Positions 1 to 48,958 of a stretch of 48,958 nt of DNA are shown here, in pieces. The notes under the pieces were generated by a model. That model had not been told where the DNA came from and ran no database searches. It worked only from the letters and a program-made list of their open reading frames with translations. This stretch comes from Nitrosomonas sp. Nm166 (lineage in GTDB: Bacteria; Pseudomonadota; Gammaproteobacteria; Burkholderiales; Nitrosomonadaceae): assembly GCF_900112825.1 (NCBI RefSeq), contig NZ_FONE01000023.1, positions 1 to 48,958 on the forward strand, read 5' to 3'. Each line of letters begins with the position of its first letter. Within the stretch, counting starts at the first letter, position 1. The translations under genes and the position numbers were made by a program.

Positions 1-124
1 TACTCTGCAACAAGGCCGGATATAAGACTGCAGCCGATTCCTCGCATCGCCAGAACATGAAATATCTCTTGCCATACCGGGAGGCGTCCATATAAGGCTT
101 ATCATGGAGCAGAAATGTAGAAAA

Positions 125-345
125 ATGATGGCTATTGTCGGATTATGGTTTGGAATAGCTATCATCGCAAAAAAACCTGTTTCGGAAGAGATACAATCCG
201 CGCCAAAGCGATAGACCCGGCGGCGATTAAATCTTACTGGACAAAAAAACGCATGGATGAGGCGAAACCTGTTCCTGTGCCGACTACTCCACCGGCAGTT
301 ACCCTTCTAGAACACCGGAAGCTCCTCAATCCATTGAATAATTAA
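125..345 (+). pseudogene. possible decayed secreted-protein start
   Basis: Bases 1-503 hold no convincing intact gene. From the ATG pair at 125/128 one frame encodes a short hydrophobic start (MMAIVGLWFGIAIIA) and stops at 214. The next frame continues with the motif YWTKKRMDEAKP followed by a Pro/Thr/Val-rich linker and stops at 345. A third frame ends in TPEAPQSIE at 341. A YWT..RM..AKP motif followed by proline-rich sequence recalls the propeptide region of secreted trypsin-like proteins, but this is a memory-based resemblance only. I read it as a frameshifted remnant; it could also be chance. Confidence 0.25.
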
Positions 346-454
346 AAGAACAAGTGTTGCTTGGCAGTAATTTTTGGAATGCAGAAATTGACTACACTTA
401 TTACCGATTCTTGTTACCGATTAAACCTCAGCTATTAATTTAATTTTGTCAAAC

Positions 455-480
455 CACTTTCTTGTGCTAACCACAAAGTG
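455..480 (-). terminator. possible hairpin after ftsZ
   Basis: Read on the minus strand, CACTTTGTG, a short loop and CACAAGAAAGTG form a stem about 24 bases beyond the ftsZ stop codon. The bases that follow are T-rich but have no clean T run, so it would be a weak intrinsic terminator at best. Its position at the end of the dcw cluster is the main support. Confidence 0.35.
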
Positions 481-503
481 ACAAAAGAGTATCCTTTAAC
501 CCC

Positions 504-1655
504 TTAGTCAGCTTGTCTTCTCAAAAATGCTGGTATATCCATTGGATCAACACCCGATTGGCGCATAGCTGCCACTGTAGCATTGCTTCTTCTGCCAGTA
601 CGCATGACTGCAGGTTCTTCTGCTGAATATATTGAATCCCGGTCATCTGTTCCGGTACGGCTGTGAATAACCGTCAAGGGTGTGCTCTGACTTTGGCTGG
701 TCAGACCGCCTAATCCCGTAGCAACCATCGTTACGCGTAAATCTTCAGCCATATTTTCATCAATGACGGTACCCACAATAATGGTTGCATCTTCAGCGGT
801 TAAATTCTTAATCGCATTCATCACTTCATGGACTTCTCTCATTTTTAGCGATGAACTGGCAGTGATGTTAACCAGAATACCGCGTGCTCCCGACAAGGAA
901 ACATCTTCCAACAAAGGACTTGATACCGCACGCTCTGCAGCAACACGGGCACGATCTACGCCTGCTGCAATGGCTGAACCCATCATTGCCATACCCATTT
1001 CTGACATGACAGTTTTTACGTCTGCAAAGTCAACGTTAACCAAGCCTGGACAATTAATCACTTCAGCAATACCGGCTACTGCGCCGTACAACACATCATT
1101 AGCAGCTTTAAATGCATCCAGCATAGAAATATCATTACCTAATACCATCATGAGCTTATCATTAGGAATCACGATCAATGAATCTACATGCTGTGAGAGT
1201 GCTTCCATGCCTGCCTTGGCAGCGACCAAGCGTTTTCCTTCAAATGCAAACGGTTTACTGACAACCGCCACGGTTAAAATACCCATTTCTTTGGCAACCT
1301 GCGCAACCACCGGTGCTGCACCCGTTCCTGTTCCTCCTCCCATGCCTGCCGTTATAAACAACATATCTGCACCTTGGATCAATTCCGCAATCCGATCACG
1401 GTCTTCAAGTGCAGCTTCACGACCAATGTCGGGATTCGCTCCTGCGCCCAATCCCTTGGTAATCCCTGTACCCAGCTGTAATATTGTTGGTGCTTTATTG
1501 CCTTTCAATGCCTGCGCATCAGTATTCATACTGATGAACTCAACGCCTTGCATGCCATTCTGAATCATGTGATCCACTGCATTGCTTCCGCAACCACCTA
1601 CACCGACGACTTTGATGACTGCCTCTTGAGTTTCGTTATTTATGATTTCGAACAT
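504..1655 (-). CDS. ftsZ: cell division protein FtsZ
   Basis: FtsZ is the tubulin-like GTPase that forms the cytoplasmic Z-ring. The 383-residue length is normal. The N-terminal GTP-binding part shows VGVGGCGSNAVDHM near residue 17 and the tubulin signature GGGTGTGAAP near residue 107. The conserved C-terminal peptide that binds FtsA and ZipA-type partners is visible as DPMDIPAFLRRQAD, after a short variable linker. A good Shine-Dalgarno (AGGAGA) precedes the ATG at 1655. It is the last gene of the dcw cluster, 65 bases after ftsA. The long plus-strand open frame across it is an antisense shadow. Confidence 0.98.
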   Translation of the reverse strand: MFEIINNETQEAVIKVVGVGGCGSNAVDHMIQNGMQGVEFISMNTDAQALKGNKAPTILQLGTGITKGLGAGANPDIGREAALEDRDRIAELIQGADMLFITAGMGGGTGTGAAPVVAQVAKEMGILTVAVVSKPFAFEGKRLVAAKAGMEALSQHVDSLIVIPNDKLMMVLGNDISMLDAFKAANDVLYGAVAGIAEVINCPGLVNVDFADVKTVMSEMGMAMMGSAIAAGVDRARVAAERAVSSPLLEDVSLSGARGILVNITASSSLKMREVHEVMNAIKNLTAEDATIIVGTVIDENMAEDLRVTMVATGLGGLTSQSQSTPLTVIHSRTGTDDRDSIYSAEEPAVMRTGRRSNATVAAMRQSGVDPMDIPAFLRRQAD

Positions 1656-1720
1656 AATATCTCTCCTTTAGTACATTGAAATTAAGCTACTTGACTGCTA
1701 ACACAATCTTTGGAATCTAA

Positions 1721-2959
1721 TTAAAAATTCCTCTGGAACCAACCTCTCATTCTCGAAAGAATCTGTTTGGCGGAACCGCCCTGCAATTTTGAACCTTGTT
1801 GATGTTGCATTTGCTCGATTCCGGCAAGAATTAAGCCAATGCCCGTAGAATATCGCGGTGTATGAATTACTTCTTTTAAATTGCCATGATAATTAGGCAG
1901 ACCTAATCGCACTGGCATGTGAAAGATTTCCTCGCCCAACTCCACCATACCCCGTAATGAGGCAGAACCGCCGGTAATGACTATTCCTGAGGAAAGTAAT
2001 TCCTCAAATCCACTACGGCGCAGCTCGGCCTGCACCATACAGTAAAGCTCCTCTACTCGTGGTTCTATCACTTCAGCCAGTGTTTGTCGGGAAAGCTGAC
2101 GTGAACCGCGATTACCCACGTCAGGAACTTCCACCATTTCTTGTGTATCAGCGAGGCTTCTCAATGCGCACCCATAATGGCACTTGATGTCTTCAGCACT
2201 CTTAGTTGGGGTACGCAATGCCATCGCAATATCATTCGTTATCTGATCACCAGCAATCGGAATAACTGCCGTGTGCCGGATTGCGCCATTGGTAAACACC
2301 GCGATATCCGTTGTTCCGCCCCCAATGTCCACCAGGCAGACTCCCAGGTCTTTTTCATCTTCGGACAATACCGCCATCGCAGACGCCAATGGCTGCAATA
2401 TTAAATCCCGAACCTCCAGGCCGCATCGATGCACACATTTCATAATATTCTGCGCCGCAGAGACTGCGCCTGTCACAATATGCACTTTCACTTCCAGCCG
2501 TATACCACTCATGCCTACCGGCTCACGCACATCTTCTTGGCCATCGATGATGAACTCCTGATTCAGGATATGCAGAATTTGCTGATCAGCGGGTATATTC
2601 ACGGCTTTAGCTGCTTCCATCACCCGTTCAACATCTTTCTCAGTAACCTCCTTATCCTTGATGGGGACCATGCCATCTGAATTGAAGCCTTTGATATGAC
2701 TGCCGGCAATTCCGGTATAAACTTCATGGATCTTACAATCAGCCATCAATTCCGCTTCTTCCAGCGCCCGTTGAATGGCATTTACCGTAGTTTCGATATT
2801 GGCCACTACCCCTTTCTTCAATCCACGTGAAGGGTGACTGCCCAGGCCAATCACTTCAAAGCCCCCCTCGGGAATGACTTCTGCAACAATGGCAACAATT
2901 TTGGATGTACCAATATCAAGACCAACAATCAGATTTCTGTTTTCTCTAGCCTTATTCAT
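1721..2959 (-). CDS. ftsA: cell division protein FtsA
   Basis: FtsA is the actin-like ATPase that tethers FtsZ to the membrane and recruits late division proteins. The 412-residue product has the actin-fold phosphate loops (VGLDIGTSKIVAIVAE near residue 13 and VDIGGGTTDIAVF near residue 210) and the adenosine motif ITGGSASLRGM near residue 330. It ends in an amphipathic basic helix, ILSRMRGWFQRNF, the usual membrane-targeting tail. It lies between ftsQ (20 bases upstream) and ftsZ, in the standard order. Confidence 0.97.
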   Translation of the reverse strand: MNKARENRNLIVGLDIGTSKIVAIVAEVIPEGGFEVIGLGSHPSRGLKKGVVANIETTVNAIQRALEEAELMADCKIHEVYTGIAGSHIKGFNSDGMVPIKDKEVTEKDVERVMEAAKAVNIPADQQILHILNQEFIIDGQEDVREPVGMSGIRLEVKVHIVTGAVSAAQNIMKCVHRCGLEVRDLILQPLASAMAVLSEDEKDLGVCLVDIGGGTTDIAVFTNGAIRHTAVIPIAGDQITNDIAMALRTPTKSAEDIKCHYGCALRSLADTQEMVEVPDVGNRGSRQLSRQTLAEVIEPRVEELYCMVQAELRRSGFEELLSSGIVITGGSASLRGMVELGEEIFHMPVRLGLPNYHGNLKEVIHTPRYSTGIGLILAGIEQMQHQQGSKLQGGSAKQILSRMRGWFQRNF

Positions 2960-2979
2960 CTAGTTATATCTCCAGGGTC

Positions 2980-3756
2980 TCACGTTTCTCTTTTCGAACC
3001 GGATTTACGGGGTCCATGCTGCATCACTTCTGGCATGCGGATAGCAAAACCATTCGGATAGCGCAAATCTACATATGCTAACGACCCTTCCTGATTAAAT
3101 CGGGCAATGCTGTGGTTATATACTGAAACATAGCGAATAAGCCTTTCTTCAACTTCATTGCGCCCTAATTCCAGCACAGTTCCAGTATTTAACTGAATGC
3201 GCCATGCATAGCGTGGAGTTAGACTGATCTCCACAATAGATTGTTGTAATGGTGTCAAGATTTCGCTGAATCGCTGGTATTGCCGCGCTACTTCTTGTGC
3301 ACTCGCCTCTTTAGGTCCGGTAAAAACAGGTAAATTTTTATCTACTGTGACGCGAAATACTTCGCCATAGGTATTAACTAATGCATGACTCCCCCAATAG
3401 GCCAATGCCTGATGCTCTTCAAGTATTACATTCAAACCATAGGGCCACTCCCTGTTCACTTTGGCATCACGCACCCAAGGTAACTTTATAAAAGCTTCGC
3501 GCACTTCAACGAGATTCACTGAGATGAAGTTTCCTTTAATTTCATTTCTGGAAAGGTGCTCTATTTGCTCGCGAGTCACATTCAGCAAATCTTTAGCATC
3601 AGTTTTCGTACCATTCACAACTTGAATATTAATTTCTTTAATGGGAAAGAATGGTGGCTTGGTAAACCGCAAGCTGATCGCATACAAAACCGTTACCGCT
3701 ACTAAAGTAAACAAGCTGGTGGAGAGTAAATTGAGCGCCCGATGGTTATTCCACAT
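2980..3756 (-). CDS. ftsQ: cell division protein FtsQ
   Basis: FtsQ is the bitopic inner-membrane scaffold that links early and late divisome proteins through FtsB and FtsL. At 258 residues it has a short cytoplasmic N-terminus, one membrane segment at about residues 10-28, a POTRA domain starting near [15 protein letters not shown], and a beta domain ending near [15 protein letters not shown]. The basic C-terminal tail (PRKSGSKRE) is typical of betaproteobacterial versions. Its start overlaps the end of ddl by 11 bases, which indicates translational coupling. Confidence 0.95.
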
Positions 3757-4663
3757 GAGACAAAGCCAATATTCTTATTACCAAATCTTCGAATGAAATT
3801 CCTGCCGCTCCTGCTGCCATCGGTACCAGGCTGTGACTTGTCATACCAGGAGAAGTGTTCGCTTCCAAAAAATAAAATTGTCCTGTCTGATCGAGTATCA
3901 GATCAATCCTTCCCCATCCTTCACATCCCAGCACTTTATAAGCTTGTAATGCTTGCGCCTGAATTGCCGCTTCCAATTCATCCGGCAAACCGCTTGGGCA
4001 GAAATATTGCGTATGACTCGAGAAATACTTGGCCTCATAATCATAAAGCTCCCCTGCTATTTCAATTCTCACGATTGGCAGCGGCGTTTCCCCCAGAATG
4101 GCGACTGTCAGTTCCTTGCCTGCAATAAATTCTTCAGCAAGCACCAAAGCATCATGCTGTGCGGCCAATTGATAGGCTTTTACCAGATCCTGGCTGCGAT
4201 GCACTTTACTCAAACCAATCGTTGATCCCTCGCGTGCCGGTTTAACAATCAGCGGTAAACCCAGTGTTTCAGCTATTTCTTCAAAGTTACTGTCAGCCTG
4301 CAATAGAGTATAACGAGGAGATGGAATACCGGCTGCCTGCCACACCAATTTGGTACGCCATTTATCCATCGCCAGCGCACTGGCCATTACACCACTGCCG
4401 GTATAAGGCAGCCGCATCCATTCGAGCGCGCCCTGAATCGTACCATCTTCACCAAAGCGTCCATGCAGTGCGATAAATGCTCTGTCGAAGCCTTGATGCA
4501 ACAGGGCTTCCAGTGCATGCTCTGCTGGATCAAACGGATGTGCATCAACATCTCTTTGACGCAATGCTTCCAGAACAGCTTTTCCACTTTGCAGCGAAAT
4601 ATCACGTTCCGCAGACCGACCGCCCAGCAGTACTGCCACTTTGGCAAAGTTATACGCAACCAC
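3746..4663 (-). CDS. ddl: D-alanine--D-alanine ligase
   Basis: This ATP-grasp enzyme joins two D-alanines for addition by MurF. The 305-residue length fits the DdlB type. Visible motifs are [14 protein letters not shown] at the N-terminus, [28 protein letters not shown], and the C-terminal Mg/ATP site [17 protein letters not shown]. The start is a GTG that shares one base with the TAG stop of murB (TAGTG), so initiation probably depends on coupling. Reading from KVAVLLGG onward matches the family start well. Confidence 0.96.
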
Positions 4664-5682
4664 TACGCATACCCCCTGACATCGCCTACAATCCGGACTT
4701 CCTGGATTAGCTCAATCCCTGTCTCTTTCCTAACTTTGTCTTGCACCAGCATCATCAATGCTTCAATATCGGTCGCACTGGCATTGCCTGTGTTGACGAT
4801 AAAATTGGCGTGTATGGGTGACACCATGGCGTCACCCATACACCTCCCCTTCAAACCACAAACTTCAATCAAACGTGCCGCATAATCTCCAGGAGGATTG
4901 CGAAATACTGAACCTGCATTTGGCTGATTGAGCGGCTGACTGCCAACGCGCCGCGCCAGCAATTGTTTAATTCGCTGCTGGGATTCGGTCTGATCGCCAC
5001 CTGGCAACTGCAGATACCCGCCTGCAAACCATTCTGTTTCAGCTGTACTGGTCAATGTGCGCTGCAGTTTTACACTGCGATAGCCAATCGCATATTCGCC
5101 AGGCCGGCGGATAAACATTTGTCCGCTACGATTAATTACCTGCACACGCGCTACGATTCCCCAGGTCTCGGATCCAAAACAGCCGGCGTTCATAGCCAAT
5201 GCGCCGCCTATCGTGCCTGGAATACCTGCCAGAAATTCTGCACCTGCCAGATGATGCCTGGCGGCAAATCGAGCAACCTTTGCACAAGCTACACCGGCAC
5301 CGGCATAGATCAGCCCGCCGGCTTGATTTTGCTCAATCAATCGCAAATCCTTGAGTCGCCCATGCAGCGCTATGACAGTACCGCGTAAACCTCCATCCCT
5401 GATCAACAGATTGCTGCCCAATCCAATGGCATACATTGGCTCAGAGGGCGATTTCAGCAGAAAATTTGCAAGATCATCCAAATCCGCCGGTATGTAATAA
5501 CGTTCTGCATATCCTCCAGTGCGCCATGAAATATGCTTTCTCATAGGTTCGTTAATGCGCATTTCTCCACGCAGAATTGGCATAGCTGCCTCATCGATCA
5601 GTTGATCAGTTATTGATATACCGGACGCTGTGTTTTGTGACAGACCGGCCAATCTCCACTGATGCTCAGTAGTCATAACCAT
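4663..5682 (-). CDS. murB: UDP-N-acetylenolpyruvoylglucosamine reductase MurB
   Basis: MurB is the FAD- and NADPH-dependent reductase that makes UDP-MurNAc. The 339-residue product has the FAD-binding pattern with [14 protein letters not shown] near residue 108, [19 protein letters not shown] near residue 153, and the proton-donor serine motif [15 protein letters not shown]. The C-terminal [10 protein letters not shown] segment is also present. The ATG at 5682 overlaps the murC stop by 17 bases; an in-frame ATG two codons later is an alternative. The first 35 residues before the conserved domain are weakly conserved. Confidence 0.95.
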
Positions 5683-7093
5683 TCACAACAATCCGCTTAT
5701 CTCTCACATACGCGATATGCGGTGCAACCTTTGCGACAGAGCCTGCGCCCATTATCAGCACGATATCGCCATCTTGCACCGCATCAAGTATCGCAACTGG
5801 TAAATCATCTACCTCCTCAATATAAATAGGCTCAACCTTACCTAGCACCCGGATGGAACGCGCTAGTGATTTACTGTCAGCGGCAACAATGGGATCCTCA
5901 CCTGCCGGATACACTTCCGTTAGTAACAACACATCAGCTTGGGACAAGACTTTAATGAAATCTTCGAATACATCCCGGGTACGGGTATAGCGATGCGGTT
6001 GAAATGCTAATACCAGGCGCTGACCAGGAAAAGCGCCTCGAGCCGCTCTGATGGTTGCTTCCATCTCGGCCGGATGATGGCCATAGTCATCAATCAGCGT
6101 AAAACTTTTCTGCGCGGATAATTTAATTTCTCCATATCGCTGAAAACGCCTTTCTACGCCTTTGAATTCTGAAAGCGCCTTGGCAATGGCTGCATCCGGC
6201 ACACCGATCTCATTGGCGACGGTAATGGCCGCTAGTGCGTTTTGAATGTTATGCAGTCCTGGTAAGTTAAGCGTGATATCGAGTTTACGCCCCGAACCAT
6301 TCACACCCACTACGGCAGTAAATATCATTTGACCGCTATGATGTTGAATATCAATGGCGCGAACTTGTGCATTCTCAGACAATCCATAGGTAGTAATTGG
6401 CTTGGTAATTGCTGACATCACCTCGCGCACATTCGGATCATCTATACACAATACCGCCATCCCGTAGAAAGGCAGATGCTGTACAAATTCCACAAATGTT
6501 TGCTTTAATCGGTTGAAGTCATGACCATAGGTCTCCATATGATCAGCATCGATATTGGTCACCACCGCTAGCACCGGTTGCAAATACAGAAATGAAGCAT
6601 CCGATTCATCGGCCTCAACGACAATGAATTCTCCTTTTCCTAGTTTGGCATGGCAACCTGCTGCTTGCAGTTTTCCGCCGATAACAAATGTAGGGTCCAT
6701 ATCAGCTGCCGCCAGTATGCTGGCAATCAAGCTGGTGGTAGTGGTTTTGCCATGGGTGCCTGCTATCGCGATGCCGTTACGCAATCTGAGCAATTCGGCC
6801 AGCATGAGCGCACGCGGTACGACTGGAATATTTTTGTTTCTTGCTGCAATCACTTCAGGATTATCCGGTTTGACTGCTGTCGAGGTAACCACCACGTCAG
6901 CATCGGCTATCTGCTGGCTTGCATGACCTACGTGTACTTTCACACCAAGCCTGCTCAAACGTTGGATGACTGGACTATCCATTAAATCAGAACCACTTAC
7001 CTGATAGCTCAGATTAATGAAAACTTCAGCAATACCGCTCATCCCAGCACCACCGATACCCACAAAATGAATGTGCTTGACTTTATGCTTCAT
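5666..7093 (-). CDS. murC: UDP-N-acetylmuramate--L-alanine ligase MurC
   Basis: MurC adds L-Ala to UDP-MurNAc, the first amino-acid step of the stem peptide. I prefer the ATG at 7093 ([10 protein letters not shown], 475 residues) over an upstream TTG at 7114, because GGAG lies six bases before it and the family starts there. Motifs are [17 protein letters not shown], the P-loop [14 protein letters not shown] near residue 112, and the C-terminal [10 protein letters not shown]. The chosen start overlaps murG by 11 bases. Confidence 0.96.
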
Positions 7094-8174
7094 GCAGCGC
7101 TCCACTGAGTTCAATACAGGCTTCAGCCACTATTCTGGTTGCCTCTGGCTTTGCCAGACTGCGCGCAATCATTGACATACCGAGTAATTTCTCCCGCGTC
7201 AGATTCATTAACAACTCAGCCAGCTTGTGCGCAGTCAATTCATTTTGCGGCACTAACATGGCAGCACCATGGCTGGAAAGAAACCTGGCATTATTGGTTT
7301 GATGGTCATCGACAGCATAGGGGTACGGCACCAGTATGCTGGCAACCCCTGCTGCACTCAATTCTGCGATCGTCAATGCGCCAGCACGACAAAGCACCAA
7401 ATCACTGGCGGCGTAGCGTTTAGCCATGTCATCGATAAATGCACGCACTTCTCCTTCCAATTGCAGATCTGCATAGACTTTTTTCACTGTCTCCCAATGC
7501 ATCGTGCCCGCTTGATGAACTACAGTCGGGCGTAGGCGCTCGGGTATTAATTTAAGCGCCTGCGGCACCACGGCATTTAAAATTTGTGCACCAAGGCTGC
7601 CGCCCACAACGAGCAACTTGAGTTTTCCCTCTCGCCCTAGAAAACGCTTGTCTGGTGCCTCCATCTGCGCAATTTCAGAACGTACTGGATTACCTGAGAA
7701 AACTATTTTTTCTTTATTCGCAAGCATGGCACCCGGAAAACCCAGCATGATTTTATCTGCCAGGCTGGCCAGAATTTTGTTGGTTAAACCCGGCAATGAG
7801 TTCTGTTCATGAATGATCAGTGGCTTATTGAATAGAGATGCCATCATGCCGCCTGGAAAAGCTGGATACCCCCCCATTCCTAAAACCACATCCGGTTTTA
7901 CTCGGCGTATGATGCGAACGCTTTGCAGAAATGCTTTAATTAAACGTAGTGGCAACATTAACCAAGTAGTCAATCGCTTACCCCGCAATCCGGAAAAGCT
8001 GATGACTTCTGTTGCATACCCATGCTGTGGAACCAGCGTTGATTCCATACCCGCCTTGGTTCCCAGCCATACAATATGCCATCCCAATTCCCTTAAATAG
8101 TCAGCCACCGCCAGGCCTGGAAACACGTGCCCACCTGTTCCCCCAGCCATAATCAAAATAGTTCGTGGTCTCAT
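7083..8174 (-). CDS. murG: lipid II synthase MurG
   Basis: MurG is the GT28 glycosyltransferase that adds GlcNAc to lipid I on the inner face of the membrane. The 363-residue reading starts at the ATG at 8174, which overlaps the ftsW stop as ATGA; a TTG at 8210 would add 12 unconserved residues. Motifs are the N-terminal [17 protein letters not shown], the acceptor site [22 protein letters not shown], and the UDP-GlcNAc site [15 protein letters not shown] followed by DDHQTNNA. Confidence 0.96.
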
Positions 8175-9331
8175 ACAGTAAGCCCTCGCAAGCGCTGACG
8201 ATTTTCCCAATCAATGCGCAACAATACCGCCAAAGCAATACAATTTGCCGTGATGCTGCTACCGCCAAAACTCAGCAAAGGCAGCGTTAAGCCTTTAGTC
8301 GGCAAAACGCCCATATTGACGCCCATATTGATCAATCCCTGCAAACCGATCCAGATACCAATTCCTTGCGCTACCAAGGCGGAGAAGGGATATCCCAGTT
8401 TCGCAGCCAGCCGACCGATAATAAAAGCGCGCAAAATCAACCCGATAAATAAAGCAATGACCGCAACAACGCCAACAAAACCAAGTTCTTCAGCCAATAC
8501 CGAAAGCAAGAAATCGGTATGCGCTTCGGGCAGATAAAATAGTTTTTCGACACTTCCTCCCAAGCCAACACCAAGCCATTCACCCCGTCCAAATGCGATC
8601 AGCGCATGACTCAATTGATAGCCCTTCCCATAGGGATCGGCCCAGGGATCCATAAATGCCACCACTCGGTCCAACCGATATGGCGAAGTTAGAATTAATC
8701 CATATAAACCGGCAGCGAGGATACTGATCAGTCCAATAAATATTTTTAAACTGACCCCTCCCAGAAATAGGATAGATATTGCCAGCGTCGTTACTACAAA
8801 AAAAGCGCCGAAATCCGGTTCCAGTAACAATAAAAAACCTACCAAGGCCATTACAAGGGTGATTGGAAGAAATCCTTTCAGCAGATAACTCAAATCTGCT
8901 GTCTTACGATTCACATAGTCAGCGGCATACAGGATCATCACCAATTTCATAAATTCAGACGGTTGCAAATTCACCACATACAGTGAAATCCAGCGTTGGC
9001 TGCCATTGACTTCATGACCAATGCCTGGAACTAAAACAAGCACCAACAATAAAGTGCTCGCGATAAACAGATAGCTGACATACCTTTGCCATACCTGCAG
9101 CGGGACCTGAAAAGCGATGAATCCCAATATCAACCCCACAGCCAGATAGATACTGTGTCGTAATAAATAATGATAAGCACGATCAACACCAAATTGTGCT
9201 TCTGCAATCGCAATGGAGGCGGAGTAAATCATGACTAATCCAATACTCAGCAACAGCAAAGTCGACCACACCAGCACCTGATCAAAGTCAGTCATCACCC
9301 TTGGTTTCTGATTGTTTGCTTGGTAGATCAT
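8171..9331 (-). CDS. ftsW: SEDS peptidoglycan glycosyltransferase FtsW
   Basis: FtsW is the septal SEDS-family polymerase that works with FtsI. The 386-residue protein has about ten hydrophobic segments and the family signatures [29 protein letters not shown] and, near the end, [13 protein letters not shown]. The first membrane segment begins after a short cytoplasmic tail. The stop overlaps murG, and the start lies three bases after the murD stop codon. Confidence 0.96.
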
Positions 9332-9334
9332 CCG

Positions 9335-10747
9335 TTAATGTTTCTTCTGTCCGAAACTAAAAAATCTATTTTCAATGTCCTTGACCGCTGCTACAAACAC
9401 TTCTGCGCGGTGAATGTAATTTCTAAACATATCGAAACTGGCGCATGCAGGTGACAGCAATACCACATCGCCACCATGCGCCAATAAAAAACTTTTCTGC
9501 ATGGCTTCCTCCATCGTGACCGCAAAATGCAAAGGCACGCCGCAGTCTTTCAGTTCATCCGCAATGAGCCCTGCATCTCGGCCAATCAACACCACCGCTC
9601 GTGCATTATCAGCAACAGATTGCTTCAAAAGAGAAAAATCCTGACCCTTGCCATCACCGCCAGCAATTAAAATCACGTTCTGTTTCATGCCATTTAAGGC
9701 TGCCACTGTCGCACCTACATTCGTGCTTTTGGAATCATCATAGAAAGTGACACCATTGAACGCCGCAACCTTTTCCATTCGATGCGGTAAGCCTCTAAAC
9801 TCCCGTAAAGCTGACAGTAGCGGCTCAACCGCTACCCCCAGTGCACGACATATGGCCAGTGCTGCCAAGCCATTGGCGGCATTATGTAATCCATTCACAA
9901 CCAATTCGGAAGTTTTCATTAATTGCATATCTCCTTCCGTCAGCCATAAATCATCCTCATCACGGATAAGGCCAAAATCTGCTTGGGTCGGAGGCTCATC
10001 AATACCAAAAGTGATTTGCTTTCTACTGCTCAATGCCACAGCACGAACCAATGGATCGTTCCGATTTAAGACCTGTATTCCCTCATTTTTTTCATGCAAA
10101 AAAACTCTGGCTTTTGCCGTGGTGTAATCTTTCATATTCGCATAGCGGTCTAAATGATCTTCACTCAGATTAAGCACTGTAGCCACATCTGCATTTAAAT
10201 TATGGGTGGTTTCCAATTGAAAGCTGGATATTTCAAGAATCCAAGCTTGCGGCAAATTGCCTGCATCCATGCGTTGCATCAGCGCATTCAGAACGGCCGG
10301 GCCAATATTGCCTGCCACTTCCACATTCCAGTCCGCTTTTTTCAGCATCGCCCCTACCATGGCGGTGACTGTTGTTTTTCCATTAGATCCCGTGATCGCA
10401 ACAATCTTCGGTCGAGGCAAATTGCTCTGCTCAAGCGCCCACGCAAAAAGAACCATGTCGCCGACCACCGGTATGCCACGCTGAATGGCCTGCTGCACGC
10501 AAGGATCCGCCAAGGGAACACCAGGGCTGATTGCAATCATCTCGATATCATCAAAAATTCTGGCCTCAAACTTGCCTATGTGAACCTTCAACTGAGGAAA
10601 AGCATTCGCGATTTCCTTCCACCCAGGCGGCTCTGTACGACTATCCGCCACACGCACTTCCGCGCCCTGGCGGGATAACCATTTCATCATGGACAAGCCA
10701 GTTTCACCCATCCCCAACACCAATATTATTTTACCTTCCAGATTCAT
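9335..10747 (-). CDS. murD: UDP-MurNAc-L-alanine--D-glutamate ligase MurD
   Basis: MurD adds D-Glu to UDP-MurNAc-L-Ala in the cytoplasm. The 470-residue product opens with an NAD-like fold ([17 protein letters not shown]), has the ATP loop [18 protein letters not shown] near residue 118, and a ligase C-terminal domain with [16 protein letters not shown] and [11 protein letters not shown]. Its ATG overlaps the mraY stop as ATGA. Confidence 0.96.
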
Positions 10748-11829
10748 CTTAGTTTTAATGTCGATAATCCAAACAGCACCAGAATGAGCGTAATAATCCA
10801 GAATCTGACCACTACCTGATTTTCTTTCCAGCCTTTCAATTCATAATGATGATGCAATGGCGCCATGCGAAAAATACGCTTACCCAGCAATTTGAAGGAA
10901 GCAACCTGCAACATCACCGATAACGCTTCAACGACAAACACTCCCCCCATAATCACCAGCACAATTTCCTGACGCACAATAACAGTGACAACACCCAACG
11001 CAGCACCCAAAGCGAGCGCACCTACATCCCCCATAAACACTTCGGCCGGATAGGCGTTAAACCACAAAAAAGCGAGCCCTGCGCCTGCCAGCGCGCCGCA
11101 AAATATGGATAGTTCTCCCGTATTGGGGATATAAGGAATTCCCAGATACTTGGCAAATACAACATGCCCTGTGGCATAGGCAAAAACTGCCAGTGCACTG
11201 CTGATCATGACTGTGGGCATAATCGCCAAACCATCCAATCCATCAGTCAGGTTCACTGCATTACTGGTGCCAACGATGACAAAATAGGCCAATATGACAA
11301 ACCCTGTCACTCCCAATGGAATCGCTACTTCCTTAAAAAACGGCACAATCATATCTGTCTGGGCTGACATTTCAGCAGTCAAAGCCAGGTACACCGCAAT
11401 GATGATCGCGATCACGGATTGCCAAAAAAATTTGGCGCTCGCGGACAGCCCTTTCGGGTTGCGATATACCACTTTCCGATAATCATCGATCCAGCCAATT
11501 GCCCCAAACCCCAGTGTAGTCAGCAACACCACCCAAACGTATCGATTACTTAAATCGGCCCATAACACAGTCGTCAATACCATTGACATCAATATCAGTG
11601 TACCCCCCATGGTGGGTGTTCCCGCTTTCACAAGATGTGTCTGTGGACCATCATCACGCACTGACTGGCCGATTTTATAAGCAGTCAATTTGCGGATCAT
11701 CATTGGACCAATGATGAAAGAAATCACCAGTGCTGTGAGGACAGCCAACATAGTACGCAAGGTGATGTAACTGAACACATTGAAGGCACGAATATCCTGA
11801 GCCAGCCATTGAGAGAACGCTAACAGCAT
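10744..11829 (-). CDS. mraY: phospho-MurNAc-pentapeptide transferase MraY
   Basis: MraY moves phospho-MurNAc-pentapeptide onto undecaprenyl phosphate to form lipid I. The 361-residue integral membrane protein shows [11 protein letters not shown] near residue 70, IDDYRKV, the catalytic [13 protein letters not shown] segment near residue 195, [15 protein letters not shown], and the histidine cluster [13 protein letters not shown] near the end. It begins 46 bases after the murF stop, one of the few real gaps in the cluster. Confidence 0.97.
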
Positions 11830-11875
11830 AAGAACTCCAGACGTTGTAACCGGTTGTTGAGCATCGTTCGTCCCT

Positions 11876-13279
11876 TTATGAACGTTTAATCTCTAGCTGC
11901 CTGACTATTCGTTCCATCTGCATAAAGCGCGATCCTTTTATCAATACAGTGACATCCTCTGCAAGCAGGCTCTCAACCACATTGAGCAATTCATCGAGTG
12001 AATTAAAATGTCTCGCACCTTTGCCAAATTCTTCTGTGGCATAAGCGCTTAATTCGCCTAATGTCAACAACTGATCAAGCCCAGCTTTGCGGGCATCCCT
12101 GCCAATCTCGCGGTGCAAATCTATGGCTGATTTACCTAACTCACCCATATCGCCTAATACCAGTATTTTTTTTCCGGCAGTTGCGGCCAAAACAGTCAGA
12201 GCAGCGCGAACCGATGCTGGATTGGCATTGTATGTATCGTCAATTAATAAAGCATGATGCAAACCAAGCTTTTTTTGCATGCGCCCTTGCACACCCTGGA
12301 AATTCTCCAACCCAGATGCGATCAATGTCTTATTCATGCCTAATGCAGCCGCTGCCGCTGCCGCTGCCAATGCGTTATAAATGTTATGTACGCCCGGCAC
12401 GTGCAACTCCACTTCTGCAATGCCGTCTGGCAATTTCAATTTAATCCTGCTCATCAACGCGTTAACCTGATATTCAGCGCTTATCCGAGGCTTCTCATGC
12501 AAACCAAAGTCCATGATTTGCCGCGAACCCGCATATTTACGCCACAAGGGGGCATACACATCATCCGCATTAATCACTGCTATTCCTTGCTGGTCCAATC
12601 CTTCAAAAATTTCAGCCTTGGCGTACGCCACTGTTTCAACTGAACCTAATCCTTCAATATGTGCTGCCCCTGCGTTGGTAATGAGCGCAACCGTTGGCTT
12701 CGCCAATTGTGTCAGATAGGAAATCTCACCCATATGATTCATGCCCATTTCGATAACGGCATAGCAATGATGCTGACGCAGCCGCAATAACATTTGTGGT
12801 ACGCCAATATCGTTATTAAGGTTACCTTCGGTCGCTAATACATAATTCAGTTGTTCATCTGTTTTTACTCCACCATCAGGAATTGTTTGACGAAGTATCG
12901 ATGCAATCATCTCCTTGACGGTAGTCTTGCCATTACTGCCAGTAACTCCAATGACTGGCAACGTAAAACGGCTGCGCCAGTATGATGCCAACTGTCCTAA
13001 ACTTAATCGCGTATCTTTAACTCGAATCAAAGGAATATGGATGGGGATATCATAGCTATCTGCTTGTTGATTAACCATGGCCGCAGCGGCGCCTTTTTCA
13101 ACAGCACTGCTAACAAATTTGCTGCCATCGAAATTTTCGCCGGTTAAAGCAACGAATAAATTACCTTGCTTTAGTGTGCGGCTATCTGTGCTCACTGCGG
13201 TAAATAGCACATCTTTTCCGCTCCAATCGGCGTGTAACACCTGAGCAGCCTGTTTGACCATCATCATTCCTGTGCTCAC
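11876..13279 (-). CDS. murF: UDP-MurNAc-tripeptide--D-Ala-D-Ala ligase MurF
   Basis: MurF attaches the D-Ala-D-Ala dipeptide made by Ddl. The 467-residue reading starts at a GTG that overlaps the murE stop (GTGA); ATG codons 12-18 bases later, after AGGA, are equally possible starts. The ATP loop [19 protein letters not shown] lies near residue 110 and the ligase fold includes [12 protein letters not shown] and [11 protein letters not shown] run of alanines near residue 310 sits within an ordinary alanine-rich helix. Confidence 0.95.
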
Positions 13280-14832
13280 ACTTTCCTGGTCAAATCCTTC
13301 AGTACTTGCTGCACAACCTCTGCATCATTAAAAGGAATTTTCTGCCCTTTTATCTCCTGAAATTTTTCATGGCCTTTACCGGCGACCAAGACAATATCAC
13401 CTGGATCAGCATTATCGATTGCCTGATAAATGGCCAATGCACGATCAATTTCTATCTGGTAATGATGCGCACCCATGCCAGTGGAAATATCCTTAATAAT
13501 GCTCAGAGGATCTTCAGAGCGTGGGTTATCGCTGGTAAAAATGACTTCATCCGTCAAACGTGCCGCCACTTCACCAATCAATGCACGCTTACCTTTGTCC
13601 CGATCTCCCCCACAACCAATCACACAATGCAAACGAGGATTTCGCAGCGCTGCACCCTTGCTTTGATGACTATTACGCAGAATTTCACGCAGTGTGCATA
13701 GCGCTTTCTCCAGCGCATCGGGAGTATGCGCGTAATCTACAATGACAACAGGCTGATCAATCGCTGTGTATTTCTCCATTCGCCCTGGAATAGAGCGTAC
13801 ATTTTTCAAGGCCAGGATTGCATCTGACAGCCTGATACCGCTTGCTAACAAAGCTGCCGCCACCGCCAGCAGATTCAATGCATTAAATTTACCCAGCAAA
13901 TTAACTTTTAAATGCTCATGACAACCTTCATACTGAATATCAAATTCAATCCCATTGATATCAGCTTTAAGATTTGAGCCATAGACCATTCTAAAATGTT
14001 TGGAATAACAGCCGAGTTCCGGATATCTAAACCCATAACCAATTATTTTTGCTGTTTTATTCGCAAGCTGTCGTGATAACTCGACGCCCAGCACATCATC
14101 CATGTTAACCACTGCATATTTCAATCCCGGCCAGAAAAACAAGCGTGCTTTAGCGGCTGCATAGGCATCCATATCCTGGTGATAATCCAAATGATCACGT
14201 GACAAATTGGTGAGCACAGCAACTGAAAAAGTGGTTCCATTGACGCGTCCTTGAACGATGCCATGCGATGAAACTTCCATCGCTACGCTATCAGCCCCTT
14301 GCTGTTTAAATTTTGCCAGCGAGCGCTGTAATACAGTGGCATCCGGTGTAGTATTCTCAGCGGTTTCAAGCTCGCTGTTAAAACCATTTCCCAGTGTTCC
14401 CATCACAGCAGTTTTCTTGTTCAAGCTTGTCATGGCTTGCGCATACCAATGACAGCAGGATGTCTTGCCGTTGGTTCCCGTGATCCCAACCATCCATAAT
14501 CCTTGCGATGGACTACCATAGACATAATCGGCAATCCAGCCTGCCTTAGCCTTCAATTCACTGACTGGTAATGCAGGAATATGCCATTGCGGATTCCATG
14601 AAAAATTCTGCGGATCCCACAGGATCGCATTGGCACCCGCTGCTATTGCTTGCGAAATAAATCGACGACCATCATTTTTTTCTCCTGCATAAGCAAGAAA
14701 TGTATCACCGGGTTTTATTATCCGGCTATCGGTGACAAGATTATGAACAGGCACACCCACATCATCCAACAGATGACTATTAAATAATTTTGATGCTTTT
14801 CTTTTAGCCGCCATCAAATTATCCTTCATCAT
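13276..14832 (-). CDS. murE: UDP-MurNAc-dipeptide--meso-DAP ligase MurE
   Basis: MurE adds the third residue of the stem peptide. The specificity motif DNPRSEDP near residue 425 indicates meso-diaminopimelate rather than lysine. The ATP loop GITGTNGKTSCCHWY lies near residue 115, and VDYAHTPDALEKAL marks the C-terminal ligase domain. At 518 residues it is slightly longer than many homologues because of an N-terminal extension and small loops. The ATG at 14832 overlaps the ftsI stop by 14 bases. Confidence 0.96.
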   Translation of the reverse strand: MMKDNLMAAKRKASKLFNSHLLDDVGVPVHNLVTDSRIIKPGDTFLAYAGEKNDGRRFISQAIAAGANAILWDPQNFSWNPQWHIPALPVSELKAKAGWIADYVYGSPSQGLWMVGITGTNGKTSCCHWYAQAMTSLNKKTAVMGTLGNGFNSELETAENTTPDATVLQRSLAKFKQQGADSVAMEVSSHGIVQGRVNGTTFSVAVLTNLSRDHLDYHQDMDAYAAAKARLFFWPGLKYAVVNMDDVLGVELSRQLANKTAKIIGYGFRYPELGCYSKHFRMVYGSNLKADINGIEFDIQYEGCHEHLKVNLLGKFNALNLLAVAAALLASGIRLSDAILALKNVRSIPGRMEKYTAIDQPVVIVDYAHTPDALEKALCTLREILRNSHQSKGAALRNPRLHCVIGCGGDRDKGKRALIGEVAARLTDEVIFTSDNPRSEDPLSIIKDISTGMGAHHYQIEIDRALAIYQAIDNADPGDIVLVAGKGHEKFQEIKGQKIPFNDAEVVQQVLKDLTRKV

Positions 14833-16543
14833 CCATTTCTGGCGTCGCAGTAAAGGTAATCACATTATTAGCCGGCGCATCAGGTGGAATATTCAAGATG
14901 CGTAAAGCACTACTCATTACCTTACTAAAAACAGGCGCAGCCACGGCACCGCCAAAATATTTACCTGCGGAGGGCTCATCAATCATTACCGCAATGATCA
15001 AACGTGGATATGACGCCGGTGCATAACCCACAAAAGTTGAAATATAGTGTTTCTTGGCATATTGACCATCGATCAATTTATGCGCCGTTCCGGTTTTACC
15101 AGCAACGCGATAGCCATTAATTTGCGCCAGCGGCGCTGTGCCCCCGGGTTTAGTCGCCAGCTCTAGCATATAATTCAAGGCTAATGCTGTATCGCGAGAA
15201 ATCACGCGCTGCCCCATGACAGGCATATTCTGCTTCAACAGTGATATAGGTTTTAATTCGCCACCGCTGGTAAAGATTGTATAAGCGCGAGCCAACTGCA
15301 TCAGACTGGTTGAGATGCCATGACCATAAGACATCGTAGCCTGCTCGATCGGCCGCCAAGCGTTATATGATCGCAATATTCCACTTGCTTCCCCTGGAAA
15401 ACCGGAATTGGTCAGTGTCCCAAACCCCGAACGATTAAACATTTCCCACATCGTTTGCGGGGCAAGCGACAAGGCTATTTTTGCCGTTCCGACATTGCTC
15501 GATTGCTGAATCACCTGAGCGACCGTCAATTCTCCCTTGTTATTGACATCGCGGATGGTTTTTCTGCCTACTTGCAATACTCCCGGTGAGGTTTGCATCA
15601 CAGTATTGGAGTTCACCTTACCCACTTCCATGGCGATGGCTACCGTAAATGGCTTCAAGGTGGATCCGGGTTCGAACGTATCGATCAATGCCCGGTTACG
15701 AATTCTCTCATTGTTAATCGTTGATCGATTATTTGGGTTGTAAACCGGCAAATTAGTCAATGCCAGTATTTCACCTGTCTGCGCATCTAAAACTACAATA
15801 CTGCCCGCCTTGGCTTTATTGAGTTTTACCGCTTCTTTTAGCTCTGCATGCGCACGATATTGAATTCTTCTATCTATCGACAGAATCAAGTCTTGCCCTT
15901 CTTTGGGCAAGCGAATTTTTTCAATATTCTCAATGATCCGGCCTTTGTTATCTTTGATAACACGACGGCTTCCCAATTCACCAGCAAGTGTTTCCTGCCA
16001 ACCACGCTCAACACCCTCCTGGCCTTCATCGTTAATATCGGTAAAACCTAGCACATGTGCTGCAAATTCACCTTCTGGATAATAACGCTTGGATTCATGC
16101 GTTAAATATATTCCCGGAATCTTTAACTTCATCACCTTCTCGGCAATATCAGGCACCACCTGCCGTTTCAGATAAACAAACCGGCTATTTTGTCGGTTAA
16201 TGCGTTCATTGATGTCCTGACTATTTATTTCAAGTAAAGTGGATAATTGTTTCAATTGTTCGGGCGTTATCCTGACGACTTTCGGATCTACATGCACGGA
16301 CGCAATCGGTGAACTGATCGCCAGTATTTGCCCATTCCGGTCGGTAATCATGCCACGATCCGCATTCATTTCTACCACCCGGCTATAACGCGACTCTCCC
16401 TTCTCCTGCAAGAAGTCATTGTGCATACCTTGCAGATAGGCAGCACGCCCCGCTAGACTGATTAAGCCCAGCACCAGCAAAGTCATTAACAGGAATGAGC
16501 GCCATGCCGATAATTTGATGGGTGGCGCTTCATTTTTAATCAT
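14819..16543 (-). CDS. ftsI: septal transpeptidase FtsI (PBP3)
   Basis: FtsI is the class B penicillin-binding protein that cross-links septal peptidoglycan with FtsW. I choose the ATG at 16543 (574 residues) over a TTG at 16594; AGGGAA lies upstream and the ATG overlaps ftsL by 8 bases. One membrane segment (about residues 17-36) is followed by the PBP dimerisation domain and the transpeptidase domain with all three active-site motifs: STLK (nucleophile Ser about 294), SSN in QQSSNVGTAK, and KTG in AGKTGTAHK. Confidence 0.96.
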   Translation of the reverse strand: MIKNEAPPIKLSAWRSFLLMTLLVLGLISLAGRAAYLQGMHNDFLQEKGESRYSRVVEMNADRGMITDRNGQILAISSPIASVHVDPKVVRITPEQLKQLSTLLEINSQDINERINRQNSRFVYLKRQVVPDIAEKVMKLKIPGIYLTHESKRYYPEGEFAAHVLGFTDINDEGQEGVERGWQETLAGELGSRRVIKDNKGRIIENIEKIRLPKEGQDLILSIDRRIQYRAHAELKEAVKLNKAKAGSIVVLDAQTGEILALTNLPVYNPNNRSTINNERIRNRALIDTFEPGSTLKPFTVAIAMEVGKVNSNTVMQTSPGVLQVGRKTIRDVNNKGELTVAQVIQQSSNVGTAKIALSLAPQTMWEMFNRSGFGTLTNSGFPGEASGILRSYNAWRPIEQATMSYGHGISTSLMQLARAYTIFTSGGELKPISLLKQNMPVMGQRVISRDTALALNYMLELATKPGGTAPLAQINGYRVAGKTGTAHKLIDGQYAKKHYISTFVGYAPASYPRLIIAVMIDEPSAGKYFGGAVAAPVFSKVMSSALRILNIPPDAPANNVITFTATPEMDDEG

Positions 16544-16841
16544 GGCCCAGATTCCCTGAATTTGATTGATCTTCTGCGCTACCAATCGATACAATTTGTA
16601 CGCTTGAAGCAGCGGGCACTATCATATTTAAATGTTCTCTCGCAACACGTTCGATACGTCCATGCATAATCAATGTGCTTTGCTCCAGTTGCAACCTACC
16701 CCATTCCACATCCAGCTTCCGTTCTATTTCCTTTTCTCTCTCCAGCGCCATAAAAAGCTTACGCGCTGTATGCTGTGAGGTTACAATGCCCAATGCACAA
16801 GCAATTAACACCAATACAAAGAAAATGTTCAATTTGAACAT
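16536..16841 (-). CDS. ftsL: cell division protein FtsL
   Basis: FtsL is the small bitopic protein that forms the FtsQ-B-L complex and activates FtsW-FtsI. The 101-residue product has one N-terminal membrane segment (about residues 4-20) followed by a charged helix around LEREKEIERKLDVEWGRL, which suits a coiled coil, then the conserved IERVAREHLNM region. It lies five bases after rsmH and overlaps ftsI, the standard location. Confidence 0.93.
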   Translation of the reverse strand: MFKLNIFFVLVLIACALGIVTSQHTARKLFMALEREKEIERKLDVEWGRLQLEQSTLIMHGRIERVAREHLNMIVPAASSVQIVSIGSAEDQSNSGNLGHD

Positions 16842-16846
16842 TAAGA

Positions 16847-17791
16847 CTACCCATTTAAAGTAATTCTTTCAGCTACACGCATGACAGCACTCCTCGCTCT
16901 TACATTCTCAGTCACTTCATTTTTACCCGGACGTATCGCTTTTCCGACTAGCTTTAATTTTTGCTTACTAAATCGTTGCAAATCCTTTTCCCGCAACGGG
17001 ACTCCCCGTGGCAATTCGTCCGTACTGGCCGCTGCTCGCATAAATTGCTTAACCATTCGATCCTCCAACGAATGAAAGCTGATCACTACTAGCCTCCCGC
17101 CAGGATTTAATAATTCGACACATTGCGGCAAAACTGACGACAATTCTTCAAGCTCCTGATTGAGATAAATCCGTATTGCCTGAAAAGTGCGCGTCGCCGG
17201 ATGCCGCATAGTCTCCCCCTGCCGCTGACGTGCACGCACGACCGTTGCGACAATCTCGGCAAGTTGTAATGTGGTAACAATAGGCTGCCGCGCTCTTGCC
17301 ATAATAACCGCTCTTGCAATCTGCCGAGCATACCGTTCTTCGCCATATTCCTTTATTACCTTTTCCAATTGATCTTCTGCAACCGAAGCAAGCCACTCTG
17401 TTGCAGTCTTTCCCCTACTAGTATCCATACGCATATCGAGCGGTCCTGCTAAACGAAAACTAAATCCGCGCGAAACTTCTTCCAGTTGCGGTGAAGACAC
17501 TCCCAAATCCAGCAATACGCCATCAATCCTTGCAATGCCCATCTGCTGCAATCTCTGCTGCATTCTGGAAAAACCGCCATGCTTGATACAAAATCGCTCA
17601 TCTTCAATTGTCTTCCCTGATAAAACCGCGACAGGGTCTTTATCAAAAGCGATTAATTGGCCCTTCTCCCCAAGCCGCGACAGGATCAGGCGGCTATGCC
17701 CGCCGCGACCGAATGTGCCATCCACGTAAATGCCATCTGGTTTTATCGCTAATGCATTTACCGCTTCATGGAGCAACACCGGAATGTGCAT
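16847..17791 (-). CDS. rsmH: 16S rRNA (cytosine-1402-N4) methyltransferase RsmH
   Basis: RsmH (MraW) methylates N4 of C1402 in the 16S rRNA decoding centre. The 314-residue product has the SAM-binding motif DGTFGRGGHSRLIL near residue 25, the LDLGVSSPQLEE segment near residue 100, and the C-terminal VISFHSLEDRMVKQFM. The family start HIPVLLHEAV is at residues 2-11, fixing the ATG. It follows mraZ by 22 bases. Confidence 0.97.
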   Translation of the reverse strand: MHIPVLLHEAVNALAIKPDGIYVDGTFGRGGHSRLILSRLGEKGQLIAFDKDPVAVLSGKTIEDERFCIKHGGFSRMQQRLQQMGIARIDGVLLDLGVSSPQLEEVSRGFSFRLAGPLDMRMDTSRGKTATEWLASVAEDQLEKVIKEYGEERYARQIARAVIMARARQPIVTTLQLAEIVATVVRARQRQGETMRHPATRTFQAIRIYLNQELEELSSVLPQCVELLNPGGRLVVISFHSLEDRMVKQFMRAAASTDELPRGVPLREKDLQRFSKQKLKLVGKAIRPGKNEVTENVRARSAVMRVAERITLNG

Positions 17792-17813
17792 CTGCTCTTT
17801 TTAAAATTATTTA

Positions 17814-18260
17814 TCACAATGAAAAACCTTCTAGCTCAAGTGGCATATTGCCGTCCTTGAAAGCCAATGCATTCTCAATCTGCAAATTCCATTGCTCTTC
17901 ATCCCATAATTCAAATTTTGCACCTTGCCCAACCAAAACCACCTCTTTGGATAAACCAGCAAATTGACGCAATGGCGGTGATATCAAAATACGACCCGCG
18001 GCATCTATCTCGACGTCACTGGCATTACCTACCAGCAATCTCTGCAAACTGCGAGTTCTTGGATCGAAACTAGAAAGATTATTGAGTTTTTGTTCTATTG
18101 GTTCCCAGGCTGACTGAGGATAAATTAACAAACATCTTGAAGGATCAGCAGTGACAATCAAGCGTCCCTCACAAAAAGACATCAGTTCACTACGGTATCT
18201 TGCAGGTATCGCAAGCCTACCTTTTGCATCCAGACTGAGTTGCGTGACACCACGAAACAT
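17814..18260 (-). CDS. mraZ: transcriptional regulator MraZ
   Basis: MraZ is an AbrB-fold DNA-binding protein that represses its own dcw promoter. The family begins MFRG...DAKGRLAIPARYR, which points to the ATG at 18260 (148 residues). GGGAG lies just before it, whereas the in-frame ATG at 18272 has no ribosome site. Two SpoVT/AbrB-like halves are visible: the first around LDAKGRLAIPARYR, the second around EIDAAGRILISPPLR. The binding boxes in front of the gene (18304-18329) fit its role. Confidence 0.96.
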   Translation of the reverse strand: MFRGVTQLSLDAKGRLAIPARYRSELMSFCEGRLIVTADPSRCLLIYPQSAWEPIEQKLNNLSSFDPRTRSLQRLLVGNASDVEIDAAGRILISPPLRQFAGLSKEVVLVGQGAKFELWDEEQWNLQIENALAFKDGNMPLELEGFSL

Positions 18261-18303
18261 GCTGTCTCCCATATTTACGGAAAATTAATTGGGATAATTA
18301 ATT

Positions 18304-18329
18304 TCCCACATCCCCCCACTTCTTCCCAC
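18304..18329 (-). promoter_or_regulatory. MraZ-binding boxes (three GTGGG repeats)
   Basis: On the minus strand three direct repeats GTGGGA, GTGGGG and GTGGGA lie at 18329-18324, 18319-18314 and 18309-18304, exactly 10 bases apart. This matches the known MraZ recognition pattern of TGGGN repeats once per helical turn. The most upstream box overlaps the predicted -10 element, so occupancy should block transcription of the whole cluster. Confidence 0.88.
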
Positions 18330-18356
18330 TTTAATGAAAAAAAATACGATAGTCAA
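18328..18356 (-). promoter_or_regulatory. predicted dcw cluster promoter
   Basis: On the minus strand TTGACT (18356-18351) is followed after 17 bases by TAAAGT (18333-18328). The -35 is strong and the -10 is moderate (four of six). The spacer contains a run of eight T. Its overlap with the first MraZ box supports the call. Confidence 0.6.
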
Positions 18357-18533
18357 GCAAGAATATGGCGATATGACAAAGACTTAATCACATTGCCGAT
18401 AGCGGCTCAATCGACATTAAAATATCTAAATAAATAAGAAAGATAGAACATAAATTAAATGTGGATTATAAATTTCTCTCGATAATACCCCTGAATAAGC
18501 TTGTTTACTTTCCTAAAAAATTGCACACTTCCT

Positions 18534-19178
18534 ATGAAGATTCGCGTCACAGTAAACATGACACCCACATACTGGAAACAAGCAATACAAGAATTGGCCG
18601 CATGCGATAAAGTCATGCATCGTCTAACTCAGCACTTTGAGAGCGCGGCGATACTCACATCGCGAGGCTGCGCCTTCACTACGCTGGCGCGCTCAATCGT
18701 CGGGCAACAAATTTCCGTAAAAGCCGCTGAAAGCGTATGGCAGAAAGTGATTAGCGCAATTCCTGAACTTACACCATGTCATATCGCTTCAGCAGAGCAG
18801 GATTTATTACGGACATGCGGACTATCCGCCAGAAAAATAACTTACCTTCAGGATTTGTCCCGCCACTTTCTCCAAGGAACGCTAAAGGAAACTCAATGGA
18901 TGGAAATGGATGACGAAGCCTTAATCGCTCAATTGATACAAATTAGAGGAGTAGGTCGCTGGACAGCAGAAATGTTTCTGATTTTTCACTTGCAGCGCCC
19001 AGATGTTTTGCCCTTGGACGATATCGGTTTACAGCGCGCAGTCAGTCAACACTATAATGACAATCAACCGGTAAATAAGAAAATGATGCTCGAACTGGCC
19101 AAGCCTTGGCAGCCATGGCGTTCGGTAGCTACCTGGTACTTATGGCGCAGCTTGGACCCCTTACCAGTAGAGTACTGA
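18534..19178 (+). CDS. DNA-3-methyladenine glycosylase, AlkA type
   Basis: The 214-residue product belongs to the HhH-GPD base-excision glycosylases and should remove alkylated bases such as 3-methyladenine. It shows LARSIVGQQISVKAAESVW near residue 55, the helix-hairpin-helix IRGVGRWTAEMFLIF, and the catalytic aspartate region LPLDDIGLQRAV. The start is uncertain: the open frame reaches a TTG at 18501, with ATGs at 18534 and 18558, and no clear ribosome site. It reads away from the dcw cluster. Confidence 0.88.
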   Translation: MKIRVTVNMTPTYWKQAIQELAACDKVMHRLTQHFESAAILTSRGCAFTTLARSIVGQQISVKAAESVWQKVISAIPELTPCHIASAEQDLLRTCGLSARKITYLQDLSRHFLQGTLKETQWMEMDDEALIAQLIQIRGVGRWTAEMFLIFHLQRPDVLPLDDIGLQRAVSQHYNDNQPVNKKMMLELAKPWQPWRSVATWYLWRSLDPLPVEY

Positions 19179-19286
19179 CAGCCCAAAGCAATGGGCGATG
19201 CACAAAATAAATACTTATCATTAAAAATATCATTAAGTATTATCATTGCCTTTATCTTCTATCGATATTCATCACACACGAAACTC

Positions 19287-20444
19287 ATGGAACAAATCTA
19301 TTTCGACCACAATGCTACTACTCGCGTCGATGACGCCGTGCTGGATGCCATGCTGCCCTATTTCCAGCAGGAATTCGGCAATGCATCCAGCCGCCATGCT
19401 TATGGGAGAGTTGCCAGGCAAGCAATTGATAAGGCGCGCAAACAAGTGGCTGATGCAGTGGGTGTGCAGCCAGCACAAGTTATTTTTACCAGCGGTGGTT
19501 CTGAATCTAATAACTTGTTTATTCGCGGTGCAGCAGATAGTTTAAAACCATCAAATCTTTTCATCAGCGCCATTGAACATCCTTGTGTTTTGAAGCCGAC
19601 ACAGGAACTGGCACGCCGCCGTTGTGACCAATGGGCGGCACATCAATTAGCCGTCAATGCACAGGGGCAGGTTGATTTGGGCGCCGCCGATGCTGCAATG
19701 CATGCGCACAAACCCGAACTGGTTTCCGTCATGCTGGCCAATAATGAAACGGGCGTCATTCAGGATGTCACCAGTATCGCTGAAATGGCGCGGGCGCAGG
19801 GCGCTATTATCCATACCGACGCCGTCCAGGGATTAGGGAAAATTCCAGTCGATTTCGCCGCGCTTAAAGTGCATGCCATGACCTTGTCCGCGCACAAGAT
19901 TTATGGTCCCAAAGGTGCGGCAGCTCTCATCGTCGACAAACGGCTATTATTAAAACCGCTGATTTATGGCGGCGGCCATGAAAACGGGCTGCGTTCCGGC
20001 ACGGAAAATATTCCCGCAATCGTGGGCTTTGGGGTTGCCTGCGAATTAGCCCATTCCCGCATGGCAGAAACCGCCCAGCGTGTTTCCCGGTTGCGTGATC
20101 ACCTGGAAAAAGGGCTGGTAGTGATGGGTGCAACCATTTTTGGCGCAGCTGCTGCACGCATACCCAACACTTGTTATTTTGCGCTACCGGATATTGAAGG
20201 TGATACTTTAGTCGTCAAACTGGATAAGGCTGGTTTTGCCGCCGCTGCGGGCGCTGCCTGCTCCAGCGTCAATCCGGGGCAAAGCCATGTACTGGCAGCC
20301 ATGCAAGTTGATCCGATGCTGGCGCGTTGCGCCGTGCGCGTGAGCCTTGGCAGCAGCAACACCCATGCGCAAATTGAAGATTTCTTGCAAGCCATTCAGC
20401 GCATTACTGCAGAACTAAGGCATATCAGCAGCCTTTCCATCTAA
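19287..20444 (+). CDS. cysteine desulfurase-like aminotransferase (NifS/IscS type)
   Basis: This 385-residue PLP enzyme of the class V fold should take sulfur from cysteine as a persulfide. The start is the ATG before EQIYFDHNATTRVDD, the family N-terminus; the frame runs open 96 bases further back. The PLP lysine is in SAHKIYGPKG (about Lys204) and the active cysteine in GAACSSVNPGQSHVL (about Cys325). The loop after the cysteine differs from the common CTS/CSSG form. It is not next to iscR, iscU or suf genes but heads a run with an NTP transferase, HIT-like protein, desaturase and PGAM-like gene. Confidence 0.88.
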   Translation: MEQIYFDHNATTRVDDAVLDAMLPYFQQEFGNASSRHAYGRVARQAIDKARKQVADAVGVQPAQVIFTSGGSESNNLFIRGAADSLKPSNLFISAIEHPCVLKPTQELARRRCDQWAAHQLAVNAQGQVDLGAADAAMHAHKPELVSVMLANNETGVIQDVTSIAEMARAQGAIIHTDAVQGLGKIPVDFAALKVHAMTLSAHKIYGPKGAAALIVDKRLLLKPLIYGGGHENGLRSGTENIPAIVGFGVACELAHSRMAETAQRVSRLRDHLEKGLVVMGATIFGAAAARIPNTCYFALPDIEGDTLVVKLDKAGFAAAAGAACSSVNPGQSHVLAAMQVDPMLARCAVRVSLGSSNTHAQIEDFLQAIQRITAELRHISSLSI

Positions 20445-20466
20445 AGCGCCCTAAGACATTTTATTT

Positions 20467-21222
20467 ATGACGAATAATCAAATCGAACGATCGGTTAAAG
20501 CCATCATTCTCAGCGCCGGGCAAGGGCGGCGACTGTTGCCATTGACTGAAAGTACACCTAAGTGTCTACTACCCGTGTCCAACAAACCGGTTCTGGCATG
20601 GCAGATTGATGCTTTGCTTGCCGTTGGCATTAACGAAATCACGATCATTGCAGGCTTTCAGGTCGGTTTGATTGAAGCACTTTTACAACAGCGTTATGCA
20701 AATCCCCCGAAGATAAAAATACTGTTTAATCCCTTTTTTGAAGTGGCGGATAATCTCGCCAGTTGCTGGATTGCACGCGCTGCCATGACTAGCGATTTTC
20801 TGCTGTTAAATGGCGATACGGTGATTGAACCCGCACTCCTGGCTCAGGTCTTGAATTCAGGATCGGCGCCGATTACACTCAGCGTAGACTATAAAAGCGC
20901 TTACGATGCAGATGATATGAAAGTACAATTGGACACCAACGGATGGGTTAAACAAGTCAGCAAAATCATTCCTCCGCATCAGATTGATGCAGAATCCATC
21001 GGTTTACTTTATTTCCGTGAACAAGGCCCGCAGATTTTCAGTCAGGCTGTCGAATCGGCGCTGCGCCATCCGGCTGAGTTGAAATCATGGTATCTATCGA
21101 TCATCGATAGCTTGGCAAAACAGCGCCTGGTCAATTCATGTTCAGTCAAAGGATATCGCTGGTGTGAAATTGACTTTATCGAAGACCTGGCCAAAGCGGG
21201 TATGATTTTCAGCGATCATTAA
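20467..21222 (+). CDS. NTP-dependent nucleotidyltransferase
   Basis: The 251-residue protein is a GT-A fold nucleotidyltransferase like those that activate sugar phosphates or phosphocholine. The N-terminal motif AIILSAGQGRRLLPLTES, then PKCLLPVSNKPVL, binds the nucleotide and the leaving phosphate, and LLNGDTVIEP holds the metal-binding aspartate. The single compact domain, without a hexapeptide-repeat acyltransferase tail, is closer to LicC-like cytidylyltransferases than to GlmU. The true substrate cannot be told. It lies 22 bases after the desulfurase gene and 5 bases before the HIT gene. Confidence 0.85.
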   Translation: MTNNQIERSVKAIILSAGQGRRLLPLTESTPKCLLPVSNKPVLAWQIDALLAVGINEITIIAGFQVGLIEALLQQRYANPPKIKILFNPFFEVADNLASCWIARAAMTSDFLLLNGDTVIEPALLAQVLNSGSAPITLSVDYKSAYDADDMKVQLDTNGWVKQVSKIIPPHQIDAESIGLLYFREQGPQIFSQAVESALRHPAELKSWYLSIIDSLAKQRLVNSCSVKGYRWCEIDFIEDLAKAGMIFSDH

Positions 21223-21227
21223 TCATC

Positions 21228-21692
21228 ATGAATAAGCTCCCGATATCTACAGCATCTCCCAACTTGAACGATACCATGCGCAAGTTTGGCGCACCGCAAA
21301 CCATTATCCGTTCATATCAATACTGGTCCGTCCTGTTGCGTCCCGTTCAGGTGACGCTCGGCGCACTGGTTTTAGCTGCCCATGAACCTGCAAAAGCCTT
21401 CTCAGAACTCAGTCGGGAAAGTTTTACTGAGCTCCACACCATCACTGGGCATATTGAGACTGCACTAAAAAAAGCCTTTCAGAATGACAGAATCAATTAC
21501 CTGATGCTGATGATGGTCGATCCGGATGTTCATTTTCATGTAATTCCGCGCTATGCACAGCCCAGGCAGTTTGCAGATATGGAATTTATCGATGCAGGCT
21601 GGCCCGCCATGCCTAGCCTGGGTCAAATTAATAATACTGATGCGGCAACTAATCAGCTGATTATAGATCACATGCTAACGTGCTGGCCCTAG
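21228..21692 (+). CDS. HIT-family protein with altered triad
   Basis: The 154-residue product is recognisable as a histidine-triad nucleotide hydrolase or transferase by the segment DVHFHVIPRY near residue 104. Compared with the usual HxHxHxxPR, the first histidine is Asp while the middle (nucleophilic) and third histidines remain. Family members act on nucleotidyl-phosphate bonds such as Ap4A. Placed directly after a nucleotidyltransferase and 18 bases before a desaturase, it probably acts on a product of the same route. Confidence 0.8.
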   Translation: MNKLPISTASPNLNDTMRKFGAPQTIIRSYQYWSVLLRPVQVTLGALVLAAHEPAKAFSELSRESFTELHTITGHIETALKKAFQNDRINYLMLMMVDPDVHFHVIPRYAQPRQFADMEFIDAGWPAMPSLGQINNTDAATNQLIIDHMLTCWP

Positions 21693-21710
21693 AATGAATA
21701 CGAGACACAA

Positions 21711-22772
21711 GTGACTGACCCAAAGCCCTACACCAAAGAATTTCCATTACGCGAAGCCCATCGCTTGGTGCGCGACCTGATGACGCCAAATCCATGGATC
21801 TATTGGATCGATTTTATGTTTCATATCACGCTGGGCTGGGCAGCTTTTTTCATGGCGCTGTTATCGCCGATGTTCTCTCTGTGGCAACTGGGTGGTTATG
21901 TAGTGGCTGTGCTGGCGCTGTATCGCTCGGCTATTTTTGTGCACGAACTGGCGCATTTAAAGAAAGGCACGTTCAAAAATTTTCGCCTCGTATGGAATAT
22001 CATCTGCGGCATCCCACTGATGATTCCGTCATTTACCTATGACGGCGTGCATAGCGATCATCACAAACCGGACGTCTACGGTACTAGCAAAGATGGCGAA
22101 TATCTGCCATTTGCCACCCGTAGGCCCATGGAAATGGTTATCTATGTATTACTATCTTTCCTGATACCGGTCTTGTTGGTGGCTCGGTTTCTGCTGCTAA
22201 CCCCATTGTCTTACTTGATTCCACCACTGCGGAAAATTGTCTGGGAACGAGCTTCTTCACTTACGATTGACCCAGGCTACCGGCGCGCTGAGAATGCTAT
22301 CCGCAACGATCTCAACTGGCGTCAGCAGGAGCTGGGCGCTTGCCTGTTTGCCGCGACCGTCATTGGCCTGGTAGTGCTGGAAGTGTTCCCATATCCAATA
22401 TTGATATTGTGGTATCTGATCGCCGTGACGGTTTTCATCCTTAACTCACTGCGCACACTGGCTGCTCACGCTTATCGCAATCCAGGAGAACACAAGATGA
22501 CATTAGCAGAACAGTACCTGGATTCCATCAACATACCCGGCAATTTCCTGATTACGCCACTATGGGCACCGGTTGGATTGCGTTACCATGCCACGCACCA
22601 TCTTTTCATGAGCATGCCGTATCATAATCTGGGAAAAGCACAGCGCCGCCTGGTCAATGGCTTGACCGACAATACACAGTACCTGAAAACAATGCGCAGC
22701 GGTTTGTGGGATGCGCTGAAACACATCTGGCATGAATCTTCCACATCGACAAAGACATCGCAGCGCTCATAA
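21711..22772 (+). CDS. membrane fatty-acid desaturase family protein
   Basis: This 353-residue integral membrane protein has the three histidine boxes of the diiron desaturase/hydroxylase family: HELAH near residue 82, HSDHH near residue 117, and HATHH near residue 300. Hydrophobic stretches around residues 35-75, 140-170 and 205-235 fit the four-helix topology. The start is a GTG at 21711. The gene overlaps nothing but is close-packed, 18 bases from the HIT gene and 8 from the next ATG. Lipid or aldehyde/alkyl substrates are all possible. Confidence 0.88.
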
Positions 22773-22780
22773 CTTTGCCA

Positions 22781-23515
22781 ATGTCTAAAACCACCACTTC
22801 AGCAACAGAATCGCAAAAAATTACCAAGCTTGTTCTATTGCGCCATGGACAAAGTATCTGGAACCGGGACAAGAAATTCACCGGCTGGAGTGATGTGGCG
22901 TTAAGCCCCAAGGGTGAAAAAGAAGCTGAGCAGGCAGCTTATCTGTTGAAGCAGGCAGGCTTTACCTTCGACCTGTGTTTTTCCTCTCCATTGCAGCGCG
23001 CCAGAACCACATCACAGATTGTGTTGTCTGTCATGCAATTGAGTATACCTATTCACGAAAGCTGGCGCTTGAATGAGCGCCACTATGGCGCGCTGGAAGG
23101 TATGGGACGCTGGGAAGCAGTAAAAAAATTCGGCATTTGGCCTATCCTGGGTTGTCAAATCAAATTTGATGCAGCACCACCTTATATAAGTGCCCAGAAT
23201 CTCCGTTTCCCGGGAAATCAATCCAACTACGCTAACATTGATAAAGATGAGCTTCCACTGGGGGAAAGCATGCAACAAACCCTCTCACGCCTTAAACCTT
23301 ACTGGCAAGAAACCATTGAACCTGAAATACGACAAAGGAAACGTGTACTCATCGTTTCGCATAAAAATACGCTACGCACTTTAATGATGTTATTGGACCA
23401 CCTCACTCCTGAACAAGTCATGAAATTAACACTAGCCACCGGCCGCCCACTCGTTTACGAATTGGATCAGCAGCTGAATCCCATCCGGCATTATTATGTG
23501 GACTATCTGACTTAA
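22781..23515 (+). CDS. 2,3-bisphosphoglycerate-dependent phosphoglycerate mutase-like protein
   Basis: The 244-residue product is a histidine phosphatase of the dPGM branch. It has LRHGQSIWN (phospho-histidine), [26 protein letters not shown] with the acid residue, and a second histidine in [10 protein letters not shown]. The last motif is AHGNSLRAL in typical GpmA, and the segment after GALEG has lost the usual LNK.ET..KYG pattern. It may therefore not be the glycolytic mutase. I use the ATG at 22781; a TTG at 22775 is the other option. Confidence 0.82.
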
Positions 23516-23700
23516 GCATCCTAAAGTTTCACGCCCGCCTTCCATTAATCTAGCCTATACCCGACTATTTTAATGACAAATCCAGCGCTCATTTTTTACC
23601 TTTGCGGGATCTCTGCATAACGTGTTTTTAGAGTTTTTATGTATTTCTAATTCATAAAATCAATTACTTAAAAATACTAAACTATTCAAAAAACCAGTTA

Positions 23701-24125
23701 TGCATAGGTCTCATCCTGTTTCTTCTTCTCCAGTGCTGCGATTTGCATATCACTCAGAATGATGCCTTCATTGGCTATTTTGATTTCCCGTGCATTAAGG
23801 CGGTCTTTGAAGTTTGCCAGTTGATGGCGTAACCACACTGCTGGTTCAATGCTGTCCATGCGCAGGATATTCTATCGCATAAGCCACAACCGCTTCTTGT
23901 TCAGCGGCTTCACGACTCTTAAGATTAAGAACACGATCCTGATTTAATCAATGCTTCCAGAACGTTTGTCTCTACCAATTCCTGATAACGATAAAGCGTG
24001 TCTTTCTACCCCATATCTTGCAGGCTTTGAAGACATTTTGTAATTCTTCAGCGAGATTGAATAATCTTGCTTTGTCTTTTGTTTGATAATTGGATTTTGG
24101 GACTCAACAATATGAGCGTTACTTC
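23701..24125 (-). pseudogene. decayed IS481-family transposase
   Basis: No intact gene lies between 23516 and 24257. On the minus strand, broken frames reconstruct the N-terminal third of an IS481-type transposase: IIKQKTKQ, then FNLAEELQN.FKACKIWG, EQEAVVAYAIEYPAHGQH, WLRHQLANFKDRLNA and GIILSDMQIAALEKKKQDE. At least four frameshifts or stops separate these blocks, and the integrase core with its DDE residues is missing. It is a dead remnant. Confidence 0.8.
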
Positions 24126-24212
24126 CTTTATGTTTGATTAAGGATTCGATACCGGTAACGCTCTTTCTTTCAAGTGCTCTGTACGACAGATCTGAACTAA
24201 TACACTTAAACT

Positions 24213-24266
24213 TAAAAAATTATTAAATCAACACAGGCTGCTTACGCTGTGCTCAGCTTAAGCAGC
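24213..24266 (-). terminator. terminator overlapping the end of the Crp-type gene
   Basis: On the minus strand GCTGCTTAAGCTG, loop AGCA, and CAGCGTAAGCAGC form a long near-perfect hairpin (24266-24237). After about 17 bases comes the run ATTTTTT. The stop codon of the regulator (24260-24258) lies within the 5' arm, so the last residues of the gene are encoded by the stem. Confidence 0.65.
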
Positions 24267-24992
24267 TTGCAAGTCAGCGATCAAACGCTCTGATTCTCTT
24301 TTTATTACTGAGTAACACTCGCAAGCTTTGGCTTCGAGTTCTTCTTTATTCTTAAGCTCAAAGTAACTGCGGCGATAATCAATTATGCCAGCTTGCCGGA
24401 GTTTCTTTGCCACGTCAGATACACTTTCTCGGCGAACCCCTAGCAAATGTGCAATTGATTCCTGTGTAATTGTTAAACTACTTGGATGTATTCGATCAAA
24501 ATTTAAAAGTAACCAACTGCACAACTGCTGTTCAATATTATGACGTCGATTACATGCAGTTGCTTGAGACATTTGTATAAAAAGTGTTCCGACATAACGA
24601 AGCATTAACTTCTTCAATATTCTTGTACAACCTTCACTTTCCTCAAAAATGCTTTGCAGCGATTTGAGGGAAATTCGATAGGAATGTCCTTCAACCTTAA
24701 TAACTGTTTGAGTCAATGTTCTACCTCCCGTGAAAACTGAAATGCCTATGCAGCCCTCGTTTCCAATCGTTCCTACCTCAACGCTTGTACCATCTTCTAA
24801 ATAGCATAATAACGAAGCAATACTTGTGATGGGAAAGTAGATATAATTTAGTTTCTCACAAACATCAAACAATACTTCCGCACGCGGCAATTTTATTAAT
24901 TCAAGGTGAGGAGCTAAGAGCTCAAACTCGGATTGACTAAGTGCTCGTAGAATATGATTCTCACGCGGATTAAAAATCATAGGTCTTCTCAT
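24258..24992 (-). CDS. Crp/Fnr-family transcriptional regulator
   Basis: The 244-residue protein has an N-terminal cyclic-nucleotide-binding-like beta-barrel (about residues 15-130) and a C-terminal winged helix. The recognition region is ITQESIAHLLGVRRESVSDV near residue 175. It lacks the N-terminal cysteines of FNR and the cAMP-contact arginine-serine pattern of Crp, so its effector is unknown. The start may be the ATG at 24992 or the one at 24980, since neither has a strong ribosome site. It stands alone between IS remnants and ends in its own hairpin. Confidence 0.87.
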   Translation of the reverse strand: MRRPMIFNPRENHILRALSQSEFELLAPHLELIKLPRAEVLFDVCEKLNYIYFPITSIASLLCYLEDGTSVEVGTIGNEGCIGISVFTGGRTLTQTVIKVEGHSYRISLKSLQSIFEESEGCTRILKKLMLRYVGTLFIQMSQATACNRRHNIEQQLCSWLLLNFDRIHPSSLTITQESIAHLLGVRRESVSDVAKKLRQAGIIDYRRSYFELKNKEELEAKACECYSVIKRESERLIADLQAA

Positions 24993-25440
24993 ATATCTGA
25001 AATTATCTTAAAGACATCCTTAGTCGCTTTTTTATTGTTATATTAGGATGGATGAGATATAGAATAATAGCATAGTGAAAGCTACATCTATATCATGAAG
25101 TTAAACCTGACAATGTCGAATCAGTTATTATTATCCTATACCAATTCAGTCTCATAGTCTATTATAATTTTTAATCTTATTTTTCAGCTATTTATTATTT
25201 CTCTGTTTAATCTATTTTTTAAATTGGTTCTACCATACAATTATTAACAAACAGAGTTCAAAAGATAATCCTCTACCTGGCCGTCAATCCGACTTCCGGG
25301 TTAATGATCAAATAAATAATTTACTCAGAATTCTTTATTCCATATTGTTCTCTGGTTTTCTAATATATTTATCGCAACTTGTTCCAAGCTCTACTATAAA
25401 TCACACCTTTATCAAAAAGACTTGTTTTATCAGATTCTTG
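24993..25440. other. AT-rich intergenic stretch
   Basis: This stretch lies upstream of the Crp-type gene. It is AT-rich, has stops in all frames, and I see no RNA gene, repeat or clear promoter in it. It presumably contains the regulator's promoter. Confidence 0.5.
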
Positions 25441-25444
25441 TCAC

Positions 25445-26345
25445 TCACACGCAATTTTGGCAGCATATTTCTTCAGACAACAAAACCTGCACCAGCATAA
25501 GCAGACTCATGACCAGGAAGATAATATTAATCCATGTTACAGACGTACCGGCGTCTGGCTCGAATATTGTTGAGGCGATATCCCATACTTTTCCTACTCA
25601 AACTTTCCTTCAATCAGAATCCGCTCTCGATATCCCTGCAGACGTTGTGTTTTCAGGTTTTTATCTCATCTTTGTTTCAGGTTTAATCTCTGCGGCATCC
25701 TTGGGGGTTTGCCTGAGAAACGAATGTTATTGCGCTCCAGAAAGAGCTGCGGTTGCCAGCAAACCATACAGTGTGTCAGCAATGACGACTTCAGGATAGT
25801 AGCCATAACGCTTTGTATGTTTCAACTTGTCCTTGAAGGTCATGACCTTCATGTTGGGCACTTCAGTGAAGCTTATCAACATCGCCAGTCCTTCGCCTGT
25901 CAGGCTCACGCTTATTCTGGCGCCAAATTCTGCTGTCTTGTCTTGTTTGCCTCTGACAATTGGCCGAATATACGGCTTGGCTGATGCTGACGATGCGATC
26001 ATCGCAGCGCTTGGTATTGGTTTTGTACTTCACAGTGGTGATTTGTCGCTGAAGTCAGCCTCGCTGGGATTCAGTGCAAACCGTTTATCCCATACACTTA
26101 CGTACATTAATCAGTAGTGAGGGTGCGAAGGCTGCCTCCAACCGAAATCCTTTCAGGCCAATAAAATATTGCAAGTAAGGATTTCTTCGGATCTGCTCTA
26201 GTGTCTTATAGTAGTTCTCAGCCAATTCGGCCCATGGAATGCAATCGTTCAGCTTTACCCAGCGATTTTCGAGATCAAGAATTATGTCGAGTGGTGTATC
26301 AAATCCTTTGAGCGTGAGTGGTTTTTGGCTTTTATAGCGGATCAT
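25445..26345 (-). pseudogene. decayed IS1182/IS5-like transposase
   Basis: Minus-strand fragments in several frames line up as one DDE transposase. The N-terminus MIRYKSQKPLTLKGFDTP and NRWVKLNDCIPWAELAENYY is joined by an internal deletion to NPYLQYFIGLKGF and FAPSLLINVRKCMG. Later come KPYIRPIVRGKQDK and EFGARISVSLTGEGLAM, then NNIRFSGKPPRMP, and the C-terminus DAGTSVTWINIIFLVM. It has an internal deletion and several frameshifts, so it is inactive. Open frames on the plus strand here are shadows. Confidence 0.82.
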
Positions 26346-26650
26346 AATGCACGGGTTTGGTGTCATTACTGATTTATGTGCACTATTCCACCAAAATAGC
26401 TGAATATCTACAAGTATAATCAGTTACTTATACTTATGATTGAACTCTAGACATTTACTTAGAGAATACAACTATGGCTTACTCTACAATCTGTTTTTAT
26501 CTGAAAACTGTAGCGTAAAACCATTTACTCATTACTGAAATCCCGGCTATGAAGCGTATAATTTCCGATTAATTTTAAGAAAGCAATCCCTCAACCAAGA
26601 ATCCATCAGAATCAAACCACAACTTTTTACATTCTCATAATAGATCTAAC

Positions 26651-28159
26651 ATGACCCAGGAAAATCAATCGATCACACTCCAAGATGAAAACCAAATTAT
26701 TGCTGAACGTCGCGCCAAATTATCTGAATTACGCCGAGCAGGCAATGCTTTCCCTAATACCTTCCGGCGTGATCACATAGCAGCAGAAATCCATCAACAA
26801 TTTGATGAATTTTCGAAAGAAAGGCTGGAGGAGCATCCTATCACTGTCAAAGTAGCAGGACGCATGGTATTAAAACGCGTCATGGGTAAGGCCAGCTTTG
26901 CCACAATCCAGGACATGAGCGGACGAATTCAGCTTTATATCTCAGATGATCATACCGGTGCAGCAGTGCATGCTGCATTCAAGTATCACGACCTGGGCGA
27001 CATTCTTGGTGCACAAGGCATCTTATTTAAAACCAAAACCGGAGAGCTCTCGATCCGCGTCACGGATTTACAATTACTAACTAAATCTCTGCGCCCGCTA
27101 CCAGAGAAATTTCACGGCTTGACCGATCAGGAACAGAAATATCGGCAACGCTATCTCGATCTGATCACTAACGAAGAAACCCGCCGTGTGTTCACCATCC
27201 GTTCCAGAGTAATTCAGGCAATTCGCGAATTTTTCGTTGCGCGCAATTATCTGGAAGTTGAGACCCCGATGATGCACCCGATTCCCGGCGGTGCCGCGGC
27301 ACGGCCTTTCTCCACACATCACAATGCATTGGATATGGCGCTTTATTTGCGTATTGCGCCTGAGCTTTATCTGAAGCGACTGGTTATCGGTGGCATGGAG
27401 AAGGTATTTGAAATTAACCGCAATTTCCGCAATGAAGGCATTTCCACGCGGCATAATCCAGAATTCACCATGGTGGAGTTTTACGAGGCCTATCAAGACC
27501 ATACTTATCTAATGGATTTCACAGAAGAAATGCTGGCTGAAGTGGCACAAAAAGTACTGGGAACCACGCAGGTTACCTATCAAGGCAAAACGCTGGATTT
27601 AGCAAAGCCATTCATGCGCCTGACCATTACCGAGGCGATCCAGAAATTCCATCCGGCATATTCTGCTGCTCAGTTACAAGATCGTAATTTTCTGATTAAT
27701 CAATTGCAGGCATTAAACATACCTTATAACCCGCACGATGGTATCGGTGGTTTACAGCTTTCCTTGTTTGATGAAACCACCGAGCATTTGCTGTTTGAAC
27801 CCACCTTTATTGTCGATTACCCGGCCGAAGTCTCGCCACTGGCACGGCGCAATGATCATAACGCTGAAATTACCGACCGCTTTGAGTTATATATCGCCGG
27901 GCGTGAAATCGCGAATGGATTCTCGGAATTAAACGATCCGGAGGATCAGGCAGCCCGCTTTTTGCAGCAAGCCAAAGCCAAAGATGCCGGCGATGCGGAA
28001 GCCATGCATTACGACGCAGATTACATTCGCGCACTGGAATATGGCTTACCACCTACCGCAGGCGAAGGCATTGGCATTGACCGGCTGGTCATGCTGCTGA
28101 CCGACAGTCCCAGCATTCGCGACGTCATTCTATTTCCGCAATTAAGACAGGAAGATTAG
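26651..28159 (+). CDS. lysS: lysyl-tRNA synthetase (class II)
   Basis: LysS charges tRNA-Lys. The 502-residue product has an N-terminal OB fold ([18 protein letters not shown]) that binds the anticodon, motif 1 around [17 protein letters not shown], motif 2 [19 protein letters not shown], and motif 3 [15 protein letters not shown] near the end. There is no clear Shine-Dalgarno before the ATG. prfB, which often precedes lysS in proteobacteria, is not next to it; a decayed IS lies upstream instead. Confidence 0.97.
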
Positions 28160-28317
28160 ATAGTGTCGTCACAAGCTATTAGCCCAAAGAGCGATCCCCG
28201 GATTTGAATAGCGGCAAGGATACTGGAGTCTTGGCAAGGCGTAGCGATACCGCACCATCGATTGAATGTAAAAATGCATTTTCTATAATGTGATGTGAAC
28301 GGTAGAGCTCTGGATCA

Positions 28318-28655
28318 TTCTCTCTGTGTTTTCTCGACTCCGCGAGGCGGTATTACAGGATTCATACCTTGGGTTTTGGCTTGCACGATGACAGCAATCG
28401 TTATCGGTAGTCGCAATCTGCAAGCACATATTCTGCTGAATCCCTCAATCAGGAGAAAAGCCTGGGTACAATCTGCTGCGATATTCTGCGTAATAACAAC
28501 TCTGACCGGCATACCAAACACATCCACGAGGTGTGGTTTTGTGTTGAGCCCCTTTTGTGCGATTCACGTCTTGATTACCACCAACGGTATGCAGATGAGT
28601 CTTGATGTGGCTGGCATCAATCATCAGCCACTCATAGTCTGGATTACAAGTTAAT
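28318..28655 (-). pseudogene. decayed IS5-family transposase (IS427-like group)
   Basis: On the minus strand, fragments read DYEWLMIDASHIKTHLH, VGGNQDVNRTKGA, DVFGMPVRVVITQNIAADCT, QAFLLIEGF and QAKTQGMNPVIPPRG, in shifting frames. This is the catalytic half of an IS5-family (IS427-like) transposase. Premature stops and frameshifts show it is dead. The long plus-strand frame here is its shadow. Confidence 0.78.
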
Positions 28656-28689
28656 TCTTGGGCACACTAGAATATCGGGTAACTGCGGT

Positions 28690-28852
28690 TTTTAGGTTCA
28701 ATTGATTTATTGGATTCAGAAATTCTATTTGCAGGTGTGGCGGGTAACATTAAGTTCTGAAAAACTCGTGGAAATTAGTTCAATATCATGATTTAAAATC
28801 CAAATTATATCACTCTGCACAGCTAACCTGCTTCTGACCGTGCAAAGATCTC
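28690..28852 (-). mobile_element. left end of a decayed IS5-type element
   Basis: The outer end CCGTGCAAAGATCTC (28838-28852) is, but for one base, the reverse complement of GAGACCTTTGCACGG at 48490. Reading inward on the minus strand comes a TGATATAAT promoter-like block, then a transposase start SFSELNVTRHTCK whose ATG has become ACG, quickly followed by stops. It is a second, more decayed copy of the element at the window's right end. Confidence 0.7.
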
Positions 28853-29114
28853 AAGATAATGGACAGGTGGAAGTTTATTTGGTATACCAGCCAATTAAAC
28901 CAAATCTTTTCTCACATTAAATTGGTTCCTATCAATCATATGTGAACAGCCAGTAAAAAGCGGGATTGGTTATGATTCGAAATGGCAATACTGTACACAG
29001 CATCCGATCTGGTACAACCATGAAACATTCGAAAAACATAGAATGACAATTTTTGAAAATAATTAGCAACTTGCAGTAATCAAAAGGAATAGGCTTAAGG
29101 AAAGGTATAACAGT

Positions 29115-29186
29115 ATGGGAATCGTATCTGCTATGGAAGAAAACTCCGATGAAATCTCCATTGTTTCAGGGGATAACAAGCAATGA
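29115..29186 (+). CDS. 23-residue ORF coupled to the glycosyltransferase
   Basis: This short frame (MGIVSAMEENSDEISIVSGDNKQ without the last few residues listed as a motif: acidic, no membrane segment) ends in TGA overlapping the ATG of the next gene (ATGA). A purine-rich AGGAAAGG lies upstream. It may be a leader that couples translation, or the last piece of a lost upstream gene. Confidence 0.35.
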   Translation: MGIVSAMEENSDEISIVSGDNKQ

Positions 29187-30202
29187 AACTTTCAATTTTG
29201 ATTAAAGCGTTCAATGAAGAAACATTGATTGCCAACTGTCTAGAAGCAGCTTTAGCTGAGATACAGAAAATTGGCGATGGTGAAGTCATCTTAGTTGATT
29301 CACTTTCAAGCGATCGGACGGTTGAAATTGCACGTCACTATTCAGTAAGGGTTATTCAGTTTTCTCACAAGACCGATTGCGGATGCGCATCCGCCGTTCA
29401 ATTGGGCTATCAGTATGCACATGGCGAATACTTGTATGTATTGGATGGCGATATGGTCATACAAGCCGGCTTCTTAATAGAAGCGATAAGCTATCTTGAA
29501 TCCAGTCCTGATGTTGCGGGTGTAGCCGGAAAATTAATTGACACCAATATACAAACCCTGGCCGATAAACGGCGCGCCTCCGCCGCATCGGCATTACGGC
29601 AAAGTGAAGAAGTGGGACAACTTGATGGAGGTGGTCTTTATCGCCGTAAAGCCATTGAATCTGTTAATTATCTTGCGCATCGATGGCTCCCGGCTTGTGA
29701 AGAAGCGGAACTTGGCGCTCGATTGAGAGCCAACGGCTGGCGTTTGGTTCGACTACCACTTGTCGCGGTGTATCACACAGGTCACTCGGAAAGTCATTTT
29801 CAAAGGCTGAAACGATTATGGCGAAATCGCCGCATGCACGCATACGGCATGTATCTTCGTACCGCGTTTGGACAGCCATGGTGGCGGTTTTGCGTACGCC
29901 AAACGTGGTTCGTATTTACTGCCCCCATACTCCACCTGACCGCAGTAATATTTGCATTCATTGTGGCGTATTTGGAAGCAATGACGTTCATTCCAATATT
30001 TATTATCGCCGAATGCCTGGTCTGGTTGGGTGTAATTGCTATTTTGGCAATCAGAAAAAAAAGCTTGGCCGATGCACTGCTATCTGCTTACACTTGGAAT
30101 GTCTACGTGATAGCTGCTGTGCTTGGAGCTATGCGGTCGATACCCGATCCATCGATACCTATTGATGCACAAGAACTCACGGGCAATAGCACATCCCAAT
30201 AA
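29183..30202 (+). CDS. family 2 glycosyltransferase, membrane-anchored
   Basis: The 339-residue protein has an N-terminal GT-A domain that transfers a sugar from a nucleotide sugar. Motifs include LIKAFNEETLIANCLEAAL at the start, VDSLSSDRTVEIA, the metal-binding DGD in LYVLDGDMVIQAG near residue 90, and GGGLYRRKAIE. About three hydrophobic segments occupy residues 240-320. A run of basic residues (RLKRLWRNRR) precedes them, typical of enzymes acting at the membrane. Its acceptor is unknown and no polysaccharide cluster surrounds it; the neighbours are IS remnants. Confidence 0.85.
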   Translation: MKLSILIKAFNEETLIANCLEAALAEIQKIGDGEVILVDSLSSDRTVEIARHYSVRVIQFSHKTDCGCASAVQLGYQYAHGEYLYVLDGDMVIQAGFLIEAISYLESSPDVAGVAGKLIDTNIQTLADKRRASAASALRQSEEVGQLDGGGLYRRKAIESVNYLAHRWLPACEEAELGARLRANGWRLVRLPLVAVYHTGHSESHFQRLKRLWRNRRMHAYGMYLRTAFGQPWWRFCVRQTWFVFTAPILHLTAVIFAFIVAYLEAMTFIPIFIIAECLVWLGVIAILAIRKKSLADALLSAYTWNVYVIAAVLGAMRSIPDPSIPIDAQELTGNSTSQ

Positions 30203-30430
30203 ATTCTCAGAGAGATTTTTGCAAAACCTCCTATTTTTAAGAAGCGCTATAAATTCGGAATTTTTGATAATTGATCGGTGATGTTTGTGTAGTAATGTCG
30301 TTAAAAAATAGCAAAAATGATGTAATTGGCAAACTACCAGCTCTAATGAGAAGATTCGCCATGATTTCAATGAAATGCAGCGTATCGCAGGCACGACGGC
30401 ATTTTCAGGCACGAAATTTCAGATGCAGTA

Positions 30431-30556
30431 TGGACGTTATTAGAGCCGCATCTACCTGTATGAGGTGGATGGGCACGAGATAACCGCCAGTTTATCAATA
30501 TAGAGTTCAAGATTTTAAGAATAGGAGCTCCGTGGCATGATTTGCCACCCTCCAAA
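30431..30556 (+). pseudogene. fragment of an IS5-family (IS427-like) transposase N-terminus
   Basis: One plus-strand frame reads WTLLEPHLPV, stop, GGWARDNRQFINIEFKILR, then IGAPWHDLPPS. This matches the typical N-terminal region of IS427-group transposases. The rest of 30203-30731 is non-coding, apart from an unassigned open stretch after 30560 that ends at the TGA near 30671. Confidence 0.7.
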
Positions 30557-30731
30557 AGACTCCTGAGTAGCAAGCTCTATGCTGCCAAAATACCCATTAC
30601 CTCAGCCGATGCCCTGACTTTGCTCAGTGTAAAACAAATCTGGAACGGTAAAAACTTGAATCAAATCAACTGACACAGATGCCCAGTCAATTCGGTAACT
30701 GTATGATCTGAGCTAGTGCATTTTTTCAAGT

Positions 30732-31424
30732 TTAAGTAATTGTTGGGGTAGATTGAATCTGAGTTGAAATCTTTTGAGAGTCTGAGAATTTACTTATTAC
30801 TCGATTCCAAGCTTCTCCAAAGACACTCAGCATTACTCCACCCATTCCTGGTTCTATCGAATAAGAATCTTCCTGAGGAGCTAAATGAGAATGATATTTA
30901 CAGATGTGCTCTAATGCATTGTCGTAAGAGTCAGGATCCAATTTATCCAGAGAATAAGTACACAGAAAAGTGAGTTCTTGTGTACTGGTTAAATTCTTCC
31001 AAAAACCTTCTAGCTGTATAGCCATATCGTGCTGGTCCTGTTTCCAGAGAATATCAACCATTTCACCAAAAGCACGTGCTTTTTTATAATTTGATTGAGC
31101 GTTATATATCGGAGCTGCTACATATTCCTGAAACACTTTTTCTTCAAGAATTCCATCAGATATTAAGTTCGATAGCAGAAATTCAGCATCGAAGAATTTT
31201 ATTTGATCTTGATCTTTAAGAAATTGTCCATCAAAACAAAGCGCATCCATTTTTGATTTTAAAATTTGTCTCAATGCGGGTTTAGCTATCACAATAACTG
31301 CTTCTTCATTGAGTAAACCATCTTTGATGTAACCTGTTACTAAATCAACCTGAGAGCTCTCATTGAGACAAATTTGTACAGTATGATTGCCTGATGAATT
31401 TGTTAACTGCCTTGTTTGGTTCAT
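30732..31424 (-). CDS. MEDS-domain protein
   Basis: The 230-residue protein resembles the MEDS sensory domain (first described in DcmR and methanogen/methylotroph regulators). It has HTVQICLNESSQVDLVTGYI, then GLLNEEAVIVIAKPALRQIL, and later a FGEMVDILWKQDQ segment, the usual order for the fold. It has no DNA-binding or kinase domain, so it may act as a stand-alone ligand-binding or partner-switch protein. I prefer the ATG at 31424, with AAAGAGG just upstream, over the one at 31439. It lies next to the Cas9 remnant. Confidence 0.75.
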   Translation of the reverse strand: MNQTRQLTNSSGNHTVQICLNESSQVDLVTGYIKDGLLNEEAVIVIAKPALRQILKSKMDALCFDGQFLKDQDQIKFFDAEFLLSNLISDGILEEKVFQEYVAAPIYNAQSNYKKARAFGEMVDILWKQDQHDMAIQLEGFWKNLTSTQELTFLCTYSLDKLDPDSYDNALEHICKYHSHLAPQEDSYSIEPGMGGVMLSVFGEAWNRVISKFSDSQKISTQIQSTPTIT

Positions 31425-31565
31425 AAAGACCTCTTTCATATCTATATTACCTTTGAGGAGTAATAGCTATTTAAAAATTAGACAATACGCTGATATCGAC
31501 AATTTTATTTTACTCAATACGTTGAGCATATCAGGGAAACGCTTGAATTTTTCTAAGGATAACTA

Positions 31566-32225
31566 TTAGATGGTATTGGCCACTATCATCCAGTGTCGCG
31601 AAAAAGGTAGGATGTGTTCGATTTCTACTTCGCCACTCAACAGCATAGTTGCGCTGATCGGGATACCTGAATAGAGACATTTCCGGTCGGAAGCATTATT
31701 GCTAAGTTCCTCCCACAAAATCATTTTCTCAATGTCATCACGGCTTACAAGTTCTTCAATAATCTGCAAGATACCCGCAATTTCTTTCGCAACCGTTGGT
31801 TACGTTTCTGATTGCACTGTGGGGTTGGCGATTTTGTCGTGACATTTTTCAATTGGATCTTCCGGTTTGCCGCTGCCAAAACTAACATAACGTTGCAGAT
31901 ACTCGCCATAGTCAATAACTCCTTATGAATGCTGAATTCTTAATTTCACCTGAATCCTGGTAGATATTTCCGGTTTTGAAAGTGATGCCGGGAATATTTG
32001 AAGCGAGTCGACTGTGATGTCAAAGCCAGCGGCTTGTACGGTCTTGTCATAAGCAATCGCGTCACGGCGCAACTCTGGCAGAATGCGCTGCAGTGCTTTT
32101 ATACATAAGCTGACGTAACTTGGCTGCAACCCAACATTTGCGATACGCTCTACAGTGGCTTCATCAACAAGGCAATACAAAAAAATGTGCACCTCGCTTT
32201 GATAACGCATAAAGCTGCTGATCAC
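31566..32225 (-). pseudogene. decayed cas9 fragment (type II, likely II-C)
   Basis: Minus-strand frames reconstruct the middle of a Cas9. Upstream is ATVERIANVGLQPSYVS and CIKALQRILPELRRDAIAYD, the helical region before RuvC-II. Next, in another frame, comes DYGEYLQRYVSFGSGKPEDP and IEKCHDKIANPTVQ. After a deletion come EIAGILQIIEEL and DDIEKMILWEEL, then the HNH core DRKCLYSGIPISATMLLSGE followed by VEIEHILPFSR with the catalytic histidine. It ends at a frameshift that turns the expected RTLDDS into RHWMIV. RuvC-I, the end of RuvC, and the PAM-interacting domain are missing, so it cannot work. Confidence 0.8.
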
Positions 32226-32430
32226 CAGCCAACCCTCATTGCCCAGCCAACTGAAGTTGCCCTAAAAAGTGCCAGGCGATAGGCGCACTCTTATATGCTT
32301 TCTATATGATTTTATTAACTATTTTATAAGGTGCTATCAGAATATGCAACGAAATAGTTATTGGGATTTTTACTCTGGACGCTAACAACCAGAAGATGCA
32401 CCCAGTTAAAGGGGCGCTATAAGCGACCTC

Positions 32431-32875
32431 TTATTTTCTGGATGTTCTGATAAACCTGGACAAATGATTCAACAATTCATTTTCTTTATAAGGCTTACCT
32501 AGAAATACATTGACCCCTAGATCCTCAGCAATTTTCCAATGTTTTTCTGCGCTACGCGATGAGATGATGACAATCGGAACATGAGCTGTTTCCGGTTTGG
32601 CGCGCACCTTCTTGATCAATTCAAAGCCATCCAGTTTAGGCATTTCCAAGTCGATCAGCATGAGATCGGGAGTAGTCTCCTGAAGTATTTCGAGGGCTTC
32701 CGCACCATTCTTTGCAATCATCACCGCAGCCTTCGCGCTCCAGCAGGCGGCAAGTTACTTTACGCACTGTCAATGAATCATCAACTACCATAACGGTAGG
32801 TACCGTAACCGGTTTTTTTCGAGCGGAAACAGCTAATTCAGGTACAGGCGTATTGGAACGCTTGTTGTGCATCAT
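32431..32875 (-). pseudogene. frameshifted receiver domain of the CheA hybrid
   Basis: Two frames together encode a complete response-regulator receiver domain. The first (32875-32636) has TVMVVDDSLTVRKVTCRLLE; the second (32724-32431) has NGAEALEILQETTPDLMLID, where the phosphoacceptor aspartate lies, then MPKLDGFELIKKVRAK and the lysine region FLGKPYKENEL. They break at GAAGGCTGCGGTG, where two bases appear to be missing, and the first frame is itself out of phase with the upstream CheA gene. Ancestrally this was the C-terminus of that protein. Confidence 0.8.
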
Positions 32876-35800
32876 TGCGTTGCAGTAGCTTAACCGGATT
32901 CATAATCAGAATAATTTCACCGCCACCGGTAATGGTGGCGCCTTCAATACCTGGCGCCTGGGAAAGTTGCGGTCCAGCATGTTTGACGACGACTTCAGTG
33001 TTACTGATCAGCTCATCGACATGTATGGCAAGATAATGGGTGCCGCTATGCAGAAACAATACCTGACTGCGCTGAGTGACTGGAATATGATTGAACTCGC
33101 CCAATAAATGGGACAGATGAGAAAACAGATATGTTTTTCCATTAAACGCAACGCGATAATCCTGGTAAAGCTTTTTGAAGGCCTCAGAATCGAATTCTCG
33201 ATTGTGTTCGACGATGAAGGCAGGAATGGCATAAATTTGTTTTCCGGCACGTACCATCAGTGTCTGTGCCATAGACAGCATGAGCGGCAGATAAATCGTG
33301 AAAGTAGTTCCTTGATTGGGAACAGATTGAACACTGATGCGGCCGCCCAGCATCGAAATGTCATTCTTCACGATGTCCAGGCCAATGCCGCGGCCAGCGA
33401 TTCCGGTGATGGAATCCGTTGTCGATAAGCCTGGCATGAAGATCAGCGACATGGTTTTGTCATCATCGAGCGCTTCATTTGCTTGAATCAAGCCAAGCCG
33501 CTGCGCTTCTCCGCGAATACGCGGCAAATTCAGGCCATAGCCATCATCACTGACGGTAATGACCACTTCATTGCTTTCCTGGCGCAGATGGACAGTAACT
33601 TGCCCGGTCTGCGATTTTCCTGTTTGTAGCCTCTGCGCCGGTTCTTCGATGCCATGCGCGATTGCATTACGCAGCAGATGTTCCAGCGATGGATTAATTT
33701 CTTCCAATACATTGCGGTCGATTTCAACTTCCATACCTTGGATTTCCAGATGGGCTTTTTTACCCAAATCTTCCGTTACTTGTCGGGCAATGCGGTAATA
33801 GCGCTCGGCATAATTGCTAAATGGGATAGCGCGGATTTGCAGCAGAGACTGCTGAAGATGGCGGTTGATTATGGATTGCTGCATGATCGCTTCTTCAGCA
33901 ACAAGATGTGTCGTGCGCAAGCTCTCTTGCACGGTGATAATGTCATCGATACTTTCGGCCATCAGCCGTGTCAGCTCCTGAAAGCGGGTAAAGCGGTCAA
34001 ATTCGAGCGAGTCAAACGCATGCTCGTTTTCATGCTGTTGCGCAAGGTGCGATTGCATCTGCGTTTCCGCCTGGATCTCCACTTCGCGTAACTGGTCGTG
34101 CAAGCGGTGCGTACTTTCAGCCAGATCTTGCAACGACTGTTTAAAGTGATTGAGTTGCGCCTCAATTTTTGAACGCAAAGCAATGACTTCACTGGAATCA
34201 TTGACCAGGGAATCCATGAGCTCGGAATTAATGCGTAAGGTTTTTGATTGAAGCGGATCAATGTTGTCCGAGGTGTGAGCAGCCATAGCTATTACAACTT
34301 GCTTGGCTGCAGTCGGCGATAGCTTATTGCGCTGAAGCTGCTCAATCTTGCTAATGATGATGTCAAATTCACGCTCCAACTGATCCAGCGCTGAATCGGG
34401 CATATGATGTTTGCGGAAAGCTGATTCAACGTGACTTTCCATGGCATGAATCAATGCACCCAAGTGTAAATCCCCAGTCATGCGGGCGCTGCCTTTCAAG
34501 ATATGCAACAGCCTCAGTAACGTCCGGTGAATGTCTTCGTCCTGCGGCAACATGCGCCAGGCGCGTAATTTACTATTAATCTGTGGAAGAAGGTCCTGCG
34601 TTTCCTCAAGAAATACCGGAAGTAATTCTTGATTGATCTGATCTTCCACATCCAGGCCAGATTGCGCAGGTAATAGAGGCTTAAAGAACGCTGCAGCAGC
34701 TGCTGATTCTATGGGTACTGCTGGTTTTTCAGGTGGAATTTCAACAGCAGTCTGGTGTACATCTTCAGGGATGAATTGTGTATCAGTTTGCGTTTCGCTA
34801 ATTGATTCTGCAGTAGTGGTTATTGATGTCGCCAGTGCACTTGTTTTAGGTAGCAAAGCGATTTGAAATAACGCGATGGCTTCTTCGATAATCTGATCGC
34901 TGTCAGATTGTCCGCTTTTGAGCGACTCAATGAAGAAACCGAGGCTGCTTAAACCGTCCACGAGCAGAATTTGCTCTGCCTCTATGATTTCATAGGAGGG
35001 TTCCAGTAGCTTTTCTATCAGACTTCGGCAAAGATCCAGTAAGGTATTGGCACGCTCCAGATCCAGCATGACCAAGGCACCGGAAATTTGCTGGAATAAG
35101 GTGGAAAGTGCGGATAATTCTGAGCGTTTGGAAGGCTCAAAGAAGAATTGGTCCAGAATATTTTCAATCTGTCCCAGATTAGTCAGAATTTCTTGAGCAA
35201 CTTGTGCGAGTAATAGTTTTTCCTGCGCTCTGCTCTCTATCGCATTAAATGCCAGCGTATATTCACCGGCACTTTGGTTCGTGATCTGGTGCAAGCGAGA
35301 AGCCAGGGCGTCAATCTGCTGTGGCAGATCCGGCGATAACTTGGCGAAATCATCAATAATACTTTCAATTAGTAGCAAAGCGGTAGCCATTTCCATAATC
35401 AGTTCTTCGCTCATGTCCTGAGGATGGGCATGCAAATCAGTGACAGTGCTACTAATGATATTGATTAATTTTTCTAATGGCGCACATTCGGTTTGTTGTG
35501 ACAAATGTTTAAGCCAGTCGATATATTCCAGTAATGATGTCAGACTTTCCTGTTGTCCTGTACAAAATTCTCGCCAGATATCATTCGTCTGCATCAGGAT
35601 ATTACGCAACTGGTCCAGTATGGGCTGCAATGTTTCCGATTGTTCCAGTGTCAGCGTATCTGTTTCTGCTAGCTGTCCCGGCCAGGCATAGCTGCGCTTG
35701 ATGTCAGTAATGCGTTGGCTGGCTGATTCGCTGTGCGCGATGTGGTAAAGCAATTCGCGTATCAGTGTTGCGGTACTGTCAGGTGTGCCCGCAGCAAGGC

Positions 35801-36545
35801 GACGGATGGCTTGCTCAATTTTTCCGCATAAACGGCGAATCGGGAGTTCAATTTGATCGCCTTCTTGCTGCAGCAGATTTTCCAGAAAACCAGCCACTAC
35901 CCACCAGAAAGCCCGTTCTTCGGTAGTGCCGGGAAATGTCTCGATGTGATTCACTGCGTCTGCCATCTGCTGCAAGCCATCTTTATTAGATGGATCACGC
36001 AACCACTTGAGCAAGCCAGTCTGATATTCGGCACCCATCTGTTTGGCTGAAATCTTCATTGCATCGGCATTCATATGCACTGATTCAGCTTTCAGCGCCG
36101 GGCTTACCGTGAGCCGGGGGAAAAATAAATCGCTTTCCGGGGCGTTCTCGAACCCATATGCCTGCATCAATTCACGATAAGCCGGAAACAGGCGCAGCGG
36201 ATTTTCTTCCTTGCCGTCAATGAGTTCATTCAGATAGTAGAGTAATGCTTTATTGGATTGTTTCAGCGTCTCACAAATCTGGGCACTGGACGCTATTTTC
36301 TTAGTGAGAAGTGCTTCGATCAACTGTTCCATCTTCTCACTGACCAGCGTAATGCTGCTTAATCTCAGCATTTCAAGCAAGCCGTTCAGTTGATGAATAT
36401 AATGCTTGCAATCTCTGATCGGAGTAATTTTATCCGGATGCTTGCTATAGGCATCCAGATTCTGATCAATTAAGGAGAAGATTTGATAAATACCTTCCTT
36501 GATTCCAATAATCGAAGCAATATTCAGTTTGGATCGAGCGGTCAT
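32838..36545 (-). CDS. CheA-type hybrid kinase, PilL/ChpA family, C-terminus lost
   Basis: This 1235-residue histidine kinase resembles the sensors of type IV pilus chemosensory systems. The N-terminal half holds degenerate helical Hpt-like repeats. One true Hpt has HILKGSARMTG (phospho-His about 679). The kinase core shows LLRNAIAHGIEEPAQRLQ (N box, about 957) and GRGIGLDIVKNDISMLGGR (G box, about 1048). A CheW-like domain runs to the end. It stops at 32838, just before a receiver domain in other frames, so a frameshift has removed its own output. No pilG, pilH, pilI or pilJ genes are next to it. Confidence 0.88.
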   Translation of the reverse strand: MTARSKLNIASIIGIKEGIYQIFSLIDQNLDAYSKHPDKITPIRDCKHYIHQLNGLLEMLRLSSITLVSEKMEQLIEALLTKKIASSAQICETLKQSNKALLYYLNELIDGKEENPLRLFPAYRELMQAYGFENAPESDLFFPRLTVSPALKAESVHMNADAMKISAKQMGAEYQTGLLKWLRDPSNKDGLQQMADAVNHIETFPGTTEERAFWWVVAGFLENLLQQEGDQIELPIRRLCGKIEQAIRRLAAGTPDSTATLIRELLYHIAHSESASQRITDIKRSYAWPGQLAETDTLTLEQSETLQPILDQLRNILMQTNDIWREFCTGQQESLTSLLEYIDWLKHLSQQTECAPLEKLINIISSTVTDLHAHPQDMSEELIMEMATALLLIESIIDDFAKLSPDLPQQIDALASRLHQITNQSAGEYTLAFNAIESRAQEKLLLAQVAQEILTNLGQIENILDQFFFEPSKRSELSALSTLFQQISGALVMLDLERANTLLDLCRSLIEKLLEPSYEIIEAEQILLVDGLSSLGFFIESLKSGQSDSDQIIEEAIALFQIALLPKTSALATSITTTAESISETQTDTQFIPEDVHQTAVEIPPEKPAVPIESAAAAAFFKPLLPAQSGLDVEDQINQELLPVFLEETQDLLPQINSKLRAWRMLPQDEDIHRTLLRLLHILKGSARMTGDLHLGALIHAMESHVESAFRKHHMPDSALDQLEREFDIIISKIEQLQRNKLSPTAAKQVVIAMAAHTSDNIDPLQSKTLRINSELMDSLVNDSSEVIALRSKIEAQLNHFKQSLQDLAESTHRLHDQLREVEIQAETQMQSHLAQQHENEHAFDSLEFDRFTRFQELTRLMAESIDDIITVQESLRTTHLVAEEAIMQQSIINRHLQQSLLQIRAIPFSNYAERYYRIARQVTEDLGKKAHLEIQGMEVEIDRNVLEEINPSLEHLLRNAIAHGIEEPAQRLQTGKSQTGQVTVHLRQESNEVVITVSDDGYGLNLPRIRGEAQRLGLIQANEALDDDKTMSLIFMPGLSTTDSITGIAGRGIGLDIVKNDISMLGGRISVQSVPNQGTTFTIYLPLMLSMAQTLMVRAGKQIYAIPAFIVEHNREFDSEAFKKLYQDYRVAFNGKTYLFSHLSHLLGEFNHIPVTQRSQVLFLHSGTHYLAIHVDELISNTEVVVKHAGPQLSQAPGIEGATITGGGEIILIMNPVKLLQRNDAQQAFQYACT

Positions 36546-36613
36546 GACGGTAAATTGGTTTTGATTACAGTGATACCAGTTGTCAGTCTTAATTTAGAAA
36601 ATTGTTCTTCCAT
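36542..36613 (-). CDS. 23-residue ORF coupled to the CheA gene
   Basis: The frame starts at an ATG preceded by GGAG seven bases away and encodes a short peptide beginning MEEQFSKLRLTTG. Its TGA overlaps the CheA ATG as ATGA. The CheA gene has no ribosome site of its own, so this frame probably drives its translation by coupling. It could be the last piece of a deleted upstream gene. Confidence 0.4.
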   Translation of the reverse strand: MEEQFSKLRLTTGITVIKTNLPS

Positions 36614-36783
36614 TGGGCTTCTCCAGACACAGCACTCAAAAAGGGCTTATCGATGCTTGAATTCTTTAATGGCAACGACTTGGCGAGTGACAGCATAGTC
36701 GCTCAAGCTGGTAGTCAAAAACAGAATAAAACCTGAAAAATAAGGTCTTTTAAGTGCTGAAGTTTCTGCTAGATAAGCAATGA

Positions 36784-38295
36784 TTAGGCAAGAAATAATT
36801 TGTAAGCGGGATTCTTGGTTTCCTCCCAATAGCGATAGCCTAATTGCTCCAGGAATGTTCTGAAGTCGGATTTTTCCTCCGGCGGCACCTGAATACCGAT
36901 CAATACGCGGCCATAGTCAGCGCCATGGTTACGATAATGAAACAGACTGATGTTCCAGTTATGGCTCATGTTGTTCAGGAAATTCATCAATGCACCAGGA
37001 CGATCGGGAAATTCAAAACGATAAAGAATTTCATTGTTAACTTTATGCGCCCGCCCGCCGACTAAATGGCGGATATGTAGTTTAGCCATTTCATTGTTGC
37101 TTAGGTCTTCGGTCGCCAAACCACTTTGTTTTAATTCGCTGATCAGTTGCTGGGTTTCCTCCTGATTGCGCACCGATACGCCAACAAAAACGTGCGCTAC
37201 TTTTGGATCGGCGTAGCGATAGTTAAATTCGGTAATACTTTTGGCACCCAGTAAATTACAGAACTTCTTGAAACTGCCGGGCTGCTCTGGAATCGTCACC
37301 GACATCACTGCTTCGCGCTGTTCACCGATCTCCGCGCGTTCGGAAATATGGCGCAAGCGGTCGAAGTTCATATTCGCGCCGGAGGCAATAGCGACTAGTG
37401 TTTTATGCAGGATTTTTTCACGCGCCACATACGCTTTGACGCCGGCGATCGAAAGCGCGCCGGAAGGCTCCAGAATCGTGCGCGTATCTTCAAACACGTC
37501 CTTGATCGCCGCGCAAATAGCATCGGTATCGACCAGAATCACTTCGTCGACCAGTTCGCGGCATAAGCGGAAGGTTTCCTTGCCCACGTGACGCACTGCC
37601 ACACCATCCGCAAATAAACCCACTTGCGCCAGTTTGACACGGCGGCCGCTTTGCAGCGAACGGTACATGGCGTTCGCATCGATCGGCTCGACACCGATCA
37701 CCTTGATCTTTGGATACAACCGTTTCACATAAGCTGCAATGCCGGCGATCAATCCCCCGCCGCCAATTGGTACAAAAATGGCGTGAATAGCGCCTGTATG
37801 CTGACGCAGAATTTCCATGCCAACCGTTCCCTGGCCGGCAATCACATCCGGGTCATCATAGGGATGAACAAAGGTAATCTGCTCTTCTTTGGCTAGTGTG
37901 ATCGCGTGTTCATAAGCGTCGTTATAAGAATCACCATGTAATGCAACCGTTGCACCATGCCCCATCACCGCATGCACTTTGATTTGCGGCGTGGTAACAG
38001 GCATTACAATGGTGGCGCTACAATTCAATTTCCTGGCAGCGAGCGCTACGCCTTGTGCATGATTACCGGCGGAAGCCGCGATCACCCCGCGATTGCGTAC
38101 CGCAGGCGATAACTTGATCATCTTGTTATATGCGCCGCGCAGCTTGAAAGAAAAAACCTGCTGCAAATCTTCCCGCTTCAACAATACCTGATTATGAATG
38201 CGCTCAGATAAATTGATGACATGATCCAGAGGGCTTTCGATTGCAACATCATACACCTGAGCGGTCAATATTCTTTCAAGATAATTGTTTTTCAT
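36784..38295 (-). CDS. ilvA: threonine ammonia-lyase, biosynthetic (IlvA)
   Basis: IlvA is the PLP enzyme that deaminates threonine to 2-oxobutanoate, the first step to isoleucine. The 503-residue length fits the long, feedback-inhibited form with two ACT-like regulatory domains. PLP lysine is in VFSFKLRGAYNK (Lys51), the phosphate-binding glycine loop in PIGGGGLIAGIAAY. The two regulatory repeats begin near VMSVTIPEQPGSFKKF and LYRFEFPDRPGALMNF. It is a single gene, with sbcB 163 bases upstream on the same strand. Confidence 0.96.
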   Translation of the reverse strand: MKNNYLERILTAQVYDVAIESPLDHVINLSERIHNQVLLKREDLQQVFSFKLRGAYNKMIKLSPAVRNRGVIAASAGNHAQGVALAARKLNCSATIVMPVTTPQIKVHAVMGHGATVALHGDSYNDAYEHAITLAKEEQITFVHPYDDPDVIAGQGTVGMEILRQHTGAIHAIFVPIGGGGLIAGIAAYVKRLYPKIKVIGVEPIDANAMYRSLQSGRRVKLAQVGLFADGVAVRHVGKETFRLCRELVDEVILVDTDAICAAIKDVFEDTRTILEPSGALSIAGVKAYVAREKILHKTLVAIASGANMNFDRLRHISERAEIGEQREAVMSVTIPEQPGSFKKFCNLLGAKSITEFNYRYADPKVAHVFVGVSVRNQEETQQLISELKQSGLATEDLSNNEMAKLHIRHLVGGRAHKVNNEILYRFEFPDRPGALMNFLNNMSHNWNISLFHYRNHGADYGRVLIGIQVPPEEKSDFRTFLEQLGYRYWEETKNPAYKLFLA

Positions 38296-38458
38296 AAAAA
38301 TACATGGGCGAATCTAAACGATATTAAGGTATTCAAATCCAAATCAGGCATTTAAGATATTGATCGATAAGCAAACAGTAAATTCTATCATGATCAGAAG
38401 CTGCGGAGGCTTGTCCACTGTGATTGCTGAGAATGAGCGATATAAGTATGATCTAAAT

Positions 38459-39880
38459 TCAAGATTCTAAATTTTTACCCCATGCTTCCAACGCATCCAG
38501 CATCCGCCAAGCATTCTCATCCGTATACGTATCACGCATTAAAGCAATCTGTGCAGAGAATGCGGCAAAAGTCATATTTCCACCGTCATCTTGTGTCAGA
38601 CGCTGCAGACGTATCTGCTCCCAGCGTTCAGCCTCAATTGGCGTCAATGTTGACGGCCAGTTGCGTGCGCGATAGCGGAACAACAGATCAGGGAGGCGCC
38701 AGTCATGAAAACCAAATGGTATGCTTGCCAGATCTTGCGGGGAAGCGCGGCGCACCTGCGCCAATGATGAAACATCCGCATTGCTAAAAAAACCTTCATA
38801 TAAGGCCAGATCGACATCGCTGCAGGGTCCAAATGTGCGGCGGGTATATGCGGTTGCCACGCGCTGGAAAAAATCTGGATGTGCGCACAATGTTTGCCAA
38901 TGCCGGTAACACGCATCCATATCAAGCCCTATGCGTTCAATAGCCTCCTCATTTAATGTATTCCGAGGGGCCAGTGCCGGGCATTTGTTAATTTTCACCG
39001 ATTTGACAGGCAGCCGCTGCATACCTTCAGGCAGTTCGTCGTTGCGGGTGAACAGGTATTGACCGAGTTCGTTTGTATCCAGTGACAGGAACAATTTGGG
39101 ATCATGCCGCAGATCGTAAACCAGGATGCTGTTATTGTTACCTGGTTCTGTAATCAACGGCATGACCAGCGTGGTACAGCCGGTCTTGGCCGGATACATG
39201 CGCGAGGTATGCAAGACAGGATTGTGAGTGACTAAATCAAGCTGGGCTGCTGCCTGGCGCTTATCGCGTAATTGAAAAAGCCAGTGGTAGAGGCGAGGCT
39301 GCTTCGTACGCAGTAGGCGGGCCAATGCAATGGTGGCGCGCACATCGGACAAGGCATCATGTGCGGATTCATGCATGATACCGTTGGCGGCGGCCAGATC
39401 TTCCAGGCGGAAACTGGGCTGTCCCTCTTGCTGCGGCCAGACGATACCGGCTGGGCGCAGCGCATACGTCATACGTACCAGATCAATAATGTCCCAACGT
39501 GAATTCCCTTGCTGCCACTCTCGTGCATAAGGGTCATAGAAATTACGGTAGAGGGTAAAACGCGTGACTTCATCATCAAAACGCAACGAGTTGTAACCAA
39601 CGCCGCAAGTACTCGCCTGCGCAAATTCCGCATAAATACGCGCAATAAATTCCGCTTCCAAATATCCTTGTGCATCGGCGATTTGCGGCGTAATTCCAGT
39701 GAGCAGACAGGCTTCCGGGTGGGGCAGATAATCTCGCGGCGGTTTGCAATAGATCACCAGCGGCTCGCCAATTTCATTCAACGCTTCATCGGTGCGCAGA
39801 CCGGCAAACTGAGCGGGCCGGTCCCGCCTGGGGTCAGCGCCGAAAGTTTCATAGTCATGCCAGTAAAGCGTTATGGACAT
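38459..39880 (-). CDS. sbcB: exodeoxyribonuclease I
   Basis: ExoI degrades single-stranded DNA 3' to 5' in repair and recombination. The 473-residue product has the DEDDh exonuclease motifs: WHDYETFGADPRRDRPAQF at the N-terminus, GYNSLRFDDEVTRFTLYRNF near residue 95, and HDALSDVRATIALAR near residue 180. The C-terminal SH3-like and helical regions typical of SbcB follow. The start is the ATG at 39880, with no strong ribosome site. Confidence 0.95.
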   Translation of the reverse strand: MSITLYWHDYETFGADPRRDRPAQFAGLRTDEALNEIGEPLVIYCKPPRDYLPHPEACLLTGITPQIADAQGYLEAEFIARIYAEFAQASTCGVGYNSLRFDDEVTRFTLYRNFYDPYAREWQQGNSRWDIIDLVRMTYALRPAGIVWPQQEGQPSFRLEDLAAANGIMHESAHDALSDVRATIALARLLRTKQPRLYHWLFQLRDKRQAAAQLDLVTHNPVLHTSRMYPAKTGCTTLVMPLITEPGNNNSILVYDLRHDPKLFLSLDTNELGQYLFTRNDELPEGMQRLPVKSVKINKCPALAPRNTLNEEAIERIGLDMDACYRHWQTLCAHPDFFQRVATAYTRRTFGPCSDVDLALYEGFFSNADVSSLAQVRRASPQDLASIPFGFHDWRLPDLLFRYRARNWPSTLTPIEAERWEQIRLQRLTQDDGGNMTFAAFSAQIALMRDTYTDENAWRMLDALEAWGKNLES

Positions 39881-39996
39881 TGGGGTTTTAGATTAAATTA
39901 AACAACAGCCAAGAATTCACTTTAAGTAGTCGTTGCGCAATTATAGTTGTATATTATGCAAAATTCTTTAAATCAAATAATAAGGGATAAAGTAGT

Positions 39997-40383
39997 ATGG
40001 CACGTAAACTTATCAGCTCAGGCTCCACATTTGAGCAGGAAATCGGCTATTCGCGCGCAGTGGTTGAAGGCAACTGGATTTTAGTATCCGGCACGACAGG
40101 GTTTGATTACAGCAAAATGACCATTTCTGACGATTTATTGGAACAGGCAGAACAATGTTTTAAAAACATCGAAGCAGCACTCCATGAAGCCGGTTCAAGC
40201 ATAAAGGATGTGGTGCGGGTTACTTACGTGTTTCCGGATGCAGCGGATTTTCCCAAATGCTGGCCGATTATGCGCAAGTATTTGGGCGATATCAGACCGT
40301 CTGCGATGATGCTCGCGGCAGGATTGTCCGATCCGCGCATGAAGATCGAAATTCAGGTAACGGCTTATCGGGCAGAAACCTGA
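39997..40383 (+). CDS. RidA/YjgF-family protein
   Basis: The 128-residue protein is of the RidA (YjgF/YER057c/UK114) family, whose members hydrolyse reactive enamines and imines from PLP enzymes. It has the family core GYSRAVVEGNWILVSGTTG and the closing ..IEIQVTAYRA. The usual catalytic arginine region is replaced by RPSAMMLAAGLSDPRMK, so the exact activity is open. The neighbourhood of ilvA, whose product RidA detoxifies in known systems, is suggestive although sbcB lies between. Confidence 0.85.
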   Translation: MARKLISSGSTFEQEIGYSRAVVEGNWILVSGTTGFDYSKMTISDDLLEQAEQCFKNIEAALHEAGSSIKDVVRVTYVFPDAADFPKCWPIMRKYLGDIRPSAMMLAAGLSDPRMKIEIQVTAYRAET

Positions 40384-40421
40384 TTTTCAGGAATCGGCAT
40401 TAGTTATCACTGTATTCAAAA

Positions 40422-41459
40422 TCAATAATTACTTTGCTTTTGAATAGCCAACTGTTCCTTTGTGCTAAAAAGCCTGACCAAAGCGATCCCGGCAAGGCCC
40501 CCTGCCGCATCAATGAAAAAATCGCTAACAAGAGGCGTTCGGCCGTCGATATACAATTGCACAATCTCAGTACCGGCGGCCATCATCAAAATAATCACCA
40601 TTATTTGAGTAAAAGGCACCTTTTTCATCATCCAGCAAAGCGCCACTCCTAATAAGAAAAAGATGCATGCGTGCCAGACCTTGGTTAAATCCCATGGCGC
40701 GAGATTCCTAAACACAGGGTTGGCTGTATCAATTTGAGATTCGATTTGATGCAATACCGATTCTTTCATGTAGCCTGGCAGGCTTGTTCCAATGACGATG
40801 GAAACAAAGGCCGAAGCTAGTAATACCCGAAAAAGAACGGATCTTTTTTCTGCAAAAAGGCACGAACCGACCAATAGCAGAAAAAAAGCGCCCCATGAGA
40901 AAAGAATGACTTCTCTGATCCATAAATACGTCTGTGTTTCATTCACAGGATAAAGTTGAAGATTTCTTATTTGCAGCGAACCCGTAGAGTGGTTTAATTC
41001 TGCAATAACACGCGATGCTTGAGTATCATGGGTAATGTAAAAAAAGTTGTGATAGCTTTGCCAATCATGCGTACCCGTGAGCATGGCAATGGCATGCAGC
41101 AGATCCCAGCGATCATTTTTCCCGTTATTTTGCACTAGTGAAAGCCTTGCCAGATTCCATGGCCTTTTACCTGGCACTACCTTGTCGCACTTTATCTCGG
41201 CGGAAAAAAATAAGACAGAACCAGGTTCAATGATAGGAAGGTTCTGATAAACGATGGCACCGGCTTGTGGATTACTGGAAAACAGGTTTAATTCATTTTC
41301 TGAGATATTAATCCAGTTGTTGTCTGACGTCCTGGTAATCCAGTGATCGGTTAGTAAATCAGGTCCTACCTGCTGATATCGATCAACCAAAGCAAGGGAA
41401 ACAGAGGTTGTAACTGTCAGAAAAAAGAAAATAAAAATATTTGTTTTTAATAAAGGCAT
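40422..41459 (-). CDS. VanZ-like membrane protein with N-terminal extracytoplasmic domain
   Basis: The 345-residue protein has an N-terminal signal-anchor (about residues 7-24), a roughly 145-residue beta-rich region, and then about five membrane segments. The C-terminal part KVWHACIFFLLGVALCW, GTEIVQLYIDGRTPLVSDF and IDAAGGLAGIALV matches the VanZ-like family. Function is unknown; VanZ relatives are linked to glycopeptide tolerance and envelope functions. It converges with the RidA gene, 38 bases away. Confidence 0.75.
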   Translation of the reverse strand: MPLLKTNIFIFFFLTVTTSVSLALVDRYQQVGPDLLTDHWITRTSDNNWINISENELNLFSSNPQAGAIVYQNLPIIEPGSVLFFSAEIKCDKVVPGKRPWNLARLSLVQNNGKNDRWDLLHAIAMLTGTHDWQSYHNFFYITHDTQASRVIAELNHSTGSLQIRNLQLYPVNETQTYLWIREVILFSWGAFFLLLVGSCLFAEKRSVLFRVLLASAFVSIVIGTSLPGYMKESVLHQIESQIDTANPVFRNLAPWDLTKVWHACIFFLLGVALCWMMKKVPFTQIMVIILMMAAGTEIVQLYIDGRTPLVSDFFIDAAGGLAGIALVRLFSTKEQLAIQKQSNY

Positions 41460-41595
41460 ACAGGAAATATGGCGCTTATTACTTTGGGTTTCTTATGAGG
41501 TGTTGAGGATCAGGAGATACAAAATATCCCATCTCAGTCTTTTGCTGCATGCCTACATTACGGCCCACCAGGCAGGGCTTCAACGTTTCTGTAAT

Positions 41596-41670
41596 TTAGA
41601 AATATTGAACCATTAAGGCGATATATCCAGCGATAAAAATGATGAGTGCAATAATGACAAGCTTTTTCAT
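41596..41670 (-). CDS. 24-residue single-pass membrane peptide
   Basis: AGGA lies eight bases before an ATG that starts with MKKLVIIALIIFIAGYIALM, a lysine pair then a continuous membrane helix, ending MVQYF. The ribosome site and the clean hydrophobic helix make it a plausible tiny membrane protein. No family is known to me. It is embedded in 415 bases (41460-41874) with no other gene. A larger frame on the same strand (41558-41782) overlaps it and lacks any of these signs. Confidence 0.5.
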   Translation of the reverse strand: MKKLVIIALIIFIAGYIALMVQYF

Positions 41671-41874
41671 CGAATGAATTCCTTTCAGTTAATTGATGAG
41701 TAACTGCTGTGGCAACGCATAAGTAAAACGCATCCTGTGCTTTGCCGTCAAGTGCTATGACCTCTTTCTGTGCCTGTACCATTTCGACATCATTGCTACC
41801 ATACAGCTAACTGACAGGGGTCGTGTTCACGCCCGTTACCGGATAATAATCTACTGAGCTGAGTAACCAACAGA

Positions 41875-42174
41875 ATGAAATTAACGGATCACGAAAAGCG
41901 CGACATCATCAAACGGCTTGAAGCTGACAAGCCGCTGCCAAACAAATACCGCTTTTTGCTGTTCGAAGGCAAGCGTGAGGTGGAGCTGGTTTGGAACGGT
42001 AAAACCCATGAAGCCTGCAATATCGTGCTGCTATTTCAGACTAGCAAGCAAATGGATGAGCCGCGCGTCAAGAAGCCTGCCGATTCCAGTCTGTTCGATG
42101 TCGGCCCGATGCGCCCAAAGGATACGGGTCATTTAAATCAAATAATATTGTTGGAATTAAAGGATATCGATTAA
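41875..42174 (+). CDS. hypothetical protein, possible N-terminal fragment of a DNA methyltransferase
   Basis: The 99-residue product starts MKLTDHEKRDIIKRLEADKP and has KYRFLLFEGKREVELVWNGK followed by TNIVLLFQT-like sequence and DEPR. From memory this resembles the start of some adenine-specific DNA methyltransferases of type III-like systems, so it may be a truncated one. No methyltransferase catalytic motif follows. It could also be a small free-standing protein. There is no clear ribosome site before the ATG. Confidence 0.45.
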   Translation: MKLTDHEKRDIIKRLEADKPLPNKYRFLLFEGKREVELVWNGKTHEACNIVLLFQTSKQMDEPRVKKPADSSLFDVGPMRPKDTGHLNQIILLELKDID

Positions 42175-42264
42175 CTTGGATTCTAATGTGCGTTAACTAA
42201 CTGAGCAAAAAATCATCGGAGGACATAATTTAAATGCACTATTTATTGCCTTAGGAGTATGATC

Positions 42265-42567
42265 ATGATTCAATTCAAGAAATTATTACTATCGTTAATT
42301 GCTACAGGTATGGCTATTTTGTTAACTATCAATTATGCCGTTTCTGAATCCCATAAGTTGAACAAAGTAAATGAAAAAGAAGAATATCATTCGTTATCGG
42401 CTCCTTCCTCAGATTCTCCTAATGATAAATCTAATCGGAGAGACTACACAGAGGGGAATTTAAGTGCTCCTCCACCACCGTCTGGAACGTCTAAAAATCT
42501 TACTTCTCCCACAAGTGATGAACCAAAGAAACCTGCGGACCCCAGCAGCCATCCAAAAACTCACTAA
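42265..42567 (+). CDS. small secreted Ser/Pro-rich protein
   Basis: The 100-residue product has a signal peptide (FKKLLLSLIATGMAILLTI, cleavage probably near NYAVS) and then a low-complexity hydrophilic chain rich in Ser, Pro, Asn, Asp and Lys. The ATG at 42265 is seven bases after AGGAG; the ATG at 42259 is too close. A CCGCT/AGCGG hairpin with a following T-rich stretch lies after the stop. I know of no family. It opens the series of small orphan genes up to 48.2 kb. Confidence 0.65.
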   Translation: MIQFKKLLLSLIATGMAILLTINYAVSESHKLNKVNEKEEYHSLSAPSSDSPNDKSNRRDYTEGNLSAPPPPSGTSKNLTSPTSDEPKKPADPSSHPKTH

Positions 42568-42577
42568 CAAGTTAAAC

Positions 42578-42604
42578 TAACCCGCTCATGTAGCGGTTTC
42601 TTTC
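42578..42604 (+). terminator. terminator after the Ser/Pro-rich gene
   Basis: CCGCT, loop CATGT, AGCGG (42582-42595), then TTTCTTT. A degenerate form of the ACCCGCTCCGGCGGGT hairpin used downstream. Confidence 0.55.
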
Positions 42605-42725
42605 ATCGATTATTATCTACTGTATGCACAGCATCCAGTACTATTGATTCATAAAATAGATAAATACCATAAACACAAAGGGCCATAATTAGAGTAATCA
42701 AAAATAACTTTAAATGATTGATCAT
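42603..42725 (-). CDS. 40-residue single-pass membrane peptide
   Basis: AGGA lies seven bases before an ATG whose product reads MINHLKLFLITLIMALCVYG and goes on to IYLFYESIVLDAV with a polar end. One membrane helix spans about residues 5-25. It resembles the tiny membrane ORF at 41596 in style, not in sequence. Its stop lies within the end of the terminator of the plus-strand gene. Confidence 0.45.
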   Translation of the reverse strand: MINHLKLFLITLIMALCVYGIYLFYESIVLDAVHTVDNNR

Positions 42726-42909
42726 GAACTATTCCTCAGATTAAACTAAACAAAAGCAGCTTGATAAGAACCAACGACCAAACCTACTCGCTACTTCGAC
42801 CATTTTAATATCAAGATCACTCATTACTCTCTGATGAATTTTATCGATACCGAATAAACTTGATTCTTGTATTTATAAACATCTGACAGGGAGAGCTTCT
42901 CGTAATTCC

Positions 42910-43143
42910 TTATACCTGTACTTGCACATCCCAGATATTGCTTGACCAGTTTTCTGATCCCGGGCTGATGTACGCCGCCAGAATAAAGCATGTCGATAAA
43001 ACTCGGTGCATCAAAACTTCTATTTCTTCTGATTGACAGTATTCAGCTCGTATGTGTTGATTATATGCCTTGTCACCCCATTCTGATGCGTAATGCAATA
43101 TCTTAAATGCCTGCATATGAGCTTGCTGCGGCGTCAATCCCAT
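42910..43143 (-). CDS. small hypothetical protein in phage-like block
   Basis: The 77-residue frame starts MGLTPQQAHMQAFKILHYAS and includes YNQHIRAEYCQSEEIEVLM. It has no known domain and no clear ribosome site. It is the last frame of a minus-strand series that includes DUF551-like and DUF6475-like genes. It may be intact or a remnant. Confidence 0.4.
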   Translation of the reverse strand: MGLTPQQAHMQAFKILHYASEWGDKAYNQHIRAEYCQSEEIEVLMHRVLSTCFILAAYISPGSENWSSNIWDVQVQV

Positions 43144-43179
43144 AAGAAGATCGTTTTGACATGATGAGGCTGTTGATTT

Positions 43180-43296
43180 TCAACACATCTCATTAATTGA
43201 TGGTTCATCAATGATATTAATAATTGCAGCTTTAGCAGCCCAATCCAATGCAGAATCAACACTTACCCAGGTACTACAAAGTAGATTTATTGATCA
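43180..43296 (-). pseudogene. start-less small ORF in the phage-like block
   Basis: One minus-strand frame reads CSTWVSVDSALDWAAKAAII then NIIDEPSINEMC and stops at 43180. Its composition looks coding, but no start codon is available before the stop that precedes it. I treat it as a remnant. Confidence 0.3.
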
Positions 43297-43455
43297 TTGC
43301 GGATTTTTATCCTCATCAAATGTCATTATGGAAGGGCGCAGCATATCGTCATGTACATAAACGTACCCATAAACTTCTGGTTCTATCAGCCGGCCACAAA
43401 CAACACACCAGTAACCTCGTTCTTTGACTTTATGGATATTAAGGTGGTCGCTTAT
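43294..43455 (-). pseudogene. small zinc-ribbon-like ORF with lost start codon
   Basis: An open frame of 53 codons overlaps the end of the DUF551-like gene by 17 bases. It reads ISDHLNIHKVKERGYWCVVC then GRLIEPEVYGYVYVHDD and ends NPQ. The first codon is ATA in the context TTGAATAAGC, where ATG would give ATGA coupling, so the start codon appears mutated. The CxxC pair suggests a metal site. Confidence 0.35.
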
Positions 43456-43642
43456 TCAACAATCCCTTCCAGGCTTCATCTGAGTAAGGTATCCATTCGT
43501 ACCCATTCATAATTGCTGATCGGCGCATTCTGTTAATCATGTAACTTGGTAATATATAATATCTACCTTGATCAGAAACAATAATGTCTGAGTCATCATC
43601 CGGAGGCATCCGCTCTTTGCACTTGATCCAATTTATCTGCAT
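43439..43642 (-). CDS. DUF551-like small protein
   Basis: The 67-residue product begins INWIKCKERMPPDDDSDIIV, the pattern of DUF551 proteins common in prophages, and continues with SDQGRYYILPSYMINRMRR and GYEWIPYSDEAWKGLL. The function is unknown. It sits in a minus-strand block of small phage-like genes that is otherwise broken. Confidence 0.6.
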   Translation of the reverse strand: MQINWIKCKERMPPDDDSDIIVSDQGRYYILPSYMINRMRRSAIMNGYEWIPYSDEAWKGLLNKRPP

Positions 43643-43735
43643 TAATCAATCTCATCTTTGCTAAACATTTCCTGCGTGTAACAGCCTCATCCCTGCTGGT
43701 CCATGAAGTACGAGTTAAATCGATTGATTTTGGTT

Positions 43736-44284
43736 TCACAAAACAAAGTGCTTACACCACCGATCCATGACGTACAGCTGCAGCGAAAGGCCCTGGCGTT
43801 CGTAGTGTGCGTTGACAATGCCGGTCAGAATCGATGGATAAGCTGGTATTTCGCTACGCTCCCTGAATCCGCGACAGCGATTTTCGAACTCGCGCGTCAC
43901 GAATGGCCATTCCTCTTCGGTTTTCGGCCAGCGAGCTCCACCTGCCCATGTCGTGCAAGACGCGATGGATCAGGATCCAGAAAAACCACATTGGCATACG
44001 TGCCCTTGTAGTACACCACCAGTCGACTTTGCCCAAGCCACCAGGAGATAGCGTCTTGCATGGCCCCTGCAGCATGCGGATAATGTCACAGTCTTAGTAA
44101 GTCATTTTCCTGCTTTAGTGTTGACCACGCGCTGGTTGAAAGCTTGGATGATCGCCGGTAGGTCAAACGGCTTCAGCGCATTCCACCAAACATCCGGAGC
44201 AAAGCCACTGATTTGTTTTTTATAAAATCCATAACCCCCAGCTAACCGTTCACGAAATTTCTCATAATCTTTTAGTGTGATCAA
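43736..44284 (-). pseudogene. frameshifted DUF6475-like phage protein
   Basis: Four frame segments form one ancestral protein. The start is ITLKDYEKFRERLAGGYGFY then FAPDVWWNALKPFDLPAIIQ. Later blocks are VVYYKGTYANVVFLDP, LIHRVLHDMGRWSSLA-like sequence, WPFVTREFENRCRGFRERS, and the tail YPSILTGIVNAHYERQGLSL. These resemble phage- or plasmid-borne proteins of the DUF6475 type. At least three frameshifts break it. The plus-strand open frame here is a shadow. Confidence 0.55.
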
Positions 44285-44647
44285 CTGAAGAATGGTTTGT
44301 GTTAGATGATCACCACAGTACTGGCATGCGTATCCATCACGTTCTTACTCACATCTGGAATCACAGATATTGAACTGGTAGTACATAGCTGAACCTTCAG
44401 CCCTTGTGCCTGAAAAATACCGCTCTTCTACAGGATAACCTAAGGCTCTTTTCATTTATTAGGCCAATAAAAAACCCAGTGAATCTGAGTGAGTATAGAC
44501 ACACTGGGCAAAATGAAAAAAGAGTAATAGGATTTAAAAAATTACCCGGAATACAAAAAGAGGAAGAATGCAATCCGGGTAATAGACACAAGCTTTTTAG
44601 GGAGGTAAAACTTGTAATCAGCATATTACCTAATATCTTTAAATTAT

Positions 44648-44666
44648 GCAAATGATTTTCATTCTC
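44648..44666 (+). promoter_or_regulatory. Fur-box-like sequence
   Basis: GCAAATGATTTTCATTCTC agrees with the 19-base Fur consensus GATAATGATAATCATTATC at 14 positions, and a further CATTCTC repeat follows. No iron gene starts nearby, so it may be left from a deleted gene or be chance in AT-rich DNA. Confidence 0.35.
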
Positions 44667-44989
44667 ATTCTCAGTTTTATAAATAAATCCAACCATCCAA
44701 CTACGCATACTCGACTGCGCTGGGCGCGATATTCGATCACCTATAGGAAATTGAGCGACATCTTTAATCACTCTCCACATACTTAAGCTTTTTCATTGCT
44801 TTGTGCAGTACATCGGATGCGCTTTTTATGGCCTCGACGAGTTTTGCTTTTTCATCACTTGGAGCTTTTCAGTCAGGACGCGCGTGCAATGTTTCGTCAC
44901 ATACGTACATCAAAGGATCGCACTGACCGCAGAAATTCATAGCAGCAATGCCCAAAGGTTAAGCGCTCATCCTTTTCTGGATTCAGGCA

Positions 44990-45010
44990 AACCCGCTCCG
45001 GCGGATTTAT
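44990..45010 (+). terminator. orphan copy of the recurrent hairpin
   Basis: AAACCCGCTCCGGCGGATTTA carries the same stem-loop as the terminators of the small genes downstream, with one changed base near the end of the stem. No intact small gene precedes it. Confidence 0.45.
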
Positions 45011-45096
45011 ATTTTCAGGTACTCTACCGTACAGACAATCAAAATACTCGTGCAATAATTTAATCGTTCATTTTTTAAACTGAGAATGCAATTATT

Positions 45097-45351
45097 ATGG
45101 TCAAGAAAAATTTCTTTATCACGCTTATTATTAGCTCTGCCTTTATATTTAGCGGCTGTAATACCATGAATAAAAAGGAGGACAACGACTCATCACAAAA
45201 ACAACAACCAGATTCTTCTACAAGTACGACTGAGGCACATCCAGAGAAGCCTACAAAAAGTATTGTACCCCCATCATTTGGGCAACCTCCCCGCTATCGC
45301 GGCAGTATTAATCCAATTGCCCCTACTGGCTCAGGTCCTTCACCATATTAA
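45097..45351 (+). CDS. small lipoprotein
   Basis: The 84-residue product has a lipoprotein signal peptide (VKKNFFITLIISSAFIF) with lipobox FSGC, so the mature chain would start at Cys21 and be lipid-anchored. The rest is low-complexity and hydrophilic: KKEDNDSSQKQQPDSSTSTT, then EKPTKSIVPPSFGQPPRYRG and a Pro/Gly/Ser end. No family is known to me. A CCGC/GCGG hairpin lies 60 bases after the stop. Confidence 0.7.
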   Translation: MVKKNFFITLIISSAFIFSGCNTMNKKEDNDSSQKQQPDSSTSTTEAHPEKPTKSIVPPSFGQPPRYRGSINPIAPTGSGPSPY

Positions 45352-45410
45352 TGGTTGATCAACGGATGCAAAGCTTATCATTCCAATTAGAATTAACATT
45401 CTAACCACCT

Positions 45411-45428
45411 ACCGCTCTGCGGGTTTTG
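45411..45428 (+). terminator. terminator after the lipoprotein gene
   Basis: ACCGC, loop TCT, GCGGGTTTT (45411-45427). A short version of the recurrent hairpin with a T run. Confidence 0.6.
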
Positions 45429-45540
45429 TTGCAATAAATATTTAATATTCCTTATGTGTGATAACTAACAGATATTTTCTTCAGCAATGAAGAATAATAT
45501 GCAACTTTTTAATAACTGACCTTTTAACACTGAAGTAATT

Positions 45541-45780
45541 ATGATGACATTGCAAGCAAAGACAGCAAGAAATCTAGAAGAGATCATTCCAAGCATGAAC
45601 TCCATATTAGAAGACGATGAACTGGTTAAAGATAATGATAAGTTAATTGAAAATGATGATGAGTTACTTGAAAATGATGAAGAATTATTCATTGAGGAAG
45701 AGAATGATAAAAATAAAATTCCTGAAGAACTAACAAAAAAATACTTTGAAACCCTTAATTCTTCAGTATTACCTTTTTAA
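45541..45780 (+). CDS. small highly acidic repeat protein
   Basis: The 79-residue product is cytoplasmic-looking and strongly acidic. Residues 25-55 contain back-to-back repeats of about seven residues: DDELVKD, NDKLIEN, DDELLEN, DEELFIE. This pattern suits a coiled coil or an extended acidic helix. No family is known to me. Two ATGs (45541, 45544) are possible starts; the ribosome site is weak. A clean terminator follows. Confidence 0.55.
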   Translation: MMTLQAKTARNLEEIIPSMNSILEDDELVKDNDKLIENDDELLENDEELFIEEENDKNKIPEELTKKYFETLNSSVLPF

Positions 45781-45798
45781 AAAACATAAAAACCATCG

Positions 45799-45820
45799 AA
45801 CCCGCTGTGGCGGGTTTTTT
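45799..45820 (+). terminator. terminator after the acidic protein gene
   Basis: AACCCGC, loop TGTG, GCGGGTTTTTT: a perfect five-pair GC stem followed by six T. Confidence 0.85.
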
Positions 45821-46001
45821 ATGGAACAATAACCAACTCTCATTCCATTCAGTCTTATAATCTCGGCTCTTGTTCTCCCGCCACATAGACCAGATCAGCT
45901 TAATACCTAGGAGTTTCTGATGTTAGTAAACGCACCGATTCTTTTTCAAATTTTTATCAAAATAAAAATGTATTTATTTTTTGAATTTAAAGGAGACAAA
46001 G

Positions 46002-46406
46002 ATGAGTTATATTGAGCGTGATACTTATGGTATGTACAAAGATAATGACAAAGGTCCTGGTCCTCGGTTGATGGGTGCAGATACTTTACTTGGTAATGAT
46101 GTTTATAATTTACAAGGTGAAGATTTGGGCGACATAAAAGAAATCATGCTGGACATGAATACCGGTGAGGTCAGTTACGCAGTTCTATCTTTTGGAGGCT
46201 TTTTGGGTATGGCTGATAAGCTTTTTGCTGTACCTTGGAATTCATTAAAATTGGATACAGTTAATAAGCGGTTTACTCTTGACGTTGCTAAAGAAAAATT
46301 AGAGTCTGCTCCTGGATTTGATAAAGATGACTGGCCTGATATGGCAGATCCTTCTTGGCAGAATACCGTTAGCTCGTTTTATGGTTCCGATAGAAAATCT
46401 GTGTAA
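46002..46406 (+). CDS. PRC-barrel domain protein
   Basis: The 134-residue protein contains a PRC-barrel, the small beta-barrel also found in photosynthetic reaction-centre subunit H and RimM. Key segments are GADTLLGNDVYNLQGEDLGD, then IKEIMLDMNTGEVSYAVLSF and LFAVPWNSLKLD. It probably acts as a small adaptor or stress-related protein. The ATG at 46002 follows AGGAGA. It is the only member of this small-gene series with a recognised fold. Confidence 0.88.
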   Translation: MSYIERDTYGMYKDNDKGPGPRLMGADTLLGNDVYNLQGEDLGDIKEIMLDMNTGEVSYAVLSFGGFLGMADKLFAVPWNSLKLDTVNKRFTLDVAKEKLESAPGFDKDDWPDMADPSWQNTVSSFYGSDRKSV

Positions 46407-46439
46407 GAGACTATACAATAAATTAATTGCTTAAAAGAT

Positions 46440-46462
46440 TAACCCGCTCCGGCGGGTTTTTT
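46440..46462 (+). terminator. terminator after the PRC-barrel gene
   Basis: AACCCGC, loop TCCG, GCGGGTTTTTT. The loop and stem are the same as at 47430 and 48287. Confidence 0.88.
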
Positions 46463-46537
46463 ATTCTTTAAAAGGTGATAACGAACGTACAGTTAGAAAT
46501 AATTGTCGTAATTATTAATTTATAGAGGAGAATTAGC

Positions 46538-46873
46538 ATGTTTCAAAGTAAACATTTTGCATGGGCTTGCGTAATCAGTGGAATATTTTTATTAAGCAAT
46601 GTTTCGGCTTTTGGTCAAAGTGATACGTCTAGCATCATCATGGAGAACGAATCGGTACAGAGATCCATTGATTCCCAAGTTGATAGGTCTTCTAGGAGCA
46701 ATGCAAGTGATCCTTCCGGATTACCTGCCCCGGGGCGCCCTTTTAACCCCTCTGGCGTTAATGCTCCTCAACCGTCTGGATTTAATCCAGATCGTCCTAC
46801 GAGCCTACATTCACCTAATCCATCAGCTTTTAATCCCAGCAGCCCTTCAGGTGTAAATCCAAGTAATCCATAG
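46538..46873 (+). CDS. secreted protein with Pro/Ser/Asn repeats
   Basis: The 111-residue product follows AGAGGAGAA. It has a signal peptide (WACVISGIFLLSNVSAFG) and, in the C-terminal half, imperfect repeats of about ten residues: RPFNPSGVNA, PQPSGFNPDR, PNPSAFNPSS, PSGVNPSNP. This is an extended, low-complexity extracytoplasmic chain. No family is known to me. Confidence 0.65.
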   Translation: MFQSKHFAWACVISGIFLLSNVSAFGQSDTSSIIMENESVQRSIDSQVDRSSRSNASDPSGLPAPGRPFNPSGVNAPQPSGFNPDRPTSLHSPNPSAFNPSSPSGVNPSNP

Positions 46874-46953
46874 CACAGGATTTATTTTTATTGAAGCTCG
46901 AATTAGCTTCACACAAGCCACCTTACCTCAATCAGTAACATAGTTCCTACGCA

Positions 46954-46989
46954 ACCTGCCGAATCTTTACCGCTTCGGCAGGTTTTTTT
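46954..46989 (+). terminator. terminator after the Pro/Ser repeat gene
   Basis: ACCTGCCGAA, loop, TTCGGCAGGT form a ten-pair stem (46954-46983) followed by seven T. It has the same design as the others, with a different stem. Confidence 0.9.
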
Positions 46990-47092
46990 GTTATCAGGAG
47001 TTAACAAGATAATTCCCCATGTGCTATGGCGTACAGACTGATGAGCTACTATTTGACATTATGAAATCTCATTTTATAAAAGGAGAACCATG

Positions 47093-47404
47093 ATGAAAAC
47101 TCTACTTGCTTCCATTCTTAGCGGGTTTCTGCTTATAAGTGTATCAGTATTTGCGGCGGACAAGGACTATACCCAAACACAGAATAAAGTGGATGATAGA
47201 GATAATGCTCCTAAGCCTTATCCATCTCAATCCGAACAAAAGAAAGATTTAAAATCTTCTGATAAAAGTGGAACTCACCCTGAAGGACATCGACCAGGTA
47301 GCACAGGTTCTGGATCAGGCTCAATGGATACAGGCGGATCCTCAGACTCAGGAACTGGTTCAGCCGGTACTGGTACATCTGGTGGATCATCTTCGAGAAA
47401 TTAA
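47093..47404 (+). CDS. secreted Gly/Ser-rich protein
   Basis: The 103-residue product has a signal peptide ending SVSVFAADKD, a charged middle (KPYPSQSEQKKDLKSSDKSG), and a Gly/Ser/Thr tail of about 35 residues (GSTGSGSGSMDTGGSSDSG and on). AAGGAG lies seven bases before the ATG at 47093; the ATG at 47090 is also possible. No family is known to me. Confidence 0.65.
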   Translation: MKTLLASILSGFLLISVSVFAADKDYTQTQNKVDDRDNAPKPYPSQSEQKKDLKSSDKSGTHPEGHRPGSTGSGSGSMDTGGSSDSGTGSAGTGTSGGSSSRN

Positions 47405-47428
47405 TTTGGTTTGATGTTCATGTATTTC

Positions 47429-47449
47429 AAACCCGCTCCGGCGGGTTTT
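47429..47449 (+). terminator. terminator after the Gly/Ser-rich gene
   Basis: AAACCCGC, loop TCCG, GCGGGTTTT. The same hairpin sequence as at 46441 and 48287. Confidence 0.85.
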
Positions 47450-47521
47450 CCGCCATTGTTAGGGACCGTACCGATATCCACTTCAAATAAAGAAATAATT
47501 TTTTATTTAAATGGAATTAAC

Positions 47522-47725
47522 ATGATTAAGAGAATACAGATCAAAGACAAAAATACTGATCGTTTTATTGCTGAATACTGGATTGAATTTAAGAAACATT
47601 TCAACCTATCCGAGGAAGATTGTTGCAACGCAGCATGGCAAAATGCCATCGCTGAGCAGAAAGTAAATAGAAACAGCCGATCAGATTATCAATTGGTAAT
47701 TGTTGAGGATATCCCTACTATATAA
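47522..47725 (+). CDS. small cytoplasmic hypothetical protein
   Basis: The 67-residue product reads MIKRIQIKDKNTDRFIAEYW, then IEFKKHFNLSEEDCCNAAWQ and ends IVEDIPTI. It has no signal peptide, unlike its neighbours. The longer frame from 47411 runs back through a terminator, so the ATG at 47522 is the likely start. The ribosome site is weak. No family is known to me. Confidence 0.55.
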   Translation: MIKRIQIKDKNTDRFIAEYWIEFKKHFNLSEEDCCNAAWQNAIAEQKVNRNSRSDYQLVIVEDIPTI

Positions 47726-47738
47726 ATCTTGTACTCAA

Positions 47739-47758
47739 ATTCGCTGCGGTAGATTTTT
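47739..47758 (+). terminator. degenerate recurrent hairpin
   Basis: ATTCGCTGCGGTAGATTTTTG has the position and T run of the others, but the stem has G:T and mismatched pairs. It is probably a mutated copy. Confidence 0.4.
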
Positions 47759-47846
47759 GTTTTCTTTATTTAAGTTTGATATCGAACTGATTGGACTTGG
47801 CAATAAGCAGACAATAATTTTTTGATTAAGTCATGAGGAGAATATT

Positions 47847-48218
47847 ATGTTAGCAACTATCCGCCCGTTTTTAATGCTTCTGATAATAAGCTTATTTTTT
47901 ATTATGAGTACTTCCGTCTTTGCGGAGTATGATAAAGAAAAAAAAGATGCCATGCATAAAGAATTTGACGAGTTGTCTGAGTCAAACAAAAATTTAACAG
48001 TAGATAAACAAGCAGAAACCCTAGGTACTCACAAGGTGCAAGAGAAATTGCATGATAGAGAAGATTCAGCGCACACCTCAGAATCAGCTAAACCCCGAGA
48101 TCAAGATAGAGCCGGAAAAACCGTCGAGGAAAAACGTGAAGTGCACTCAGATGGGCCCCGTGCCGATCCTGCAGAGGATTCCCCCTTAGAAACACAGAAG
48201 CCTGTTCCTTTGAAATAA
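47847..48218 (+). CDS. secreted highly charged protein
   Basis: The 123-residue product follows ATGAGGAGA. It has a signal peptide (about residues 1-26, ending STSVFA before EYDKE). The mature part is almost all charged or polar: EYDKEKKDAMHKEFDELSES at the start, EDSAHTSESAKPRDQDRAGK in the middle, a Pro-rich end. It is probably disordered in the periplasm. No family is known to me. Confidence 0.65.
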   Translation: MLATIRPFLMLLIISLFFIMSTSVFAEYDKEKKDAMHKEFDELSESNKNLTVDKQAETLGTHKVQEKLHDREDSAHTSESAKPRDQDRAGKTVEEKREVHSDGPRADPAEDSPLETQKPVPLK

Positions 48219-48285
48219 ATTAGAAACTTTCAATTACCTAATATAAAGAATAGGTTAATTCTTTTTTGAGAAGTACACCAAACAT

Positions 48286-48306
48286 AACCCGCTCCGGCGG
48301 GTTTTT
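48286..48306 (+). terminator. terminator after the charged protein gene
   Basis: AACCCGC, loop TCCG, GCGGGTTTTT. A further copy of the recurrent hairpin. Confidence 0.88.
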
Positions 48307-48489
48307 GTTGGGATTTTTCTACTTTTATCACATCTAAAAAATCCTTAAGTTTAATTTAACTTCGCATTAATATTTTTGCCAATCAGTGCTTCATGCTCTC
48401 AGATCGGCAGGCCTCGCGAACCTTGCCGGGCCCTTGTATTAATCCCTTCTTTTGGATTTCAGAACAGCCATCGCGATTTAATATTTCTC

Positions 48490-48895
48490 GAGACCTTTGC
48501 ACGGCAGAAAGTGCATTCAATTGCATGGAATGATATAATTATGTTTTAAATCATGTAATTGTAGTAATCGCCATGAGTTTTTCAGAATTTGATGTCACGC
48601 GCCGTACCCGCAAAGGAAGTTTCTAAACCAGATAGCTGAATTGATTGACTGGAAACCGATAGAAGAAGCGATAGCACAGCATTATTCGCCAGCATCGGAT
48701 GTCACCGGTCGCCGGCTTATCCTGGATTGCTACTGTTCAAGATGCTGCTGGTGGGGATATGGAACGGTGGTTGAGTAGATGAGTCGATGGAAGACATGGC
48801 GAACTCGAATCTGCACGTGATGCGTTTTTTAGGATTGTATCTGGAAGACGATGTGAGGGACTTATTCCAATTACAGATAGAAACAGTAATAATAT
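48490..48895 (+). pseudogene. decayed IS5-family element, left end and transposase start
   Basis: The end sequence GAGACCTTTGCACGG (48490-48504) is followed by a TGATATAAT promoter-like block and a transposase ATG at 48573. The frame reads MSFSEFDVTRRTRKGSF, then a one-base loss stops it; other frames go on with LNQIAELIDWKPIEEAIAQH, TGRxxYPGLLLFKMLLVGIW-like and VMRFLGLYLEDDV sequence. It is an IS5-group element, dead, and matches the remnant at 28690-28852. The 180 bases before it hold nothing I recognise. Confidence 0.78.
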
Positions 48896-48922
48896 AAGCC
48901 TTTACCTTTGGTAGAGGTCATC

Positions 48923-48958
48923 ATGGCACGGAAGGCAAGTGGAACGGAGCAACTTGAG
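48923..48958 (+). CDS. start of an unidentified gene cut by the window edge
   Basis: An ATG with AGAGG about eight bases upstream begins MARKASGTEQLE and runs off the window. Only 12 codons are visible. The context suggests another mobile-element gene, but nothing in the sequence proves it. Confidence 0.35.
   Translation, partial: MARKASGTEQLE

Follow-up and report, generated by a model that had tools for sequence, protein, structure and literature searches.

Does a short, broken stretch of cas9-like sequence, with no CRISPR array beside it, mark the place of a lost type II CRISPR-Cas system, and if so, what else of that system has survived? The stretch in question lies in a window of 48,958 nucleotides (the whole length of DNA analysed here) from Nitrosomonas sp. 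Nm166, which is part of contig C112 in a 3.2-Mb genome of 126 contigs, rated 99.95% complete with 0.06% contamination. A first-pass annotation had read positions 31566-32225 as the relic of a lost type II system. Our analysis supports this reading: a cas9 remnant, a decayed tracrRNA remnant adjoining it and, in two genomes of the same genus (G028 and G029), an intact cassette at the same site are directly seen. The extent given was too narrow, since the relic spans about 31583-32436. We regard the locus, with near certainty, as what remains of a type II-C CRISPR-Cas cassette (tracrRNA, cas9, cas1, cas2 and array) that once lay directly behind a CheA-like kinase gene with a REC domain, here called chpA-REC (the chpA-type name is our assumption), and that was lost. 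The kind of loss is ordinary and the preservation of the example is good. The cas9 relic itself is an instructive case of ordinary CRISPR-Cas loss; some novelty lies in the repeated survival of a tracrRNA without cas9.

Anatomy of the cas9 relic

Both sequences that had been assigned to the central part of a Cas9, EIEHILPFSR of the HNH core and the block YGEYLQRYVSFGSGKPEDP, were found on the minus strand and belong to Cas9. The 67-aa ORF carrying the HNH motif (31566-31769) matches Pfam HNH_4 (E 1e-8) and NCBIfam cas_Csn1 (E 7e-11, the sole match at E up to 0.001), and its PDB matches with E no greater than 1 are Cas9 without exception (23 of 23); the only other Pfam match is GmrSD_C, at E 0.16. 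The first-pass annotation had named a better score for a non-Cas9 family, such as IscB or a free-standing HNH endonuclease, as fatal to its call. No such score was found for this ORF in Pfam, NCBIfam or PDB, and the Cas9 call stands. The 100-aa ORF at 31923-32225 matches no family in Pfam or NCBIfam, its best PDB match being BlCas9 (E 0.06), and only the comparison with close relatives secures its assignment to Cas9. When the Cas9 of G029 was compared by tblastn with 2.5 kb of the window, residues 398-640 gave one collinear match (E 2e-49, 46.5% identity), and a search of the whole genome with the G039 Cas9 matched the relic at E 5.4e-27. A second HNH_4 match in the same genome lies on contig C125, within a separate 220-aa ORF.

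The cas9 pseudogene, of type II-C, extends over 31583-32281 on the minus strand; its alignment with a Cas9 of the same genus covers residues 9-44 and 398-640 of the latter (Table 1). RuvC-I, thought to be gone, has left a remnant in the N-terminal piece, where YRLAL-FRATSVGWAM, with the DLG lost, aligns with YRLALDLGATSLGWSM. Taken alone this piece is weak at the protein level (tblastn E 0.059); at the DNA level it matches the start of the G029 cas9 at E 4e-5 and the G039 sequence, over 32180-32435, at E 1e-31. Next to it a deletion of about 1.05 kb has removed Cas9 residues about 45-393, that is, most of the recognition lobe, as the first-pass annotation had proposed. The three frame segments that it described were sound as to disruption and not as to frame: by tblastn and DNA alignment the relic runs mostly in one frame, interrupted by two TAA stops, small indels that compensate one another in net, and a second deletion of 0.14 kb, which took RuvC-II. 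The central piece breaks off inside the HNH domain, EIEHILPFSR and a TLDDS in shifted frame being the last parts of it to survive. As had been noted, neither RuvC-III nor the PAM-interacting domain is present, and instead of an open frame of about 1000 aa the relic offers ORFs of 67 and 100 aa. Under our assumed assignment of catalytic roles to the RuvC-I DLG, RuvC-II, RuvC-III and HNH motifs, the full catalytic set of a Cas9 is absent: the DLG is lost, RuvC-II is deleted, RuvC-III is absent and the HNH domain is truncated, presumably after its histidine and before the region of the catalytic asparagine. With these losses, the locus should cleave no DNA.

Table 1. Features of the relic and its immediate surroundings (positions in the window)
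Feature	Position	Strand	Basis
Dispersed repeat (probably IS end), abuts cas9 truncation	31501..31582	.	Matches on own contigs
cas9 relic, central piece, residues about 398-643	31583..32168	-	tblastn; DNA alignment to 31583; genome search
In-frame stop TAA	31800..31802	-	Sequence, tblastn
Junction, ~143-bp deletion taking RuvC-II	31812..31814	-	DNA alignment, about L052:8637 joined to 8781
In-frame stop TAA	31923..31925	-	Sequence, tblastn
Junction, ~1.05-kb internal deletion	32169..32179 (approximate)	-	Ends of the two protein matches; DNA alignment to G039 cas9
cas9 relic, N-terminal piece, RuvC-I remnant, DLG lost	32180..32281	-	tblastn, residues 9-44, frame -3
Conserved intergenic stretch, tracrRNA to cas9 start; presumed tracrRNA promoter side	32299..32351	+	blastn, alignment
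tracrRNA relic: anti-repeat, nexus hairpin, intrinsic-terminator hairpin	32352..32436	+	Alignments with relatives, fold, covariance model
Anti-repeat core	32359..32377	+	Position and alignment with relatives
CheA-like kinase with REC domain (chpA-REC), synteny anchor	32431..36545	-	ORFs, Pfam, relatives

The repeat that abuts the broken end of cas9 has copies elsewhere in the genome: 31501-31577 match contigs C96 and C123 at 86-87%, 31556-31580 match C96 once more at 96%, and on C123 a DDE_Tnp_1 transposase lies just before the copy. The IS-rich patch that had been proposed for this region was not established; a single dispersed repeat, probably an IS end, adjoins the break. Past it lies an open MEDS-domain gene (30732-31439), which is matched in 18 of the 85 genomes of the genus, its own included, and has four further matches in its own genome (C103, C45, C90 and C47), one of them with a stop. 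Further away, 28698-28856 and 48486-48644 hold two copies in inverted orientation (74% identity) of a repeat that one end of C123 matches as well, probably a transposon remnant. On the other flank, the nearest relatives have chpA-REC as a single ORF (about 1500-1545 aa), which in the window is reduced to a 1235-aa ORF and frameshifted REC pieces; the whole locus may be decaying. Within 32431-36784 of the window, a gene of about 700 aa that stands between an ilvA-like gene and chpA in G090 (708 aa, L122 1303-3429) is missing.

Intact cassettes in related genomes

Searches for cas9 covered 81 genomes (own included) with the cas_Csn1 profile and 85 genomes of the genus with the G039 Cas9. An intact Cas9 of the relic's subfamily was found in seven genomes (G027, G028, G029, G039, G098, G110 and G116), and a different, more distant cas9 in G011, G018, G048 and G088. 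G039 has in addition a second cas9, of the other kind, at C7:52132-56219, which is split by about 1.4 kb between profile positions 1-720 and 723-834 in an insertion-like manner. The intact cassettes comprise cas9, a type II cas1, cas2 and an array, with no further cas gene observed between them, which is the make-up of type II-C; profiles run on the G039 genes identify its Cas1 as type II (TIGR03639, E 2e-70).

The relic is tied to these cassettes by its collinear Cas9 homology, by the same flank and junction, and by a tracrRNA with an anti-repeat, now decayed. In G028 (L050) and G029 (L051), chpA-REC, tracrRNA, cas9, cas1, cas2 and array stand at the site of the relic, and window positions 32299-34000, from chpA through the tracrRNA, align to both genomes in one piece by blastn. 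A cassette-free site is found in G020, where 9506-11774 and 8723-9491 match G029 6488-4232 and 13751-12985, respectively. The two G029 flanks lie there within about 15 bases of each other, so that G029 has about 6.5 kb extra exactly at the site. Beside trpG (a name given by eye), G110 has an intact cassette and G011 keeps the tracrRNA only; at a third site, G039 is intact, and what is left in G104 is the tracrRNA with a single decayed repeat (L117 6752-6785). By chpA, the closest genomes to that of the window are G090, G108, G020 and G008; none of them gave a match to the cassette, so that more than one order of gain and loss would fit. One genus offers three states of the site, without cassette, occupied and decaying, which makes a well-anchored snapshot of CRISPR-Cas9 loss. 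The window copy shares its Cas9 subfamily and tracrRNA with the intact type II-C cassette of Nitrosomonas MAGs (G039 and G028) and its chromosomal site with that of G028 and G029; unlike the intact cassettes, it is fragmentary, carries stops and deletions, and has neither cas1 nor cas2 nor array.

How might the cassette have been lost, and when? It may have stayed functional until fairly late in the lineage of the window; deletions and point mutations would then have cost its cas9 the open frame, the recognition lobe and RuvC-II. The 3' portion of the gene would have gone along with cas1, cas2 and the array in an event whose edge is now the dispersed, probably IS-derived, repeat. At second codon positions the window and G039 differ by 0.136 (184 codons), compared with 0.065 and 0.076 for two intact pairs of comparable third-position difference and 0.103-0.115 for two pairs that are more divergent, which speaks for decay. 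The dN/dS ratio is 0.10 between the relic and G039 and 0.08-0.14 against six intact genomes, intact pairs giving 0.05-0.11. The ratio of the relic would still be low because most of the divergence predates the loss; synonymous sites are near saturation, and the age of the loss is therefore poorly constrained. We read the timing as a late loss, with this latitude in its age.

The tracrRNA relic and rival explanations

In the intact genomes, the strand opposite to cas9 carries, in the interval between the upstream gene and cas9, an anti-repeat matching the array repeat, along with a small GCTAACAAGC hairpin and a terminator hairpin rich in GC. The first-pass annotation had seen no tracrRNA-like sequence here; alignment, position and our covariance model R1 reveal a decayed tracrRNA, which adjoins the cas9 start and points away from cas9, as in the intact relatives. 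The fold of 32352-32440 has a z-score of -2.56. Model R1 gives it 74 bits (E 1.6e-13), a match that is partly by construction, the window being among the seven sequences of the model. Its anti-repeat core has the top CRISPR-repeat-like score in the window, 30, the next being 28 at two unrelated places (48066-48093 and 3060-3081). This score is not significant window-wide, as 6 of 60 Markov sequences reach 30 (six shuffles, a more lenient null, peaked at 24-26), and the anti-repeat is thus not claimable from the score alone. On the same figures, a CRISPR repeat or array remnant in the window was rejected. The proof of the tracrRNA relic is its alignment and position, rather than a plain repeat search. 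The duplex of the anti-repeat with the relatives' repeat has an energy of -26.1 kcal/mol in the window, versus -43.9 in G029 and -39.9 in G039. Rfam, run on L001, L050 (G028) and L051 (G029), gave no tracrRNA-type match and one chance match, and plasmid and phage records had no DNA match to 31470-32450.

How often does a tracrRNA of this kind stand without cas9? R1 was built from seven sequences, those of the window and G011 included; G098, G104, G110 and G116 were left out, so that their matches are independent. It matches 12 of the 85 genomes of the genus, namely the seven with an adjoining intact cas9, the window, G011, G104, G003 (found at a contig end together with 21 N-terminal Cas9 residues) and G035. 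The last match (35 bits) was set aside, being without anti-repeat and looking like a terminator alone. Among 399 genomes analysed from the order, R1 finds 13 with a match at E 1e-4 or better, ten of them outside the genus; cas9 adjoins nine of these ten, and the tenth (G277) is at a contig end. Besides the window, then, a tracrRNA without adjoining cas9 occurs among the 85 genomes in G011 and G104, each at a site of its own and different from that of the window. Since the window was selected as a relic, it does not enter the tally, which is two of nine evaluable loci of the genus (seven intact; G003 and G035 dropped). On another of its contigs, G011 carries a cas9 of the distant kind. Protein searches give no cas9 match in G104, a case where a tracrRNA covariance model can flag a lost type II locus that such searches fail to find. 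Between its decayed repeat and its tracrRNA, G104 carries a 95-aa ORF (L117:6875-7162) that has no match in Pfam and whose start, by eye, resembles a signal peptide.

Do such tracrRNAs outlive Cas9 by chance or for a reason? The window adds a test case to this question. If they were kept for a cas9-free function, as a small regulatory RNA or as the terminator of chpA, one might expect what is seen in part: a tracrRNA lacking its cas9 persists in three of the 85 genomes, each time at a site of its own, the window copy has not lost its fold, and the G104 copy, at 94% to G039 against 78-86% for its flanks, is nearly intact. We counted broken invariant columns against three sets of presumed-intact controls: all 17 tracrRNAs (eight from the genus, including the contig-end-cut G003, and nine from outside it with cas9), 13 of them (the eight and five of the nine outside copies), and the eight of the genus alone. 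With 17 controls, the window breaks 6 of 37 columns, G011 breaks 5 and G104 breaks 1, versus 0-4 for the controls when each is left out in turn; with 13, the figures are 7 of 48, 7 and 1, versus 0-4; with the genus alone, 8 of 59, 9 and 2, versus 0-3 except for G027 (7 of 66). The three sets point in the same direction, and in each the counts for the window and G011 exceed those of all controls; the contrast is smaller with the genus-only set, where G027, whose intact tracrRNA diverges most, comes close to the window. Add to this the lost pairing energy of the window anti-repeat, the fold of the G011 copy, no better than shuffles (z -1.05), and the near-constant company of cas9 outside the genus. 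These comparisons, above all the 6 of 37 columns against 0-4, favour decay over retention for the window tracrRNA, and we consider retention for a cas9-free function quite improbable. A broader reading, that the tracrRNA tends to remain when the mobile II-C cassette is lost and that at least one nearly intact copy (G104) may serve another role, strikes us as doubtful.

As to the cas9 pieces, could they be something other than a Cas9 decayed in place? That the 67-aa and 100-aa ORFs are open and the HNH motif recognisable speaks for a nuclease of IscB type or a free-standing HNH nuclease, or else for a small protein derived from Cas9 that has taken on a new use. However, the HNH ORF belongs with Cas9 or Cas9-type HNH_4 families and approaches no other except GmrSD_C, at a poor E-value; its domain is cut after the histidine, stops and frameshifts lie between the pieces, far-apart Cas9 regions remain collinear, and the tracrRNA is where one would expect it. 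The chances of this reading are close to nil. Frameshifts in the neighbouring chpA-REC gene could hint at an assembly or sequencing artefact of an intact cas9, but indel errors cannot give kilobase-scale deletions or missing cas1, cas2 and array, and the genome is rated 99.95% complete with 0.06% contamination; an artefact is exceedingly improbable. Finally, the cassette occupies several different sites in the genus and is thus mobile, so a cas9 fragment might have been transferred into the site already broken; the chpA junction, though, is collinear at base level with the intact G028 and G029 cassettes, and such an arrival is very unlikely.

Degeneration of type II CRISPR-Cas in Francisella is reportedly the subject of a published study. 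Isolates of S. pyogenes seem to have lost the array or the locus (PMC6546361). Loss of a type II system is common to all three cases, whereas the window remnant is pinned by synteny and includes a tracrRNA, and two other genomes keep a tracrRNA without adjoining cas9. The orphan CRISPR2 of Enterococcus faecalis is described as an array able to use Cas9 supplied in trans (PMC4894674). There, as here, a part of a type II system persists without cas genes of its own; that part is an array in E. faecalis, versus a tracrRNA and scraps of cas9 in the window. The literature covered, some of it in excerpts, yielded no account of a tracrRNA left behind after cas9 loss, a weak absence given that two central tracrRNA papers lie outside this coverage.

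Absent parts and other CRISPR-Cas loci of the genome

The first-pass annotation had reported no array, cas1 or cas2 in view, and none was found in the window, where tblastn of the G039 Cas1 and Cas2 gave nothing at E up to 1. Its suggestion to look elsewhere in the genome turned up neither an intact cas9 nor a matching CRISPR repeat: with up to three mismatches, the II-C repeat occurs zero times in the own genome (more decayed repeats would be missed), and the same search, covering 49 genomes, counts 59 in G027, 15 in G028 and 27 in G029. The assembly being in 126 contigs, a piece of the array could be missing from it. Cas1 matches number seven, at six places, none of them on the contig of the window. 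Four of the six places (all but C82:2042 and C93:7821) were typed, one as I-C, one as I-E and two as generic; on the type II profile the latter two reach 71 and 76 bits, where the cut-off is 120. The adjoining type II cas1 and cas2 and the array with cognate repeat that go with a functional type II-C system are thus absent at the relic.

The genome nevertheless retains a type I-C locus with an array (C47) and a type I-E locus with an array (C24), so that it has probably not abandoned adaptive immunity altogether. A block of five ORFs occurs twice, on C24 (L227 868-7604) and C82 (L228 9161-15861); each copy ends in a Cas1 (435 or 438 aa) with a zinc-finger-like N terminus (by eye) and includes an ORF of about 1000 aa, and one of the two abuts the type I-E genes. 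The block may be a Cas1-bearing mobile element. It may or may not correspond to the stand-alone cas1 island that has been reported from Nitrosomonas sp. AL212 (PMC4046053).
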